Positions 1 through 64,000 of a DNA stretch of 64,000 nucleotides are shown one piece after another (the stretch's first letter is position 1; each line of letters opens with the position of its first letter). The notes under the pieces were generated by a model. The model was not told the origin of the DNA. It saw only the letters and a list, made by a program, of their open reading frames with translations, and did no database searches. The position numbers and the translations under genes are program-made. This stretch comes from Phycisphaerae bacterium (GTDB lineage: Bacteria > Planctomycetota > Phycisphaerae > UBA1845 > PWPN01): the NCBI GenBank assembly GCA_018003015.1, contig JAGNEZ010000024.1, forward strand, positions 1 to 64,000, written 5' to 3'.

Positions 1-102
1 TTCCGTCGATTGAGGATTCGCTATGAGATCCATGCTCAGAACTACCTGGGCTTCGTTCAGTTCGCCAACGCGATCATTTGCTGGCGGAGTGCTGAAGCAT
101 GA
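1..102 (+). CDS. IS5-family-like transposase, C-terminal 33 codons (partial at window edge)
   Basis: Frame 1 is open from the first base to a TGA at 100-102 and encodes 33 residues. It contains RLRIRYE and, near the end, ANAIICWR. A basic 'RLRIRYE' stretch followed by a 'xLICWR' ending is typical of the C-terminus of DDE transposases of the IS5 group, so this is probably the tail of an insertion-sequence transposase. The DDE residues lie outside the window, so intactness cannot be judged. The bases just after the stop (about 103-150) would hold the right terminal inverted repeat. I cannot identify it without the left end. Confidence 0.6.
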   Translation, partial: FRRLRIRYEIHAQNYLGFVQFANAIICWRSAEA

Positions 103-601
103 AAAACAGGGTTTTAGGACGCACTCTAAGTGAGAACACAACCCCACAAGCAGCCCTGTCTCGCGACCCGCCAACCCATCAGCTCTCGCCGCGCCCAAAC
201 ATCCACCAGATCACCCCAGGAAAAACAGCGGGACACCCGTCATGTTGTTCCCAAGGGTCTCTGCCCCACAGCGACAGGCGCCATGCTCCCATCGACGTTG
301 GCTTCGTTCAGCCAAATGGCTTCGTTTGGCCAAATGGCTTCGTTCAGCCAAATGGCTTCGTTTGGCCAAATGGCTTCGTTCAGCCAAATGGCTTCGTTTG
401 GCCAAAAGACCATCTCCAACTCCCTCGCCGCGATCCGCCTCGCCTCCAGCCGGGCGGCCACTTGCTGGCCCGGCCGAGAGCGGCGATCATCAGCAAGCCA
501 ACGTTGGCTTCGTTTGGCGCTTTCCCCAAACGCACGGGGCCGGCTCGGTCTGGACCCGCCCGGGCGGCCAGCCATCGACCCTTGCCTGACAAGAGGTGCA
601 T
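103..601. other. Non-coding spacer with tandem repeat
   Basis: About 500 bases between the transposase tail and the first complete gene. Several overlapping open frames occur on both strands. They exist because the repeat unit at 299-406 is 18 bp, a multiple of three, and carries no stops, so none is accepted as a gene. A stray partial repeat copy (ggcttcgtttggc) lies around 506-518. A purine-rich AAGAGG at 591-596 is the ribosome binding site of the gene starting at 602. Confidence 0.6.
299..406. repeat. 18-bp tandem repeat, six copies, alternating in two variants
   Basis: Six consecutive 18-bp units (299-316, 317-334, 335-352, 353-370, 371-388, 389-406). Odd units read tggcttcgttcagccaaa and even units read tggcttcgtttggccaaa, so the true period is 36 bp. 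The even unit contains the perfect palindrome TTTGGCCAAA, and the odd unit has CA in place of TG, which breaks the symmetry. A degenerate extra piece lies about 100 bp further on. The alternation suggests expansion by duplication of a 36-bp dimer. Confidence 0.95.
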
Positions 602-2386
602 ATGAGATCGGACCGTAACCCCTGGATCGCGTTGACCTTGTGCGCGGCCGTCGGCGGAACCCTGGCCACCCGCTCATTCGGCCAGGCCGGGACGGGCATG
701 ACCGGCACGCCCTGGCCGGCAACCGATGGCCTCGGACGAAAACTGCCCCTCTCCGACGAGGTCGGCCCGCCTCGAGCAGACCGCTTCGTGGGCATCTTCT
801 ACTTCCTGTGGCTCAACGAACGACACAACAAGAGCCCCCACGGAGACGGCCCCTTCGACGTGTCCCGCATCCTCGCCAAAGACCCCGACGCCCTCAAAAA
901 ACCCGACTCGCCACTCTGGGGACCCATCGGAACATCCCACTACTGGGGCGAACCGCTCTACGGCTACTACCTCAGTACCGACCCGTGGGTGCTCCGCCGC
1001 CATGCCCACGCCCTCGCCGACGCCGGAATCGACACCCTCATCTTCGACACCACCAACGCCCTGACTTACCCGGAAGCCTACATGAAGCTCTGCGCGGTGT
1101 TCAGCCAGGTCCGCAAGGAAGGCGGCTCCACGCCTCAGATCGCATTCATGCTCAATACCCAGGCGGGCAAAACGGCCGAAAAGATCTACCAGGAACTCTA
1201 CCAGCCAGGACGGTACCGCGAACTCTGGTTCCGGTGGCAAGGCAAGCCGTTGATGATCTGCGACCCCAAGGAGGCAAACCCCGAACTGCAACGATTCTTC
1301 ACCCTCCGAAAAGCCCATTGGCCCTTCGAACTGGTCAACACCCCCTACGCGTGGCACTGGGAGAGCACCTATCCGCAGGTGTACGGCTACACCGACGATC
1401 CGACCAGACCGGAACAGGTCAACGTCGCGGTGGCCCAGAATCTGCGGGCCAGCGACGGCCAGGTGACTAACATGAGCCGCGGCGACGCTCGAGGGCGGAG
1501 CTTTCACGACGGGAAGATGGATACATCGCCAGGCGCGGTGAATCAGGGGCACAACGTGGCGGAGCAGTGGAAGCGGGCGATCGAGCTGCACCCGCCGTTC
1601 GTCATGGTCACCGGGTGGAACGAGTGGATCGCCGGTCGATGGGGACAGCCTGGCGGGCCGATCGAGTTCGTGGACCAGTTCAGCCAGGAATACAGCCGCG
1701 ACATCGAACCCATGAAAGGCGGCCACGTCGACCACTACTACTGGCAGCTGGTGGCCAACGTGCGGCGATTCAAGGGTGCCCCAAGCCTCCCGAACAGCTC
1801 GCCCCCCACATCCATTCGCCTCGACAACGATCTCCAGTCCTGGCAAAGGGTCGAGCCCGAATTCCTCGATCACCTCGGCGAAACCAGCCCCCGCGATGAG
1901 GAAGGCGCCGCCGGCCTGCGCTACACCAACCACACCGGCCGCAATGACCTGGCCGCCGCGAAGGTCGCCCGCGACCCGCAGAACGTCTACTTCTACGTAC
2001 GCACCCGCGAACCAATCACGCCCCCCACCGACCCCAACTGGATGTGGCTGCTCATCAATGCCGACCAGAACACCGCGACCGGCTGGGAAGGCTACGACTT
2101 CATCGTCAACCACACCATCACCACCGGCGGCACAACCTGGCTGGAGAGAAACAAAGGAGGTTGGAACTGGGAAAAGGTGGTACCCATTCGCTTCGCGGCC
2201 AAGGGACGCGAACTCCACCTCGCGGCACCCCGCTCGGCACTCGGCCTGCCCGAAGACACCACCGCCCTGGCCATCGACTTCAAGTGGGCGGACAACGCCC
2301 AGACACCCGGCGACGCCCTCGACTTCCTGGTCAGCGGCGACACGGCTCCCGACGGCCGCTTCGCATTCAGATACTCCGCCAGGTGA
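602..2386 (+). CDS. Exported glycoside hydrolase-like protein (GH71/GH99-like) with C-terminal CBM9-like domain
   Basis: A 594-residue protein. ATG at 602 is chosen over an in-frame GTG at 596 because AAGAGG (591-596) is well spaced for it and the Sec signal peptide then starts cleanly (basic MRSDR, hydrophobic core, cleavage near FGQA at residue 29). Residues about 60-410 look like a (beta/alpha) barrel: FYFLWLN, SHYWGEPLYGYY, ADAGIDTLIFDTTN, and late VTGWNEWIAGR. This is the pattern of GH99/WbsX-type proteins that act on glycans. Residues about 425-594 resemble a CBM9/DOMON-like beta-sandwich (DPQNVYFYVRTRE, WMWLLINADQN). The exact family and substrate are inferred. It converges on the DUF1080 gene with a 4-base gap. 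Confidence 0.7.
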   Translation: MRSDRNPWIALTLCAAVGGTLATRSFGQAGTGMTGTPWPATDGLGRKLPLSDEVGPPRADRFVGIFYFLWLNERHNKSPHGDGPFDVSRILAKDPDALKKPDSPLWGPIGTSHYWGEPLYGYYLSTDPWVLRRHAHALADAGIDTLIFDTTNALTYPEAYMKLCAVFSQVRKEGGSTPQIAFMLNTQAGKTAEKIYQELYQPGRYRELWFRWQGKPLMICDPKEANPELQRFFTLRKAHWPFELVNTPYAWHWESTYPQVYGYTDDPTRPEQVNVAVAQNLRASDGQVTNMSRGDARGRSFHDGKMDTSPGAVNQGHNVAEQWKRAIELHPPFVMVTGWNEWIAGRWGQPGGPIEFVDQFSQEYSRDIEPMKGGHVDHYYWQLVANVRRFKGAPSLPNSSPPTSIRLDNDLQSWQRVEPEFLDHLGETSPRDEEGAAGLRYTNHTGRNDLAAAKVARDPQNVYFYVRTREPITPPTDPNWMWLLINADQNTATGWEGYDFIVNHTITTGGTTWLERNKGGWNWEKVVPIRFAAKGRELHLAAPRSALGLPEDTTALAIDFKWADNAQTPGDALDFLVSGDTAPDGRFAFRYSAR

Positions 2387-2390
2387 TCGG

Positions 2391-3227
2391 TCAGCCGCCG
2401 TCGCGGGTCGCGGCCCCGGCAGGAAGACCGGCCTTCAGCTTCGCCCGCAGCTCCGTGGTCAGCTCCTCGTGATCGTCACCCAGCTCGCGGATCCAGAGGT
2501 TGCGGTACCGCACCGGGTGGCCATGGTACTGGAGCGTGAGCGGCAACTTGGGAGGGTGAGCCTTGTAGCGCGGCTGACGACGATACTCGGTCTCACCCAT
2601 GATCTCGAAGTGGTTCTGGATCAGCACGCCGTTCTGCAGGATGGTCACGTACGCCGGACGGGCCAGCTTGCCGTCAGAGCCGAATCGCGGTGCTTCAAAG
2701 ATGATGTCGTAACTCTGCCATTCGCCGGGCTTGCGGCAGGCGTTGACCAACGGCGGCCGCTGCTTGTAGATCGCCCCGGCCTGGCCATCAAAGTAGGTCT
2801 TGTTCTTGTGCGAATCGAGAACCTGGATCTCGTACTGGCCCATGAGGTAAACGCCACTGTTGCCGCGCCCCTGCCCGGAACCCTTGACCTCGGCCGGCGC
2901 AGCCCACTCGACATGCAACTGACAGTCGCCAAAGGCCTGCTTGGTGGTCAGATTGCTCCCACAAATGGCGTAGCCGTTCTCGATCTTCCATCCATCGGCA
3001 TTGTGCCACTTGGAGAGGTCCTTGCCATCGAACAGAACAACGGCATCGGAGGGCGGACCACCCACCGGACCAGGATCGACCACCTTGGGCTCCGGCCAGG
3101 CAATACCACTGGTCCAGGGAGGAGGTTGACCCTGCCCGTGAAGGGCCCCCGCCAGAACACCAATCGTCACGATGAGAACCGCCCGCTGCCAGCGACGCAG
3201 ATTGGCGCGTTGAATCAACTGGTCCAC
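2391..3227 (-). CDS. DUF1080 / 3-keto-disaccharide hydrolase-like secreted protein
   Basis: 278 residues starting at GTG, preceded by GGAGGT seven bases upstream. An N-terminal hydrophobic segment (residues about 15-32) should export it. The rest is a single concanavalin-like beta-sandwich of the DUF1080 family: VVLFDGKDLSKWH near residue 70, WKIENGYAICG, NSGVYLMGQYEIQVLDS, and GEWQSYDIIFEAPRF. Some family members hydrolyse 3-keto-glycosides; many are uncharacterised, and planctomycetes carry dozens. It has no operon partner. The nearest minus-strand gene (DUF4143 ATPase) starts over 1 kb upstream and ends 165 bp away. Confidence 0.85.
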   Translation of the reverse strand: MDQLIQRANLRRWQRAVLIVTIGVLAGALHGQGQPPPWTSGIAWPEPKVVDPGPVGGPPSDAVVLFDGKDLSKWHNADGWKIENGYAICGSNLTTKQAFGDCQLHVEWAAPAEVKGSGQGRGNSGVYLMGQYEIQVLDSHKNKTYFDGQAGAIYKQRPPLVNACRKPGEWQSYDIIFEAPRFGSDGKLARPAYVTILQNGVLIQNHFEIMGETEYRRQPRYKAHPPKLPLTLQYHGHPVRYRNLWIRELGDDHEELTTELRAKLKAGLPAGAATRDGG

Positions 3228-3391
3228 GTTCCGCTACCTCCACCCAAAAGGACCCCGATGACACTCGGCCACCCGAACGGGGGCCGGATTGGACCCATCA
3301 TGGATAACCGACGGGGCGAAGGAGTGCAAGAGAGCTTTCAGCGATCAGCCGGAGAAGATGGCTGGGACACAGGCGGAGAGCGACGGTCAGC

Positions 3392-4549
3392 TCATTTGCG
3401 GCGTGCACGGCCCAGATGTGTGAGCAGCCATTCGAGGTTGCAGGACACGTGCGTCTCCGTCTCGACGATCCCCTCGGTGCGAGAGACCAGGAACCGCCGG
3501 TCGGCCTTGATCAGGTCGGCTCCATGATTAAGGTTGGCGACATCGTACGGCCCCGGGGAACTGGTCAGCTTGATTTCAACCGCCCATCGGGAAGCACCGA
3601 AGTCCAGAACCAGATCAATCTCGCGCTGATCGCTGGTACGCAGGAAGCAAGCCTCGAATGAACGGTCCGCGTGCTGCAAGGCTCCCAGTACCTGCTCGAT
3701 GACATAACCTTCCCAACTCGCGCCGACCCAAGGTTGGCTCAGAAGCTGCTCGCCGCCGGCCACGTTGAGCAGTGCATGGAGAAGTCCGGAGTCGCGCCAG
3801 TAGACCTTGGGACTTTTGATCAGACGCTTGCCCAGGTTCGCGTGGTAGGGAGGCAGTCGGCGGATCAGGAATGCGCCGGCGAGGTAGTCCAGGTAGTTGT
3901 TGACCGTGTGATAGGACAACCCGAGGCTCCGACCGAACTGGGAGGCGTTCCAGAGTTGGCCATGCACGGCCGCGAGCATCTTGAGTAACCGGCGTGTAAC
4001 CTGCGGCTTGGCCGGCAGGCCCCAGTTGGGAAGATCCCGATCGGTAAGCAGTGACAGGTAGTCCTGCTGCCATCGGGGGTATCGCTTCGGGCTCAGAACG
4101 CCCCCCTCGGGATACCCTCCGCAAAGCCAGAGCCGGCTGCGAGCCGCCCTCGAGGTCAGTTCGCCCCAGAGGAAGGGCGTCAGTTCCACGAGCGAGAGCC
4201 GGCCAGCGAGGGATTCGGAGACCTGGGCCATGAGCATTGGCGACACTGAACCCAAGAGCAGGAATCGACCTTTGCGGCGACGATCACTATCGATGGCGCC
4301 GCGAAGCCGTCTGAACACGCTCGGCCAGGCTTGAGCTTCGTCGAGTACGACCAGCGACCGGCCGGTGACGAGTTCGTCCCACTGGATATCGAGACGCAGG
4401 CGATCGCCATCCTGTTCGAGATCGAAATAGACACCGCCCAACTGCCTGGCCAGAGTGGTCTTGCCGGACTGGCGCGGTCCGATCAGGGCCACGGCGGGAT
4501 ACTCAGCAAGCCGTTTCTTCACGATTGTCGAGGCTTTTCGGAGCAGCAT
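3392..4549 (-). CDS. AAA ATPase with DUF4143 domain
   Basis: 385 residues. The N-terminal AAA domain has a Walker A motif GPRQSGKTTLARQL (about residues 24-37) and a Walker B-like SLVVLDEAQAWP (about 69-80). The C-terminal half (about 200-385) is a DUF4143 region with a winged-helix-like stretch (LGLSYHTVNNYLDYLAGAFLI) and a PD-(D/E)XK-like pattern DQREIDLVLDFG...WAVEIKLT. Proteins of this architecture are common in bacteria and archaea, often horizontally spread, and their function is not settled. The gene is monocistronic. An AT-rich promoter with an overlapping palindrome sits directly upstream (4556-4583), which suggests autoregulation. Confidence 0.88.
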   Translation of the reverse strand: MLLRKASTIVKKRLAEYPAVALIGPRQSGKTTLARQLGGVYFDLEQDGDRLRLDIQWDELVTGRSLVVLDEAQAWPSVFRRLRGAIDSDRRRKGRFLLLGSVSPMLMAQVSESLAGRLSLVELTPFLWGELTSRAARSRLWLCGGYPEGGVLSPKRYPRWQQDYLSLLTDRDLPNWGLPAKPQVTRRLLKMLAAVHGQLWNASQFGRSLGLSYHTVNNYLDYLAGAFLIRRLPPYHANLGKRLIKSPKVYWRDSGLLHALLNVAGGEQLLSQPWVGASWEGYVIEQVLGALQHADRSFEACFLRTSDQREIDLVLDFGASRWAVEIKLTSSPGPYDVANLNHGADLIKADRRFLVSRTEGIVETETHVSCNLEWLLTHLGRARRK

Positions 4550-4555
4550 GCTTGT

Positions 4556-4583
4556 ATTTTAGAAATTGATTTCTATTCTGCAA
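4556..4583 (-). promoter_or_regulatory. Promoter with overlapping 16-bp palindrome upstream of the DUF4143 ATPase
   Basis: On the minus strand a -10 hexamer TAAAAT (4556-4561) follows a weak -35 TTGCAG (4578-4583) at 16 bp. The spacer holds TAGAAAT-(2)-ATTTCTA (4560-4575), a 7-bp-arm palindrome placed where a bound protein would block RNA polymerase. Such AT-rich symmetry stands out in this GC-rich DNA. Confidence 0.5.
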
Positions 4584-4631
4584 GACCGAGACCGGGCCTT
4601 CCTTACCGGAACTCAGCCGCCCAAGCAGCCT

Positions 4632-5015
4632 TCACGGCCGCTCGTAGGCCACACTGCCGAGTGACGGGTCAACGGTCATGAAGGCGGCGGTCTGCTCGTC
4701 CAGGGCACTGACGACTTCGGGCATGTCATCGAACAGAACGTCGATCTCGAGTTGCCGGCAGACCTCGGCTTTCCAGCGGCCAGCCTCATCTTGCCAAGAC
4801 TTGGCGCCGCCGGCCTTCCGCTCGTCGTCGGCGAAGAGGATCAGTTCGTCATAAGAGACACCGCACTCGGCAAGGTCCTCCTCGGCGAAGCCTCGGTCCT
4901 CGCGATAGCTGATGATGTAGACCTTATGCCCGGCCGCCCGAAGGGCCTTGCTGATCACGGCGAAGAACTCCGGGCAACGGGTGATGGTGTCGTCGATGTC
5001 GAACGCGATCCGCAT
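4632..5015 (-). CDS. Small HAD-superfamily phosphatase-like protein
   Basis: 127 residues from ATG at 5015, chosen because GAGGT lies about 7 bases upstream and the HAD motif I then begins at once (MRIAFDIDDTI, nucleophile Asp6 and Asp8 by the DxD rule). A GTG at 5033 would add six residues without a signal. Later, VYIISYRED fits motif II and LFDDMPEVV fits the acidic motif IV. The cap is minimal, as in C0-type HAD proteins such as polynucleotide-phosphatase-like or 5'-nucleotidase-like enzymes. The substrate is unknown. It is divergent from dtd across about 140 bp. Confidence 0.8.
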   Translation of the reverse strand: MRIAFDIDDTITRCPEFFAVISKALRAAGHKVYIISYREDRGFAEEDLAECGVSYDELILFADDERKAGGAKSWQDEAGRWKAEVCRQLEIDVLFDDMPEVVSALDEQTAAFMTVDPSLGSVAYERP

Positions 5016-5155
5016 ACACGGGACCTCGATCACGGGTCACAAGCGGCCGGGCCAAGCCACAGCCCACGGGCATCCTCCCCGATCCGGGCTGCACGTGCCA
5101 CAGGCCGCAAGTTGGGCGATGTACCAAGGGAGCGACGTTGCGGTACAATCCGGCC

Positions 5156-5605
5156 ATGCGAGCGATTGTAGAACGGGTGAATTCGGCTCAGGTGACGGTG
5201 GATGCGAAGGCGGTCGGGGCCATTCAGGCCGGACTGCTCGTCTATCTTGGCGTGGCGGCCGACGATGGGGACGAAGACGTCCGGTACATGGTGGACAAGA
5301 TCCCCCACCTGCGGATCTTCACCGACCCGGACGGGAAGATGAACCTGAGCGTCAAGGACATCGGTGGGCGGCTGCTGGTGATCAGCGCCTTCGCCCTGCA
5401 AGCCGATGCCCGGAAGGGACGACGGCCGTCGTTCGACGCGGCGGCGCCGCCAGAGAAGGCAAACGCCCTCTACGAGCAGCTCTGCCGGGAGTTGACCGCC
5501 GCCGGACTGGTCGTGGAGAAGGGAGTGTTCCGGGCACACATGCACGTCAGCTGCCTCAACGACGGTCCGATCTGCATCCTGCTGGATTCGAAACGCACCT
5601 TCTGA
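5156..5605 (+). CDS. dtd: D-aminoacyl-tRNA deacylase
   Basis: 149 residues, the usual Dtd length. It hydrolyses D-aminoacyl-tRNA (and Gly-tRNA-Ala) to prevent misincorporation in the cytoplasm. The start MRAIVERVNSAQV is the canonical N-terminus. Active-site elements are SAFALQADARKGRRPSF (family SQFTL region, about residues 78-94) and the C-terminal NDGPI with the Gly-cisPro pair that enforces chirality. The first motif reads SAFAL rather than SQFTL. There is no Shine-Dalgarno sequence: a TACAAT hexamer (5144-5149) ends six bases before the ATG, so the transcript may be leaderless. The methyltransferase gene follows after 7 bases, probably in the same operon. Confidence 0.95.
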   Translation: MRAIVERVNSAQVTVDAKAVGAIQAGLLVYLGVAADDGDEDVRYMVDKIPHLRIFTDPDGKMNLSVKDIGGRLLVISAFALQADARKGRRPSFDAAAPPEKANALYEQLCRELTAAGLVVEKGVFRAHMHVSCLNDGPICILLDSKRTF

Positions 5606-5612
5606 GCGATCC

Positions 5613-6791
5613 ATGAACCTTGACGTGACCAATACCATCCGCGTGAGCTGCGCCCCCGCCCTGGCCGAATACCTGGCCAAGGAGATCGAGGCCCTGGGCT
5701 ACACCGTGACCGGGCAATACGACACCGGCGTGGACCTGACCGGCACGCTGGGCGACGCCATGCGGCTCAACCTCTACCTGCGAACCGGGATGAACGTGCT
5801 GTACTTCCTGCGTGAGTTCCCCTGCTCGACGGTCGAGGATCTGTACCGCGAAGTCGCTTTCATCGACTGGGAGCAGTGGCTGGATCCCGACGGGTACTTG
5901 TCGGTGGTTTCGCGGGTCGATACCCCCTCGGTCAACAATGAGACCTTCGCCAACAAGAAGGTGAAGGACGCGATTGTGGATCGGATTGACGACAAGGCTG
6001 GCCGGCGACCGAACTCGGGACCTGGTCGCGACCAGTTCGTGGTCAACCTGTTCTGGTTCAAGGACCGCTGCTGGTTGTACTTCAACACCTCCGGCGAGAA
6101 GCTGTCCAACCGGGGCTACCGCAAGATCCCCCACTCCGCCCCCATGGTGGAAACGCTGGCCGCGGGCGTGCTCATGGCCGCCGGTTACGACGGGCGGATG
6201 CCGCTGGTCAACCCGATGTGCGGAAGCGGGACGCTGGCGATCGAGGCGGCACTGATGGCCACCGGCCGGCCGCCAGGACTGCTGCGGAGCAACTTCGGGT
6301 TCATGCACGCACTGGGCTTCGACGACCAGGCGTGGCAGGCCATCCGCCGCGAGGCCCGCAAGGTCCGGGCCGAATCGCCACCCGGCCGGATCATCGCCTC
6401 GGATATCGATCCCCAGGCCGTGGATGCCGCCCGACGCAATGCGACCACCGCGGGCGTCGATCAACTCATCGAGTTCCACGTCTGCGACTTCGCCGATACC
6501 CCCCTGCCGGAAAGAACCGGCATGGTGATGCTGAACCCCGAGTATGGCGAGCGGCTCGGCAGGATGTCGGAATTGGAGGTCACCTACAAACGGATCGGAG
6601 ACTTCTTCAAGCAGCGCTGCCCGGGCTGGACGGGCTACATCTTCACCGGCAACATGGAGCTGGCCAAAAAGGTCGGGCTTCGGGCGAGCCGGCGGATCCC
6701 CTTCTTCAACGCCCGGATCGAGTGCCGGCTGCTCAAGTACGAGTTGTATCCGGGTACGCGCCGGCGAGTCGTGGAGACTCCATCCCATTGA
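5613..6791 (+). CDS. THUMP-domain class I SAM-dependent RNA methyltransferase (RlmL-N/YpsC family)
   Basis: 392 residues. An N-terminal ferredoxin-like and THUMP region (about 5-160) should bind RNA. The methyltransferase domain has the SAM-binding motif NPMCGSG (residues 200-206), an acidic ribose-binding loop IASDIDPQAV (261-270), and a catalytic-type motif NPEYGERLG (308-316). The family modifies 23S rRNA guanine N2 (RlmL N-terminal half). The target here is inferred. The usual motif is NPPYGER, and Glu replaces the second Pro. It lies 7 bases after dtd, so the pair forms a translation-fidelity operon. Confidence 0.9.
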   Translation: MNLDVTNTIRVSCAPALAEYLAKEIEALGYTVTGQYDTGVDLTGTLGDAMRLNLYLRTGMNVLYFLREFPCSTVEDLYREVAFIDWEQWLDPDGYLSVVSRVDTPSVNNETFANKKVKDAIVDRIDDKAGRRPNSGPGRDQFVVNLFWFKDRCWLYFNTSGEKLSNRGYRKIPHSAPMVETLAAGVLMAAGYDGRMPLVNPMCGSGTLAIEAALMATGRPPGLLRSNFGFMHALGFDDQAWQAIRREARKVRAESPPGRIIASDIDPQAVDAARRNATTAGVDQLIEFHVCDFADTPLPERTGMVMLNPEYGERLGRMSELEVTYKRIGDFFKQRCPGWTGYIFTGNMELAKKVGLRASRRIPFFNARIECRLLKYELYPGTRRRVVETPSH

Positions 6792-6853
6792 GGCCAGCAC
6801 GACGGCGGCTTCATCGTGCATCGAACCGGGACGCTGCTCGCCGACCGGCGGGG

Positions 6854-8053
6854 CTACGGCCGCAGCCGCAGCCTGCCCGCGTCGATCAGAGCCCGCAGGT
6901 CGCGGCCGATTCGCTCGGAGAGGATGGTCGCCCCGGCGGCATTGACGTGCGAGGCATCGCCGAACAACCGGTCCTGGCAGCGCCCTTCGAACACTTGCCC
7001 ATCGTAGCTCAGCAGCGGCACGCCTTTGCGCTCCCCGACCTCAACCAGCTGGCGGTGGAACCGATCCGCGGCCTCGGCGCCCGAGGTTCCCTCCAGTGCC
7101 GCCAGGACGGCCGGATGCTGCGGCGTGTCCAGAAGCACGACCTGCACGCCGTCGGCCAGGAGGCGATCCAGGTTGGCCTCGAAGAGCCGCCAACGAATCC
7201 CGTCCAGCCGTGCCCCTATATACCAGAGATTAGCTACTCCGCGCGTGGTCCTGGCGAAGCCCTCCGGATCCGCGGTCACATCCTCAGTAACCCGGACGTA
7301 CCCTCGGTCACACATGGACGCGGGTGCCCTGCCGAACACCATCCCGCCGGGCATCACCCCCGACAGGATCAGTCTGGTCACCGGGTCCGGCGGCTCATCG
7401 GGCCAGCATCGCCGGATCAGCCCGGCGGCGCAGGCTCTCTCCGGCAGAAAGACCGCCCGGATGGCATGGGCACCGGAGGTCAGTCGCCATCGATCGATGA
7501 AACCCAGGGACCAGAGTGTCTCGTTGCCGAGAAATACCCCCTCATGGAGGCAATCGTTAACCGACCAGATGCCGACGCTCAGAAGCATGATCGGCCGATG
7601 GGAGAACCGCGGAGCGAACTCGCGATAGGCCGCGAGGGCCACCGCCGGCTCGCCTGCCGGTGTCCCGATATTGACCACTTCCGACCCCGCGACACCCAGC
7701 ACGCCAGCGAGGACCTCCGGGATCACCTGGCTCGCGGCCCGCGAATCACCTGCCACCAGCAGGCTGGGCCGCCCGCCGGCGGTCAGCGTCAGGACCTTGT
7801 CCCGCAGGCTGTCCCGGGCAATCGGTTCGGGATAGGCCAGGCCGGCGAGGACATGAATCAGGCCCACCACCAGGCCGGCGGCCAGGGCCCCCAGGGGAAG
7901 CCGGCCAGCCAGGCGGACCATTCGAGCTCGCAAAAGACGCAGCCGATGGCCGATCACGACGCCGGCCGGCCATGACCACCCGGCGGGTCGCAACCCGGTG
8001 TCGAGCACGGAGAACAGGCTCTCAGAACTGGAAGTAGATGAACGGCTTGCCAT
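6854..8053 (-). CDS. SGNH-hydrolase-like partner of MBOAT acyltransferase (AlgX/AlgJ-like role)
   Basis: 399 residues. A transmembrane segment (about 55-73) anchors an extracytoplasmic SGNH domain: LLVAGDSRAAS with nucleophile Ser104, and GDASHVNAAG near the C-terminus supplying Asp366 and His369 of the triad. Its start lies inside the 3' end of the MBOAT gene (32-base overlap), so the two are translationally coupled. By analogy with alginate and cellulose acetylation, the MBOAT protein moves acetyl groups across the membrane and the SGNH protein transfers them to a polysaccharide. The start is uncertain because later in-frame GTG/ATG codons exist. Confidence 0.85.
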   Translation of the reverse strand: MASRSSTSSSESLFSVLDTGLRPAGWSWPAGVVIGHRLRLLRARMVRLAGRLPLGALAAGLVVGLIHVLAGLAYPEPIARDSLRDKVLTLTAGGRPSLLVAGDSRAASQVIPEVLAGVLGVAGSEVVNIGTPAGEPAVALAAYREFAPRFSHRPIMLLSVGIWSVNDCLHEGVFLGNETLWSLGFIDRWRLTSGAHAIRAVFLPERACAAGLIRRCWPDEPPDPVTRLILSGVMPGGMVFGRAPASMCDRGYVRVTEDVTADPEGFARTTRGVANLWYIGARLDGIRWRLFEANLDRLLADGVQVVLLDTPQHPAVLAALEGTSGAEAADRFHRQLVEVGERKGVPLLSYDGQVFEGRCQDRLFGDASHVNAAGATILSERIGRDLRALIDAGRLRLRP

Positions 8054-9524
8054 CCGTGGCTCCGACCAGAACCAGTCCGTAGAACATCGCCGCGTAGGCC
8101 ACGCCTCGAACCCAGACCGGGCAGCGTGGCAGGAACTCCAGATCGCCTCTGAACCGCTGGATCGCCTCCATCGCCAGCAGCGGCAGGGTCAACACCAGCA
8201 GGCTCACCACCCCGGTCTGCGAGATCGAGTTGGCCCCCTGCAGGATCCACCACGGCCAGGGCGACCAGACGGCATCCAGGAATCGACCGAGTTGGTCGAC
8301 CGACTGACAGCGGAAGATCATCCAGCCGAGACAGACCAGCTGGAAGAAGCCGAGCACGGCCAACCACGAGACCGACCGATGGGCGGGCGGACCCAGGCGG
8401 GCAAACAGGCGCTCGATCACCGGCCGGAGCATCCGGTAACCGACCAGCAGGCATCCCTGATACGCGCCCCAGAGCACGAAGGTCCAGGCCGCACCATGCC
8501 ACAGACCGCCCAGGATCATGGTCAGCATGAGGTTGATGCAGGTGCGCCGGGTGCCCCGGCGATTGCCTCCAAGTGGGATATAGAGGTAGTCGCGCAGCCA
8601 GGAGGAGAGGCTGATATGCCAGCGCCGCCAGAACTCGACCGGATTGCTCGAGAGGTAAGGAAGGTCGAAGTTCAGGCCAAAGTGGAAACCCATCATCCGG
8701 GCGCAGCCGCGGGCGATATCGGTGTAACCCGAGAAGTCACAGTAGATCTGCACCGCAAAGGCATAGGTGGCCACCACGATCGCGGCCCCGTCCGCACCCG
8801 GGGCGTCGAGGCGATAGACGTGGTCGACCAGCAGGGCCAGGTTGTCGGCAATCACCACTTTCTTGAACAGGCCCCAGAGCACGAGGTAGCCGCCGGTCCA
8901 GATCTCCCCGCCATTCAGACGTCGCGGCCGACAGACCTGCGGCAGGAACTCGCGGGCCCGCAGGATCGGCCCGGCGACGAGTTGGGGGAAGAACGCGACA
9001 AACACCCCGAACCGCATGAGGCTGCGAACCGCCCGCAAGTCACCCCGGTAGACATCGATCGTGTAGCTCAGGCTCTGGAACGTGTAGAAGGAAATGCCTA
9101 CCGGCAGGATCAGATTGAGCAGCCGGGGTTCGAGTGGCAACCCGAGCATCCGGAGCAGACTCGCACCGCCGGTGGCGAAGAAGTCGAAGTACTTGAAAAA
9201 GCCGAGGATTCCCAGGTTGGAGACAATCGACGCGACCAGGATCGTCCGCCGAGCCTTCGCTGAGTAGAGATACGGGGCATTCGAAGGATCCAGGCCGGTG
9301 TCGGGATCCTCGCCGATCCGGCGGTCGAGCAATCGGGCGCACAGGTAGTCGATGCTGGTGGAGAGCCAGATCAGTCCAAGGAAACGCCAATCCCAGTAAC
9401 CGTAGAAGAAGCAACTCGCGGCCAGCAGCAGCGCGTTCTGGAGGCGCAGACGCCAGGCCGAGAGGACATAGAGTCCATAGACCACGACGAAGAACGCCGC
9501 GAATGTCAGGCTGTTGAAGACCAT
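8022..9524 (-). CDS. MBOAT family membrane-bound O-acyltransferase (AlgI-like)
   Basis: 500 residues with about ten hydrophobic segments. MBOAT signatures are NPVEFWRRWHISLSSWLRDY (His303) and the catalytic-type ILGGLWHGAAWTFVLWG (His343). YCDFSGYTDIARG is also diagnostic of the AlgI branch. The protein should transfer acyl groups from a cytoplasmic donor across the inner membrane to an extracellular polymer or lipid, working with the SGNH protein encoded next. No polysaccharide synthase lies nearby, so the acceptor is unknown. The start codon ATG at 9524 has GGAG about eight bases upstream. Confidence 0.95.
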   Translation of the reverse strand: MVFNSLTFAAFFVVVYGLYVLSAWRLRLQNALLLAASCFFYGYWDWRFLGLIWLSTSIDYLCARLLDRRIGEDPDTGLDPSNAPYLYSAKARRTILVASIVSNLGILGFFKYFDFFATGGASLLRMLGLPLEPRLLNLILPVGISFYTFQSLSYTIDVYRGDLRAVRSLMRFGVFVAFFPQLVAGPILRAREFLPQVCRPRRLNGGEIWTGGYLVLWGLFKKVVIADNLALLVDHVYRLDAPGADGAAIVVATYAFAVQIYCDFSGYTDIARGCARMMGFHFGLNFDLPYLSSNPVEFWRRWHISLSSWLRDYLYIPLGGNRRGTRRTCINLMLTMILGGLWHGAAWTFVLWGAYQGCLLVGYRMLRPVIERLFARLGPPAHRSVSWLAVLGFFQLVCLGWMIFRCQSVDQLGRFLDAVWSPWPWWILQGANSISQTGVVSLLVLTLPLLAMEAIQRFRGDLEFLPRCPVWVRGVAYAAMFYGLVLVGATDGKPFIYFQF

Positions 9525-9667
9525 CCGGCATGGCTCCAGCGTTACGTATCTGTCGGAAGGGCGGGATGACCGGTTGAGTTAGCGGACCTGCGTGTCGGGG
9601 CAAGCGTCCGATAATCGCGGCGGCTGGTTCCGGGATACTCGCACCCAACGGTCGTACCACCGGGCAT

Positions 9668-9697
9668 TTGCGAACGGATGCGACCTGGCGCTATACT
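9668..9697 (+). promoter_or_regulatory. Sigma-70-type promoter for the exported protein at 9731
   Basis: TTGCGA (9668-9673), an 18-bp spacer, then TATACT (9692-9697). Transcription would start about 27 bases before the ATG at 9731, with a GGGG ribosome site at 9721-9724. The same TATACT box recurs upstream of the PIN-TRAM gene and the Bat operon. Confidence 0.55.
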
Positions 9698-9730
9698 CGA
9701 CGCCTGGCCCGAAACACAAAGGGGACCACC

Positions 9731-12100
9731 ATGCTGACTACCCGTGCTCGGATCATTCTGTTGGCCGGTTGCCTTCTCGCCGCCTCATCGACGGTCAGGG
9801 CGGAGCCACCCGTCACGACAAACGAAGGGACACACGCTTGCCGATTGCCTGCACACCTGCCGCCGACGATGGCGGCCTGGTTCTGGCATGGTCGCGAGTT
9901 CGAACCGGGCGGCTACAAGCCATACCTGGACATGACCGCCCGGCATTCGGGCATCAACCTGCTCACGACCACGCTGCGCGTAGCCGGCCACGAGGTCACC
10001 GAGCCCGCGGTACACGACCAAATCAAGGCGGCGGCAGAATACGCCAGAGGGTTGGGCATCCGAATGGTCATGGACCTGGACGTACGGTTGGCCCGGGAGG
10101 CCTTCCGGAAGGAATACCCCGACGAGATGGAGGGCATGCTCCGGCTTCGTGAGATTCCGCTCGGCGATTCAGGCGAGGTCGGCTTGAGCATCGCCAGCGA
10201 GGAGCCTGCGGACCACTACACGTATGGCACCACGCCGTATGTGGCCTTGACCGGCCGTCTGGTACGGGTCTACTCCTACGTTCGCGGTCCGCAAGGCATT
10301 GAGCCGGAGACGGTGCTGGATGTCACCCAGCGGTGCCGCGTCCGAACGGAGACGGCTAAGGAAGTTGCGGTGTCGTTGCCCTGTGATTCCGAGAGCAAGG
10401 GGCGTACGGCGTGCGTTGTTGTCTGCTTCACCCATTTGACCCCGGCGGCGTTCGGGCCGCATCTCGATACGTTCCAGCGCAGAATCCTGGAGGGCTACCG
10501 GGATGCCGGCCTGGCCGGAGCCTGCAAGGATGAATGGGGGTTTCCGCCCTGCTTTGACGGCTGCCCGGCGCACCACGACTTCTGGTACTCCCGTTTCGAG
10601 GCCGAGGCCTATGGAGGTCGGACCGGTGGACGGGAGCTGGTGCGGGATGGCCTGCTGATGGCATTCGGCGAACGTGGGCGCGAGGCGGAGCGCATCGCGG
10701 CCATCAATCAGTTCACGCAGATGTGCCGCGAGCGTCACGCGGGCGTTGAGATGCTGTTCCACCGGTCGGTCAAGGCGGTGTTCGGACCGCAGGCGGTTGT
10801 GGCCACCCATCCGACCTGGTGGCCGTACCCGGACCGGCGCGAGTTCATGAAGAACGGCCTGGACTGGTGGGCGGCCACGCGGGACGTCGCCCAGACGGAT
10901 GAGGCGACGCCGTTCTGCGTGCGGACCGCGCTGGCCAAGCGATGGGGCAGCCCGGTCTGGTACAACATGTACTACTCGCCCAAGGTGGACGACTACCGAG
11001 CGGAGCTGTGGTCGGCGGCCCTGGCCGGGGGACGGATCAACTATCACCCGCTGTGGCCGATTGATGGCGGGCAGGGCTTCGATGAGGGATGCAAGGCGCT
11101 GCTTCGCGGGGAGCTGATGCGCGGCGAATGCCGGGTGCGGCTGCTGAGCTTCATCACGACGGCGCCGCTCGATTGCCCGGTGGCAGTGGTCTTCGGACAC
11201 CCTGGGGCGATGAACTGGGCAGGGAGCGGGTACGACGATGTCGGGATCGGGCTGACGGATGCCTTGTGGCAGGCGGGCTATCCGGCGGACCTCATCCCGA
11301 CGAGCGAGATCGAGTCCGGTTCACTGCGCGCCGGCCGCGATGGCCATGTGCAGTATGGCGGCCAGAAGTACCGGGCGGTGGTCATCTATCATCCGGACCT
11401 GGACAAGCCGGCTACCGCGAAGTTCTGGCACAAGCTGATCGCCGACGAGACCCTCGCCAAGGGTGCGGTTTCGCGTGATTACGCGGCATTCGTCGGCAAG
11501 GCGGCGGGGGGTCAAACCAGCCTTTATCGGATCGGCGACTGGAAGCGGGGTTTTGACGGCAAGCCGTTCGATGGGGCGACGGCGCTGCCCAAGGACACGA
11601 TCGTAGCCGCGGACGTGCCGTCGGTGACCGCGCTGATTGTCGCCCGGATGAAGGAGCTGGGTATCGAGCCCCAGGCGGCGGCGGATCGGGTTACGGGATT
11701 TGCGGATTGTCACAGCATGGCGTCGCCGGTGGCGGGACACACGCGGCTGATTGACGGAACTCACGTTGTGGTATCAGGGGTGAAGTCGGCGGGCGGCGAC
11801 CCGATCCAAACGAGGTTCACGATCAAGGGCCGGAGTGTGACCGTGGATGCGGTAGGTTTGGCTGCGGTGCGATTCGGTCCCGACTGGCAGCTCGAGGCCT
11901 TTGCGGCGGGCGGGCTCAAGCACATCGAGGCGGGTGAGTTCAAGCTTGATCTGCCAAGCCGGGCCGATCTGGCGGTCTGGCGCGATTCGCAGGGCAAGAT
12001 GCACGGCGTCCTGCAGGGCTGGAATGGGGAGGTGCCTGCGGCACTGGCGGCGGTGACGGATGACTGGTTGCGAATGGGAGTGCCCAAGGAGATGGAGTGA
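9731..12100 (+). CDS. Large exported protein, probable TIM-barrel glycoside hydrolase-like, family not recognised
   Basis: 789 residues. ATG at 9731 gives a clean signal peptide (LLAGCLLAASSTVRA, cleavage near residue 24). An upstream in-frame start would bury the promoter. The middle reads like a glycosidase barrel: GINLLTTTLRV, GLGIRMVMDLDVRLAREAF, CKDEWGFPPCFDG, THPTWWPYPDRREF, WYNMYYSPKVDDYRAELW. Residues about 480-640 look like a beta-galactosidase-type trimerisation (GATase-like) domain (VAVVFGHPGAMNW, YRAVVIYHPDLDKP). A beta-rich tail follows. Together this resembles a remote GH42-like protein, but I cannot assign catalytic residues. It is followed by another exported protein. Confidence 0.75.
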   Translation: MLTTRARIILLAGCLLAASSTVRAEPPVTTNEGTHACRLPAHLPPTMAAWFWHGREFEPGGYKPYLDMTARHSGINLLTTTLRVAGHEVTEPAVHDQIKAAAEYARGLGIRMVMDLDVRLAREAFRKEYPDEMEGMLRLREIPLGDSGEVGLSIASEEPADHYTYGTTPYVALTGRLVRVYSYVRGPQGIEPETVLDVTQRCRVRTETAKEVAVSLPCDSESKGRTACVVVCFTHLTPAAFGPHLDTFQRRILEGYRDAGLAGACKDEWGFPPCFDGCPAHHDFWYSRFEAEAYGGRTGGRELVRDGLLMAFGERGREAERIAAINQFTQMCRERHAGVEMLFHRSVKAVFGPQAVVATHPTWWPYPDRREFMKNGLDWWAATRDVAQTDEATPFCVRTALAKRWGSPVWYNMYYSPKVDDYRAELWSAALAGGRINYHPLWPIDGGQGFDEGCKALLRGELMRGECRVRLLSFITTAPLDCPVAVVFGHPGAMNWAGSGYDDVGIGLTDALWQAGYPADLIPTSEIESGSLRAGRDGHVQYGGQKYRAVVIYHPDLDKPATAKFWHKLIADETLAKGAVSRDYAAFVGKAAGGQTSLYRIGDWKRGFDGKPFDGATALPKDTIVAADVPSVTALIVARMKELGIEPQAAADRVTGFADCHSMASPVAGHTRLIDGTHVVVSGVKSAGGDPIQTRFTIKGRSVTVDAVGLAAVRFGPDWQLEAFAAGGLKHIEAGEFKLDLPSRADLAVWRDSQGKMHGVLQGWNGEVPAALAAVTDDWLRMGVPKEME

Positions 12101-12311
12101 TCAGGAGCGGTGCACCAGCCGTGAACCACCGGCCTGTGGGCCGGCCCGCGGTGGGATGGGTCCTAAAGGAGGCTTTACGATCTATCTGGCGCCAGCTCAG
12201 GGACACAGGCGAGACCGGCGGCATCGCGACGCCCAGCCGAGCGCAACGGGCAGGAAGATGCTGGGAGACCAGACGGAACGGCTGAGCCAACTTGTTCGGA
12301 GGATCCGGGAA

Positions 12312-13661
12312 TTGAAGACACGGCGATCCACATACCTCGTGGTTCTCTTCTGTCCGTTGACCGCTTTCGGCGCCGAGCCGGCGGGCACCGGAGGCAGGAT
12401 GACGTTCCTGGACAACGGCCGGGTCCGCATCGGCATGGATCTAGAACTCGGGGGGGCCGTCACCTTTCTTTCCGGCGCGGATCATCCGGGCAACATCATC
12501 AACAGTGCCGATCTCGGGCGGCAGATTCAGATGTCGCACTACTCGGGACCGTGGCCGTTCGAAGTCGGGGGCAAGAAACCGAATCCGGCGTGGGCCGGGC
12601 TGGGCTGGAACCCGATCCAGACCGGCGACTGCTACGGGAACCCGTCGAAGGTGCTCGCACACCGCAACGATGGCAAGGAGATCTATATCAAGTGCATTCC
12701 GATGCAGTGGCCGCTCGACAACGTTCCGGGCGACTGCGTGTTCGAGACCTGGACGACGCTGGACGGGCCGGTCATCCACATGCGGTACCGGTGCACCAAT
12801 CGCCGCGCCGACCAGACGCCGTATCGCCCCTGCCCGCAGGAGTTACCGGCGGTCTACACCATCTCCAGGCTATGGCGGCTGATGTCCTACACGGGTGACA
12901 AGCCGTTCACCGGCCACAAGCTCACGCAGGTCACCAATGACTGGCGCCGACCCTGGCCATGGACGCGGTTCACGGCCACGGAGCGATGGGCGGCGCTGGT
13001 GGACGACGGGGGCTGGGGCCTGGGCGTCTTCAAGGACGACGGCGGCGAGTTCCACGGCGGGACTCACGGCGACGGCCGGTCCGACGATCCCAAGCATGGC
13101 TCGACCGCGTATCTTGCCCCTGTTCACAGGGAGAACTTCGATCACAACATCGTCTACGAGCACCGGACGGAGTTCATGGTCGGCAGACTCGACGACATTC
13201 GCCAGCGCTTCAATGACATGGCGACGCGGACGCCGCCCGCCTGGCGATTCGTCCAGGACCGACAGCACTGGACGTTGGGCGACGCCACCGATCAGGGCTT
13301 CCCGATGAAAGGCGAATGGCGAGTCAAGTTCGGCGACAAGAGGCCGCGCCTCGAAAGCCCGTTGCAGTGCTGGCGCGCGGAGAAGGCCCCGTTGGCGCAC
13401 CTCGAAATCGCCTGCCGGGGTACGGCGATGAAGGCACGACTTTTCTGGAAGCGGCTCGATGATGACAGATACGACGGCAAGAAGTCCCTGCCGCTCGAAC
13501 TGAACCCCGACGGCGAGTTCCACGCTTATCGTCTGGACCTTGCCTCGTCATCCGAGTATTGCGGTCTCATCACCGGGCTGGCCCTCGAGCCGAGCGCCGA
13601 ACCACGCCCGGGAGCCGAGATTGCCGTCCGATCCATCGCCCTCTCGGCACGACGGCGCTGA
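12312..13661 (+). CDS. Exported protein of unknown function, beta-rich
   Basis: 449 residues. I place the start at TTG 12312. GGAGG at 12298-12302 is correctly spaced (9 bases), and the product then opens with a textbook signal peptide (KTRRSTYLVVLFCPLTAFGAEP). ATG 12258 lacks good spacing and would bury the signal. The mature protein begins with FLDNGRVRIGMDLELGGAVTFL, a typical beta-supersandwich opening of aldose-epimerase or glycosidase N-terminal domains. It also contains TLDGPVIHMRYRCTNR and aromatic-rich stretches. No catalytic motif is recognised. The opening resembles the first part of the 348-residue protein at 55915-56961, so both may be carbohydrate-binding folds. Confidence 0.75.
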   Translation: MKTRRSTYLVVLFCPLTAFGAEPAGTGGRMTFLDNGRVRIGMDLELGGAVTFLSGADHPGNIINSADLGRQIQMSHYSGPWPFEVGGKKPNPAWAGLGWNPIQTGDCYGNPSKVLAHRNDGKEIYIKCIPMQWPLDNVPGDCVFETWTTLDGPVIHMRYRCTNRRADQTPYRPCPQELPAVYTISRLWRLMSYTGDKPFTGHKLTQVTNDWRRPWPWTRFTATERWAALVDDGGWGLGVFKDDGGEFHGGTHGDGRSDDPKHGSTAYLAPVHRENFDHNIVYEHRTEFMVGRLDDIRQRFNDMATRTPPAWRFVQDRQHWTLGDATDQGFPMKGEWRVKFGDKRPRLESPLQCWRAEKAPLAHLEIACRGTAMKARLFWKRLDDDRYDGKKSLPLELNPDGEFHAYRLDLASSSEYCGLITGLALEPSAEPRPGAEIAVRSIALSARRR

Positions 13662-13718
13662 GCGTGGTGGCGAGAGTGGCCCCGGTTGATTGGATTTCCG
13701 CGTTCATGGGAGGCGGTC

Positions 13719-14069
13719 ATGAGCATTGTTCTGTTGCGTGGGCCGAAGAGACAGGCCGTGCTTGTCGCGATGATGGCCGCATGGACGGTGAGCGGATCCG
13801 GCCGACCGTCGCCGGCGGCGGCTGAGGAATCGGAAGCGAAGGCCCGGCTGCCCACTGAGCCGGTCGCCCCGGGCGAAGCGTCGGCATTTCAGCCGAACAT
13901 GGTCGTGACGCACCTGCCCGAACGACCGGTCGCGAACGGCGGGCCCAGCGAGGAAATCAGCCTGGCTCCTTACGGTTGTACCAAGTTCCGGGTCTCGATG
14001 TTCCCGATCACGGAGCAGGCCTTCGCCGCTCTGAAGTCGGAGAGCGCGGTAGGCTCCGGGAACAAGTAG
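13719..14069 (+). CDS. Short exported protein carrying a GH127-like C-terminal tail; possible gene remnant
   Basis: 116 residues from ATG 13719, with GGGAGG five bases upstream. A signal-like segment occupies residues about 12-36 (VLVAMMAAWTVSG). The only recognisable part is ISLAPYGCTKFRVSMFPIT near residues 83-101, which resembles the last residues of beta-L-arabinofuranosidase-type GH127/DUF1680 enzymes (family ending 'xLxPYGCxKxRxSxFP'). No catalytic domain precedes it. The gene may be an internally deleted GH127 gene that kept its signal sequence and its tail, or a small protein of its own. It is the third co-directional exported gene in a row, 57 bases after the previous one. Confidence 0.6.
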   Translation: MSIVLLRGPKRQAVLVAMMAAWTVSGSGRPSPAAAEESEAKARLPTEPVAPGEASAFQPNMVVTHLPERPVANGGPSEEISLAPYGCTKFRVSMFPITEQAFAALKSESAVGSGNK

Positions 14070-14213
14070 ACGGACCGAGGAGGGCGCCCCGCCGGCCAAG
14101 GCGTACGCACCGGTGTCACACCGTAGGCCGCACCAGGCGATACCGACGGCACGAGTCACGACACGAGCGGATCGTTGAGAAGTGCTCGCCGATGCCGTAA
14201 AGTGACCCCACGA

Positions 14214-17105
14214 ATGACCGGGAAGACGAACAACCTGTCCGGCGGCGATGCCGCCGACCTGCTCACGCCGGCTATGCGCCAGTACATTGAGCAGAAGGCG
14301 GCCGCGCCGGACGCGCTCCTGCTGTTCCGCATGGGCGATTTCTACGAGTTGTTCTACGAAGACGCGGTGACCGCCTCGCGGGTGCTGGGCCTGACCCTGA
14401 CCAGCCGGGGCAAGGACAAAGGCGGAACGGCCATCCCGCTCGCCGGGCTGCCCTACCACGCCCTGCAGTCCTACCTGTCCAAGCTCGTCCACGCCGGCTA
14501 CAAGGTGGCGATCAGCGAGCAGGTCGAGGACCCGCGTCAGGCCAAAGGCGTGGTCAAGCGCGAGATCGTGCGGATCGTCACGCCCGGCACGCTGACCGAG
14601 GACGCGCTCCTGGAGCAGCGGGCGGACAACTATCTGGCCTGCGTCTGCCGACTCAAGGACGAGTGCGGGCTGGCGTTCGTCGAGCTGTCGACCGGGGCGT
14701 TCTGGGTGCAGACGCTGGCCGAGCGGTTGCTGGTCGACGAACTGGTCCGGCTGCAGCCGGCGGAACTGCTTGTGCCTGAACGGCGGATCGACGCCCAGGA
14801 CCCGTTGGTGGCCGCACTCCGCAAGCTCACCGGGGCGGGGCAGGCGTTGCCCGAACTGACCATCACCAACCGGGCGGGGCACCTGTTCGATCCCTACCAG
14901 GCCCAGGAGACGCTTCGCAAGCACTTCGGCGTGGTCACGCTCGAAGGGTTCGGATTCACCGGCATGGATGCGTCGCTCTGCGCGGCGGCCGTCATCGTCG
15001 ATTACCTTGCCGAGACGCAGAAGACCTCGCTCAACCACATCGTCAAGTTGTCGCGGCGGTGTTCGAGTGACTACGTGTTGATTGACGAGGCCACGTGGCG
15101 ATCACTCGAAGTGGAGCGGACGCTGCGGAGCGGGGCGGCGGCCGGATCGCTGGTCTGCGCGGTGGATCGCACCTCGACGGCCATGGGCGGGCGTTGCCTG
15201 CGACGGTGGCTGGCGGCGCCGCTGCGCGCGGCCGGGGCGATCATTGCCCGGCAGGAAGCGATCGCGGACTTGCTGGCCGACGTGCATCAGCTGGAGGCCA
15301 TCCGGACCGAACTGGGGCAGCTGGCCGACATCGAACGGATCACCTCGCGACTCGGTGTGGGGCGGGCATCGCCGCGTGATCTGCTCGCGCTGGGACGGAC
15401 GCTGCTGGCGGTCGAGAAGGTGGCCGATCTGCTCGACGAGACGGGCCGGAAGACAAGTGGGCGCTGTGAGACATCGCTTTCGTGTGGCACAGGCGTTTCG
15501 CCTGTGAACAAGCCATGTGGCACAGGCGCCTCGCCTGTGGAGGCCTGGCGGGGTGAGTCCGGCACCCTTCACCCCGACCAGACGCCGGTGCCACCCGCGG
15601 CGCTGCCGCACCCGGAAGTGCCGCACCCCGAAGCGACGATCCGGCAGGTGCCGTTCCTGGCCGAGCGATCGGTGGCCCTGCGCGGACAGCGTGACTTGGC
15701 CGAGTATCTGACGACCGCTTTGCACCCCGACGCGCCGCTCATGGTCAGCGAGGGTGGTGTGATCGCCAATGGGCACGACGCCGAGCTCGACCGGCTGCGC
15801 TCGATCGGCAGCGACGGGCGCCAGTGGCTAGCCGACTACCAGGTTCGCGAGATCGAGCGGAGCGGCATCCCCAGCCTCAAGGTTGGCTACAACCAGGTGT
15901 TCGGCTACTACATTGAGGTCACCAATACCCACCGCGAGCGCATTCCGGCCGATTACGTCCGCAAGCAGACGCTCAAGAACGCGGAGCGCTACATCACCGA
16001 CGAGCTGAAGAACTACGAGACCGAGGTGCTGACCGCTCACGACCAGGCGATTCAACGGGAGATCGCCCTCTTCGAGATCATTCGCCAGCATGCGATCGAA
16101 CACATCCGAGCTCTGCAGGTGCTGGCGACGGCCGTGGCCGAGATCGACGTGGCCGCCGGACTGGCCCACCTGGCGGACGAGCGGCGATACGTCCGGCCGG
16201 AGCTGACTGCCGAACCGCTGCTGGAAATCCGCGATGGGCGGCATCCGGTGCTGGACCAGACCCTGGCCGAGAAGTTCGTGCCCAACGACTGCGAGTTGGG
16301 CCTGACCGCCGGTGAAGGTAAGGATCGCCAGACGCTGGTGGTGCTCACCGGTCCGAACATGGCCGGCAAGAGCACGTACATCCGCCAGGTTGCGCTGCTG
16401 ACATTGCTCGCCCAGGCGGGGAGTTACGTCCCCGCGGGCTCGATGCGCTTCGGACCGGTCGATCGCATCTTCGCCCGCGTCGGGGCATCCGATGAGATCA
16501 GCCGCGGGCAATCGACGTTCATGGTCGAGATGACCGAGGCGGCCAACATCCTCAACAACGCCACCGAGGAGAGCCTGGTGATCATCGATGAACTCGGCCG
16601 GGGCACGAGCACGTTCGACGGTCTGTCGCTGGCCTGGGCGATTGCCGAACAGCTGGTGACCAGAATCCACTGCCGCACGCTGTTCGCGACCCACTACCAC
16701 GAGCTGACGCAACTGGAGGACAACCTCGTCGGGGCGATCAACTGCAATGTCGCGGTTCGCGAGTGGGAAGACCAGATCATCTTCCTGCATCGCATCGTCC
16801 GCGGCGGGACGGACCGCAGTTACGGCTCGCACGTCGCCAAGCTGGCAGGCATCCCGCCAAGGGTCATCGAGCGCAGCCGGCAGTTGCTGGCCGAGCTGGA
16901 GTCCAATTTCTCGGCCGTCCGCCGGGCTCCGATCCGCACCGCCGTGTGCACCAAGCCGAAGCCGAAGGACAACCAGCTCATGCTGTTCGCGGTGACCGAC
17001 CCGGCCGACGACGTGATCGAGGAGATTCGCAGGACCGATCCGAACAACATGACCCCACTGGACGCGCTCAAGCTGATCGAACGCTGGCGGGGATTGCTGC
17101 ATTGA
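14214..17105 (+). CDS. mutS: DNA mismatch repair protein MutS
   Basis: 963 residues from ATG 14214, the canonical start region; an upstream in-frame codon at 14175 adds a spurious stretch. MutS recognises base mismatches and recruits MutL. The mismatch-reading motif GDFYELF is at residues 41-47, Walker A GPNMAGKST at about 713-721, Walker B VIIDELGRGTST and the signature FATHYHE follow. Typical MutS is about 850-900 residues. The excess lies mainly at residues about 415-475, a Pro/Gly-rich linker in the lever domain that contains two copies of a palindromic repeat in frame. The core is intact, so the protein is probably functional. No mutL is nearby. Confidence 0.97.
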   Translation: MTGKTNNLSGGDAADLLTPAMRQYIEQKAAAPDALLLFRMGDFYELFYEDAVTASRVLGLTLTSRGKDKGGTAIPLAGLPYHALQSYLSKLVHAGYKVAISEQVEDPRQAKGVVKREIVRIVTPGTLTEDALLEQRADNYLACVCRLKDECGLAFVELSTGAFWVQTLAERLLVDELVRLQPAELLVPERRIDAQDPLVAALRKLTGAGQALPELTITNRAGHLFDPYQAQETLRKHFGVVTLEGFGFTGMDASLCAAAVIVDYLAETQKTSLNHIVKLSRRCSSDYVLIDEATWRSLEVERTLRSGAAAGSLVCAVDRTSTAMGGRCLRRWLAAPLRAAGAIIARQEAIADLLADVHQLEAIRTELGQLADIERITSRLGVGRASPRDLLALGRTLLAVEKVADLLDETGRKTSGRCETSLSCGTGVSPVNKPCGTGASPVEAWRGESGTLHPDQTPVPPAALPHPEVPHPEATIRQVPFLAERSVALRGQRDLAEYLTTALHPDAPLMVSEGGVIANGHDAELDRLRSIGSDGRQWLADYQVREIERSGIPSLKVGYNQVFGYYIEVTNTHRERIPADYVRKQTLKNAERYITDELKNYETEVLTAHDQAIQREIALFEIIRQHAIEHIRALQVLATAVAEIDVAAGLAHLADERRYVRPELTAEPLLEIRDGRHPVLDQTLAEKFVPNDCELGLTAGEGKDRQTLVVLTGPNMAGKSTYIRQVALLTLLAQAGSYVPAGSMRFGPVDRIFARVGASDEISRGQSTFMVEMTEAANILNNATEESLVIIDELGRGTSTFDGLSLAWAIAEQLVTRIHCRTLFATHYHELTQLEDNLVGAINCNVAVREWEDQIIFLHRIVRGGTDRSYGSHVAKLAGIPPRVIERSRQLLAELESNFSAVRRAPIRTAVCTKPKPKDNQLMLFAVTDPADDVIEEIRRTDPNNMTPLDALKLIERWRGLLH
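15484..15540. repeat. Two palindromic repeats inserted in frame in mutS
   Basis: CACAGGCG-TTT-CGCCTGTG (15488-15506) and CACAGGCG-CCT-CGCCTGTG (15521-15539), each preceded by tgtgg. Each is a hairpin with an 8-bp GC-rich stem and a 3-base loop. Both are read in the same frame as CGTG(V/A)SPV. Repeats translating to this motif, or to its reverse complement, occur dispersed in planctomycete genomes. Here they sit inside an essential-repair gene without breaking the frame. Confidence 0.9.
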
Positions 17106-17513
17106 TAGCGGCTGCCGCGCGGCGGTAGATCGGGAGCGGCAACCGATCGGAAGCAACAACAGGAACGCGAGGCTGCGAAGTGGCGTGGCCGAGAGACCGG
17201 CCCCCGACGGACGCGATTTTGGATGTCGTCCTCCTTCGACCCCAGCGGGGCCGCGGTTTGTAGCCCGGGGCGATACGCTGCCCCGGGAACAAGGCGACGC
17301 AAGTTCCTCCCAATCGCCCCAGCGGGGCGGAGGAATGGTGTTGAACGTGTAGGGATTCTCCTGTGTTGAGAAGACCATCCATACAAAGAACCTATCTCAC
17401 TCTGGAGTGTAGGACGGGTTGCGAACCTGTCGCGCGGCCGGCAAGATGCCGGTCCCACACCTGACGGAATAGGCTCACAGTTTTCACATGCCGAGAAGGC
17501 AAGGGTTGTTGCC
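17106..17513. repeat. Palindrome-rich spacer after mutS
   Basis: No gene in about 400 bases. Four hairpins are visible: CCCGGGGC-(8)-GCCCCGGG (17264-17287), CGCCCC-AGC-GGGGCG (17315-17329), GACGGGTT-GCG-AACCTGTC (17413-17431, one G-U pair), and CCGGCA-AGA-TGCCGG (17438-17452). They look like members of separate dispersed REP-like families laid side by side. None is followed by a T-tract, so they are not ordinary terminators. Confidence 0.75.
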
Positions 17514-18059
17514 ATGGGTGAATGCATCCCCAAGATCGAGCACTGGCCGGAAGAGGCCATCACGGAGAATGATGATCGTCTGCTTCGCGAGGTGCTGAGC
17601 ACCTGCTACCAAGGGCCGGACGACTGGATGTTCCCGACCCGGCGATACTGGCAGGAGCCTCCGCAGCATCGCTGGTGGATGCGCGGCTCGACCGGCGTGA
17701 TCATCTCGCAGATCGCGGTTCACGACAAGGTCATCGGTTCGCCGATCGGTGATCTAAGGATCGGCGGGGTGGGACTGGTCTGCACGCACCCGGACTACCG
17801 GCGGAAGGGCTACGTTCGCTTGCTGCTGACCGAAGCCCTGCCATGGATGAAGCAGCAGGGTATGGGTTTCAGCCTTCTCTTCGCGGCCGTCGATGCGTAC
17901 TCGTCAAGCGGCTACATGCCGGTCAACAATCCGTTCCATCAGTTCGACTTTCGAACCAGGCAGTGGGTGACCAAGCTCATGCCCAAGGCCATGCTCGCCC
18001 CGCTGGCGGGCATCCCCTGGCCGAAGGGTGAGATCGACCTGCGCGGGATGGAGTTCTGA
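17514..18059 (+). CDS. GNAT-family N-acetyltransferase-like protein
   Basis: 181 residues. The acetyl-CoA-binding motif A is visible as VCTHPDYRRKGYVRLLLTEA (residues about 89-108), with the RRKGYV loop standing for the usual (Q/R)xxGx(G/A). ISQIAVHDKVIGSPIGDLRIGGVGLV supplies the preceding beta strands, and GFSLLFAAVDAYSSSGYMPV resembles the closing 'Y-x-x-x-GF/Y' element of Eis-like GNAT proteins. The substrate is unknown. The gene stands alone behind the palindrome-rich spacer and converges on the GH44 gene with 33 bases between. No strong ribosome binding site is visible. Confidence 0.8.
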   Translation: MGECIPKIEHWPEEAITENDDRLLREVLSTCYQGPDDWMFPTRRYWQEPPQHRWWMRGSTGVIISQIAVHDKVIGSPIGDLRIGGVGLVCTHPDYRRKGYVRLLLTEALPWMKQQGMGFSLLFAAVDAYSSSGYMPVNNPFHQFDFRTRQWVTKLMPKAMLAPLAGIPWPKGEIDLRGMEF

Positions 18060-18092
18060 CTTTCGCGTGTGGCGGGAGGGTCGGCATTGCGG

Positions 18093-20387
18093 TCAATCCG
18101 CGCAGTCGGGCGCCGCTGCGAGGCCCGGCCCGCTCATGCAGCCCCGGAGCACGTCGATATCCCGGGCATCGACGTCGGCATCATTATCCAGGCGAGCGCT
18201 CTGGCAGGCGTCCTCCGTTTGTGGCGTGGTTGGGCCGGTCAGGCATCTCTGCAGGCGGGCGAAATCGTCCATATCCACGTCGCCGTCGCGGTCAATGTCG
18301 GCACGCAACAAGGCGCTCGGCATGACAAGCAGGGCAACCGACGAGGCCGGCAACTCAACCGTGATCGTGCCGGTCAAGGCGACATCCGCGTCACGTACAA
18401 TCCGGGTGAGATCGACCGCGCTGTAGCGATAGAGCTGACCGCGTGGACCCGCAGCGAAGTTGCGGATCGTCGGCGTCACGGCAAGGGCATCCAACGTCTT
18501 GTTGATGAAGACGACGGTCAATGCGCCGTCGCCGCGCTCGGCGGCGTAGACCGAGACGAGGCTCTGATTGCTGCTGACGGCGGAGATGGCGGTCTCTCCG
18601 AATCCGCTTCCCGCGCCGTCATAGTTGCGATAGATGCGGAACGCGAATGCGCCCGGCTCGTCGAACGAGGGCGGATCCCACAGCGTCGCCAGGTCCAGAC
18701 CCTCGCGGCCGAAGATGCCGAGCACATCGGCCTGGGCGAGGGCCCCGTTGATGTGGTTGAGTGCCCCGAAGTTGTACTCGGTGACGGCCAGCCGGGTGCC
18801 GGGATAATGGGCAGCCACCCAGGCTTTCATGCGCGGGACGAGCCGGACGGCCTCGCCGATCCAGCTCTCGTCGACATAGGTCGGATCCCACAGCGAGCGG
18901 GTCGATCGTAATCGCTTGGCCTGCGTGGGGGCATCGCCCGCGTCGGAGAGGGCCACGCCGGACTGCGGGTAGTAGTGCAAGTCGAGGTAGTCGAGGATCC
19001 GCAGGCCGGTGGTCTGCTCATAGATCTGCATCTGCTGGAGGTACCATTCGACGAAGGGTATGTCGCCGTGGGCTTTGCGGTCGGGCCGTATGTTCCACCA
19101 GCTTCCGCCGCCGGCGGCGTCGGCCGCGGAGTAGAAGTAGGCCGTCCAGCCCCAGAGGACCGGTCCGAGGGTCAGGGCTTCGGGGTCGGCGGCCTTGACC
19201 GCGGCGGCATACTCGTAGGTCCGGTCGCGCATCTCGTCGTAACTGGTCCCGGCCGGGTGGACGTCGCGGTGGGTGCTGTTCCAGAGCATCGGCTCATTGT
19301 CGAGGTTGTAGAGGCGGACGCCGCCGGAGGAGGCACTGCCAAAGCGCCCCGCCAGGTGGGCGATCCAATTCTGCACGAAGGACGGCCCGGTGGCCGTGCT
19401 GGTATCGATCGGATCGTTGTCGGTGATCAGTGTGCCGTCGGGCCGGACGCCGTTGCCGCAGTCCGGTGCCCACGGGTCGGTCTTCTCCTGCGGGCCGTAC
19501 TTGGCCACGCTGAAGCCGCAGGCCCGGGCCCGGGCCTTCGGTGTCCAGCCGATGAGCGGCAGGGTCACAATCGTCTCGGTTCCGGTGGCCATGTCCTGCT
19601 CGACGAACCGATCGGTCACGGAGCCATTGGGCAGTGTGCCGGGGCTCGAGTTGGTCTCGGGGATGTTCTCGAAGTACCAATCGCTGGCCCGGTTCGAAGT
19701 GTCGTTTTGCCAGTTGTAGCGCGTCGTGGCGTTGCCGCCGAACCGTCGAACGGGCAGGCGAACATCGGCGGCGAGATCAGCATCCGCGAAGTTCATGCCG
19801 TAGATGTAGGGGCTGATGGCATGGCGATTGGCCGCAGCATCAATGACCAGCGTCGGCGGGTCCGGGGGTACAATGATTCCGCCCACAAGTACGATCTCGT
19901 CCAGATAGAAGGCCGGCTGGGCCGCGCCGCTGTTGTCCTGCCACACGAGCCCACTGATCGCGGACACCCCCAGGGAGCTGATCGGGATCTCGATGTCGGA
20001 CCATGTTCCCGCGATGGTCAGAGACAGGGTCACGCCAGCCCCTGGGGACGAGGAGGCGTCGTAGGCCATGACTTTCACCCGATGGCCGCCGGTCGTCCCT
20101 CCATGAATCGAGAAACGCAGCCCGGTGTAGTCCGACGCCGTCAACGTGGTATTGGTGTGCAAAAACAGCCCGGCCCAGGCCTTGTTGTACTTGACCGAGA
20201 TGGAATGACCCGAGGTGCCCTTGATGGGACTCGAGGTGCTGAAGCCGGCCGTCGTATCCCACGACCAGTTGGCCCAGCCGGAGGCGAGGGAGTCGCCATA
20301 GACGGGAAGATCGGCGGCCTCCAGGGCGGCCGAGGCCACGAGGACCGCAATGACCGACGCCGCACTCCGTTTCCACGGGCTGTGCAC
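18093..20387 (-). CDS. GH44 endoglucanase/xyloglucanase with N-terminal CBM-like and C-terminal dockerin-like domains
   Basis: 764 residues from a GTG start preceded by GGAGGTGG. Signal peptide about 1-25; CBM-like beta-sandwich 27-170 (SGWANWSWDTT, FYLDEIVL); GH44 catalytic barrel about 180-690. Active-site candidates are acid/base Glu365 in LYNLDNEPMLW and nucleophile Glu537 in LAVTEYNFGA, both in classic GH44 context. The C-terminal 70 residues hold two calcium-loop-like segments (DIDRDGDVDMDD and DNDADVDARD) as in type I dockerins, each followed by a Cys. GH44 cleaves internal beta-1,4-glucan and xyloglucan bonds outside the cell. Planctomycete dockerins are usually not cellulosomal, so the tail may be an anchoring or calcium-stabilised module. 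Confidence 0.92.
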   Translation of the reverse strand: MHSPWKRSAASVIAVLVASAALEAADLPVYGDSLASGWANWSWDTTAGFSTSSPIKGTSGHSISVKYNKAWAGLFLHTNTTLTASDYTGLRFSIHGGTTGGHRVKVMAYDASSSPGAGVTLSLTIAGTWSDIEIPISSLGVSAISGLVWQDNSGAAQPAFYLDEIVLVGGIIVPPDPPTLVIDAAANRHAISPYIYGMNFADADLAADVRLPVRRFGGNATTRYNWQNDTSNRASDWYFENIPETNSSPGTLPNGSVTDRFVEQDMATGTETIVTLPLIGWTPKARARACGFSVAKYGPQEKTDPWAPDCGNGVRPDGTLITDNDPIDTSTATGPSFVQNWIAHLAGRFGSASSGGVRLYNLDNEPMLWNSTHRDVHPAGTSYDEMRDRTYEYAAAVKAADPEALTLGPVLWGWTAYFYSAADAAGGGSWWNIRPDRKAHGDIPFVEWYLQQMQIYEQTTGLRILDYLDLHYYPQSGVALSDAGDAPTQAKRLRSTRSLWDPTYVDESWIGEAVRLVPRMKAWVAAHYPGTRLAVTEYNFGALNHINGALAQADVLGIFGREGLDLATLWDPPSFDEPGAFAFRIYRNYDGAGSGFGETAISAVSSNQSLVSVYAAERGDGALTVVFINKTLDALAVTPTIRNFAAGPRGQLYRYSAVDLTRIVRDADVALTGTITVELPASSVALLVMPSALLRADIDRDGDVDMDDFARLQRCLTGPTTPQTEDACQSARLDNDADVDARDIDVLRGCMSGPGLAAAPDCAD

Positions 20388-20455
20388 TATTCCACCTCCT
20401 CCGGACCATGGTGAACGATTCGATGGGCTCGCCGCAATCTCGATTCGCAGCTACG

Positions 20456-20484
20456 AGTGTACCTCCCCTGCTCCGCGCGGTCAA
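20456..20484 (-). promoter_or_regulatory. Sigma-70-type promoter for the GH44 gene
   Basis: On the minus strand TTGACC (20479-20484), 17-bp spacer, TACACT (20456-20461). The expected start site lies about 60 bases before the GTG at 20387. It sits in the 220-bp divergent spacer shared with the exported protein at 20608. Confidence 0.5.
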
Positions 20485-20607
20485 TGCGACGGCGCACAAC
20501 ATTCGATGCGAGCAGGGCTTGCACTTCTCGGAACCTCGCGACAAGATCATCGCTCAGCGGCGTTCAGGAGGAATGGGCGTCCCACGAAGACAGACGGAGA
20601 AACGACC

Positions 20608-22293
20608 ATGCTCGCTGGATCATGGGTAGCGATGCTGATTCAAGGCACGCTTCTTGGCGCGGGTCCGGAGCCGGGCCTTCACGCTCACTACGCGGCCCTC
20701 ACCTGCACGAGAGACGCGGCCGCCCCCTTTGCCGCGGTGGATTTCGTGTACGGGCCGATGGAACCTATCGCGGGTCAGTCCTGCGTCTGGTGGCAGATCG
20801 AGGCCCGGGCCGAGGACGACGCTCAGGCCCAGCCCCTGTTCCAGCTCCAGGCCTGTACAACGCGTGATCCGCTGATCCGCTCGCCCGAGCCATTGCAGTT
20901 TCGCCGCTACCTGCTCCGCATCCCGGAGACCTCCGAGGTCCTGGAGTACCGCAAGGTGCACGGCGGTGAGCCGCTGCTGCCGCCCTGGTTCGATTTCGCG
21001 CGGTACTTCGTGCCTCAGCGGGCCAAGGGCAGCGGTCTCACCGACGGGGCCCCCGAAACCTGCGAGTATCTCGGACATGTGCTCACCCTGCGTCATGTCG
21101 GTCGCAACGTGCCGTGGACACCGCTGAAGCCCAAGGTCCTCGAGCTAGACCCTGAGCTGCTGGTCGGCACGTCGCGCAACTTCAAGGACACCGAAGGCCG
21201 CCGCCTGCCCCAAACGCCACAGAAGCAGAACTACCAGTACACGCCGTTCGTCGAAGCCGACTATCCGATCATGCTCGAGGCGGGAATCAACCTGTTCATC
21301 GTCTCGCCCGAGCAGGAGAAGTACGTCCGCGACGAGCCGGTGTTCTATCTGCGCGGGGCGGGCAAGGACAAGCCGCTGCGGTATCCGGCCGACCTGTATC
21401 GCAGCAACTACGTCGGTTCGCAGATGTTCATGGACGAGCCGTCGATCATCATGGTGGGCGATGTCCGGATCCACAAGACACTCAAGTACTTCTCCGACGC
21501 TGCGGCGGTGATCGAGAAACGCGTTCGGGCGGGCTATGAGTCAGGCGGGAACGACGGGGCGTTCGACCTGGAGAAGGCCCTCATCAAGCAGGGCGTCAGT
21601 TTCGGGGACATGCGGCTGATGCAGTACGACTATCCCTCGTGGGAAACGCTCTATGACACGACCTACTATCAGATGGCCGGTGGCCTGACCGGGATTGTGC
21701 ACGAAGGCCGCTACCGGGTAGCCGACTTCGACAAGGCCGTTGCCAAGTGGACGGCCGAGCCGCGTCGGCACACACCGGAGGAAGTTCTGCGGTATCACTA
21801 TGCCTTTCTCCGAGGCGGATCACGGCCGTTCGGCAAGCATTGGGGCACGGCCATCTACGGGCAGTGCGACGCCGCGGTCGCTCCTCGAGCCATGACCCTG
21901 GCCTACGACATGGGGGCCCGCTACGTGTGGTTCTGGACCTCGGACCACGACCACCACGTCCCCTGGCCCGAGCAGCTCGAGCTGGCCCGAACGCTCAAGA
22001 AGCACCGGCTTGAACATCCCCGGCCGTCGATCTTCGGTCCCCCGCCGGGGCGCGACCTGGCGATCGTGATACCGTACGGCTACTTCCTGTCGGTGGACAA
22101 CCTGTGGTGGGTACGGGTGATGGACGCGGAAGGCAAGAACGAAGCCTCGGCGAGGTATCGGCGGCTCATGGGGCGAGCCCACGCGGCCATCCAGCAGGCG
22201 TTTGATCGCAAACTGGATTTCGACATCACTGTCGACGACGACCGCGAGATCACCGGCTACCGCGATGTGCTGCGGATCACGGACGAGGAGTAG
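20608..22293 (+). CDS. Exported or surface protein of unknown function
   Basis: 561 residues from ATG 20608, with GGAGA six bases upstream. A short hydrophobic N-terminus (LAGSWVAMLIQGTLLGAGP) could be a signal peptide. A beta-rich N-terminal third (PEPLQFRRYLLRIPETSEVLEY) is followed by a barrel-like half with aromatic and acidic strands (YPIMLEAGINLFIVSPEQE, FMDEPSIIMVGD, MQYDYPSWETLYDTTYYQ, YVWFWTSDHDHHVPWPEQL). This organisation recalls secreted glycoside-hydrolase-like proteins of planctomycetes, but I recognise no family. It is divergent from the GH44 gene and likely belongs to the same polysaccharide-use theme. Confidence 0.7.
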   Translation: MLAGSWVAMLIQGTLLGAGPEPGLHAHYAALTCTRDAAAPFAAVDFVYGPMEPIAGQSCVWWQIEARAEDDAQAQPLFQLQACTTRDPLIRSPEPLQFRRYLLRIPETSEVLEYRKVHGGEPLLPPWFDFARYFVPQRAKGSGLTDGAPETCEYLGHVLTLRHVGRNVPWTPLKPKVLELDPELLVGTSRNFKDTEGRRLPQTPQKQNYQYTPFVEADYPIMLEAGINLFIVSPEQEKYVRDEPVFYLRGAGKDKPLRYPADLYRSNYVGSQMFMDEPSIIMVGDVRIHKTLKYFSDAAAVIEKRVRAGYESGGNDGAFDLEKALIKQGVSFGDMRLMQYDYPSWETLYDTTYYQMAGGLTGIVHEGRYRVADFDKAVAKWTAEPRRHTPEEVLRYHYAFLRGGSRPFGKHWGTAIYGQCDAAVAPRAMTLAYDMGARYVWFWTSDHDHHVPWPEQLELARTLKKHRLEHPRPSIFGPPPGRDLAIVIPYGYFLSVDNLWWVRVMDAEGKNEASARYRRLMGRAHAAIQQAFDRKLDFDITVDDDREITGYRDVLRITDEE

Positions 22294-22508
22294 GATCCCT
22301 GCCCGCGGTCGGTCGCCGAACCGTTGAAGGGGAAGGCGACGGGGGTACCGACGACATCGGACTGTGCGGATGGAGTGGGACAGGCACGTCCGACTCGCGG
22401 CGCAGGCCCGAACCCCCTGCGGGGGTGGCCAAGGACGCGAGCAAGAGGTGGGGAGCGGCCACGGACGGGGTCTTTCATAAGCCCTTCTTTTACAAGTTTT
22501 TACAGAAG

Positions 22509-22583
22509 GGTGAGTGAGGGGATTCGAACCCCCGACTCCCAGGACCACAACCTGGTGCTCTAACCAACTGAGCTACACTCACC
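22509..22583 (-). tRNA. tRNA-His (anticodon GTG)
   Basis: Read on the minus strand the cloverleaf is complete: acceptor GTGAGTG pairs with CACTCAC, the D-stem is GCTC/GAGC, the anticodon stem is CCAGG/CCTGG around TTGTGGT with anticodon GTG, and the T-arm is GGGGG-TTCGAAT-CCCCT. The histidine identity element is present: an extra G(-1) at 22583 opposite C73 at 22509. CCA is not encoded (the next bases read CT). An inverted repeat CCCTTCT/AGAAGGG (22482-22510) overlaps the 3' end. Confidence 0.97.
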
Positions 22584-22639
22584 GTCGGGACGCCCCCGGA
22601 ATCCGCATCGCGGCACGCCCTGGAGCTGTCGAGCATGAC

Positions 22640-22668
22640 AAGATATCGCCGGAGGGGTGGTTTTTCAA
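22640..22668 (-). promoter_or_regulatory. Promoter of tRNA-His
   Basis: TTGAAA (22663-22668), an exact 17-bp spacer, then TATCTT (22640-22645) on the minus strand, about 57 bases upstream of the tRNA. It begins immediately after the stop codon of the glycogen-binding protein gene, so the tRNA has its own promoter rather than depending on that gene. Confidence 0.65.
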
Positions 22669-22671
22669 GAT

Positions 22672-22947
22672 TCAGTCGATTCTGACCAATGAATCCAACG
22701 ATCCGAAGGTGTTGGGGACCTGGCCTTCCGCCTCGTTGTCCAGCTCCCATTGGCCGTCGACGAGGTACTTGTAGCGATACTCGCCGGGGGCCAATTGCAG
22801 CCTCTTGCGGTAGGTACCGTCTTTCTGACGCGTCATCCGGCCCTCGTGAGGACGCCATTCGTTGAACGACCCGGCAACTTCGACGCGTTCACAGTGGTTC
22901 CGCGGTGAGTATACGAACGTGACCTGTTTGCCTCTCTTAATGGTCAT
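22672..22947 (-). CDS. Stand-alone CBM48 / AMPK-type glycogen-binding domain protein
   Basis: 91 residues, consisting only of an isoamylase-N/CBM48 early-set domain: VTFVYSPRNHCERVEVAGSF, NEWRPHEGRM with the conserved NxW, then GTYRKRLQLAPGEYRYKYLV (residues about 44-63) and DGQWELDNEAEGQVPN. Such modules bind glycogen or starch-like glucans as part of branching enzymes or AMPK beta. Free-standing copies are found in planctomycetes and deltaproteobacteria and may target a partner enzyme to glycogen. Strong AGAGGGA ribosome site upstream. No signal peptide, so cytoplasmic. Confidence 0.92.
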   Translation of the reverse strand: MTIKRGKQVTFVYSPRNHCERVEVAGSFNEWRPHEGRMTRQKDGTYRKRLQLAPGEYRYKYLVDGQWELDNEAEGQVPNTFGSLDSLVRID

Positions 22948-23141
22948 AGCTATCCCTCTTCTGGCCGGCAGTTTTCCCGGCGCGCGGACTACCCCGCAGA
23001 TGTCCCATTATAGGACCGGCGGCGGAAGGCGGCCAACCGGACCGTACCGGCCGCTGCTTGGCCTGTGCCCCGAACGCATGGCGGGCAAGATCGGGACTCG
23101 CAGAAGCGGATCCCTCGCGAACAGGCTCGGCCGGCCACCGA

Positions 23142-24272
23142 TTAGATCGGCTCGAATGGCGACCGATCGTCTCGGGCCTTGCTCGCTGAGAGCCCGGGCA
23201 TCATCCTGGTCAGGCGTTCGGCCAGCGCGGCGAGGACCGGCCGTTCGCTCTCCCAATGACCCAAGGCGATGGCCGACTTGCCTATGCGTAAGATGGTCAG
23301 CGCGTCGTGGTGGCGGATCTCACCCGTCACGATGATATCGCAGTTAGCCGAGCGGGGCTTTTCGAACGGCAGCATGCCGGCGGATCCGACACACACGGCG
23401 GCTCGGGCGACCACGGCGTTTGAGACGCCGACGATGGTGCCGCTTCTGGATCCCGTCGCCTTCTTGAGCTTGCGGGCCAGGGTCGCCGGGGTGGTTCGCG
23501 GAGGAAGTTGCCCGACCCGGCCGATGCCGAACGACGGTGCCGCGGCCAGCGGGTAGATGTCATAGGCCGGCTCTTCGTAGGGGTGGCTGCGGAGGAGGGC
23601 GTCGACGACCTCGGGCAGGCAGCGGTTCGGGGTGACCATCTCAATGCGTACCTCGGGGACCTTCTCCAGCTGACCGCGCCGGCCGATCCTGGGCGAGGTG
23701 GTCTCGGTGCCGTAGAACGTGCCTTCGCCCGGGATGCGGTAACTGCACATCACGTAATCGCCGATCCGGCCTGCGCCGGCGGCCGACATGACCGCGGCCA
23801 CATGGTCCACGTTTCTGGGAGGCACGAAGGTGACCACCTTGGACTGTGTTCCGGCCGGCGTGGTGTACTCAAACGGCTCGACGTCGCTCAGCCCGCACAG
23901 ATCGGCCATCACGTCGTTTGTTCCTCCCGGAGCGGCATCCAGGGCGGTGTGGGGCGAGTAGATGGCGATACCGGCGGCGATGGCTCGATGGACGATGGCG
24001 TCGGCGCCGGCGCTGTCCGCACGTAGCCGGCTGACCGGGCGGAAGAGCGGGGGATGATACGCGAGCACCAGCCCGCAGTTGGTAGCAGCCGCCTCCTGCA
24101 GGACCTGGGGCGTGAGATCGATGCAGAGGAGGATGGACCGACACGGAGCGGCCGGATCACCCACCAGCAGGCCGACATTGTCCCATGACTGAGCCAGATG
24201 CGGTGGAGCGATGTGGTCCATGGTGGCGGCCACGTCGCGGACGGTGATCTTGTTCCTAGCGAGTTTGGACAT
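23142..24272 (-). CDS. Nif3-like dinuclear metal-centre protein (GTP cyclohydrolase I type 2 / DUF34 family)
   Basis: 376 residues from ATG 24272 (MSKLARNKITVRDVAATMDH); longer frames upstream add no homologous sequence. Metal ligands are visible: AYHPPLF (His73), IYSPHTALDAAPGGTND (His108, Asp112), and near the C-terminus GHWESERPVL (His and Glu). A central PII/CutA-like insertion (about 130-240, with VTFVPPRNVDHVAAVMSAAGAGRIG) matches the long bacterial form. The biochemical role of the family is unresolved despite universal conservation. It follows the Kef-EIIA gene by 29 bases, so both are probably co-transcribed. Confidence 0.93.
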   Translation of the reverse strand: MSKLARNKITVRDVAATMDHIAPPHLAQSWDNVGLLVGDPAAPCRSILLCIDLTPQVLQEAAATNCGLVLAYHPPLFRPVSRLRADSAGADAIVHRAIAAGIAIYSPHTALDAAPGGTNDVMADLCGLSDVEPFEYTTPAGTQSKVVTFVPPRNVDHVAAVMSAAGAGRIGDYVMCSYRIPGEGTFYGTETTSPRIGRRGQLEKVPEVRIEMVTPNRCLPEVVDALLRSHPYEEPAYDIYPLAAAPSFGIGRVGQLPPRTTPATLARKLKKATGSRSGTIVGVSNAVVARAAVCVGSAGMLPFEKPRSANCDIIVTGEIRHHDALTILRIGKSAIALGHWESERPVLAALAERLTRMMPGLSASKARDDRSPFEPI

Positions 24273-24301
24273 CGCGATTCTCCGTTCTCGGCGTTGGGTT
24301 C

Positions 24302-25999
24302 TCAGCCTGCGGTCTGTCTCGTCCTTGCTCTCATCAGAGCCAGCCATTCGGTATAGCCTTTCACATTCAGGGCCTTGTCGCGCATCTGGGCGTCGCGGAA
24401 CGTGCCGGCGATGTCGGCCAGGATTTCGAGTTGGGCTCCGTCGTCATGCTGGGGGGTGAGGATCAGGAAGATGAACTGAGCGGGCTCACCGTCCGGGGCA
24501 TTGAAGTCGATTCCATCTCTCGAGATCCCAGCGGCCACGAGCGGCGCGGCCAGCTGCTCGATGCGGGCGTGGGGAACGGCGACGCCGCTGCCCACGCCGG
24601 TCGGCATGGTGCGCTCCCGATCGAGGACCGCCTGCTCGATCTCGTTCTGTGCCAGACCATGCAGTGAGGAGGCCGCCTGGGTCAGCACCCGGATCGCCTC
24701 CTCGCGACTGCGGGCCGGGATGGGATTGAGGAACATCCTCGCGTGCATGAAGCCGGCCAGGTGCCGCGGTTTCTTCAGTTTGAGCAGCCGCTGCATGGCC
24801 GGACCAGTCATCATCGTCGTGGCCAGAGCCATGACCACCAGGGCGACGAACATCCGCTCATCGATGACGCCATACTGGCGGGCGAGCAATCCGAGCACAA
24901 TCTGCATGGCGCCGCGAGCGTTCATGCCGAAACCCAGGGCCCACGATTCGCGCGACGACATGCCGCACAGCCATCCGCCCAGCCCGCAACCCGCGATCTT
25001 CCCCACACAGGCCAGGACCAGGACAAGGAGGACCAAGACGGTGTCGAAGCGGGCAACGAAGTTGAGGTTCAGGCCGATGCTTGCGAAGAACAGCGGGGCG
25101 AAGATGAATGAGACGAAATCGCTGATGATCGTTCGGGTATGCTCGCGAAGATGAGGCGAGTCGCCGATGGCCACCCCTGCCAGAAACGCCCCGAAGACCA
25201 CGTGAACACCGATCCACTCGGTGAACGCCGCGCTTAACAAGGTAATGGCCAAGGCAAAGCCCAGGACGCCACCCGGCCAGGAGGTGTGAGCCTGGATCCA
25301 GGGCAGGGAACGGTGGATGAGGGCGCGCCCGGCAGTCAGCATCAGGACGGTGAAGCCCAGCGTCAATGCGATCGTATAGCCGACACCGAGCCCATGACCG
25401 GTGGGCGTACCCAGCAGGCTGAGAATGACCGCGAACACCACCCAGCCAACCAAGTCGTTGAGCACCGCGGCGGCGACGATGACCATGCCCAGGTCGCTGC
25501 GGTAGAGACTCAGATCCATGAGTGTGCGGGCAATGACCGGCAGGGCGGAGATGGACAGGGCCGTGGCGAAGAAGAGGGCGAAGATCCGCCCGTCGGCGTG
25601 CTCTCCCCGGCCCAACCAACTCGGCAGGCACCATGCGGCGACCAGGCCCAGGGCGAACGGTACTACCGTCCCGGCCGTGCCCACCCAGAAGACGGCTCTG
25701 CCTTGCCGCCAGACGGTCGAGAGATCCACTTCGATGCCCGCGACCAGGAGAAACAGAGTGATGGCCAGGGTGGTCAGGCCGTTCAATGCCACGGCGCTGC
25801 TGCCTGTCGAGGGGAACAGGAACGCGGTGAACGACGGAGCCAGCCAGCCCAGCACTGTCGGCCCCAGGAGCACGCCGGCCAGGATCTCGCCCAGGACCGC
25901 TGGCTGGTTGAGCCGCCGGGCCAGCTCACCCAGGACGAGGGCTGTCGCCAGAAGCGTACCCAGACCCAGGAACAGGACCATGATCTGTTGGGCGTCCAT
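24302..25999 (-). CDS. CPA2 (Kef-type) cation:proton antiporter fused to PTS EIIA domain
   Basis: 565 residues. The first about 390 form a 12-segment Na+/H+ exchanger domain beginning LARRLNQPAVLGEILAGVLLGPTVLGW, with the acidic LVGWVVFAV helix typical of CPA2. Residues about 418-565 are a fructose/mannitol-type PTS EIIA domain, with the phosphorylatable histidine in GVAVPHAR (His477). Such fusions are thought to place ion exchange under control of PTS phosphorylation (carbon/nitrogen status). Whether this organism has EI/HPr cannot be seen here. Divergent from the HAD gene across a hairpin-rich spacer; Nif3 follows downstream. Confidence 0.93.
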   Translation of the reverse strand: MDAQQIMVLFLGLGTLLATALVLGELARRLNQPAVLGEILAGVLLGPTVLGWLAPSFTAFLFPSTGSSAVALNGLTTLAITLFLLVAGIEVDLSTVWRQGRAVFWVGTAGTVVPFALGLVAAWCLPSWLGRGEHADGRIFALFFATALSISALPVIARTLMDLSLYRSDLGMVIVAAAVLNDLVGWVVFAVILSLLGTPTGHGLGVGYTIALTLGFTVLMLTAGRALIHRSLPWIQAHTSWPGGVLGFALAITLLSAAFTEWIGVHVVFGAFLAGVAIGDSPHLREHTRTIISDFVSFIFAPLFFASIGLNLNFVARFDTVLVLLVLVLACVGKIAGCGLGGWLCGMSSRESWALGFGMNARGAMQIVLGLLARQYGVIDERMFVALVVMALATTMMTGPAMQRLLKLKKPRHLAGFMHARMFLNPIPARSREEAIRVLTQAASSLHGLAQNEIEQAVLDRERTMPTGVGSGVAVPHARIEQLAAPLVAAGISRDGIDFNAPDGEPAQFIFLILTPQHDDGAQLEILADIAGTFRDAQMRDKALNVKGYTEWLALMRARTRQTAG

Positions 26000-26057
26000 G
26001 GCGGGACATTACCCGCGTGAAGCGATGACGCCAAGACTCCCGCCGACGGTGGCGAGG

Positions 26058-26085
26058 CCGTTTCGGAAACGAAACGGTATTACCG
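26058..26085. promoter_or_regulatory. Tandem inverted repeats in the antiporter/HAD divergent spacer
   Basis: A perfect 8-bp-stem hairpin CCGTTTCG-GAAA-CGAAACGG (26058-26077), with a GNRA-type loop, overlaps a second palindrome CGGTA-T-TACCG (26075-26085). They lie between divergent genes, about 60 bases upstream of the antiporter start and 120 upstream of the HAD start. This fits an operator or 5'-UTR structure better than a terminator, as no T-run follows. Confidence 0.5.
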
Positions 26086-26204
26086 AACAAAGGCGGCTGC
26101 AGCGGCTCAGGCAAAAACCGCGCCTGAACTGACAGGCTTGCGTCAGTCCCGGGGAGATACGATCGGTGTTGACCATTCGCGCTGGCCGCACTACACATTG
26201 CCGC

Positions 26205-26867
26205 ATGCCAAACGAAGCCACCCGGACGAGTTCGGGCGTTATGCCGCGGGCGGCGGCGGTCCTGTTCGATCTGGACGGGACTCTGACCCGGCCCTATTTC
26301 GACTTCGCCGCCATTCGGGCGGAGATCGGCCTGAGTCCCGAGTCTCGGTTGCCCATTCTGGAGTCCATTGAGTTGATGGACGCGGGCCAACGCAAGCGGG
26401 CCGAGGAGATCCTCCTGCGGCGTGAACGGGAGGCGGCCTTGGCCAGCGAGCTCTGGGACGATGCCCATGCGGTTCTGGCTGCTCTGCGAACGGCCGGCCT
26501 GAATCTGGGGCTCATGACCCGGAACAGCCGGGTTTCGGCCGACACGGTCATTGCCAAGCACGGGCTGGAGTTTGATCGGATCCATACCCGAGAAGACGGA
26601 CCGGTCAAGCCGTCCCCCGAGCCGGTCTTGGCCCTATGCGGGCAGTTGGGGGTTGCCCCGGTCGCGGCCTGGGTTGTCGGTGACTATCTGTTCGACATTC
26701 AGAGTGGCCAGGCGGCCGGGGCGACCACCGCCCTGATGATCGGGGACGCCGCAGTTCCTGACTACGCTGACCAAGCGAACCATGTGATCCGCCGCCTAAG
26801 CGAGCTACCGGCCCTGCTGGGGCTGGGCGCCCGGCTGCCGCGAACCTCCGCGCCCGGACTTCCGTAG
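26205..26867 (+). CDS. HAD-superfamily hydrolase (phosphoglycolate phosphatase-like)
   Basis: 220 residues from ATG 26205; a second ATG at 26241 just before the domain is possible. Motif I is AAVLFDLDGTL (Asp22, Asp24), motif II LGLMTRNSR, motif III Lys in DGPVKPSPEPV, and motif IV VVGDYLFDIQSGQAAG. The cap is a short helical C1 type (EIGLSPESRLPILESIELMD), as in phosphoglycolate phosphatases. The substrate is unassigned. It ends 17 bases before the Bat operon and may share a transcript with it, although a TATACT box lies in between. Confidence 0.88.
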   Translation: MPNEATRTSSGVMPRAAAVLFDLDGTLTRPYFDFAAIRAEIGLSPESRLPILESIELMDAGQRKRAEEILLRREREAALASELWDDAHAVLAALRTAGLNLGLMTRNSRVSADTVIAKHGLEFDRIHTREDGPVKPSPEPVLALCGQLGVAPVAAWVVGDYLFDIQSGQAAGATTALMIGDAAVPDYADQANHVIRRLSELPALLGLGARLPRTSAPGLP

Positions 26868-26884
26868 TGTATACTTGGCAGGCC

Positions 26885-27916
26885 ATGACGGACGTCAAGT
26901 TCAATAGCCTGGGCTACTTGCACCTATTCTGGGTCGTCCTCGCCCTGGGGGGCGTGGTGGCCTACGGCTTCGCGCGGAAGAACCGATCGCTGCGGCGGCT
27001 GGCCGCTCCGCAGCTCTTGGGAAGCCTGACCGGGCAGGTGAGCCGCAAGCGGCAATGGGCCAAAGCGGGACTGGTCCTGGCCGCCATGGCCGCCCTGGTG
27101 CCGGCCATCAGCGATCCTCGGTGGGGGGTTTATTACGAGGACTTGCCCCGACGGGGAATCGACATCCTCTTCGTTCTCGACGTCTCCCGGTCCATGCTGG
27201 CCAACGATCTGCCCCCCAGTCGCCTGGAACGAGCCAAGCAGAGCATCGGCGATGTACTGGATGCGGCCGTTGGCGACCGGGTGGGGCTGGTCACCTTCGC
27301 CGGGACACCGGTCCTGAAGTGTCCGCTGACGGTTAACTACGGGGCCTTCCGCATGCTCCTCGACGAGGTTGGGGTACGCAGTTCGCCGCGCGGCGGCACA
27401 CTGATTGGCGATGCCGTCCGGCTGGCGGCCAAGTCGTTCGTCGATCCGATGAAGAAACACAAGGCCATCGTGGTTCTCACCGACGGCGATGATCAGGAGA
27501 GCTACCCGGTCAAAGCTGCGGAAGAGGCCTACGCCGAGAGCGGGATCCAGGTCTTCACGGTCGGGCTGGGCGACGAGGGCGAGGGGGCCCGCGTGCCGGC
27601 CCAAGAGGTTCAGGCGGGGGTTTTCATGCAGTATGACGGCCGGGAGGTCTGGTCGAAGATGAATCCGGCGGTTCTGCGGGAGATGGCCATGAAGGGTGGT
27701 GGAGCATACATTCCCGCGGGCACCAAGAGCATTGACCTCGGCCAAGTGCTCTACGAGGAGCGTATCGCCAAGGCGGAGCAGCGCGAGTTCGAGACCAGTC
27801 GGATCGAGCAGCGGAAAGTCCAGTTCCAATGGTTCGCGGGCCTCGCTCTGCTGCTGTTGCTGATCGAGACGTTCATGACGGACCGCAGAGCGGTGGAGGC
27901 GGATTCAGTTGCGTAG
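26885..27916 (+). CDS. BatA/BatB-type VWA-domain membrane protein
   Basis: 343 residues. N-terminal transmembrane segments (about 12-28 and 60-76) precede a periplasmic von Willebrand A domain with a complete MIDAS: DVSRS (Asp99, Ser101, Ser103), then the Thr in RGGTLIGDA and LTDGDD. A third transmembrane helix (about 318-337, FAGLALLLLLIETFM) closes the protein. This is the architecture of Bacteroides BatA/BatB aerotolerance proteins. A TATACT box (26870-26875) ends nine bases before the ATG and no Shine-Dalgarno is present, so the mRNA leader is very short or absent. First of four overlapping or closely spaced bat-like genes. Confidence 0.92.
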   Translation: MTDVKFNSLGYLHLFWVVLALGGVVAYGFARKNRSLRRLAAPQLLGSLTGQVSRKRQWAKAGLVLAAMAALVPAISDPRWGVYYEDLPRRGIDILFVLDVSRSMLANDLPPSRLERAKQSIGDVLDAAVGDRVGLVTFAGTPVLKCPLTVNYGAFRMLLDEVGVRSSPRGGTLIGDAVRLAAKSFVDPMKKHKAIVVLTDGDDQESYPVKAAEEAYAESGIQVFTVGLGDEGEGARVPAQEVQAGVFMQYDGREVWSKMNPAVLREMAMKGGGAYIPAGTKSIDLGQVLYEERIAKAEQREFETSRIEQRKVQFQWFAGLALLLLLIETFMTDRRAVEADSVA

Positions 27917-28880
27917 GTGGGCCGTGACAGGTGGGCGACGTCTCCAGGCCGCCGGCGGCCGGTGGGTCTCGTGCGGGCCCGCACTGCTGGCCCTGGGGGT
28001 GTCGATGGGCCTCGCTCACGTCTTACTGGCCGCCGACCTGCCCCCGCACGAACTGGTTGCGGAAGGCAACAAGGCCCTGGCCGATGGTGATGGGGCCAAG
28101 GCGATGGAGCTTTACGACAAGGCCGCGGCCCAGGCGCAGGACTCACCGGAGATCGCCTACAACCAGGGTGTGGTCTACTATCGCGGGAGCGACTACGACA
28201 AGGCTGCGGAGCGATTCAGCAAGGCGCTGTCCACTTCGGACGCCGGGCTGGATGCCAGAGCTCGGTTCAATCTCGGCAACTGTGCGTACGCTTCGGCTCT
28301 CAAGGTGAAGGACAAACCCGAGGAGGCGATCGAGAGGCTGAAGAAGGCCAGCGACTTCTTCCAGGATGTCCTGGAAAGCCACCCGGACGACAAGGACGCC
28401 CGGCGCAACCTGGAGCGAGCCCAACTGCTCATCAAGCAGTTGAAGGACCAGAAGCCGCCGGAGAGCCAGCCGCAGAGTCAACCATCGTCGCAGCCGACCA
28501 GCCGACCGCAGAGTCAACCCCAATCGCAACCTGCCAGCCGGCCGGAGAGCCAGCCTTCCCAGCAGGACCAGAAAGACCAGGACCAGAAGCAGGGCCAGCA
28601 ACAACAGGGAGAGAGCAAGAACCAAGAGGGGCAGCAAGGCGGCCAGGAGCAGGAGGGAGAGAAGAAGGACGCTCAACAGGCCCAGGCAGACAAGAAGGAC
28701 GGTAACCAAGACGAAGAGAAGCAGGAACAGGCCCGGGCGATACCCGCGACTCAACAGGCCATGAGCAAGGAAGAGGCCCGGCGACTGCTTCAGCTGATCC
28801 GCGACAAGCAGCGGCAGCGCATGGAGGCATTGGAGCGGCAATCCCAAGGGCCGATGCAGCCGGTGGAGAAGGACTGGTGA
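27909..28880 (+). CDS. BatC-like TPR protein with Gln/Ser/Pro-rich tail
   Basis: 323 residues, TTG start overlapping the end of the VWA gene by eight bases (a GTG at 27924 is an alternative). A hydrophobic N-terminal segment (about 18-43) is followed by tetratricopeptide repeats at about 45-170 (GNKALADGDGAKAMELYDKA, NQGVVYYRGSDYDKAAERF). Residues about 183-290 are low complexity, rich in SQP, then Q/K/E/G. The last part (MSKEEARRLLQLIRDKQRQR) is a charged helix. BatC proteins carry TPRs and scaffold the Bat complex at the inner membrane. Base composition of the tail differs from neighbours because of the CAG/CAA runs. Confidence 0.88.
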   Translation: MRRWAVTGGRRLQAAGGRWVSCGPALLALGVSMGLAHVLLAADLPPHELVAEGNKALADGDGAKAMELYDKAAAQAQDSPEIAYNQGVVYYRGSDYDKAAERFSKALSTSDAGLDARARFNLGNCAYASALKVKDKPEEAIERLKKASDFFQDVLESHPDDKDARRNLERAQLLIKQLKDQKPPESQPQSQPSSQPTSRPQSQPQSQPASRPESQPSQQDQKDQDQKQGQQQQGESKNQEGQQGGQEQEGEKKDAQQAQADKKDGNQDEEKQEQARAIPATQQAMSKEEARRLLQLIRDKQRQRMEALERQSQGPMQPVEKDW

Positions 28881-28969
28881 GCGACAGCGGCAGGCGGAAG
28901 CAGCAAGCCTGGCGAGGCAGTGGGCCTCTGACGGTTGAGCTGGGGAGCCTACCCCCCAAAGGATCCAGA

Positions 28970-30796
28970 ATGAGTACTCGCTTTCTAGGGCTTGTCTTTG
29001 CGGCTTTGACCGGCTGGACATTGGCGGCCGCCTCGGCATCTGCTGCCCAGGTCGGCATTGAGGTTTCCGCCAAAGAGACCTATGTGGGTGTTCCCGTTGT
29101 GGTGCGGATCACGATCAACGACTGTAAACACGAACCGCCGGCGCCGGTATTCCCAGAGATCCCCGGCGTCGAGATCCGCTCCGACGGAGTTCCCTCTCGC
29201 AGCTCGCGAATGACGGTCATCAACGGCAGGATGAACCAGCAGGTCTCGCTGACCTATGACTACCAGTTCGTCCCTTCCGTGGAAGGCAACTTCACGGTTC
29301 CTTCCCTCCAGATCGAGGTTGACGGCCGCAAGTTCAGAACCGAGCCGCAAACCGTGGTGGTCACGAAATCGGAGACCGGCGATCTGCTTTTTGCGGATGT
29401 GAAGGGCGGCCGCGACAAGATCTACCTCGGCGAGTCACTGGACATCACGCTGCAGATCTGGATCAGGCCGTATCACGATCGCAACTTCTCGGTGAAGCTG
29501 AGCGAGGCCAACACGTGGGGCCTGATCGACAACGCCAGCCGATGGGGGCCGTTCCTCGAGCCTCTCCAGCAGATGCTGCGTAACCGCCAGCGACCTGCCG
29601 GACGGGAAGTGCTGCGGACGGACACGGCGGGCAGCTCAAGGTCGTACTACCTCTACGAATTGACCGCGACGATATGCCCCGACCGACCCGGCAAGCTCAC
29701 CCTCGACGACGTCAACGTGGTGGTCTCGTATCCCGTTCGCCTGGGCCGGGACCAGAGTCTTTTTTCCATGGGCGACCTGAGGATCGAGCAATCCCGCCCG
29801 CTCTCGGCCAAGCCGACCGTGGCCCCGATCGAGGTCAGACCGGTTCCGACCGAGGGTCAACCGCGATACTACCGGGGCGCTGTCGGACAGTTCACCATTC
29901 AGGCCGGAGCCAAGCCGACCGAGGTCACCGTCGGCGAGCCAATCACGCTGAACCTGACCATCAGCGGCAACGGTCGGATGGAGGTTGTGCCGTCTCCGCC
30001 GCTCCCCGAGATCGAGGAACTGGCCCGCGATTTCAAGGTGCCTAACGATCCGCTCACCGGCACCGTGCAACAGGACGCCAAGACATTCACCCAGAGCATC
30101 CGGGCCAAGACTGACCAGGTCAAGATGATTCCGCCGATTCCCTTCTCTTACTTCGATCCGCGTGCCGAGAAGTTCGTGACGGTAAACACGAGGCCGATCC
30201 CGCTGACTGTCAAGGCGACCGAGAAGTTGTCGGCCGCGCAGGTGGTGGATTCAGCGACCGGCCAGGTGCGCACAGCGCATTCGCTGACCGAAGTCTCCAG
30301 CGGCATCCTGGCGAACTACAGTGGAGCCGATGAGATCCTGGGCCAACAGGCGTTCTCGCCCGGTTGGTCGGCGGCGATGGCGATAGGGCTTCCGCCGGTT
30401 GCCGCCCTGGCAAACTGGCTGGTACTTCGGCGGCGGCATCGATTGAGAACCGACGTCGGATTCGCTCGCCGTCGCTCGGCCCGCAAGAAGGCTCAGAACA
30501 CGATCCATGCCGCTTCCCGAGCGACCGAAGCCGAGCTGGCGGCGGCCGTCTCGACGGCGATCGGCGGGTATGTGGCCGATCGATGCAATCTGCCCACGGG
30601 CGGTCTGACCCGTTCGGCGGTTATCGAGCACTTGACCGATCGGCGGGTGCCGGCGGCGGTGGTCGAGGAAGTCGATCGCCTGCTCGAGCAATGCGAGGGT
30701 CTTCGCTATGCGGCCGCCGGCGGGGCCTGCCGGGATGGACTGGTACAGGCCGCCATGGCGGCCATCGAGCGGCTGGAGAGGGAGCGGTTCGGATGA
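28970..30796 (+). CDS. BatD-like protein (oxygen tolerance family)
   Basis: 608 residues from ATG 28970 with AAGGAT six bases upstream; an earlier in-frame start at 28877 overlaps BatC but precedes a non-homologous stretch. Signal peptide about 1-27 (LVFAALTGWTLAAASASA). A series of Ig-like beta domains follows (VGVPVVVRITINDCKHEPP, YDYQFVPSVEGNFTVPSLQIEV, VTVGEPITLNLTISGNG), matching the BatD family. A transmembrane helix (about 464-486) leads into a cytoplasmic helical tail (about 490-608). BatD is thought to work extracytoplasmically with the VWA proteins. ATGA overlap with the next gene. Confidence 0.92.
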   Translation: MSTRFLGLVFAALTGWTLAAASASAAQVGIEVSAKETYVGVPVVVRITINDCKHEPPAPVFPEIPGVEIRSDGVPSRSSRMTVINGRMNQQVSLTYDYQFVPSVEGNFTVPSLQIEVDGRKFRTEPQTVVVTKSETGDLLFADVKGGRDKIYLGESLDITLQIWIRPYHDRNFSVKLSEANTWGLIDNASRWGPFLEPLQQMLRNRQRPAGREVLRTDTAGSSRSYYLYELTATICPDRPGKLTLDDVNVVVSYPVRLGRDQSLFSMGDLRIEQSRPLSAKPTVAPIEVRPVPTEGQPRYYRGAVGQFTIQAGAKPTEVTVGEPITLNLTISGNGRMEVVPSPPLPEIEELARDFKVPNDPLTGTVQQDAKTFTQSIRAKTDQVKMIPPIPFSYFDPRAEKFVTVNTRPIPLTVKATEKLSAAQVVDSATGQVRTAHSLTEVSSGILANYSGADEILGQQAFSPGWSAAMAIGLPPVAALANWLVLRRRHRLRTDVGFARRRSARKKAQNTIHAASRATEAELAAAVSTAIGGYVADRCNLPTGGLTRSAVIEHLTDRRVPAAVVEEVDRLLEQCEGLRYAAAGGACRDGLVQAAMAAIERLERERFG

Positions 30797-31650
30797 AGGA
30801 TCGCCGAACAGTCTGGGAGGGCGGACTGCACCCACGCGGGCCGGGGCCTGCGATACTGAAGACGATGTACGTTCTGACGATCCTGGCCGCGGCGCCGGTG
30901 ACGGCTGGCGAGCTGACCCGGGCCCAGCAGGCCGAGATCCTGGACGAAGCCACCCGGGCGTTCGACCGCGGCGCCGAGGTCCGCGGCTCGAACTGTGCGG
31001 ATGCGACCGCGGCCTTTCGCGAGGCGGCCGGTCGCTTCCAACTCCTGGTCGACGCTGGCATCCGCAACGGCAAACTCTACTACAACCTCGGCAACGCCTG
31101 CTTCGAGAGCGGGCAGATCGGTCGAGCGATTCTGAACTACCGTCGAGCGAAGGAGCTCATCCCGGGCGACGGGCGGCTCGAGCACAACCTGCAGTATGCC
31201 CGCTCGCTCCGGCGGAACCAGATTGAAGTGGCCGGCCAGCGTGCTTTTCTGCAGACCCTGTTCTTCTGGCATTACGGTTCGTCGCTCGGCTCGCGCTACC
31301 GGGTGGGCCTGGCATTCTATGTTCTCTTCTGGCTCATGGTGCTGGCTCGTTCCTATCTGACCGGATTGCCCTGGCGGTATGCCCTGGTGCCTGTGGCGGC
31401 CGCCTGGCTGGTCCTGGGTGTCTCCGTCGGCGCCGACCTGCTTATCCCTCCGCGGGCCGAGGGCGTCATCCTGGCCGACAACGTCGTGGTGCGCAAAGGC
31501 AACGGCGAGCGGTTCGATCCGCAGTTCAGGCAACCCCTGTGCGAGGGCATGGAGTTCGTCCTGCTCGAGCAGCGCCGCGACTGGTGGTGTATCGAACTGC
31601 CCGACGGCAAGAGCGGCTGGATCCGGGCTGATCAGGCGGAACTGCTCTAG
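30793..31650 (+). CDS. BatE-like TPR and SH3-domain membrane protein
   Basis: 285 residues. Its ATG overlaps the TGA of batD (ATGA at 30793-30796), a clear start by translational coupling. Residues about 20-37 are hydrophobic, two TPR-like helices pairs lie at about 85-140 (GKLYYNLGNACFESGQIGRAI), two transmembrane segments follow at about 167-215, and residues about 220-285 form a bacterial SH3 domain (ADNVVVRKGNGERFDPQF, WWCIELPDGKSGWIRADQ). This TPR-TM-SH3 order is that of BatE. It closes the Bat operon; the next gene has its own promoter. Confidence 0.9.
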   Translation: MKDRRTVWEGGLHPRGPGPAILKTMYVLTILAAAPVTAGELTRAQQAEILDEATRAFDRGAEVRGSNCADATAAFREAAGRFQLLVDAGIRNGKLYYNLGNACFESGQIGRAILNYRRAKELIPGDGRLEHNLQYARSLRRNQIEVAGQRAFLQTLFFWHYGSSLGSRYRVGLAFYVLFWLMVLARSYLTGLPWRYALVPVAAAWLVLGVSVGADLLIPPRAEGVILADNVVVRKGNGERFDPQFRQPLCEGMEFVLLEQRRDWWCIELPDGKSGWIRADQAELL

Positions 31651-31739
31651 GCGCCTGCCTCACCGAGGGCGGGACGAGCCTCCTGCCGGCCAGACGACCG
31701 GCGGAAGACCCGCACTGCACCGCGGCGGCCTTCGGGCCC

Positions 31740-31768
31740 TTGGTGGCCAACCCGGTTACCGCTATACT
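31740..31768 (+). promoter_or_regulatory. Promoter of the PIN-TRAM gene
   Basis: TTGGTG (31740-31745), 17-bp spacer, TATACT (31763-31768), about 90 bases before the ATG at 31865. The 90-bp Bat-to-PIN gap and this box argue for separate transcription. Confidence 0.55.
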
Positions 31769-31864
31769 CCCGTCATCATAACCGGGGCATGGATGCCGCC
31801 GGAGGCGTCCCGCGATTGCCGGGACGGTTCGATCCATCTCATCCCGGGTTCGAGGAGTGGCCCC

Positions 31865-32926
31865 ATGCTGCTCGCCATCCTGAGAGCACTGTTCGTCCTG
31901 ATCGTGGCCGGCGTGGCGATGAACTACGTCGAGCAGGAAGGCAGCGCCCTGGCCCTGCCGGTTCTCATCGTCGCCCTGGGGGCGGCCGCGATGGTCATCG
32001 GGCTGGACGTCTTCATTCCGCAGAAGTCCTTGCTGGCGATCTCCGGCCTATTCTTCGGACTGGTCGTCGGGCTACTGATCGCGTTCGGCGCGGGTCTGAT
32101 CATCGATCTGCTGGTAGACGCCTACCAACCCACGCTCGCCGGCGGCCCGCTGGTGAGTACCACCAAGGTACTGATCGGCATCGTGACCTGCTATCTGGCC
32201 GTCAGTTTCATTCTCCAGACCAAGGACGATGTGCGTTTCGTGATTCCCTACGTGGAATTCGCCAAGCAGCGCAAGGGCCAGCACCCGATCATCCTGGACA
32301 CCTCGGTCATCATTGACGGGCGGATCGTGGACATCATGAACGCCTGGATCGTGGATGCCCCGGTCATCGTGCCCCGGTTCGTACTCCATGAACTCCAGGC
32401 CGTCGCCGACAGCAGCGACAAACTCAAACGGAACCGCGGCCGGCGCGGACTGGACATTCTCAACAAGCTCCAGTCCAACGAGAAGCTCGACATCCAGTTC
32501 TACGACAGCCGCATGACCCGCGAGGAAGCCAGTGAACCGGTCGACCAGCGGCTGGTCACCCTGGCTCGCAAGATCGACGGCCGAGTGGTCACCAACGACT
32601 ACAACCTCAACAAGGTCGCCAAACTCCGCGGGGTGGACGTCATCAACATCAACGACCTGGCCAACGCCCTCAAGCCGGTGTTCCTGCCCGGCGAGGCCAT
32701 GCAGGTGAAGATCATCAAGCCTGGCGAGGAGGCCGGCCAGGGCGTCGGGTACCTCGAAGACGGCACCATGGTGGTCGTCGAGGCCACCCGCGATCGCATC
32801 GGCCAGACCGTCCCCATCATGGTCACCTCTGTGCTCCAGACCAGCGCCGGCCGCATGGTCTTCGGGCGGCCGGAAGGTACGCCCGGCGACGGCGGTGGAA
32901 GACGGCGCGCGGGGCAGAGCCTGTAA
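31865..32926 (+). CDS. PIN/TRAM-domain membrane protein (YacL-like)
   Basis: 353 residues. Four predicted transmembrane helices in the first 120 residues (ILRALFVLIVAGVAM, LPVLIVALGAAAMVIGL, LLAISGLFFGLVVGLLIAFG, STTKVLIGIVTCYLAVSFIL). A PIN nuclease domain follows at about 138-270 with the acidic residues in ILDTSVIIDGRI, FVLHELQ and GRVVTNDYNLNKVA. A TRAM domain lies at about 275-345 (PGEEAGQGVGYLEDGTMVVV). This is the YacL architecture of Gram-positives, cyanobacteria and planctomycetes. Its RNA target is unknown. The upstream frame is open for 160 further codons but only this ATG gives the family N-terminus. Confidence 0.94.
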   Translation: MLLAILRALFVLIVAGVAMNYVEQEGSALALPVLIVALGAAAMVIGLDVFIPQKSLLAISGLFFGLVVGLLIAFGAGLIIDLLVDAYQPTLAGGPLVSTTKVLIGIVTCYLAVSFILQTKDDVRFVIPYVEFAKQRKGQHPIILDTSVIIDGRIVDIMNAWIVDAPVIVPRFVLHELQAVADSSDKLKRNRGRRGLDILNKLQSNEKLDIQFYDSRMTREEASEPVDQRLVTLARKIDGRVVTNDYNLNKVAKLRGVDVININDLANALKPVFLPGEAMQVKIIKPGEEAGQGVGYLEDGTMVVVEATRDRIGQTVPIMVTSVLQTSAGRMVFGRPEGTPGDGGGRRRAGQSL

Positions 32927-33103
32927 AAGGCGCCGAGCGTTCGCAAGGCGTGTCGACGCCTGCGGGCCATGTCGTCGGCGCGGCCGGAAACGGCGAGCGG
33001 GGACCCGGCCGATCACTCGAATCCAGCCCAGTTCCCGCGCAATGGGGGACGAACAGGATGAAACCGGTTACCCCCTTAATATTCTAGGTACCAGCTGGAT
33101 TCA

Positions 33104-34057
33104 TCAAGCCACCGCGCAAATCGCATCCTGGCCGGCAGCCAGGCGGTACAGATTGCACGCCACCTCGGTCATGGATCCGCCCGCTCGCTCGATCAGGGCG
33201 AGAATGGCTTCGGCTTGGTCTGCTCGGTTCAAGCCCAGAAACCGGCTTCTGAAGGCGTCAAGTTCAACACGAACCAGAAGGGTCTGCTGCGACGAGTCCA
33301 GGAGGGTATCGAAACCCTGGTCGCCGTGGCCGGCCATGCTCACCAACAGAGGCAGTTGGGGATCCTCGGCGAAGTGGTGACGGACAGTCTCATGGAGCAG
33401 GTTCTCATAGGCACAGGCCCGGCCGGTGGAAACACGGGATTCTCGGGCGATTTGCCGCAGGGGCGTGCGTTCGGCCTCGGAGGCGATGAGCAGGCGCTCG
33501 ACCGCCAGCCGCTCCATGATCGGAAAGGGATTGCGGTGCCGCCAAGTCCGCCGTTCGAGCTCCGCCAAAGCCGCTCGCACGGCCCGCTCGAACCGGCGCC
33601 GGACGCGATGACGAATCGTCTCATCGCCCGGGCCAATCACAGGCCGAGCCTCGATCTTGACGGCCACAGCGTAGGGCAGTTCCTGTACCCGAGGAATCGC
33701 CGACCGGGGCTCATCGCTGGCCTGTTGGGCCAGCTTGAGCACCCGGGTCGGGACGCGGATGGTCGTGAAATACTCGTGCAGGGCGCGGTAGATCACACCG
33801 CGGATCCGGAACAAGGCATACGGGGCAAACGCGCCACGCTGATCGGCCTGGTAGGTCAACGCCGCCCGCACCAGGGCCAAGGCGCCCTCCTGGAACAGAT
33901 CGTCACGCTCGCGCTCACGCTTTGCGTACCGGGAGGTACGCACGTGACGGGCCAAGTGCACGCCGATCAGTCCAAGATTCCGGGTCACCAGATCCGACTG
34001 CTCGTCGGTCAGGACAGACTCTCCCCCCACGATCTCATTGTCCAGCGTCTCGGACAT
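33104..34057 (-). CDS. RNA polymerase sigma factor, sigma-70 family
   Basis: 317 residues from ATG 34057 (GGAGGAG about eight bases upstream). Region 2 is clear: NLGLIGVHLARHV, ERDDLFQEGALALVRAALTYQ, FAPYALFRIRGVIYRALHEYF, the core-binding and -10-reading helices. RVPTRVLKLAQ then begins region 3. A C-terminal helical part (about 190-290) should correspond to region 4 but matches poorly: RQIARESRVSTGRACAYENLL is the best helix-turn-helix candidate. It is larger than typical ECF factors and lacks sigma-70 region 1. No anti-sigma gene adjoins it, so control may be transcriptional from its near-consensus promoter. Confidence 0.85.
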   Translation of the reverse strand: MSETLDNEIVGGESVLTDEQSDLVTRNLGLIGVHLARHVRTSRYAKRERERDDLFQEGALALVRAALTYQADQRGAFAPYALFRIRGVIYRALHEYFTTIRVPTRVLKLAQQASDEPRSAIPRVQELPYAVAVKIEARPVIGPGDETIRHRVRRRFERAVRAALAELERRTWRHRNPFPIMERLAVERLLIASEAERTPLRQIARESRVSTGRACAYENLLHETVRHHFAEDPQLPLLVSMAGHGDQGFDTLLDSSQQTLLVRVELDAFRSRFLGLNRADQAEAILALIERAGGSMTEVACNLYRLAAGQDAICAVA

Positions 34058-34102
34058 GCTTCTCTCCTCCACGGACAGTCCTATCGGCCTGCGCACATAC
34101 CT

Positions 34103-34131
34103 AACATAAACCAAACTTGGAGAAAAGTCAA
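34103..34131 (-). promoter_or_regulatory. Near-consensus promoter of the sigma factor gene
   Basis: TTGACT (34126-34131), exact 17-bp spacer, TATGTT (34103-34108), minus strand. The start site would fall about 40 bases before the ATG. The surrounding 40 bases are AT-rich against the local composition. Confidence 0.65.
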
Positions 34132-34478
34132 ATCCGAGGCAAGCTGGGGGCCAGGCCTGGGCCACAATTCGCGCAAACCACTCCTTTCACATGACTTGCG
34201 ATGTATCTGGCGTTCGTTACTGGGCATGCAGCGACCCCGCTGATGGCGACGGCATCCGTGAGGCCGACGCAGGGCCGGCCACAAGGCGAGGATTTCGGAG
34301 GGTCGTAGCCATCGTCGTCGGCCAGAAGGAGCTGCGTCAACCGGGGCGATATGGGCAGCGTGTTCCGGACGGCAGCAGCCCGGCGGCGCGGACAGAGCCG
34401 CCTGAAATCCTGTCAGGCCAGGGACGTTTCGCGAGCATATCGCTCAACCGGACCGGCGTGCGGCCCCCCGTTCCCCGG
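34132..34478. other. Spacer without recognised gene
   Basis: About 350 bases between the sigma factor promoter and the end of the prepilin gene. Short minus-strand frames exist, but none has a ribosome site, a domain or codon usage distinct from noise. I see no terminator hairpin with a T-run. Confidence 0.5.
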
Positions 34479-35345
34479 TCAGGGCTTGGGGCCTCCCAGG
34501 ACCATGTAGCTGGCGTACTTGTCGGAAGTGTTGAACTTCTTGGTTTCGACCATGTCGGTGTGGCCATCCCAGTAGAGGACCGTGCCCTTGGCGAAATGAC
34601 GGCCGGCCATCCAGTCGACGAAGTCGTAGTACCCGCTGTAGCCATCGTTGAGTGCGCTACCTGCATTCGAGGCATTGGGCGCCAAGGTCGTGTCGTCGAA
34701 ACCGGGATACTCCTCGAACAGCATGCCGACCTTGTTCGGGGTCGAGTAGAACTTGCCGGCGTAGTCCACGCTGGATTTCGAGAAGATGCCCGGCTTCAAC
34801 TCATCGGGGCTCAGGAAATCCGCGGACGCCAGGCCGCTGCTGCTGCTCCCGTTGTTTCGATGCTGGTCGATGGCATTGTGCGGTTCGATGAAGCGAACGT
34901 AGCTGTGAATGGCCTTGTTTCCTCGGCCGCTTTCCCCCGAACCGACCGCAGCGGCGAATCGCCGCTTGGTGTCCTTGGGGCAGAAGTACACCTCTTTGTT
35001 GCGCACAAACTTGTAGATCTGCCCAAAGGTCACCCAGAGGCCGGAATCCGTCGGGCGCGTACCGCCGAACTTCCTGTAAGGATCGCCGAGATAGGCGGCA
35101 TTGCCCCCGCTGATGCCGTCCCAGAGCCACCAATCCCAGTGCGGGAAACGACTCTTGTTATCCTGGGCATAGAAGTTGTGCCCGCTATAAAGTTCCCTCA
35201 GCCGTGTCTTACAGACCACGGCCTGGGCCTGATCTCGCGAACGACTTAGCGACGGGACCAGGACGGAGATCAGCAAGGCAATGATGGCGACCACAACCAG
35301 CACTTCGATCAGCGTGAAACCGCGACGATCGTAACGGCTCAACAT
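34479..35345 (-). CDS. Prepilin-type N-terminal cleavage/methylation protein (type II pseudopilin-like)
   Basis: 288 residues from ATG 35345 with GGAAGGTGG upstream. The leader MLSRYDRRG is followed by FTLIEVLVVVAIIALLISVL, the prepilin peptidase site (cleavage after Gly9) with Glu5 of the mature protein. The rest is a periplasmic domain (HWDWWLWDG, VYFCPKDTKRR, and a late MAGRHFAKGTVLYWDGHTDM). This 'GHTDM/WDGH' ending is typical of the large families of planctomycete pseudopilins with an H-X9-DG tail. The protein probably joins a type II secretion or pilus-like filament. The zinc-ribbon gene precedes it by 29 bases. Confidence 0.92.
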   Translation of the reverse strand: MLSRYDRRGFTLIEVLVVVAIIALLISVLVPSLSRSRDQAQAVVCKTRLRELYSGHNFYAQDNKSRFPHWDWWLWDGISGGNAAYLGDPYRKFGGTRPTDSGLWVTFGQIYKFVRNKEVYFCPKDTKRRFAAAVGSGESGRGNKAIHSYVRFIEPHNAIDQHRNNGSSSSGLASADFLSPDELKPGIFSKSSVDYAGKFYSTPNKVGMLFEEYPGFDDTTLAPNASNAGSALNDGYSGYYDFVDWMAGRHFAKGTVLYWDGHTDMVETKKFNTSDKYASYMVLGGPKP

Positions 35346-35374
35346 ACCACATCCACCTTCCATCCACGGTGCGG

Positions 35375-35749
35375 CTACTGAACCTCGCCGCACTTGGGAC
35401 ACTTACGTTCAGGGGCTCCCGAGGCCCCCTTGCTCATCAGAAACAGCGTCTGGCACTTGGTACACACATACGGATTGGCGTACAGGGTCTCCTTGCCGCA
35501 CTTCGGGCACTTGTATCCGGGCCCGAAGATCGGAGCGCGAGCCGCCTTGCCGCCGGCCGGCGGTGTCAACTCGGACAGCTCGGCGTCGGCCGTGTATTTG
35601 CACTGGTCGCAGAAGACCTTCAGCTCGATTCGCCCCTCGACCCCGCTGGCACCGGCCCGACCGAGATAGCCCCAGGTCATCCAGGCGGCCACGGCCACGG
35701 CAATGACCGTGACGGCTATCACAGCATTTCGTTTCGTTTCAGGTGTCAT
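35375..35749 (-). CDS. Membrane-anchored double zinc-ribbon protein
   Basis: 124 residues. One transmembrane helix (about 9-29, AVIAVTVIAVAVAAWMTWGYL) and an external or cytoplasmic region with four CxxC pairs: Cys47/50, Cys81/84, Cys96/99 and Cys117/120. These can form two zinc ribbons (47-84 or 81-99 and 117-120). No family name is certain. It is transcribed with the prepilin gene 29 bases downstream, a pairing that suggests a role in handling or assembling the pseudopilin. Unpaired function is unknown. Confidence 0.8.
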   Translation of the reverse strand: MTPETKRNAVIAVTVIAVAVAAWMTWGYLGRAGASGVEGRIELKVFCDQCKYTADAELSELTPPAGGKAARAPIFGPGYKCPKCGKETLYANPYVCTKCQTLFLMSKGASGAPERKCPKCGEVQ

Positions 35750-36276
35750 GGATCTGATTCTGCCCTACCGTCGCGCCGACGGAGCCCTCGCCGACTGACT
35801 CGTCGCCCAGATGGGCCGGCACCCGTCACCGCCCCAAGTTCTACACTGCACCTCCGGTCGCCACCCCTTAGGGGCAAAGACCGCTCACGGCATGCACTCC
35901 CGCAACCCGAAGAGCAGGCTGGAACAGTCAAAGGCGACAATCCCAACACCCGATCGGCCAAACGTGAGGCAAGCACGTGCTTCGCCCGCCGATCTTGCAC
36001 ACTCCGCGATGGGCACGGTTGTGTCCCAGCCAGTCTTTATCCTATCACAATCGGACACGGAGTCAACGTCAGAACAGGTGAAAACCGGCCTGTTTCAGGA
36101 CGCGAGCCAACCGGGGGCACCGCTCGCTAAACCGCGCCAATCGGTTTCTGCAGGCTCGGCATGGCGAATTCGCGTCAACGAGCACATCGAATGCGACATG
36201 TCTTTCTCTGCCTTTCAGGATCATCCAACGCCCCTGCGATGGCCACCTGAAGGCGCGAAAGACCTTCCCGACCCAC
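35750..36276. other. Spacer upstream of the zinc-ribbon/prepilin operon
   Basis: About 530 bases with no accepted gene. It contains the promoter at 36039-36066 and an imperfect hairpin AACAGG-(10)-CCTGTT around 36074-36095. The rest shows nothing recognisable on either strand. Confidence 0.5.
36039..36066 (-). promoter_or_regulatory. Probable promoter of the zinc-ribbon/prepilin operon
   Basis: TTGACT (36061-36066), 16-bp spacer, TAGGAT (36039-36044) on the minus strand. The transcript leader to the ATG at 35749 would be about 280 bases, long enough for regulation. Confidence 0.4.
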
Positions 36277-37539
36277 TCACTTAGGCTTCTCCGACGCAGG
36301 ACGGATGGTGAACCGAATCGCTTTCGGCTGCACCATAAGCCGTTGAAGGGTGATGAGTTCGGACATGGTGCGATCGAGTTGAGTTTGTAGGGCGGGCAGG
36401 CTCGGGGCGGTAGCCAAGTAGGTGTTTGCTCCGCGCTGAGCCAGGAACAGTTCCCATCGAGCGGCCGTAGCCGCTTTGAGCAAGCCGGCCTGCACGTCCC
36501 ACGGACCGCCGGGGTGCCAACCGTCGGCCGTGGCAGAGCAGAGATTGACGCCTCGCTCGAGCTCTCTTTCGGGAAAAAACCCCAGGGGTCGGTCATCAGC
36601 CAGAACATCGTAGCGCCCTGCGGACAAACCGCGAATGCTCAGCATGTACTGGTTGAGTTCCTCGGTGATGGGGATCCATCGATAGGACATCAGTGGCCAG
36701 AAAGGCGCCCAGTTCAACGGGTAGCCCTCGTCGATTCGGGTGAACTCCACCTGAGTCGGTCCACCTGTGAGTGCCTCGACCTTGCAGCCTTGGGCGTCGA
36801 GCAACCTGGGGCCTTGGCAGTCGATTCCGACGAAGGACACTCTGGACGGGGCTCCCAGTCCTTTCAGAATCGCGAACGCCATGGCCAACTGGCCGAGGTC
36901 GTTGAGGTGGACGCCATCTTCGGCGTGCAGTGTCACCTTCTCCTTGTCCGTCTTGGCCTGGGCGTTGGCCTCGAGAATGCGTTTCTGAATGCCGCGCATC
37001 GTCCGCTGGACGTCGATGGCCCCCTCGCCCAGTTCCCGGGAGATGGCCATCGCCTGATCACCCATCTTCTGCAGCGTTCCCGTCTCGGCGGTCGCGGGAT
37101 TCTCCGCGGTGATGGCCGCAGAGCAGATGAACACCCGGACCTTGTGCTTCCTGCACTGTTCCACGATGCCGCGAATGGCGTCGAGATGACGGCGGACATG
37201 TTCATCGTCGGCCTTCGTACCCCACCCGATGTCGTTGATCCCGTAGGCGACGGTGAGCAGGGTCGCTCCGCGATCGAAGACATCGTGGGGCAGCCGCCGC
37301 AAGCCGCCCTCGGCCGTGTCGCCGCCCCAGCCGGCATTGACGAACTGCACCTTGCGGTTCGGGTAACGTAGCAGGGTGTAATTCTCGACGTACCGTCCGT
37401 AGAGACCCGCGGCGGTGATGCTGTCGCCAAGGAAGACAACCGTGTCACCGTCACGGACGGCGAAGTCGCCCGCCGAAACGTGGGCCGCGGCCGACAAAAG
37501 CACTGAGACGATCGTTGCTGGAAGAACGAACCGATGCAT
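36277..37539 (-). CDS. Exported SGNH/GDSL-type esterase
   Basis: 420 residues from ATG 37539 with GGAGGT five bases upstream. Signal peptide 1-23 (LPATIVSVLLSAAAHVSA). SGNH blocks: VVFLGDSITAAG (Ser40), NAGWGGDTAEGG (Gly), AYGINDIGWG (Asn), and DGVHLNDLGQ (Asp and His). The C-terminal third (about 265-420) is an additional domain with a beta-rich start and helical end. Such secreted esterases remove acetyl or other acyl groups from plant polysaccharides or act as lipases. It is last in a possible minus-strand cluster with the NagX-like and phosphoglucomutase genes, 218 bases after the former. Confidence 0.93.
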   Translation of the reverse strand: MHRFVLPATIVSVLLSAAAHVSAGDFAVRDGDTVVFLGDSITAAGLYGRYVENYTLLRYPNRKVQFVNAGWGGDTAEGGLRRLPHDVFDRGATLLTVAYGINDIGWGTKADDEHVRRHLDAIRGIVEQCRKHKVRVFICSAAITAENPATAETGTLQKMGDQAMAISRELGEGAIDVQRTMRGIQKRILEANAQAKTDKEKVTLHAEDGVHLNDLGQLAMAFAILKGLGAPSRVSFVGIDCQGPRLLDAQGCKVEALTGGPTQVEFTRIDEGYPLNWAPFWPLMSYRWIPITEELNQYMLSIRGLSAGRYDVLADDRPLGFFPERELERGVNLCSATADGWHPGGPWDVQAGLLKAATAARWELFLAQRGANTYLATAPSLPALQTQLDRTMSELITLQRLMVQPKAIRFTIRPASEKPK

Positions 37540-37757
37540 GGGAGACCTCCGTACGTCCTCACCGGGGTGGACATGGGCGAGACTACGAGCCCATCCCGCG
37601 TGCGTCAACCGCTTCGGAGCCGCCACCTGAGGCGTGACTGGCCCGGCAGAGCATCGGGGAGGGCCGAGCTGGCGAATCCCGCATGGCGGTTCGCGACTCG
37701 CCGGCACGATCTGGCGAGGTCCGGGCTGAACCGGAGGGGGCGTACACCGCGGGACGG

Positions 37758-39131
37758 TCACACCTTGAGGAAGAGCCTCTTGCGGTACAAAGGAGCCATG
37801 AGGACAAGCCACAAGACGCCATACGCCAGGGCGAAGACCAGGGAAGCCGTGTATGGACCACAACCGGTCGCCGGGAAGTGGGCCGCAAACCCGTGATGGT
37901 AAATCCACGCCTTCATCGAGGGGGCGTCGAGGCCGAAGTTGAAGAAGACCAGGATGCGGCCGAGGATACCCGAGGCGAAGAAGACCAGAATGGCGTTGGT
38001 CCCAAACACCAGGAACGGCCAGGACCACCGCCGCCAGCCCTTGACGTCGATCAGCCAGTAGCACATGGCCAGCATGTGCATGGCGATTCCTCCGGCCAGG
38101 AGAACGTACGAGCTGGTCCAGATCTTCTTGTTGATCGGAACGCTGTGGCCCATCCACAGGCCGGCGACGATCAGCAGGTTGGCGGCGAAGAACAGGCCGA
38201 TGAGCTTGTCGCGGTCGTCGCGCCGGCTGCGGAGCCAGCCTCCGGTCAGCACGCCGAGCAGGCAGGTGCCCACGCCGCCGATGGTGCCCAGAATGCCCTC
38301 AGGGTCGGGCAGCTCGGAGTAGACGTGGCCTCCGAGTAGTCTGGCGTCGAGCCAAGCGTGGAGGCTGCCCTCGGGCCGGGCCGATGCGGGGTAGCCGTCC
38401 GGCGGGACGACGGACCAGGGATGCTTGACCATCCACCAGTATCCGAGCACGACGACGATGGTCGCCAACACCCGTCCGCGCGCCCCGAGGAACATCATCA
38501 CCACCGAGGCGAAGAAGTAGCACAGGGCGATGCGCTGGAGCACGCCTGGCACGCGCAACGCCCCGGTCTTGACCGCGGGCGGATGCGGCGACTGGAAGTA
38601 ACCGAAATCGAGGATGAACCAGAGCAAGGCCAAGCCAATCAGCGACCAGGCGGCGATCTTCCATCGCCGGGCGGCGCGGTCCTGGGGCCATGCCAGCGGC
38701 GGCTGGTGGCGGAACAGGCAGAACAGACCTCCTAACGCCAGGAGGTACGGGGCCATGAGCCGCCAGCTGGGGAAGCTGAACAGGATGAGCCCGAGGAGAA
38801 ACAGGATGATCGTGCGGCGGACGACATGCTCGAACAGTCGCCGCCTGCTGGCTCCTTCGCTCAGCCTCCGGTCGAAGGAATAGGTCATGGCCACGCCGAC
38901 GATGAACAGAAACGAGGGGAAGACCAGATCGGTGGGCGTCCAGCCGTTCCACGTGGCATGGCCGAGCGGAGCATAGATCTTGCCCCATTCGCCGGGGTTA
39001 TTGACCATGATCATCCCGGCGATGGTGATGCCGCGAAAGGCATCGAGCGAAAGGAGGCGGCGGCTGTTGACGAGAGCGGGCTGCGGCGGTTCGACCGGGG
39101 TCTGCGAATCAACGACGGGTTGGTCGGCCAT
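37758..39131 (-). CDS. NagX/DUF5009-type transmembrane acyltransferase (heparan-alpha-glucosaminide N-acetyltransferase-like)
   Basis: 457 residues with about ten hydrophobic helices. The family opening is intact: LLSLDAFRGITIAGMIMVN, then NGWTPTDLVFPSFLFIVGVA and later VPGVLQRIALCYFFAS. This is the pattern of DUF5009/HGSNAT-like proteins that transfer acetyl groups across the membrane to amino-sugars. Bacterial NagX is linked to chitin or GlcNAc use. The gene follows phosphoglucomutase by 12 bases, pointing to a shared operon on sugar handling. The substrate is inferred. Confidence 0.92.
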   Translation of the reverse strand: MADQPVVDSQTPVEPPQPALVNSRRLLSLDAFRGITIAGMIMVNNPGEWGKIYAPLGHATWNGWTPTDLVFPSFLFIVGVAMTYSFDRRLSEGASRRRLFEHVVRRTIILFLLGLILFSFPSWRLMAPYLLALGGLFCLFRHQPPLAWPQDRAARRWKIAAWSLIGLALLWFILDFGYFQSPHPPAVKTGALRVPGVLQRIALCYFFASVVMMFLGARGRVLATIVVVLGYWWMVKHPWSVVPPDGYPASARPEGSLHAWLDARLLGGHVYSELPDPEGILGTIGGVGTCLLGVLTGGWLRSRRDDRDKLIGLFFAANLLIVAGLWMGHSVPINKKIWTSSYVLLAGGIAMHMLAMCYWLIDVKGWRRWSWPFLVFGTNAILVFFASGILGRILVFFNFGLDAPSMKAWIYHHGFAAHFPATGCGPYTASLVFALAYGVLWLVLMAPLYRKRLFLKV

Positions 39132-39143
39132 ATTGGGGGCTCG

Positions 39144-40910
39144 CTACCTGGCCAGGTCGGCGATGACCGCCTGGATCTTGGCGGTCGCGTTGTTGCGGGC
39201 CTGCTCGATGTTATTGCCGGGCCCCTTGGTCAGCACGTAGAACTTGATCTTGGGCTCGGTGCCGCTCGGGCGAGCGATGGCCTTGGTCCCGTCATCGAGG
39301 GTCAGGAACACGACGTCGCTGGCCGGCAGGTTGTACTGGCCGACCACCTTGCCCGTACGAGCGTCCCTGATCTCGCCGGTGGCAAGGTCGGCCGCGGTCC
39401 GGACGGATACACCCGCCACGCGTTCCGGCGGGCGGGTTCGCAGCTTCTGCATCATGGCCTTGATTCGATCGGCGCCGTCCTTGCCCGGCAGGGTCAGGCT
39501 CTTGGCTCCTTCCTGGTAGTAGCCGTACCGCTGGTAGAGATCGAGCAACAGATCGTAGAGCGTCTTGCCCTGGGCGGCGGCCACGGCGGCCAGGTCGGCG
39601 ATGTAGGCCGTGCTGGTCACCGCGTCCTTGTCGCGGGTGTAGGTGCAAGGCATGTAGCCATAGCTCTCCTCGGCCCCGAAGATGTAGGTCTTGCTCGGCT
39701 TGCCCGGCGAGCCGGCGGCGTCGAACTGCATCACCTGGTCGCCGATCCACTTGAAGCCGGTCAGGACCTCGATGACCTCTGCCCCGTAGGAGCGGGCGAT
39801 GTCCTTCATCATGTCACCCGAGACGATGGTGGTGATCATGGCGGCGTTCTTGGGGAATCGGCCGGAGCGGGTCAGCGTCTCGCAGATGTGCCAGGTGAGC
39901 ATGGCGGCGATCTGGTTGCCGGTGATGAGTTCGAACTGGTTGCCCGGGCCGCGCACGGCGATACCCACGCGGTCGGCGTCGGGGTCGGTACCGATGACCA
40001 GATCGGCACCTTCCCTCTTGGCCAGCTCGATTCCGAGGGTCAGAGCCGCGCCCTCCTCGGGATTGGGGTACTCGACGGTCGGGAACTCGCCGTCCGGCTT
40101 GCCCTGCTCGGGGACAACGATGACCTTCTCGAAGCCGCGGCGCTTGAGGGCCTCGGGGACCAGGGTGATACCTGTGCCGTGCAGCGGGGTATAGACGATC
40201 TTGAGGTTCTTGCCCTGCTGGCGGGAGATCTCCGGCGACAGGCAGGAGGCGTGGACCTCGGCCAGGAAGGCCTCATCCACCTCGCGGCCGATGACGCGGA
40301 TCAGGCCCTTGGCTTTCGCCTCGGTCACCGGCATGACCTTGATGTTGCCGAAGCCCCCCACCCGGCGGACCTCCTCGATGATCCGCTTGTCGTGCGGGGG
40401 CACGATGGGCACGCCGCCCGTCCAGTAGACCTTGAAGCCATTGTACGCGGGCGGGTTGTGGCTGGCGGTCACGACGACGCCGGCCGTGCATTGCAGGTGC
40501 CGAACGGCGAAGGACAGCTCCGGCGTCGGTCGCAGGGCCTCGAACAGGTGGGCGGTGATCCCGTTGCCGGCCAGGACGGCGGCGGTCCGTTCGGCGAAGA
40601 CGTCGCTTTTGCGCCGGCTGTCGCAGGCGATGGCGACGCCGGCCTTTCTGGCGGCCTCACCCTGGTGGGCAATGTAGTTGGCCAGCCCCTGGGCGGCGGC
40701 ACCGACGGTGTAGATGTTTATCCGGTTGAGCCCGGCCCCGATGATGCCGCGCAGGCCGGCGGTTCCGAACTCCAGCTCGCGATAGAACCGGTCGGTCAGT
40801 TCCCTCTCGTCACCCGCGGCCTGCAGCTCGCGAATCTCCTTCTTGTCAGCTTCCGCGATGGCCGGCTCGTCCAGCCAGCTCTTGACCGCCGATGCAATCG
40901 ATGCATCCAT
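39144..40910 (-). CDS. Phospho-sugar mutase (phosphoglucomutase/phosphomannomutase, PgcA-like)
   Basis: 588 residues, the length of long-form phosphoglucomutases. FGTAGLRGIIGAG near residue 50 is the N-terminal signature. The phosphoserine loop is TASHNPPAYNGFK with Ser150, the metal-binding loop GTDPDADRVG (Asp309, 311, 313), sugar-binding GAEESYGY, and the phosphate-binding RPSGTEPKIKFY near the end. It interconverts hexose 1- and 6-phosphates, feeding glycogen, cell-envelope sugars or glycolysis. First gene of the cluster with the NagX-like protein. AAGGG lies about 10 bases before the ATG. Confidence 0.95.
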   Translation of the reverse strand: MDASIASAVKSWLDEPAIAEADKKEIRELQAAGDERELTDRFYRELEFGTAGLRGIIGAGLNRINIYTVGAAAQGLANYIAHQGEAARKAGVAIACDSRRKSDVFAERTAAVLAGNGITAHLFEALRPTPELSFAVRHLQCTAGVVVTASHNPPAYNGFKVYWTGGVPIVPPHDKRIIEEVRRVGGFGNIKVMPVTEAKAKGLIRVIGREVDEAFLAEVHASCLSPEISRQQGKNLKIVYTPLHGTGITLVPEALKRRGFEKVIVVPEQGKPDGEFPTVEYPNPEEGAALTLGIELAKREGADLVIGTDPDADRVGIAVRGPGNQFELITGNQIAAMLTWHICETLTRSGRFPKNAAMITTIVSGDMMKDIARSYGAEVIEVLTGFKWIGDQVMQFDAAGSPGKPSKTYIFGAEESYGYMPCTYTRDKDAVTSTAYIADLAAVAAAQGKTLYDLLLDLYQRYGYYQEGAKSLTLPGKDGADRIKAMMQKLRTRPPERVAGVSVRTAADLATGEIRDARTGKVVGQYNLPASDVVFLTLDDGTKAIARPSGTEPKIKFYVLTKGPGNNIEQARNNATAKIQAVIADLAR

Positions 40911-41126
40911 GTTTCACTTGCCCTTGTCAGCCCCGGATGGTTCCGGGGACCGAACCCTTCATGAATCCGGGCCCCTATGGCCACCATGGTTATAAGCCAA
41001 ACCGGCGGGAATGGGTAGAACGCGGCTTGGGTTCTTCATATTGTCTTCAGCCAGCGGCTGGTAAAATGGGATCAGCCCTCTGGGCAGGTCGATGGGTGAT
41101 AGCGTGGCTTTGATGGTGGCGACAAG

Positions 41127-43199
41127 ATGAGCACGAGTACTGTCTGGGAAGATCTCGACCCGATGATGGCCGCCTCCGCACGGCGGCGGTGGTGGATCAC
41201 GCGGACAGGCCTTCTGGTGGTTCTCCTGATCGCCGCGGTCTTGCGGTTCTGGAACCTCGAGGCCAACGAGTTCGGCAACCTCTACTACGCGGCCGCGGTT
41301 CGGAGCATGGCCGCGAGCTGGCACAATTTCCTGTACGCCTCGTTCGACCCGGCGGGTTTTGTTTCCCTGGACAAGCCTCCGGTCGCCTTCTGGCTTCAGG
41401 TTCTCAGCGTGAAGGTCCTGGGGTACTCCGGGTTCGCCCTTCACCTCCCACAAGCTCTTGAAGGTTCTATCGCGGTACTGGTGGTGTACCTGGTCGGGCG
41501 GCGTTTGGCCGGGGATTGGGGTGGTCTGCTGGCCGGGTTGGTGATGGCGGTGACGCCGGCCAGCGTGGCGATCGACCGCAGCAATTTGCCGGACAGTTGC
41601 CTGCTGCTGGTCCTGCTGGTGGCCGGGTCGGTGTTGCTTCGAGCCACGGAGCGGGCCCGATGGGGTTGGTTGCTGGTGGCCACGGCGATAGTCGGGCTGG
41701 GCTTCAACGTCAAGCTGACCGCCGCGTACCTGGTGTTGCCGAGCTTTTATCTGGTGTACTGGCTGGGAGCCCTCGCAGCCCGAGGGACGCGGGTCGCCCA
41801 TCTGGCCGCCGCCACGGTGGTGTTGGTGATGGTGTCGCTCTCGTGGCCGCTGTTCGTCGATCTGAGCCCGGCCGATGCTCGGCCGTACGTCGGTGACACC
41901 CAGACCAACTCGGTACTCGGCCTGGCGTTTCATCTTCAGGGCCTGCAGCGGATGGTCGGAAATCGCCCGCCGCCGGGTTCAGGGCCGTCGAGCCCGCCCG
42001 TGACCGACCGGACTCAACCGGGCCCACGGATGCCCGGCCCGCCGTTTGCCCGGGGGCCCGGAACCGGCGAGGAGGAGTTCACCGGCCACGGCGGCCATCC
42101 CGGTCCTCTGCGGTTGGCCAACCGCGACCTGGCGGGGCACGTCACCTGGCTGGTTCCGTTCGCGGCGATCGGGGCGGCATGCATCGTATCGGTGTTGCCG
42201 CGTTGGCGACCCTTGTCGCCGATGCACCAGAACGTACTCCTCTGGGGGGGTTGGTTCGTGACCTATGCTGTTGCGTTCAGCCTCTCGGACAGTCCCATTC
42301 ATCCGTACTATCTGACCCTGGTTGCCGCCCCGGTGGCCATCCTCACCGGCCTTGCGGCGAAGGTGCTGTGGGACACCCGTGAACTCAGCGGAAACCGCTC
42401 CTCACTGCTGGCTCTCGCGCTGCTCGCCACGGCCGGCTGGCAGATATGGACAGCCGCCTCTTATCCGGTGTGGGGACGATGGCTCGCCCCGATGGTGCTG
42501 TCGGGTACGGGGGCTGGAGCGGTCCTGCTGTTGGTGTCGGGCGGAAGATGCTGGTCTCCAACGACTACCCGCAACCTCGGGGCAGCCGGCATGGTCGTGG
42601 GGCTGGCAGCGCTTCTCCTCTGTCCGGCGGTATGGTCGGCCACGCCGGTTCTTGCGCCGGGGGGGCGCATGGTTCCTGTGGCCGATCCGATTCTTCTTGA
42701 ACGCCGCAACATCCCTGTTGACTCCGCAGAGGCTTGGCGAGCGACCCGGGTGCTCGCCGCGTACCTCGACCATCGCCGTGGGAAGGAGCGGTACTTGCTG
42801 GCCGTGCCGGACATCCACGCCGCATCGCCGCTCATCATTGACTCCAGCGCCAGGGTGATGGCCTACGGCGGCTTCTCTGGCACCGACCCCATTCTGAGCG
42901 CCGCGCAGTTCTCGGAGATGGTCAAGGAGGGGGAATTGCGGTTTGTCCTCCTCTCCTCAGAGCCGCGTCCCGGCAGACCTGTCGATCACCGCGACGCGAT
43001 TGCGGCGTGGGTTCGGGAGCATGGTCGGGAGGTTCCTCGCGCTGAGTGGATGCCGATCGAACCGAGGAGGAACGACAGCCGGTTGCCGCCATCGCCGTGG
43101 GGTGAGGTTTCCGCGATGCTGCTTCGGCTGTACCAAGGACCTGGCTGTCGGCTATACGAATGCGGGCCCGCAGGCACGGCCACGGGCGCGGCGTCCTGA
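41127..43199 (+). CDS. GT39-type (ArnT/PMT-like) membrane glycosyltransferase
   Basis: 690 residues. About ten transmembrane helices follow a start RFWNLEANEFGNLYYAAAVR, in which the acidic E/D of the first extracytoplasmic loop corresponds to the catalytic region of GT39 enzymes, then FVSLDKPPVAFWLQ. A glycine/proline-rich insertion (about residues 278-320) precedes GPLRLANRDLAGHVTWLVPF, the arrangement of the YkcB-like subgroup. The C-terminal 190 residues are a soluble extracytoplasmic domain (YLLAVPDIHAASPLIIDSSARVMAYGGF). It should use polyprenyl-phosphate sugar to glycosylate lipids or proteins outside the membrane. It converges on the DUF1611 gene with 21 bases between. Confidence 0.9.
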   Translation: MSTSTVWEDLDPMMAASARRRWWITRTGLLVVLLIAAVLRFWNLEANEFGNLYYAAAVRSMAASWHNFLYASFDPAGFVSLDKPPVAFWLQVLSVKVLGYSGFALHLPQALEGSIAVLVVYLVGRRLAGDWGGLLAGLVMAVTPASVAIDRSNLPDSCLLLVLLVAGSVLLRATERARWGWLLVATAIVGLGFNVKLTAAYLVLPSFYLVYWLGALAARGTRVAHLAAATVVLVMVSLSWPLFVDLSPADARPYVGDTQTNSVLGLAFHLQGLQRMVGNRPPPGSGPSSPPVTDRTQPGPRMPGPPFARGPGTGEEEFTGHGGHPGPLRLANRDLAGHVTWLVPFAAIGAACIVSVLPRWRPLSPMHQNVLLWGGWFVTYAVAFSLSDSPIHPYYLTLVAAPVAILTGLAAKVLWDTRELSGNRSSLLALALLATAGWQIWTAASYPVWGRWLAPMVLSGTGAGAVLLLVSGGRCWSPTTTRNLGAAGMVVGLAALLLCPAVWSATPVLAPGGRMVPVADPILLERRNIPVDSAEAWRATRVLAAYLDHRRGKERYLLAVPDIHAASPLIIDSSARVMAYGGFSGTDPILSAAQFSEMVKEGELRFVLLSSEPRPGRPVDHRDAIAAWVREHGREVPRAEWMPIEPRRNDSRLPPSPWGEVSAMLLRLYQGPGCRLYECGPAGTATGAAS

Positions 43200-43220
43200 G
43201 GAGCGGGCGAGTCTTTCGGG

Positions 43221-44273
43221 TCAAATCCCGACCTGCCGGCGGATGGCTGCGATCAGATCCTTGCAGCCATGGCGGATGGGATCGGCGGCGGGCAAGCCAG
43301 CGTCGGCGGCGATCTTGCGGACTGCGGCCTCGGCCTCCTCGGCGGCCATCCGAGCGGTGTTGACTGCGACAGCCACGACCTTGCCGGGGTGCAATGGAGC
43401 CAGCAAGGCCTCGTTGATCGCGATCTGCTGCCTGATGGGCGCCACCGGACAGTCGGGCCAGTCGTTATGCAACTGCCGGTCGGGGCGGCAGACGATGACC
43501 ATGGCGTCCGGGCACGAACCGTGGAGCAAGCCGAGTGTCACGGCCGAGTAGCCGGGATGTTCAATGGAGCCCTGACCCTCGACGAAGCATATGTCCTTGT
43601 CGGCCACATGCTCGACGAGCAGTTCGGTCGCTCCGGCGGTGAAGTCGGAGATCACGTGGTCGATGGCGATGCCCCAGCCTTCGATCATGATGCCGGTCTG
43701 GCCGGTGGCCACGAAAGCGGCGTTCAGTCCCTGGCGAACGGCTTCCTTGCGTAGCTCGAGGGCGGTGACCATTTTGCCGACGTCGCAATCGATGCCGATG
43801 GTGAGGACGCGTTTGGCCCGGGTGTAGCGGGCCTTGCCTCGGGCGATGTGGCGGATCTGGCCGGCGTCGCGGACATCATGGAGTTTGGCGTTGTTGGCCT
43901 CGGCCAGCTCGGCCAACTCGGGATCGTCGCGGAGCATGACGTGCAGGCCGCTGATGATGCTCAGTCTGGCCTTGAGGGCGTCCACCAGGTGGCGGCGCAT
44001 TCGATCGGGCAGGCCGCCGCCGGTGGGGGCGATTCCGATGAGCAGCGCATCCGGCTCCAGCGGCAGGGCATCGGCCACACGGGCGACGATCGGCAGGTCG
44101 GGGAGGCCGGGGATGAAATCGCCGAGCGGCTTGCCGGCATTGACCGAGTCGAGCACGGCCACACAATCCTGCGGGCGGTAGCGCATCACTGACGAACCGG
44201 TCTTCGACTCGAAGATGCCGAGCGATCCTTCGGTCAGGATCAGCAGACGTCGATACGGCATTTCGAAGAGCAT
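43221..44273 (-). CDS. DUF1611 family P-loop-like protein
   Basis: 350 residues from ATG 44273, chosen for GGAG six bases upstream and the family N-terminus (LFEMPYRRLLILTEG). An N-terminal Rossmann-like part (about 1-120, RPQDCVAVLDS, LPLEPDALLIGIAPTGG) precedes a nucleotide-binding half: RVLTIGIDCDVGKMVTALEL (a P-loop variant, G-x4-GK), VATGQTGIMIEGWG, FVEGQGSIEHPGYSAVTL. The family is often found beside dipeptide/muconate-type epimerases, and some members bind NAD or ATP. No such neighbour is present. Function is unknown. Confidence 0.88.
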   Translation of the reverse strand: MLFEMPYRRLLILTEGSLGIFESKTGSSVMRYRPQDCVAVLDSVNAGKPLGDFIPGLPDLPIVARVADALPLEPDALLIGIAPTGGGLPDRMRRHLVDALKARLSIISGLHVMLRDDPELAELAEANNAKLHDVRDAGQIRHIARGKARYTRAKRVLTIGIDCDVGKMVTALELRKEAVRQGLNAAFVATGQTGIMIEGWGIAIDHVISDFTAGATELLVEHVADKDICFVEGQGSIEHPGYSAVTLGLLHGSCPDAMVIVCRPDRQLHNDWPDCPVAPIRQQIAINEALLAPLHPGKVVAVAVNTARMAAEEAEAAVRKIAADAGLPAADPIRHGCKDLIAAIRRQVGI

Positions 44274-44342
44274 GGGGGCTCCAGCAGTTGCGGTCATTCT
44301 ACAGCGGTCACCCATCAGCAATACCGGAACGGGTGCTCACGG

Positions 44343-46844
44343 TCAACTCATGGGAAGGCGGTTGGAGCGTTCCGCCGCAGCTTCCTCCTTGCGGCTCGGG
44401 CCAGCGCGGCGAAGTGCGTCGAGTACCGCGCGTTGGGTCAGTATCTCGTCGAGCAGGATCGGGGCGTCGGGCTGATGGGCCGGGATGATGACGTACATAG
44501 GCACTCCCGAGCGTTTGAAGCGGTCGAGATCCTCCTTGATCTCGGGGTTGAACGAGGTGTAGTCGGCCTTGAATGGAAGGACGCCGCCCTCACGTATCGC
44601 TTGTCTGACCGCCGCGGTGTTGAGAACCAGCTTCTCGTTGGCCTTGCAGTTGACGCACCATTCGGCGGTGTAGTCGATCAGCACGGTTCGGCCCGCGTTC
44701 ACCTCTGCCAAGGCTCTCGCTCGGGTGTAGGGCAACCAGGGGATTTCGTCGCCGGACCAGTCGAGTTCGCCGGGCTTTCCGGCCATGCTCCCGAGCCGCA
44801 GCCTGTCCTGGGCGGCGAGGAGATCCGGGATCGTGTTCCAGTAGCGGAAGCACACCAGCCAACCGCCGACGAGCACGGCACCGCAGGCCAGGTAGTACAT
44901 CGCTCTTGTTATCCGTGGATCTCCGAAGCGCACGTGACCGTACACCCGGGCAGCGGCTGCGACGCAGAGCAGGAAGGCCAAGGTCTGAATCAAGCCTCGC
45001 CCGCCGAGCTGGGCGGACAACGGATTCAGCAGGAAGACCACCGTGCCCAGCAGGCAGAAGGCCATGACGTGTTCGAAGGTCTTCATCCACGGTCCGGCCT
45101 TGGGCACGACTTTCAGCCAAGCCGGCTTGGCCGCCAGGATCGCGTATGGCAGGGCCATACCCAGGCCCGCGACCATGAAGATCATCACCCCAGCGAATGG
45201 AGTCTGCTGAACCGCGAAGGCGATCGCGACACTAAGGAAAGGCGCGGTGCAGGCCGTACCCAGCAGCGTGGCCAGCAGGCCCATGCCGAAGGCGCTGAGG
45301 TGGCCTTCCTGTTGAACCTTGTCCCCGAGCTCGTTCACCACCCGCGGCGGGTAGATGGCGAAGACGCCGAACAGGCTCATGGCAAAGGCAGTCACGACCG
45401 CGGCCAGGGCGATGGTGACTTGCGGCCGCTGGAACAAGCCGCCCCACTGCTGACCCAAGCCGACGATCAGAACGCCCAGCACCGCGAACGAGACCAGGAT
45501 GCCTGCGGAGAAGGCGAGGCCGAGAGTGAAGACTCGGATTCGGCTTTCCTTGGCTTGCTGCACGAAGGAGAGGATCTTGATCGAGATCACTGGGAGCACG
45601 CAGGGCATGAGATTGAGAATGAGCCCGCCCAGGAAAGCCATAAGCAGGTAGCCCAGGAGACCCAGCCGGGCGAGAGAGGCCTGCAGGCGCTGCAGCCAGG
45701 ACTGGTCGGGCTCAGCGGGGCCCACCTGGCCTGCTTTGGTTTCCGTCGGCAGGGCGCTCGAGGTTGGAGTCGGTGCGGCTCCAAACAGATCCGTATAAAC
45801 GGGGGTCACGTTCTCGTCGGGCCGGGCGACCGGGAGGATCAATTCCCACTCGGCGGCGGTTGGCCTCTGACAGGACAAGGTCTTGTCGTCGCAAGCCTGG
45901 TAGGTAGCCACGCCGCTGATGCGGAGTCTCCCAGCATCGATTCGCTTGTCCGCCTCCACGGGCAGGAGCACCACCACGCGGCCGGTGTACAAGGACATCT
46001 CGCCGATCTCGCTCTTCTTGACGGTCGCCGACGGGAAGATGGGTCGGCCGATGATCAGCCCCTCGGTGGCGTCGTTGAAGACCTCGGTGGGGATGAGCCC
46101 CTCGATGGTCGGCTTGTTCGAGTTGAGGTGGTAATGGTCCTCGACCTCCAGAACGACGGCCACCTGGAATCTGGAGCCGGGTTTGATTCTGTCCACGCTG
46201 GGGGCGACCCAGAGTCTCTTGAGGTTCCTGGCCTGGTCCATGGGCAAGGGCAACACGTTCTGGGCACGGCTGAAGACATCCGCGTTAGCCGGTTTGGCTT
46301 CGTTTGGCGCGGAGACCACGGGCAGCTCGAGGGACAGGTCCTGGCTCTCCTGTTTACATAAATCCTTACACACCAACCACTTTGCTTTGACGGAGATCGT
46401 GACCTTCCCTCCGGCGGCGAGGCTCTCGGGCACGGCGAGGGTAGTGAGCAGGATCGGCTCATCGGACATGATGAAGGTGTGGTCGCCGACGGCGTCGATG
46501 TGCCGAGTAGGCGGAGGGAACCGTACGGGCCCGACGCTGAAAGCCGGGGGCAGTTGCCATGCGAACGATGGCTCCAGCCCACCCTCGCCCCGGTTCCGCC
46601 AGTAGATGTGCCAATCGGCCTTGATCTCGAATGCCAAGGCCAATCCGATCTGCTGGCCGGGCACGACGGCGGTCTTGTCGGCCAGGAGCCGGACCTTGGC
46701 GATGGTGTCCTCCTCGGGTTCAGCGGTTGGTCTGCCGGGCGTCAAGAGCCGTGGTGTATTGGACGCCGCCCACGTGGCCGAGGCCAACAGGCTGATTGCG
46801 CCCAGTGCGGCAAAAATGATACGAAGGCGTTGCCAGGATCTCAT
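44343..46844 (-). CDS. Protein-disulfide reductase DsbD-like
   Basis: 833 residues. ATG 46844 is preferred over ATG 46850 because GAGG (revcomp of 46851-46854) is then correctly spaced. Signal peptide about 1-25 (IIFAALGAISLLASATWAA). A periplasmic N-terminal domain (about 40-360) is of the DsbC-interacting/DsbD-alpha-like kind with ADWHIYWRNRGEGG and WLVCKDLCKQE. A DsbD-beta membrane domain carries LMPCVLPVISIKIL and LLGTACTAPFL, the two electron-carrying Cys. A thioredoxin-like C-terminal domain has YTAEWCVNCKAN (Cys730, Cys733). It moves electrons from cytoplasmic thioredoxin to periplasmic proteins. A perfect TATAAT lies upstream. Confidence 0.95.
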   Translation of the reverse strand: MRSWQRLRIIFAALGAISLLASATWAASNTPRLLTPGRPTAEPEEDTIAKVRLLADKTAVVPGQQIGLALAFEIKADWHIYWRNRGEGGLEPSFAWQLPPAFSVGPVRFPPPTRHIDAVGDHTFIMSDEPILLTTLAVPESLAAGGKVTISVKAKWLVCKDLCKQESQDLSLELPVVSAPNEAKPANADVFSRAQNVLPLPMDQARNLKRLWVAPSVDRIKPGSRFQVAVVLEVEDHYHLNSNKPTIEGLIPTEVFNDATEGLIIGRPIFPSATVKKSEIGEMSLYTGRVVVLLPVEADKRIDAGRLRISGVATYQACDDKTLSCQRPTAAEWELILPVARPDENVTPVYTDLFGAAPTPTSSALPTETKAGQVGPAEPDQSWLQRLQASLARLGLLGYLLMAFLGGLILNLMPCVLPVISIKILSFVQQAKESRIRVFTLGLAFSAGILVSFAVLGVLIVGLGQQWGGLFQRPQVTIALAAVVTAFAMSLFGVFAIYPPRVVNELGDKVQQEGHLSAFGMGLLATLLGTACTAPFLSVAIAFAVQQTPFAGVMIFMVAGLGMALPYAILAAKPAWLKVVPKAGPWMKTFEHVMAFCLLGTVVFLLNPLSAQLGGRGLIQTLAFLLCVAAAARVYGHVRFGDPRITRAMYYLACGAVLVGGWLVCFRYWNTIPDLLAAQDRLRLGSMAGKPGELDWSGDEIPWLPYTRARALAEVNAGRTVLIDYTAEWCVNCKANEKLVLNTAAVRQAIREGGVLPFKADYTSFNPEIKEDLDRFKRSGVPMYVIIPAHQPDAPILLDEILTQRAVLDALRRAGPSRKEEAAAERSNRLPMS

Positions 46845-46881
46845 ACGCATCCTCACTGCTGAGAGAACACAACGGGGGACC

Positions 46882-46887
46882 ATTATA
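46882..46887 (-). promoter_or_regulatory. TATAAT -10 box upstream of dsbD
   Basis: A perfect consensus TATAAT on the minus strand, about 38 bases before the ATG. No convincing -35 lies 16-18 bp further up, so an activator or extended element may be needed. Confidence 0.45.
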
Positions 46888-47145
46888 TCCCGGTGTTGCG
46901 GACTGCCTATCCCGGCGATGCGGACCGCCGCGCCGGAAGTGTGAAGCGACAGTTGAGGCGTGGGCACAGGATGGGTGGGGTAACCGCCGGGTGGAGGTTT
47001 ATCGAAGTACAGAGAAGTATTCGGCGAGTCGCGGTGAGCGGTCAGTTCCAGGCGACCGGGAAGAGCGACGGGCATGAATCGCCAAGAGGACGAGACGCGA
47101 GGAATAGAACATGAACAGACAACGCCGACACGGACGGCCTACAAA

Positions 47146-47823
47146 TCACCCTGACGCCCTTTTGTGGCGAAGGAGTGTCGCGCCGAGTCCGAGCAGGAGG
47201 AGCATGGTGGGCTCGGGGACGCCGGTAATCTCGAGGTTGTCGAAGGCGAACTTGTCGTTGCCGGGGCCTTCGACCAGGTCGTCCAGGCGAAGCTGGACGT
47301 AGGGCCGATCGTTGATTGCGGTGGTGCCGGCCAGATCGAGCACGACCGTGCCCCAGGTATCGGTCGACCAGCCAGGGGTGATGGCCTGGTTGTCGGCGAC
47401 CTGAGTCCACGCTCCGTCGGTGGTCGTGCGGTAGGCGAAGTCAAAGCTGATCGCCAGCTCGGACTTGTAGTCCCAGCGGACCTTGAGAGCACTGAAACCG
47501 GTGGTATTGAGGGTGATTATCGCCGCGGCATCGTTTTCCGATCCGGACTTGTTGATGTCATCCCATGCCGCCGCCTGACCGGCGATATGGGCAACGCCGG
47601 CGGCGTCGGTGCAGGCGATGCCGTTCTTGCCGTTGGCATCAATACCGCTGCCGTACAGTACCAGGGTCGGCGGGGTGACGGTATTGAAGTAAGCCGGCTT
47701 TTCGGTGTAGTACGCGCTGCTATCGCCAAAATCCCAGACCGCCAACACAGCAGCCAAAGAAGGCTGGGCGAGCAGTAGTACCCCCGCGACGACACTGATC
47801 GTGCCCACTTTGTGCGCTTTCAT
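47146..47823 (-). CDS. PEP-CTERM sorting-signal protein
   Basis: 225 residues with GGAGGGAG just before the ATG. Signal peptide 1-24 (VAGVLLLAQPSLA). A beta-rich extracellular domain (VLAVWDFGDSSAYYTEKPAYF, VRWDYKSELAISFDFAYRTT, FAFDNLEITG) is followed by the sorting tail VPEP, a hydrophobic helix (TMLLLLGLGATLL) and basic RHKR. Exosortase cleaves such tails and anchors or releases the protein in exopolysaccharide-rich envelopes. The exosortase gene is not in the window. It follows the Rnf-like genes by about 250 bases and has no obvious functional tie to them. Confidence 0.94.
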   Translation of the reverse strand: MKAHKVGTISVVAGVLLLAQPSLAAVLAVWDFGDSSAYYTEKPAYFNTVTPPTLVLYGSGIDANGKNGIACTDAAGVAHIAGQAAAWDDINKSGSENDAAAIITLNTTGFSALKVRWDYKSELAISFDFAYRTTTDGAWTQVADNQAITPGWSTDTWGTVVLDLAGTTAINDRPYVQLRLDDLVEGPGNDKFAFDNLEITGVPEPTMLLLLGLGATLLRHKRASG

Positions 47824-48071
47824 TTTCTCCCTCCAGCGTCAGGACACGCACGCGTTCTCGAGGCCTTGACGGTTGCATCCAGCCGTTCATCAGTATGGGG
47901 TCCTCGATCGAAGAAGTCAACTCTCCTCCATTCGCTGGGTGAGCGAGAGGAGGTTGAAGTCGCCGGGCGAGCACTTGTCTGGACAATCGCAGGGCGCGAG
48001 TGCCTGGATCTAAACACGGTTCTGGATGACAGGGCCCCTTGATGCCGCGAGGCCCAGTTCAGGTCGGGATT

Positions 48072-49250
48072 TCAGGCCGAGAGGTTAACGCCGAACGTAC
48101 GGCGGCGGGTGAGGCGGTTGATGGCCGGGACGCAAGTGTTGGCCAGAAGCAGTGCCCAGTAGGCCTCTGCGGGGAGTCCCACGACGGTTCTGAGGATCAT
48201 GGTCGTTCCGCCGATGATCAGGCCAAAGAGCAGATGGCCGCGGACGGTGAGTGGTGAACTGGTCGGATCGGCCGCCAGGATAAACAGGACCAGGGGGAAG
48301 GCTCCGGCGGTGAGCTGGTAGGCCACATAGGCCAGGCCTACGGGCAGGCCTTCGTTGAAAAGAAGTCCCGGGAACCACTGACTCTGGACCGGCTGACCCT
48401 GCGGCTGGAACTGCGCGGGGGCGATCAGAGCGACGGTCGTCGCTGCCGCCAGGCCGGCCAGCAGCGTGGACCATCGCAGGAAGCCGCGCCAGGTCAGCAA
48501 CAGACCGGCGACCAGGATTGCCAGGACGGGCGCCTCGCCGAGCGAGCCGCCGGCTACGCCGAAGAGGGTATCGGGCCAAGGGGGCATGGCATCGCTCACC
48601 AGGCGAGCGACGGCCTCGGCGGGTGATCCCGTGGCATCGACCGGCAGTACGGAACGAAGCGCGTCGGCTGGCCGGTTCACACACCAGGCCTCGATTCCGG
48701 GCGGCAACGGCTGGCTGCTCCACTGGGCCAGGGGGGGCAAATCTCTTGCCAGGTAGAGGTTACCTGAACCCAACCGCTCAGAAGCCAGCACTGGCCAGCG
48801 AGCGGGGCTGAGTTGCTCTTCGAAGAGGAGTTGGGTGATGACCCGCCCGAGGGCCACCGGGTGCCAGACGTAGTTGCCGATCCCGCCCTGGATCATCTGG
48901 CCGGCCAGGACGGCCAGGGCGGAGGTTGTGACCACGACCTCCCAACCCACGGTGGGGGGCAAGGTGCAGGCGACCAGCATACCCACGAGCAGGGTGTAGC
49001 TTTCCGACCACGATCGCCCGCGCCAGGTCAGGGCGTTGAACGCCGCCTCGACCAGCAGGGCCACTGCCACGGCGATCGCCAGGACGCGAATCGTGTGCCA
49101 GCCGAACAGGGCGAGTCCTGCCGCGCAGAGGATGGCCACGGCCAGCATCAGCGTCAGGGTCATTGGGGCAGAGCCGGTCACGCCCCGCCAATGCGGCGGA
49201 CCCACAAGTCGCAACGTCCCGGGCGGTGACAACTCCGCGTCGCTCAGCAC
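48072..49250 (-). CDS. RnfD/NqrB-like membrane protein, divergent
   Basis: 392 residues, GTG start. Alignment by eye to RnfD is good in the second half: LFGVAGGSLGEAPVLAILVA (about 223-242), FPLVLFILAADPTSSPLTVRGHLLFGLIIGG and LLLANTCVPAINRLTRRR. About nine transmembrane helices. RnfD normally carries FMN covalently on the Thr of [ST]GAT; here the motif region DAVTGATPLA is DATGSPAEA (residues 205-213), with Pro210 in place of the flavinylated Thr. The protein pairs with RnfC 154 bases upstream. Subunits A, B, E and G are absent on both sides, so this is not a complete Rnf complex. Confidence 0.85.
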   Translation of the reverse strand: MLSDAELSPPGTLRLVGPPHWRGVTGSAPMTLTLMLAVAILCAAGLALFGWHTIRVLAIAVAVALLVEAAFNALTWRGRSWSESYTLLVGMLVACTLPPTVGWEVVVTTSALAVLAGQMIQGGIGNYVWHPVALGRVITQLLFEEQLSPARWPVLASERLGSGNLYLARDLPPLAQWSSQPLPPGIEAWCVNRPADALRSVLPVDATGSPAEAVARLVSDAMPPWPDTLFGVAGGSLGEAPVLAILVAGLLLTWRGFLRWSTLLAGLAAATTVALIAPAQFQPQGQPVQSQWFPGLLFNEGLPVGLAYVAYQLTAGAFPLVLFILAADPTSSPLTVRGHLLFGLIIGGTTMILRTVVGLPAEAYWALLLANTCVPAINRLTRRRTFGVNLSA

Positions 49251-49403
49251 TCGTCGCTCGCTTTCCGCACCGCATGGGCCCTCATGACCGAGTGAACCCG
49301 GCGTCCCATTTGAGCCCTCGCCGGCGAGACGGTGATCGGGGAGGGTGGAGGGAGCTTGAACGAGGTCTTCTCGCCGGGGTCACACCTGCCGGAGCAGACC
49401 GAT

Positions 49404-50723
49404 TCACACTGCATCGAGAGGCACCTGCTCTTTCAAATGGCTGATGGACTCGGACAACGGCAGTTCGGCCGGGCAGATGCAGCTGCACAGGCCGCAACCC
49501 AGGCACGCGTGCGGGTGCAGGCCGGCGGCCGCGGTCCAGTCGCCGCGTTCATCACAGTCGAGCAGTGCCACCGGGTCGAGCCCGACCGGGCAGTCGTCCT
49601 GGCACCATCCGCAACGAAGGCACAAGCCGGGATCGGGCACCCGATCGTGGTCGCGGTTCATCACCAGGATAGCGTTTGTTCGCCGGGTGACCACGGCGTC
49701 GATGCGCTCGATGGCCCGGCCGGTCATCGGAGGACCGTCCACGAGCCTGACGGTCGTGCCCACGACGCCCACATGATTCAAGACATCGGCGAAACTCGTG
49801 CCGATGGGAATCCGGTATTCCCCGGGCTGGCGGACGCCGGGGCCGGTGACGACCACGACCGAATCGGTGATGGTCTTCCCGTTGAGCACGGCGTTGGCCA
49901 GCGAGGCCAAGGCCTCGGGCTCCATCACGATGGCGTGCACGTCCTCGGTCGTTTTTCCGCAGGGTGTCTCTCGGCCGGTGACGCACCAAGTCAGCAGAAC
50001 CGGGGCCGCCTGGGGGTACTTATTCCCGACTTGAACGATTTGGAACGGCGTGTGCGCCGTTGCCTTTCTGGAGCGCATCAGGAGTCGGCGGTCGGTCCGG
50101 TCGACGACCAGGCAAGCTCTCTCCGGGCCGAGTGCCTGTCTCACCCATAGGCCCGCTCGTAGCACTGACTCGAGATCCCGAGCCATGCAGCCGGACCGGG
50201 TTTCGAGCAAGGGGTCGCGGGCGAGCCCATTGATGATGAGGTCCTGGATTCCCGCGTCGGCGGCATGGCGAAGCTGATCACCCAGTCCGATGGCCGGTTC
50301 GCGCCCGACGAGAATTCCCGCCCGATCGGCCAACTCGGCGAGGCGTTCGAGGCCCGGGCGGCCGGAGAAGTCGGGGGACGAGCCGATGGGGGATTCGAGG
50401 GTGGGAGTGAGCGTGTACTCCTCGGCAGGTCCGGTTTCGATGGTGACGGCCGGCGCGTTCGGCGACCAGGCGGTGCGTGCGCGGGAGAGTGCCACGACCC
50501 GGCCGGTGCGAGGCGAATGGACCGGCACGGCGCCCGGCCGGCAAGCTCGACCGATTGGCTGTCCCTCGGCCACCGCCTGTCCGACCCGGACGAGCGGTTC
50601 ACATGCCGGGCCGGTGTGCTGGATCATGGGCACGGTGAGCCGGGTGGGGCAGGGAAACTCCCGCATGGGCTCATGCTTGCCTACCTCCAACGGCGGGGAC
50701 AGGTACAAGCCTCCATCAAACAC
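49404..50723 (-). CDS. RnfC-like iron-sulfur protein, divergent
   Basis: 439 residues, GTG start. The N-terminal barrel-sandwich resembles RnfC (PCPTRLTVPMIQHTGPACEP, VRVGQAVAEGQPIG), the SLBB-like middle is recognisable (KYPQ, YRIPIGTSFADVL), and two 4Fe-4S clusters close it (CLRCGWCQDDCP, Cys368-378; CLGCGLCSCICP, Cys407-417). The NADH/FMN-binding hallmarks are missing: the GLGGAxFP loop reads GILVGREPAIGLGDQ, ECEPY reads LARDPLL, and GGPM reads DGPPM. So it probably binds clusters but not NADH/FMN in the usual way. It forms a two-gene unit with the RnfD-like protein. Confidence 0.85.
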   Translation of the reverse strand: MFDGGLYLSPPLEVGKHEPMREFPCPTRLTVPMIQHTGPACEPLVRVGQAVAEGQPIGRACRPGAVPVHSPRTGRVVALSRARTAWSPNAPAVTIETGPAEEYTLTPTLESPIGSSPDFSGRPGLERLAELADRAGILVGREPAIGLGDQLRHAADAGIQDLIINGLARDPLLETRSGCMARDLESVLRAGLWVRQALGPERACLVVDRTDRRLLMRSRKATAHTPFQIVQVGNKYPQAAPVLLTWCVTGRETPCGKTTEDVHAIVMEPEALASLANAVLNGKTITDSVVVVTGPGVRQPGEYRIPIGTSFADVLNHVGVVGTTVRLVDGPPMTGRAIERIDAVVTRRTNAILVMNRDHDRVPDPGLCLRCGWCQDDCPVGLDPVALLDCDERGDWTAAAGLHPHACLGCGLCSCICPAELPLSESISHLKEQVPLDAV

Positions 50724-50861
50724 TCGAGGTGTCGGCGATAATCGGCGAAGACGAATGGATCAGTACTCCATGCCGGCCCGTGATGCCGTCCTTTGAGCGG
50801 GCGGGGAGCAGCATCGCAAGAAGGGAGACTCGTCGCACCAGACAGTCAATCGCTGTCCGCC

Positions 50862-52472
50862 TCATCTTGTTGTTGCGGCCCTCAGCTCACCCGAGAGATC
50901 CACACCGTCCAGAGTATACTGCCTCAGCCGTTCACCGTCGCCCAGCAGGCCGATGAGGGTAGGGGTCACATCGACCAGACGGCCGCAGGGAATGGTTCCC
51001 CCGGGAGCAAGGCCGGGGCCAGCGAAATAGAGGGGGATGAGCATATCGCCGGCGAGGCACGACCCGTGACCGGCTTTCTGTGACAGGCTGAAGTCCCAGC
51101 CCTGGGCGGCGAAGAGGATCACATCGCCGGCCCGTGGCGAGTCGAACATCCCGACCGTCTGGGGGACGAAGTCGGGATGTGTCGTGCCGATCGTCGCCCG
51201 CAACCAGTCGCGCGAGGTGTGCCACCCCGCCTGGACGAAGGCTGCCAGCTCCGCCGGTTGGGCGTAGCCCAGCGGGTCGCCGCGATGGACGAGAAGTCGG
51301 TACCGGACCTGGTCGCCGTCGCGGGATCGCTCGATAGTGGCCGCTCCCCGGCTGGACCAGAGCCGGACGCGGTCTGGTCCGTCACGGGCCAGCACCCCGT
51401 CGACGGCCGGCAGTTCCGCCAGATGAGGTTCGGACTCGATGAAAGATGCCACTTCAGTGCAGGTTGGGGTTGCGTCCCACCCCTGGCGACCGCGCAGATG
51501 AATCGCGGCCATCCGGTCGGCACCGATCACCAGGAACGCATCGTACCTCTCCAATGCCGTGCGGAAAGCGGCGCGACTGTTGCCTTGCAGCGGCGTTTCA
51601 CGGCAGTTCAGGGCTCGTCGATCCTCGAGCCATTTGCCGAGGTCCAGGTGCCGATCTGGTTCGACTGCCGGCATGCCATGGTCGCTCACCAGCACGTAGT
51701 ATGTGCGATCACCCAAGCCGGCCCGGTCGATGGCGTCGGTCATTCGTCCCACGGCGATGTCGAGATCTCTCACTGCTTGGTCATATTGCGGTGAGTTCGG
51801 TCCGAAACGGTGACCGACTTCGTCGACCGCGGGGAAGTAGGTCATGATCACGCTGGGCCACCGCTTCTCGCGGTTGGCGAGGGCGGCCACAGCAGGCAGC
51901 CGATCCGGCACACTCCGATCGACTGCCCCATGGAGACCCAAGATCCAGTTGCGGCGGAATGTGTGGTAGCCATCGATCGAACGAGTCACGCCGCGATAGG
52001 TGTGAAGCTGGATGTTCAGCGTGAAGTGGTCACCGAGGATGCTGTAGAGCGTAGGGACGGCGAGGTGCTCGTTGACCACGCGGTAGGTGTTCAGCGTCAT
52101 GTAGGAGTAGCTTTCCAGCGACTCACGGTTAAGCCAGGTATTGCCGGGGATTCCATGATGACCTGGGAACAAGCCGGTCACCAAGGACGAGCAGTTGGCG
52201 TAGGTGACGGTGGGCAGGCTGTCCACCGCCTGGTCGACACGGATTCCGCCCTGGACGAAGCGGCGGGTGATGTGGGGCAGTTGGCCGGCCGCGACCAGCT
52301 CGTCGAACCGGGCGCGATGAAGGCCGTCGGGGAAGAAGACAAGCACGGATCGTGGTGGGCGAACCACGTCGTTGTTCAGATGGATGCGCACCGGCCCCGG
52401 CTCGCCGCATCCGGCGAAAGCGGCCGCCAGAGCGGTGGGAACGGCCCAAGTCAAGAGGCGGTACGCGCTCAC
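50862..52472 (-). CDS. Alkaline-phosphatase-superfamily lipoprotein (nucleotide pyrophosphatase/phosphodiesterase type)
   Basis: 536 residues from GTG 52472, which gives a lipoprotein-like signal (LLTWAVPTALAAAFAGC; Cys near residue 22). A longer frame to 52595 has no signal and is less likely. The metal-binding core is clear: VLVFFPDGLHRARF with the first Asp, SLPTVTYANCSSLVTGLFPG with the catalytic Thr, YFPAVDEVGHRFGP and VLVSDHGMPAVEP supplying further Asp/His zinc ligands. This pattern fits type I phosphodiesterases/pyrophosphatases that cleave nucleotides or phospholipid headgroups outside the cell. The start is the least certain point. Divergent from the EEP gene across 144 bases. Confidence 0.88.
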   Translation of the reverse strand: MSAYRLLTWAVPTALAAAFAGCGEPGPVRIHLNNDVVRPPRSVLVFFPDGLHRARFDELVAAGQLPHITRRFVQGGIRVDQAVDSLPTVTYANCSSLVTGLFPGHHGIPGNTWLNRESLESYSYMTLNTYRVVNEHLAVPTLYSILGDHFTLNIQLHTYRGVTRSIDGYHTFRRNWILGLHGAVDRSVPDRLPAVAALANREKRWPSVIMTYFPAVDEVGHRFGPNSPQYDQAVRDLDIAVGRMTDAIDRAGLGDRTYYVLVSDHGMPAVEPDRHLDLGKWLEDRRALNCRETPLQGNSRAAFRTALERYDAFLVIGADRMAAIHLRGRQGWDATPTCTEVASFIESEPHLAELPAVDGVLARDGPDRVRLWSSRGAATIERSRDGDQVRYRLLVHRGDPLGYAQPAELAAFVQAGWHTSRDWLRATIGTTHPDFVPQTVGMFDSPRAGDVILFAAQGWDFSLSQKAGHGSCLAGDMLIPLYFAGPGLAPGGTIPCGRLVDVTPTLIGLLGDGERLRQYTLDGVDLSGELRAATTR

Positions 52473-52616
52473 GCCGGCATTGTATACATTCTGAACGATG
52501 CCGGCACAACAGGAGGTGGCGTGCTTGACATGGCGGTGACCGAGCGGTAGCAGTTCTGACTGAGGCATGGTCGAACCGTGCCGAAGCTGTGACAAGGATT
52601 CTGTCCTGGAGTCTCG

Positions 52617-53522
52617 ATGACATCACGCATGACTCGTCGTCGCACCGTTCGGCTGATGATCGCCGCCCTGGCGGTGCTCGCAGCCGGTTGTGGAGATCTG
52701 GCCGGACCGCAGCGCGGGCGGCAGGGCGCAGCGTCCGTCCAGCTTCGAGTGGTGACCTACAACATCCTGCATGGGGCGGGGCCGGACAAGAAGCTGGATC
52801 TGGGCCGGACGGCCGAGGTGATCAGAAGGCTGAGTCCGGACCTCGTGGCTCTTCAGGAAGTGGATAAGGGGACCAGGCGATCGGGCGGAGTGGACGAGGC
52901 GGCGGAGCTTGGTGGACTCACCGGCATGCACGCCGCCTTTGGCAAGGCCATGGACTTCGACGGCGGGCAGTACGGCGACGCGGTCCTCTCGCGGTTTCCG
53001 ATCGAGCGTACGGTCGGCCATGCCCTGCCGCACTCCAAGGACCGCGAGCCGCGGCAGGCTCTGGAGGTTCACGTGAGCGTGCCGGTCGACGGACCGCCGA
53101 GCGGCAAGCCGGGCGGTGGGCGGCGGGCCGAGTCCTGGTCGGTGCGGTTCATTTCCACGCACTGGGACCACCTCAACGATGACGTTGATCGTGTCCTGCA
53201 GGCGAAGGCGGTCGCGGAACTGGCGGCGACGGAGCCGGTGGTGCCGGTCATTCTGGCCGGTGACTTGAACGCGGAGCCGGGCAGTGTCCCGCTGGCGGCG
53301 TTGGGTGCGGGCTGGCTGGACACGACCCCGGCCGCTCCGGAGCCTTCTTTTCCCAGTGACCGACCGACAATCCGCATCGACTTCATCTTCGCCCGCCCCG
53401 CGAACCACTGGCGGGGCGTTTCCGCGGAAGTAGTGCACGAGCCGTGGGCGTCGGATCACCGGCCGGTACTGGCGGTTCTGGAGTTGTTGCCCGCTCCGCA
53501 GGGCCGGCCGCAATCGGAGTAG
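52617..53522 (+). CDS. Endonuclease/exonuclease/phosphatase (EEP) family lipoprotein
   Basis: 301 residues. Lipoprotein signal: basic start, hydrophobic LMIAALAVLAAGC with Cys25 as the lipidated residue. EEP motifs: VVTYNILHG (Asn), LVALQEVDKG (Glu), FISTHWDHL (His), LAGDLNAEPG (Asp/Asn), RIDFIFARP (Asp) and ASDHRPVLA (final Asp-His). The family covers nucleases, sphingomyelinase- and inositol-polyphosphate-type phosphatases; the lipoprotein form points to phosphate scavenging at the cell surface. Together with the divergent phosphodiesterase lipoprotein it suggests extracellular phosphate-ester hydrolysis. TGGAG is seven bases before the ATG. Confidence 0.92.
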   Translation: MTSRMTRRRTVRLMIAALAVLAAGCGDLAGPQRGRQGAASVQLRVVTYNILHGAGPDKKLDLGRTAEVIRRLSPDLVALQEVDKGTRRSGGVDEAAELGGLTGMHAAFGKAMDFDGGQYGDAVLSRFPIERTVGHALPHSKDREPRQALEVHVSVPVDGPPSGKPGGGRRAESWSVRFISTHWDHLNDDVDRVLQAKAVAELAATEPVVPVILAGDLNAEPGSVPLAALGAGWLDTTPAAPEPSFPSDRPTIRIDFIFARPANHWRGVSAEVVHEPWASDHRPVLAVLELLPAPQGRPQSE

Positions 53523-53732
53523 CGACCGGCAGGCAAATCGAGCCGAAACGGCCATGCTGGATCGCGGTTGGATGAGGAGGTTTTGAGGCGGGAAGCTGCT
53601 GCTCTGCCAAGGGGCGTCGATCGCTCCTACTGGCTGGGCAGCTCATACGGGTCGCACCGGATAGCGTTACCTTCGAGCCCCAGCGAGCCACCGAGAGGGA
53701 TGAGCGAAGTCAGCCCCCAGCCATCCCAGCGC

Positions 53733-54542
53733 TCACGCCGCCGGTGCCGGATACGTCAACGGCTTGCCGTGCTCGACGAGCTGGTAGCGGTCGCCGATAC
53801 CGAGCATCCTCAGGTTGGTGCGAAGCAGCTCGGGGGGCAGCGAGTTGGCTGGAAACAGGTCGTAGTGGCAGGGGATGACGACCTTGGCATTCATTTTGTG
53901 GGCCAGGGTGGCGGCCTCGGCCGGGCTCATGTTGTGGAACGCCGGGTTGATCACTGCTGCGAGGATATCCGGCTTGTGGGCGGCCATGCTGTCGGCCAGG
54001 ATCTCGTGGTAGCCGGTGTCGCCGGTCACGTAGAACTTCGGACCGTCTTTGATGCAGACCAGATAGCCCACGTGGGTGAGATCGTCGCCGGCGAAGGGGA
54101 TCGCGAAGGTTCCCCGCAGAGTGAGGTCGCCGAGCGTGACGCTCTTGTTTGGCCAGATCATGGCTGTCTGACTCTGAGGCACGCCCATGCTCACCAGCTT
54201 CTCGATCGTCTCGGGTGGGGCGACGAACGGTCCGACTCCGCCCGCCGCCCGGTAAGGACGGAGGGTTTCAGGATCGAGGTGATCCTGGTGACTATGCGTC
54301 ATGGCGTAGGCATCGATTCCGACCAGATCGGCGGGCGGGAGGGGCGGGGGCACCAGCCGGTCCATGTCGAACCCGTACTGGTCGCCGATGGCTTTGCACG
54401 AGTTGGACAGGTACGGATCGATGGCCACGATCTTGCCGCCGGGGCTCTTCACGATGAAGCCAGCCTGCCCCAGCCACCACAGGGTGAGCGAACCTCGGGG
54501 TACCCGGTACTGCCGCAGTTGTGTCATGCTCAGGATGGCCAT
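53733..54542 (-). CDS. MBL-fold metal-dependent hydrolase, UlaG (lactonase)-like
   Basis: 269 residues. Beta-lactamase-fold signature: LTLWWLGQAGFIV, IDPYLSNS, THSHQDHLD (His83, His85, Asp87, His88), VTGDTGYH and CHYDLF. The layout fits UlaG-type L-ascorbate-6-phosphate lactonases, which hydrolyse sugar lactone phosphates with Mn2+. A lactonase next to dehydrogenases suits an oxidative sugar pathway. Last gene of the ten-gene cluster; the cupin gene ends 10 bases upstream. GAGGA lies six bases before the ATG. Confidence 0.88.
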   Translation of the reverse strand: MAILSMTQLRQYRVPRGSLTLWWLGQAGFIVKSPGGKIVAIDPYLSNSCKAIGDQYGFDMDRLVPPPLPPADLVGIDAYAMTHSHQDHLDPETLRPYRAAGGVGPFVAPPETIEKLVSMGVPQSQTAMIWPNKSVTLGDLTLRGTFAIPFAGDDLTHVGYLVCIKDGPKFYVTGDTGYHEILADSMAAHKPDILAAVINPAFHNMSPAEAATLAHKMNAKVVIPCHYDLFPANSLPPELLRTNLRMLGIGDRYQLVEHGKPLTYPAPAA

Positions 54543-54552
54543 GTTATGGTCC

Positions 54553-54975
54553 TCATGGATTGGGCGGGGAGGTCACGATCATCACCACGAGCGTCTCGGT
54601 TCCGGTGTTCTCGATGCCGTGGATGCACCAGGGCGGCAGGTAGACGAAGTCGCCCTTCTTGACTTCGCGTTTGTAGTTGGCGAAGGTCATGGTGCCGCGG
54701 CCCTCCATGATCACGTAGGTTTCCTCGGTCTCGTGCTGGCCGGGCTGGAGCACGACATGTGGAGCGAGGTAGAACATTACCAAGCCGAGGTTTTTGGCGG
54801 GCGCATTGGGGTTGACCGGGTGCACCACGCGAACGGCGTTTCCGTAGCAGCCCGGGTAGACGATGGGCACGCCCTGCTGAACGGTCACGATCATGGGATC
54901 GGGTGCCTTGTCCGGTTTGGGAATCAGCGGCGGGCGATCGGATTTGTAGCCCTGGTGGACTTTGATTTCTGCCAT
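54553..54975 (-). CDS. Single-domain cupin protein
   Basis: 140 residues from ATG 54975; ATG 54984 is three codons upstream but has AAGGAA too close. A single cupin barrel with motif 1 PGQHETEETYVIMEGRG (His81, Glu83, Glu85) and motif 2 GDFVYLPPWCIHGIENTG (His119). The second motif-1 His is Glu83, so the metal site is HEH-like. Such small cupins act as sugar isomerases, epimerases, or sensory subunits. It sits between SDR and lactonase-like genes, so a sugar-acid isomerisation step is plausible. Exact role not seen. Confidence 0.88.
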   Translation of the reverse strand: MAEIKVHQGYKSDRPPLIPKPDKAPDPMIVTVQQGVPIVYPGCYGNAVRVVHPVNPNAPAKNLGLVMFYLAPHVVLQPGQHETEETYVIMEGRGTMTFANYKREVKKGDFVYLPPWCIHGIENTGTETLVVMIVTSPPNP

Positions 54976-55120
54976 GGAACTCATTTCCTTTCTTGTGAAT
55001 CAGGTTGTATGCAAGCCGACGATGCTTGCTACACCAAGATTGAGGATGGAGAAAGGTCGGAGGGCAAGCCATTCTCTCAACTCTTCTTCTTCATTCTCAA
55101 TTCCCCGTTCTCCATTTGCC

Positions 55121-55906
55121 TCAGAAGTCTCTTGCGTATCCTCCGGCGGTCCAGCCGCCGTCGATGGTCAGTACGGTCCCGGTAATGTAAGCGCTTTCGG
55201 GGGCGGCCAGGAACAGGGCGCCGTGGGCGATTTCCTTGGCTTCGGCCGGCCGGCCGAGCGGGATGTGGTCGAGAATCCGCTGGATGCGGTCGACGAATTT
55301 CCCGTCAGGGCCATAGAAGAGCCTCTTGGTTCCCTCGCTCACTGTCGAGCCTGGAGCGATCGCATTGACGAGGACGCCCTTGGGGGCGAGTTCGATGGCC
55401 ATGGCCCGGGTCAGACCGACGATCGCGTGCTTGGCCGCGATGTAGGCGCTCTGCAACCGCAAGGCGACAAGGCCGCAAATGGAGGAAATGTGGATGATCC
55501 GCCCGGATTTCTGGGCGACCATGAGCGGCGAAACGGCTCGGCTGACGATGACGACGCCGTTCAGATCGGTCTCGATGATCCAGTCCCATTCATCCTTGGG
55601 GAACTCGTCGAAAGTCACGCGATGCTTGACCGTATTGACGCCCGCGTTGTTGACAAGGATATCGATGTGCCCGAACTCGTCGGTGATCTTCCTGACGACG
55701 TCCTTGACCTGATCTTCGTTGCGAACGTCCATCTCACAGCCCCTGCAGGAAGGGAATTTGGCTGCTTCCTTCCTGACCGCCGGGACGTCGATATCCGTGT
55801 AGATCACCTGGGCGCCGTTGTTGGCGAACGAATCAGCGATCGCCAGACCGATTCCGTTTCCGGAGCCGGTAACCAACGCGACCTTGCCTGACAAATCAAC
55901 CTTCAT
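55121..55906 (-). CDS. SDR-family oxidoreductase (first)
   Basis: 261 residues. Classical short-chain dehydrogenase: NAD-binding LVTGSGNGIGLA (residues 12-22), NNAGV (87-91), catalytic Ser141/142, Tyr155 and Lys159 in SAYIAAKH, and PG after the active site in IAPGSTVS. The Asp at the end of beta-2 (YTDIDV, Asp38) suggests NAD rather than NADP. Likely a sugar or sugar-acid dehydrogenase such as those of gluconate 5-dehydrogenase type. It overlaps no neighbour: 8 bases separate it from the unknown beta-protein upstream and about 145 from the cupin. Confidence 0.93.
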   Translation of the reverse strand: MKVDLSGKVALVTGSGNGIGLAIADSFANNGAQVIYTDIDVPAVRKEAAKFPSCRGCEMDVRNEDQVKDVVRKITDEFGHIDILVNNAGVNTVKHRVTFDEFPKDEWDWIIETDLNGVVIVSRAVSPLMVAQKSGRIIHISSICGLVALRLQSAYIAAKHAIVGLTRAMAIELAPKGVLVNAIAPGSTVSEGTKRLFYGPDGKFVDRIQRILDHIPLGRPAEAKEIAHGALFLAAPESAYITGTVLTIDGGWTAGGYARDF

Positions 55907-55914
55907 GATCTCAC

Positions 55915-56961
55915 CTATGCCTCAGGGGACAACAAGATCCGGGCCACGGCGCGAACCTGTTCCGACGGGCCACGGAACGCCCAGACCGCCGACCAGTCGT
56001 CGCAGCGGGTGCGGCCCGTGCCCTCACCGACGGCCGGGATGTGATATTCCAGTTCGCTGAATGCTCCGAGGCTTTGGTGGACAACGTTGCAGGACTGGAC
56101 CGCATAGCCGAGGTCGTCCTTGTCGGTCCAGGGGACGTCCACATAGTCACCGGAGGGATTGACGAAGAAGTTGCGAATGACCAAGGCGGAGCGGCCACCG
56201 GTCTGGTACAGGTATCCGACCCGGCCGGTGGCAGCGACGGCGCGGATGCCGATCTTGTGACAGTCGTTAGTTCGCATTCGGTAGCGCACCATGCGGTCGC
56301 CCGCGATCAAGTCTTGGGGGGATATGGAGCCGAAGTAGATCTTGGGCTGCGTCCTGACGTGTACGGGGACGAGCAGATCGCCGCCGTGGGGCATCTGAAT
56401 GAGATTCCAGGCCCCTACTCGGGCGACCGGTGGGCCCACGATGGCCAGCGAGGTGTGCTGGGTGTAGCCTGCGTATTCGAGCTCGAGCAGGCTTGCCGCG
56501 GCGCGCTCGCAGCGTAGCGGATTGGGCGCCCAGGACAGCGACTTGCCCATCTCAAGCTCGACGGTTTTTCGGGAGCGGGCCAGTGTGACGGTCAGCCGAT
56601 TCACCAGGTGCACGCCCTCGGCGGATCTGGTGACCTGGTAGTTGCCCGGGTCCAGTTGCCGCGGCTGGAAGTAGCGGTCCAGGCTGGGGTAGTCGGGGAA
56701 GAACAAGTCGAGTTCAGGCGACAGCCACGTCCGGTCGCCGCCGGAGTTGTGCCACTCGTTGCTGGCATAAAAGGCCTTGGCCGAGGCCGGGCTCTTCAGG
56801 GCATCATGGGTCCAGAAGAAGTTCTCGCTGCTGCTGGGCGGGAACAGGCCGAGCACTCGCCCGCCGTGCTGGAGAACGAGCACCTCGGTTCCATCCGGGC
56901 TACGGAGTGGTTCCGTCAGCTTGCCTGCCTCATGCAGGCTCTTGACCAGAGCTTCATTCAT
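55915..56961 (-). CDS. Beta-rich protein of unknown function in the sugar cluster
   Basis: 348 residues from ATG 56961 with AAGGAAC seven bases upstream; the longer frame has no support. No signal peptide. The sequence is strand-rich, with EVLVLQHGGRVLGLFP, YQVTRSAEGVHLVNRLTVTL, ELEYAGYTQHTSLAIVG and a C-terminal FSELEYHIPAVGEG. The opening 'HGGRVLGLF' and 'HNSGGDRTW' resemble the aldose-1-epimerase/beta-supersandwich fold, so a cytoplasmic mutarotase-like or glycan-binding role is possible. I see no clear catalytic His/Glu pair. It lies between the SDR and permease genes with gaps of 8 and 41 bases and is surely part of the operon. Confidence 0.85.
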   Translation of the reverse strand: MNEALVKSLHEAGKLTEPLRSPDGTEVLVLQHGGRVLGLFPPSSSENFFWTHDALKSPASAKAFYASNEWHNSGGDRTWLSPELDLFFPDYPSLDRYFQPRQLDPGNYQVTRSAEGVHLVNRLTVTLARSRKTVELEMGKSLSWAPNPLRCERAAASLLELEYAGYTQHTSLAIVGPPVARVGAWNLIQMPHGGDLLVPVHVRTQPKIYFGSISPQDLIAGDRMVRYRMRTNDCHKIGIRAVAATGRVGYLYQTGGRSALVIRNFFVNPSGDYVDVPWTDKDDLGYAVQSCNVVHQSLGAFSELEYHIPAVGEGTGRTRCDDWSAVWAFRGPSEQVRAVARILLSPEA

Positions 56962-57002
56962 GATCGCGTTCCTTTCGGTCGGGCCTGCCGAGCCCGCGTG
57001 GG

Positions 57003-58277
57003 TCACGACTTGGCCAGTGTATTCCCGTAGGCCATGACGATGGCCGCCACGATCAGCACGCCGATGGCGACGTACATCTGGTACCTGGGCTTGCCCTTGA
57101 CTCCGCGCCATTCGCCGCTGATGAAACCCACTCCCTGGCTGCCGGTCATCTGCATCGCCTGCTGGATTCCGAATCCGATCGACGCCCCCAGGGCTCCGAG
57201 CATGAGCATCCCCTTGCCCTGCAGTCCGACCGCGATGATGGAGGTGACACCCATGATGACGGCCAAGCCGGCGTCCCTCCAGCTCTCGCCGAACACGTGC
57301 CAGGACTTGTTCCGAGTCAGCAGATACAGGGCGTAGGCAACGTTGAGGGCGGAGCCGGCGAACAGGCCCGCCGCCCAGACGCCGAACACGGCCAGGATAG
57401 CGCCGGTGTCCACGCCGACCTCGCATTGACCGCCCGGCAGAGCGCTGGCCAGCCGTTCGCGGATCCGCTCGGCGGCATGTGCGGCCTTCTGCCCGCCGAT
57501 CGCGATCGTGCCGACGCCTTCCACCTCCATCGTTCCCTCGGCACTCACGCTGTAGGTCTTGGAGAACCGGCGGGCAAGCTCGTCCTGGCCTTCGGCGTTG
57601 ACCTTCACCTTGATCTCGGTATTGGGCCGGACGAGGCAGAGATTCGCGATGATCGGTCCCTGACTGTAGACGAACGCAAGAGACAGCCCTGCGGAGAGCA
57701 CCCCGGCGACGGCGGTCATGATCAGGCCACCGAGGAAGCTACCGGACTGAGCGGATCTCTGTTTATTGTCGGCTTGCAGGGAGGTGAGCTGCCGGTCGCG
57801 GCCGAAGCCAGCGAACGTGGCGAACAACACGCCGATGAGCATGACGCCCACGCCGGCCAGCACGGCCATGCCGGCTGGCGAGTTCAGATCGGGCGCATCC
57901 TTGAACAGGCCGGTGCCCTTGAAGACCAGGGGGACGATCGTGCCCACGCACACGCCCAGCCCGGCGAGGATGGCCCCGGTCAAGGCCATGCCGATGCGCA
58001 CGAAGCACAGGCCGCACAACACATTAGCGATGCCCCAGCCGGCCGCGAACAGGTTGGCCTTGATCAGGGTGCGGAGCGGAACGGCGCGCAAACCCTCGAT
58101 CGGGTCGGGGCAGGCGAACAGGGTGATGCTCCAGGGAATGATGATGAGTGCGATGAGCATGGCGATCAGCCACCAGTGCTCGAACTGGTACTTGCGCATG
58201 AGCTTGAATGGCCAGGCCCCGCTCCCGGTGAGCAGCCCGGCGATGCCAACCACACAAGCACCCAATAGCGTTTCCAT
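57003..58277 (-). CDS. RhaT-like sugar:proton symporter with a large inserted domain
   Basis: 424 residues against about 344 for RhaT. About ten transmembrane helices in two DMT-like halves: TGSGAWPFKLMRKYQFEHWW, IALIIIPWSITLFACP, GIANVLCGLCFVRIGMALTG, and the second half WAAGLFAGSALNVAYALYLL. L-rhamnose:H+ symporters of this family import deoxy-hexoses, so the substrate is likely a rhamnose-like sugar. Between two central helices (about residues 217-288, nt 57414-57629) lies a soluble insertion with VSAEGTMEVEGVGTIAIGG followed by a helix, resembling the Poly_export/Wza fold. Its function is unknown. No periplasmic binding protein is in the cluster. Confidence 0.85.
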   Translation of the reverse strand: METLLGACVVGIAGLLTGSGAWPFKLMRKYQFEHWWLIAMLIALIIIPWSITLFACPDPIEGLRAVPLRTLIKANLFAAGWGIANVLCGLCFVRIGMALTGAILAGLGVCVGTIVPLVFKGTGLFKDAPDLNSPAGMAVLAGVGVMLIGVLFATFAGFGRDRQLTSLQADNKQRSAQSGSFLGGLIMTAVAGVLSAGLSLAFVYSQGPIIANLCLVRPNTEIKVKVNAEGQDELARRFSKTYSVSAEGTMEVEGVGTIAIGGQKAAHAAERIRERLASALPGGQCEVGVDTGAILAVFGVWAAGLFAGSALNVAYALYLLTRNKSWHVFGESWRDAGLAVIMGVTSIIAVGLQGKGMLMLGALGASIGFGIQQAMQMTGSQGVGFISGEWRGVKGKPRYQMYVAIGVLIVAAIVMAYGNTLAKS

Positions 58278-58314
58278 GCCAACGTACCCTTTCGCAAGAG
58301 GTTGCTCGATGCGT

Positions 58315-59157
58315 CTACACTCCCGGGACGTAGCCCGTGCCGAACCTGGCCGTCGACCGGGTTCGGAAATCCGAGATCAGCGACATCAGGGCGGTCGTTC
58401 CGCCGTCCGCAATGATGGTCTGGCCGACGATGTAGCCGGCCTCGTCGGAACAGAGGAACACGGCCAAGTGGGCGATATCCAGCGGCCGACCGGCACGGGC
58501 GACCGGCACAGCGTTCTTGGCGGACTCACCGGCATCCTTCTCGTTGAAGCCGGGGATGGCCTTGTAGTAGTTGTCCACCGTGACCCAACCGGGGGCGATG
58601 GCGTTCACCCGGATGCCCTGGTAGGCCAGCTCGACGGAGAGTGTTCGGGTGTAGGCGATGATCGCCCCCTTGGTTCCGGCGTAGACCGAGTGTTCTGGCG
58701 CGCCCTGGAGACCGTGGATGGAGGTGATGTTGCACACTGCCCCGCCGCCGTGCTTGAGCATGTCCTTGGCCACGGTCTGGGTGAGGAAGAACTGGGCCCG
58801 GATGTTCACGTGGTAGAGGACGTCGAATTGCTCGCGGGTGACCTCGAGGAACGGCTTGTTCAGGGTGATGCCCGCGTTGTTGACCAGGCAGTCGATCCCG
58901 CCGAGGAAGCCGATGGCCTGCTCGCCCAGACCGATCGTCTCGTCCACGGAGTTGAAGTTTGCGTTGACCGCGGTCGCCCGGCGTCCGAGGGCTTCGATCT
59001 CCTTCACCGCGCTGCGTGCTCCGGCGTCGCTGTGCGAATAATGAAGGACGACGTCAGCGCCTTGGCGGGCGAACTCCATGGCGATTTCGCGTCCGATGCC
59101 GGTCCCCGAACCGGTTACCAGGGCCCGCTTGCCAGCCAGTCTGTGGTTTGCACTCAT
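58315..59157 (-). CDS. SDR-family oxidoreductase (second)
   Basis: 280 residues with GGAGGT five bases before the ATG. ALVTGSGTGIGREIA (residues 12-26) binds NAD(P); NNAGI; catalytic Ser146, Tyr159 and Lys163 (SVYAGTKGA). Beta-2 ends HYSHSD, lacking the NAD-type Asp and with Ser/His instead, so NADP is possible. The C-terminus has an added basic tail (STARFGTGYVPGV). With the first SDR it gives two dehydrogenation steps, for example sugar to lactone and a later oxidation of a sugar acid. Gap of 37 bases to the permease gene. Confidence 0.92.
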   Translation of the reverse strand: MSANHRLAGKRALVTGSGTGIGREIAMEFARQGADVVLHYSHSDAGARSAVKEIEALGRRATAVNANFNSVDETIGLGEQAIGFLGGIDCLVNNAGITLNKPFLEVTREQFDVLYHVNIRAQFFLTQTVAKDMLKHGGGAVCNITSIHGLQGAPEHSVYAGTKGAIIAYTRTLSVELAYQGIRVNAIAPGWVTVDNYYKAIPGFNEKDAGESAKNAVPVARAGRPLDIAHLAVFLCSDEAGYIVGQTIIADGGTTALMSLISDFRTRSTARFGTGYVPGV

Positions 59158-59289
59158 CGGTCACCTCCATTGACAGGTCGCACAACTCCAACCCTCCCGT
59201 GCAGCGGTCGAAGATACGTTCCAGCATCCGAAGGAGCCACCGGCGAGACGCCGACCCCAAGCGTTCCCGGGAACGCGTTCCAAGCCATG

Positions 59290-59955
59290 TCAGCGGGCCG
59301 CCGCTTCTCCCTCGACGATCTTGACTCCGTAACCGGCCCCGATCCGAGTTGCACCCGCGGCGAGGAGGGCCTGGGCGTTGGCGTAGTCGCGGACCTTTCC
59401 GGAGGCCTTGACGCCGAAGCCCGGCCCCACGGTCTCGCGCAGCAGTCGGATATCCTCCACGGTCGCGAAGCCTTCGGCAAAGCCGGTGCAGGTCTTCACG
59501 AAGTGGGCTCCGGCCTGCTTGACGAGTTGACAGGCCAGTATCTTCTGATCGCGGGTGAGCAGGCCGGTCTCGATGATGACCTTGACCATCGCGCCTCCGG
59601 CCGCGGCCACGACTTCGGCGATATCCCGGACCACGAGGTCCTTGTTGCCCGACTTGAGGGCTCCGAGATTAATCACCATATCGACTTCGCTGGCTCCGTT
59701 GGCGATGGCCTCGCGCGTCTCGAAGGCCTTGGTTTGGGTGGTGGTCGCGCCCAGGGGGAAGCCAATGACCGTGCACACCTTAATCGGCGTGCCCTCGAGC
59801 TCGAGGGCGGCCAGGGCCACGTAGGACGGGTTGACACACACCGCGGTGAACTTGTGCTGCTTAGCCTGCCGGCACAGGGTGACGATCTCGTCGGGGGATG
59901 CGTCCTGCCGCAGCAGGGTGTGATCGATGTACTTGGCGACATCCGGGACAGTCAT
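59290..59955 (-). CDS. deoC: Deoxyribose-phosphate aldolase
   Basis: 221 residues. It cleaves 2-deoxy-D-ribose-5-phosphate into glyceraldehyde-3-phosphate and acetaldehyde through a Schiff base. YIDHTLL (residues 9-15) is the family start, [11 protein letters not shown] carries Asp92 near the active site, FVKTCTGF holds the likely Schiff-base Lys154, and GVKASGKVR the helper Lys183. The usual KTSTGF reads KTCTGF. AAGGAGAAG precedes the ATG. Its position behind a sugar kinase suggests the natural substrate is a phosphorylated deoxy-sugar or its analogue rather than nucleoside-derived deoxyribose, since no nucleoside phosphorylase is near. Confidence 0.95.
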
Positions 59956-59988
59956 GTACTCACTTCTCCTTTCAACCGTGGGCGGCGC

Positions 59989-60960
59989 TCAACATAGGCA
60001 CGGCTTGGTGCAACGAAGAAAATCGTCCAGTTCCTGTCGGGTCGGCAGCGAAGGCTGAGATCCCGCCCGAGTGGCGGCCAGGGCTCCGGCACCGTTCGCG
60101 AAAGCGATCGCTTGTTCGTCGCCCCGTCCTTCGGCCAATGCGAGGGCCAGGGCGCCGCTAAAGGCGTCCCCCGCGGCGGTCGTGTCCACGGCTTTCACGG
60201 GGTAGCTCGGGATCAGTTGCCGCGTGTTCCTGGTCGCCAGGTAGGCGCCGCGCTGCCCCAGGGTAATGATGACCTTGCGCGGACCCATGTCCAGCAGCTT
60301 GGCTGAGGCCCGGGCTTCCCAGTCGTTTTTCGGCTCCGGGGCCAAGCCGCCCAGGGGGAGGGCCACTCCAGTGAAGAACTCCGCTTCGGTCTCGTTGGGG
60401 GTGAGGTAGGTTGCCTTGGCGAACAACCCTGCGGGAAACGCGCCCGCGGGCGCGGGATTCAATATCACCCGCACGCCCAGCTCATCGGCCAGATCGACGG
60501 CTCGCGCCACGGCGGGCATCGCGATCTCCAACTGGCACACCACCGCGTCGGCGGAGGCAATCACCTCGCGGGCGGCATCCACGTCCTCCGGGGCGCAGGC
60601 CAGGTTCGCCTGCGGCACGATGATGATGGTGTTTTCGCCGGCGGCATCGACGTGAATGCAGCAAGCCCCGGTGCCGGCGGCCGGATCGGCCTTGACGAAC
60701 TCGGTGTTGACGCCGCTGGCGTCGAGGCTGGCCAGCAGGAATCCGGCCCGGTCGTCCTGGCCGACGCGGCCGACCATGAAGACCTCGGCCCCCAATCGGG
60801 CGGCGGCCACCGCCTGATTAGCGCCCTTGCCTCCGGAGAAGGTGCCGAAGCTCTGCCCCAAAACAGTCTCGCCCTTGCGGGGAATGCGGTCGGCGAGGGC
60901 CACGCAGTCAAAGACCAGGCTGCCCACGACGACCACACGTGGTCTCTTCCTGTTCGCCAT
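59989..60960 (-). CDS. rbsK: PfkB-family sugar kinase (ribokinase-like)
   Basis: 323 residues from ATG 60960 with GAGGG six bases upstream. PfkB motif 1 FSGGKGANQAVAAARLG (residues 42-58) and the second signature VDTTAAGDAFSGA (258-270), with catalytic base Asp265 intact, although GAGD reads AAGD. NPAPAGAFPAGLF and LTPNETEAEFF complete the ribokinase pattern. It phosphorylates ribose or deoxyribose at C5 with ATP. Because DeoC follows after 33 bases, a deoxyribokinase-like (deoK) role is at least as likely as ribokinase, so the symbol is by family only. Confidence 0.9.
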   Translation of the reverse strand: MANRKRPRVVVVGSLVFDCVALADRIPRKGETVLGQSFGTFSGGKGANQAVAAARLGAEVFMVGRVGQDDRAGFLLASLDASGVNTEFVKADPAAGTGACCIHVDAAGENTIIIVPQANLACAPEDVDAAREVIASADAVVCQLEIAMPAVARAVDLADELGVRVILNPAPAGAFPAGLFAKATYLTPNETEAEFFTGVALPLGGLAPEPKNDWEARASAKLLDMGPRKVIITLGQRGAYLATRNTRQLIPSYPVKAVDTTAAGDAFSGALALALAEGRGDEQAIAFANGAGALAATRAGSQPSLPTRQELDDFLRCTKPCLC

Positions 60961-61008
60961 CGATACCCTCGCATCTCCCGTTGTCACCGAGAACCGCTCT
61001 CTCCGATA

Positions 61009-63504
61009 CTACTTGGTGATCAGGTGGTAGGTAAAGATCGCGGAGCCGGGCTTATCGTTCAGTGAAACCGGCAGGCCGCTCTTCATCAGTTCCTCACCGT
61101 TCAACCGGAGGGTTTCACTTGAATCGAAGTTGGCGATTTCGTAGGACGCCGCCGGATCCAGGCCGCGGAGTGGCAGCCGCACCGCCTGATAAAGGCTCTC
61201 CCCGCGGCGGAAGACCTGAACCACGCCCTTGCCTAGCGCCGGCCGGTCGTACTGCCAAGCCATCCAGACGTCGGCGGCCAGCGAGTACGGCAGGAGCGGA
61301 TAGAAGTCGCCATAGAAGCAGTCGTTGATCTGACGCCACTCGTCCATCGTGGTCTTGAGCAGTTGCCAATCGAGGTTCTTGAGCCCAGTGGCGTCGGGCC
61401 CGAAGGTATACTCGGCGACCATCTGGCTGCGGATCCAGTACTGGCCGTTCTGCATGTTGTAGAGGTAGCCGGACGTGCCGTGGTACGGCAGCCACAAGGA
61501 CAGCCCGCAGGTATGGCACTGCTGGCCGTCGGGAGCGGCGTACCAATCACTGCGCAGCAGGGGCACGGCTCGCCGCAGCGTTTCCAGGTCGTTGCGCCGC
61601 CCGCCGGAGGCACACGAATCGATGAACATGCCCGGGTGGCGTCGAAGGAGCTGATCCCAATAGTCGAAGTAGCCTTCCACGTGGCGAATTTCGGTGATGC
61701 CCCGGCGATCTTCGCTGTCCGCGGCTCGCCAGTACGGCAAGGGGTCGATGTTGAAATCCTGGCGGTAGATGTCGATGCCCTGCTCGGTGAGGAGGTGATC
61801 GATGTGATCGACCAGCCACTTGCGGCAATCCGGATCACCGAGTTTGAGTAAACCGCCGTTGCGTCCGCCGTGAATCCACTCGGGATGCTGGTCGGCCAAC
61901 CACGTGCCGGGATGAACGCGTTCGGGCTCGAACCAGAGGATCGACTTGGCTCCCAGGGAGTGGACGTAGTCGCTGATCTCGCGTAGGCCCTTGGGGAATC
62001 GGCCCTTATCGACTTCCCAGGTACCGGTTTTGGGCCAGCCCACGCCTTCACATGGATACCAGCCGGCGTCCTGCCACCAGGCGTCGAATCGGATACCGTG
62101 TTGGATGTGCTCGCGAAGGAAGGACAACTCCTGCTTCGCCTCGGTCATCAGGCCGGGATAGAAGTTACCTGTACAGATCGAGGCCATGGGCGGGACGAGC
62201 TTGCCGCCCGGCCGGGGCATGTTGTGATCAATCAGCCACTGCCGCCAGATGTTCTGCCCGCGCAGCCAGTCGCCGTCGTAGAACTGCGCGACCACCAGAG
62301 GGCTTCGGACTTCCTCGCCGGGATGGAGCTTGAAGTGGGTGAGCTCCTGGCCGCCACGGACGTTCACATCCGGAGGTTGTGGGCCACTGAACAGCATGTT
62401 CCACTGACCCGCCCAGCTGAGCACGATGATCGCGCCCTTGCCCGGCCAGCCGAGGTTGAAGTACGGCATGACGGACTGGGTCGGTCGCCCGCCGGTGTTG
62501 GCGATCCGCTTTTCCTCGCCCGGAGCCAGCGGTTCGGCACGTGGCGCGTAGCTGTCCACGGTATTCAGATCCCCAGTGTTGTAGCGCAGCGTGCAACCGC
62601 CGTCGACCGGGCCGCTGAACGAAGTATCGATGGCATTGATCGCTTCTATGATCGGCGTGTCGGCGGTCGCGGTGTTCTTGAAGTACAGCGTCCACTCGGT
62701 CGTCGGATAGTCCGTGTACTCGATTGCCACGCAGCGCACGCATAGTCCAGTCGCGGGATCCGTCCAGGTGGTGACGTACTCGATGCGGGTGTCGTCCAGC
62801 TTGCGGGATTGGCGTTCAATTCTCCAGGTCTTCGCCGCCTCAGCGAACGACCGGCCGCCGTAGGTGAACGAAAACGGAGGTTCAACGCCCGACTCCACGC
62901 CGCCAGCAGAGAACAAGGGCAGATCTCCGATGTGGATCTCCTTGCCGTCGACCAGGGTGACCACGGCGTCAGCCCAGTCGGCCTGATCGCTGTTGATGTT
63001 GTCGCCCGCGTCGCCCACCACGATGGTGATTTCCGAAGCCTCGCTCAGATCCGCCTTCAGGGCCCGAGGAGCCTGGCCGCGAGCGCATACTTCGGATTTG
63101 CAGACCTCCTTGCCCCCGGCGAGCACCGAGAAAACCACGGTGCCGCCGGACCAGGTGCCGTTGGTATCGATACCGACCTGAGCAGCGAAGGACTTGGCAG
63201 GGCCAGGCAGGACAACTCGAATACGGCTATTGGCGTGACAATACAGGCCGTGCGTGAACTGCACCTCGCCGATGCGCAGGGGCTTGTCGCCGCGAGCATT
63301 TCGGTGCACGGGGCCGTAGTTGCGCTCAACGAAGAGACCTGGACCAGCCGGCGGGGTCGGCGCGGTGCCCATGAACTTCGCCTCTACCCAGGCATGGGTA
63401 CGAGCCATCTCCTTTTGGGCGGGGCGGAGCCCCATGGCCGGTGCGATCACCATCATCACCGCCAGCGCGGCGAGATACAATGAACGGATCAGAGACAGGG
63501 TCAT
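61009..63504 (-). CDS. Exported alpha-galactosidase-like GH36 enzyme with NPCBM domain
   Basis: 831 residues from ATG 63504 (GAGGA seven bases upstream). Signal peptide about 1-25. Residues about 70-200 form an NPCBM domain (FTHGLYCHANSRIRVVLPG, IDTNGTWSGGTVVF) seen on many secreted glycosidases. A beta-supersandwich (about 205-430) precedes the GH36 barrel: FDAWWQDAGWYP, KSILWFEPERV, GIDIYRQDFN with nucleophile Asp583, and LRSDWYA with acid/base Asp653. GH36 members cleave terminal alpha-galactosides from raffinose, melibiose or galactomannan. The next gene in the operon is a paralogous C-terminus (63515-64000). Confidence 0.94.
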   Translation of the reverse strand: MTLSLIRSLYLAALAVMMVIAPAMGLRPAQKEMARTHAWVEAKFMGTAPTPPAGPGLFVERNYGPVHRNARGDKPLRIGEVQFTHGLYCHANSRIRVVLPGPAKSFAAQVGIDTNGTWSGGTVVFSVLAGGKEVCKSEVCARGQAPRALKADLSEASEITIVVGDAGDNINSDQADWADAVVTLVDGKEIHIGDLPLFSAGGVESGVEPPFSFTYGGRSFAEAAKTWRIERQSRKLDDTRIEYVTTWTDPATGLCVRCVAIEYTDYPTTEWTLYFKNTATADTPIIEAINAIDTSFSGPVDGGCTLRYNTGDLNTVDSYAPRAEPLAPGEEKRIANTGGRPTQSVMPYFNLGWPGKGAIIVLSWAGQWNMLFSGPQPPDVNVRGGQELTHFKLHPGEEVRSPLVVAQFYDGDWLRGQNIWRQWLIDHNMPRPGGKLVPPMASICTGNFYPGLMTEAKQELSFLREHIQHGIRFDAWWQDAGWYPCEGVGWPKTGTWEVDKGRFPKGLREISDYVHSLGAKSILWFEPERVHPGTWLADQHPEWIHGGRNGGLLKLGDPDCRKWLVDHIDHLLTEQGIDIYRQDFNIDPLPYWRAADSEDRRGITEIRHVEGYFDYWDQLLRRHPGMFIDSCASGGRRNDLETLRRAVPLLRSDWYAAPDGQQCHTCGLSLWLPYHGTSGYLYNMQNGQYWIRSQMVAEYTFGPDATGLKNLDWQLLKTTMDEWRQINDCFYGDFYPLLPYSLAADVWMAWQYDRPALGKGVVQVFRRGESLYQAVRLPLRGLDPAASYEIANFDSSETLRLNGEELMKSGLPVSLNDKPGSAIFTYHLITK

Positions 63505-63514
63505 CAACAAGTCC

Positions 63515-64000
63515 TCATTGTGCGACCTTGTAGACCAGAACGACGGCGCCGGGCCGTTCAGCGATGTCGACGGGCAGCCCGGCCTCCATCAGGTCGCGTC
63601 CTTTGAACACCGACGACTTGTCCGTGTCCAGATTCGTGAGCGCGTAGTCTTTCGCAGGGTCGAGCCCACCGAGCTTGAAGTCGGCGCCGCGGAACATGGA
63701 TTCCTTCCGCCGGAAGACCTGGATCATGCCCTCGCCCTTCTCCGGCATATCGAACTGCCAGGCCATCCAGCTTCCGCTGTGGCGGTTACACGAAGTCAGT
63801 GGGTAGAAATCGCCGTAGTAGTAGGCACTGATCGTGCGCCACTGGTCCAATAGCTTGCGGAGAGCGGCGTAGTCGATCTCCTTCACCCGCAGGTCGATAC
63901 CGCATCCGAGGCCGGGGACGACATTGCTCCAGAAGGTGTACGGCTCGACCGGCGTGAATCCGCCGCCGTAGTAGCCGACGTTCTCGCAGGCCACGGTGCC
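63515..64000 (-). CDS. Second GH36-type alpha-galactosidase, C-terminal part (runs off the window)
   Basis: 162 codons are visible; the frame stays open at base 64000, so the N-terminus and start are outside. It aligns with the C-terminal region of the GH36 protein that follows it: YYGDFYPL is shared with GDFYPL, MAWQFDMPEKGEGMIQVFRR matches MAWQYDRPALGKGVVQVFRR, then LDPAKDYALTNLDTD. The two are tandem paralogues, 10 bases apart, and probably differ in linkage or substrate preference. Catalytic residues cannot be seen. Confidence 0.88.
   Translation of the reverse strand, partial: GTVACENVGYYGGGFTPVEPYTFWSNVVPGLGCGIDLRVKEIDYAALRKLLDQWRTISAYYYGDFYPLTSCNRHSGSWMAWQFDMPEKGEGMIQVFRRKESMFRGADFKLGGLDPAKDYALTNLDTDKSSVFKGRDLMEAGLPVDIAERPGAVVLVYKVAQ

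Follow-up and report, generated by a model that had tools for sequence, protein, structure and literature searches.

Why does a RhaT-like transporter gene encode about 80 residues more than its family profile accounts for, and what does the additional stretch form? The question arises from a window of 64,000 nucleotides (contig JAGNEZ010000024.1 of a Phycisphaerae bacterium), in which the minus-strand open reading frame at 57003..58277 encodes a protein of 424 aa. A first-pass annotation made from the sequence had read it as a RhaT-type permease with an inserted Poly_export (Wza N-terminal) domain.

The transporter core

The Pfam scan placed PF06379 (RhaT) on residues 22-202 with an E value of 1.9e-18 (67.2 bits against a gathering value of 27), and the match stops after residue 202. 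Besides RhaT and Poly_export, the scan returned just one insignificant match (DUF2371) and no SLBB domain. Compared with the RhaT profile (344 positions) and with the relative in locus L009, which lacks the insert (344 aa), the protein is longer by about 80 residues, so that the reported excess in length is true. The ten helices of the AlphaFold2 (AF2) model and the alignment to insert-free RhaT divide it into an N-terminal half (TM1-TM6, residues 1-213, 57639..58277), the insert in the TM6-TM7 loop (residues 214-292, 57402..57638) and a C-terminal half (TM7-TM10, residues 293-424, 57006..57401), all on the minus strand. The soluble insert had earlier been placed at 57414-57629 (residues 217-288), which is correct within a few residues.

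E. coli RhaT, the L-rhamnose/H+ symporter (PF06379, PRK13499), aligns throughout with 25% identity. It shares with the window protein the core of ten helices, conserved residues and the charges of the loops, but lacks the domain that adds about 75-80 residues to loop 6-7. The protein is therefore a RhaT/DMT member by both profile and fold. Its match to NCBIfam PRK13499 (E 6e-43, 147.5 bits) lies far below the equivalog cut-off of 369 bits, because of which rhamnose is not assignable as its substrate; the substrate is presumably a sugar, and the transport core appears to be intact.

Identity of the insert

PF02563 (Poly_export) covers residues 218-282 with 28.4 bits when the full protein is searched, the cut-off being 28, and the excised stretch searched alone gives 32.3 bits (E 1.2e-7, same curated cut-off). 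The thin excess over the cut-off in the full protein may be taken to mean that a plain long loop, or an error of assembly or reading frame, resembles Poly_export by chance. Yet the same insert is present in nine further loci at 50-96% protein identity, which argues against both chance and assembly error, and with ten loci from several assemblies, E values as low as 5e-13 and a fold match of high confidence this explanation is already refuted and can be set aside. Individually, 9 of the 10 inserts match Poly_export (best E 5.1e-13; 45.3 bits for the insert of L002), the exception being that of L005, in which the helix looks weakened or degenerate. This last insert (L005:6607-6846), having no Pfam match, is possibly decaying. 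A heavy-metal-associated domain was also considered in view of weak profile matches of the C-terminal half of the insert to ZntA (2ldi, 0.005) and a copper ATPase (1p6t), and was rejected as there is no conserved CxxC and no fold support.

The AF2 model of the full protein, built from 15 sequences, has a pLDDT of 81 and a pTM of 0.76, with transmembrane helices around the insert. Within the insert, where pLDDT is mostly 75-93, the model has strands at 220-227, 240-244, 249-252 and 256-259, a helix at 265-279 and a last strand at 286-290, i.e. a beta-beta-beta-beta-alpha-beta order, and modelling of the insert by itself gave the same fold and the same elements. For the full model Foldseek listed both DMT transporters (5oge, 7paf) and OPX proteins (WzaB, 9n9a, and Wza), none at E 0.001; the ten-helix DMT fold is nevertheless recovered, 5oge and 7paf having a probability of 1.00 although their E values are 2e-3 to 1e-2. 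For the insert alone, the PDB search gave 10 matches at E<=0.001, every one of them an OPX protein, and these are its sole significant matches. VIA-align Z scores of the same model are 11.2 for M. xanthus WzaB and 8.8 for E. coli Wza, compared with 3.9 for the first unrelated chain, and WzaB is also found by the insert sequence profile (E 1.8e-4). The predicted fold is thus that of a PES domain (Wza D1). Profile and fold both assign the insert to Poly_export; it is not a loop continuing the transmembrane fold, and the domain assignment of the first-pass annotation is supported by the profile, the predicted structure and ten homologues.

As to the side of the membrane, which the first-pass annotation had left to be checked, in almost every member loops 1-2 and 5-6 have 2-5 K/R and few acidic residues, a pattern also seen in E. 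coli RhaT. By the positive-inside rule these loops would be cytoplasmic, so that the N-terminus would be external and the insert, as part of loop 6-7, periplasmic. This placement, which is based on loop charges, agrees with the periplasmic location of PES domains in OPX proteins; our search of the literature for experimental RhaT topology gave nothing usable.

Comparison with OPX proteins

The insert has the PES fold and motif in common with the class 3 OPX protein WzaB of M. xanthus (PDB 9n9a) and with Wza D1 (2j58, 7xfd). Unlike these proteins, the window protein has neither SLBB nor Wza_C, and its PES domain is embedded in an inner-membrane transporter instead of being the N-terminal part of a periplasmic protein. 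PMC9603273 defines an OPX protein by Poly_export with one or more SLBB domains after it. The window protein is not an OPX protein since it lacks both SLBB and the export context, its neighbours being genes of sugar catabolism and not a polysaccharide export cluster.

It may be noted that two large surveys of 2022, as far as their available text goes, both use Poly_export matches to find OPX proteins and report the domain in periplasmic or outer-membrane export proteins, in one of them always with SLBB. The RhaT/Poly_export architecture is not described in the available text of either. We also found no described case of such a fusion in the open-access literature, in line with the claim of the first-pass annotation that none was known. 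The window protein is a new combination of two known kinds of domain.

Distribution and evolution

A scan of genome contigs gave a homologue set of 15 loci (L001-L015). The insert is carried by nine of these (L001-L008 and L013). They come without exception from planctomycete MAGs and represent eight assemblies besides that of the window, two of the loci being in one assembly. The latter is the Pirellulales MAG Zod_Metabat.975, which has two insert-bearing RhaT genes (L008:6001-7227 and L013:2537-3757). The set also contains relatives without the insert: L009, L011, L012 and L014 have a short loop at the exact position of the insert, the first three being 58-66% identical to the window protein (L009 66%) and L014 50%. 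The short loop 'EAMKAHGAGEIPA' of L009 and its relatives is, in the alignment, exactly replaced by the PES domain, so that the insertion in the window protein, set against its close orthologues, is a discrete and probably dispensable one. At this position the loop of L010 is about 33 residues long and does not align as a PES domain. The remaining locus, L015, is an Omnitrophota OPX-type protein matched partly through the insert; its gene (L015:2276-3658) has two apparent Poly_export domains.

The insert-bearing gene is rare: profile P0001 found this form in 2 of 392 Planctomycetota genomes. With the A3 profile, 3 of the 114 genomes of the order had it, and one insert-free relative was matched as well. 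In the class it was present in 3 of 397 genomes, and in the class of G290 in 1 of 29. Matches of the insert profile outside RhaT in the 392 planctomycete genomes look like OPX-type proteins and not like further inserts, and the four other PES proteins of the source genome are likewise ordinary OPX-like proteins. No relatives were found in viral contigs, and of the plasmid records 19 had RhaT matches, all below 60% identity and none covering 80% of the query.

In a tree of PES domains the ten inserts form one clade apart from six OPX domains (support 99/98), as would be expected if the domain was acquired once and from one source. In the core tree of the transporters the insert needs two changes because the insert-free L009 falls among the bearers, though a single clade of bearers is not rejected (AU p 0.187). 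Between the window gene and L001 we counted 6.5 synonymous and 9.5 nonsynonymous differences in the insert (dN/dS 0.47) as against 35 and 6 in the core (dN/dS 0.054); more distant pairs go in the same direction, with dS saturated. Constraint on the insert is thus weaker. Among lineages the inserts are 29-37% identical, and their few invariant positions (V, G, A), none of them polar or aromatic, look like fold positions, so that a fixed contact surface is not evident.

From these observations, our main reading is that of an inner-membrane RhaT-family sugar symporter whose periplasmic TM6-TM7 loop was replaced by one complete PES domain from an OPX-type protein, to which we give a probability of roughly 0.6.

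Gene neighbourhood

The gene lies within a minus-strand sugar-catabolism block spanning 53733-63994 of the window, whose last gene, GH36-like, is cut by the window end. Pfam and synteny identify, as conserved neighbours, an SDR dehydrogenase upstream (58315..59157) and, downstream, a DUF6786 protein (55915..56961, Pfam E 1e-7), a second SDR dehydrogenase (55121..55906) and a cupin (54553..54984), next to which lies a metallo-beta-lactamase-fold hydrolase (53733..54542). On the other side are a DeoC-like aldolase and a PfkB sugar kinase (59290..60987) and an NPCBM and GH36-like (melibiase) glycosidase (61009..63510), all assigned by Pfam, the last with a related gene upstream in L002, L004, L006 and L007. 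The order SDR-RhaT-DUF6786-SDR recurs with the insert in L002, L003, L005 and L013, without it in L009, and partly in L010 and L012. Sugar kinases and glycosidases are also found around other loci, and genes for URO-D-like (uroporphyrinogen-decarboxylase-like) proteins recur beside RhaT-type sugar loci (L006:11932-13083, L008:3024-4316, L012:4532-5509). As the insert-free L009 and L012 share the operon type of the window, the PES domain is probably not needed for basic uptake.

Possible role of the domain

D1, the PES domain of Wza, makes contact with Wzc in the inner membrane, and co-localisation is lost when D1 is deleted (PMC12881504). By analogy, the RhaT core of the window protein would suffice for sugar import. 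The PES domain, lying at the periplasmic mouth, would serve as an accessory module for contacts and hold the transporter next to other copies of itself in an oligomer or beside a periplasmic or outer-membrane partner, as D1 does for Wzc. We put this forward tentatively, at somewhat less than even odds. Against it, the gene has no neighbour that encodes a partner protein, the insert is poorly conserved, and that of L005 is degenerate.

The fast evolution of the insert makes a serious rival of a second explanation, namely that the domain is carried along almost neutrally in a periplasmic loop that tolerates it, as a passenger with no specific task, its fold being kept since misfolding would harm the transporter. 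Its patchy presence, the lack of any invariant polar residue, the degenerate insert of L005 and the occurrence of the insert-free L009 in the same operon all point this way. But an intact fold has been kept across several planctomycete lineages in spite of the low identity of the inserts, which is long for a useless domain, and we consider this explanation somewhat less likely than the contact module.

The first-pass annotation had itself suggested a substrate-capturing or gating module, for which we found no positive evidence. In the capture version, the periplasmic PES domain would bind an oligosaccharide and hand the sugar to the transporter. The sugar-catabolism neighbours and a parent family that handles polysaccharide speak for it, as does the GH36-like gene found near 6 of 10 insert-bearing genes (the window counted) and seen near 0 of 5 insert-free ones, a count that is confounded by uneven flank lengths. 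Against it, the insert has no conserved aromatic platform or polar site, and polymer contact in OPX proteins is, according to PMC9603273, predicted for the SLBB domains, which are absent here. This prediction and the D1-Wzc contact lead us to prefer docking or oligomerisation over glycan capture, which we hold to be unlikely.

The other earlier suggestion, a link between import and an outer-membrane channel, is unsupported. The neighbourhoods scanned contained no recognisable gene for an OPX protein, Wzc or a porin. The PES domain would here couple the importer to a channel, either OPX or porin, and sugar would enter through a trans-envelope conduit; PES domains do form rings and, in Wza-Wzc, make contact with proteins of the inner membrane (PMC12881504), and the source genome does have its four other PES proteins, but monosaccharide uptake needs no such conduit, and we regard this as very improbable. 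Its extended form, in which PES importers and OPX-like rings or porins would associate through PES-PES contacts into an envelope-spanning conduit, reversing the architecture of capsule export, is less likely again.

The window protein has a lone copy of a PES domain inside an inner-membrane sugar importer, which shows this domain to be a portable module. It is also a warning that a Poly_export match alone does not make an OPX protein. Taken together, L009 and the window protein are a natural pair, without and with the insert, for what a PES domain does by itself.
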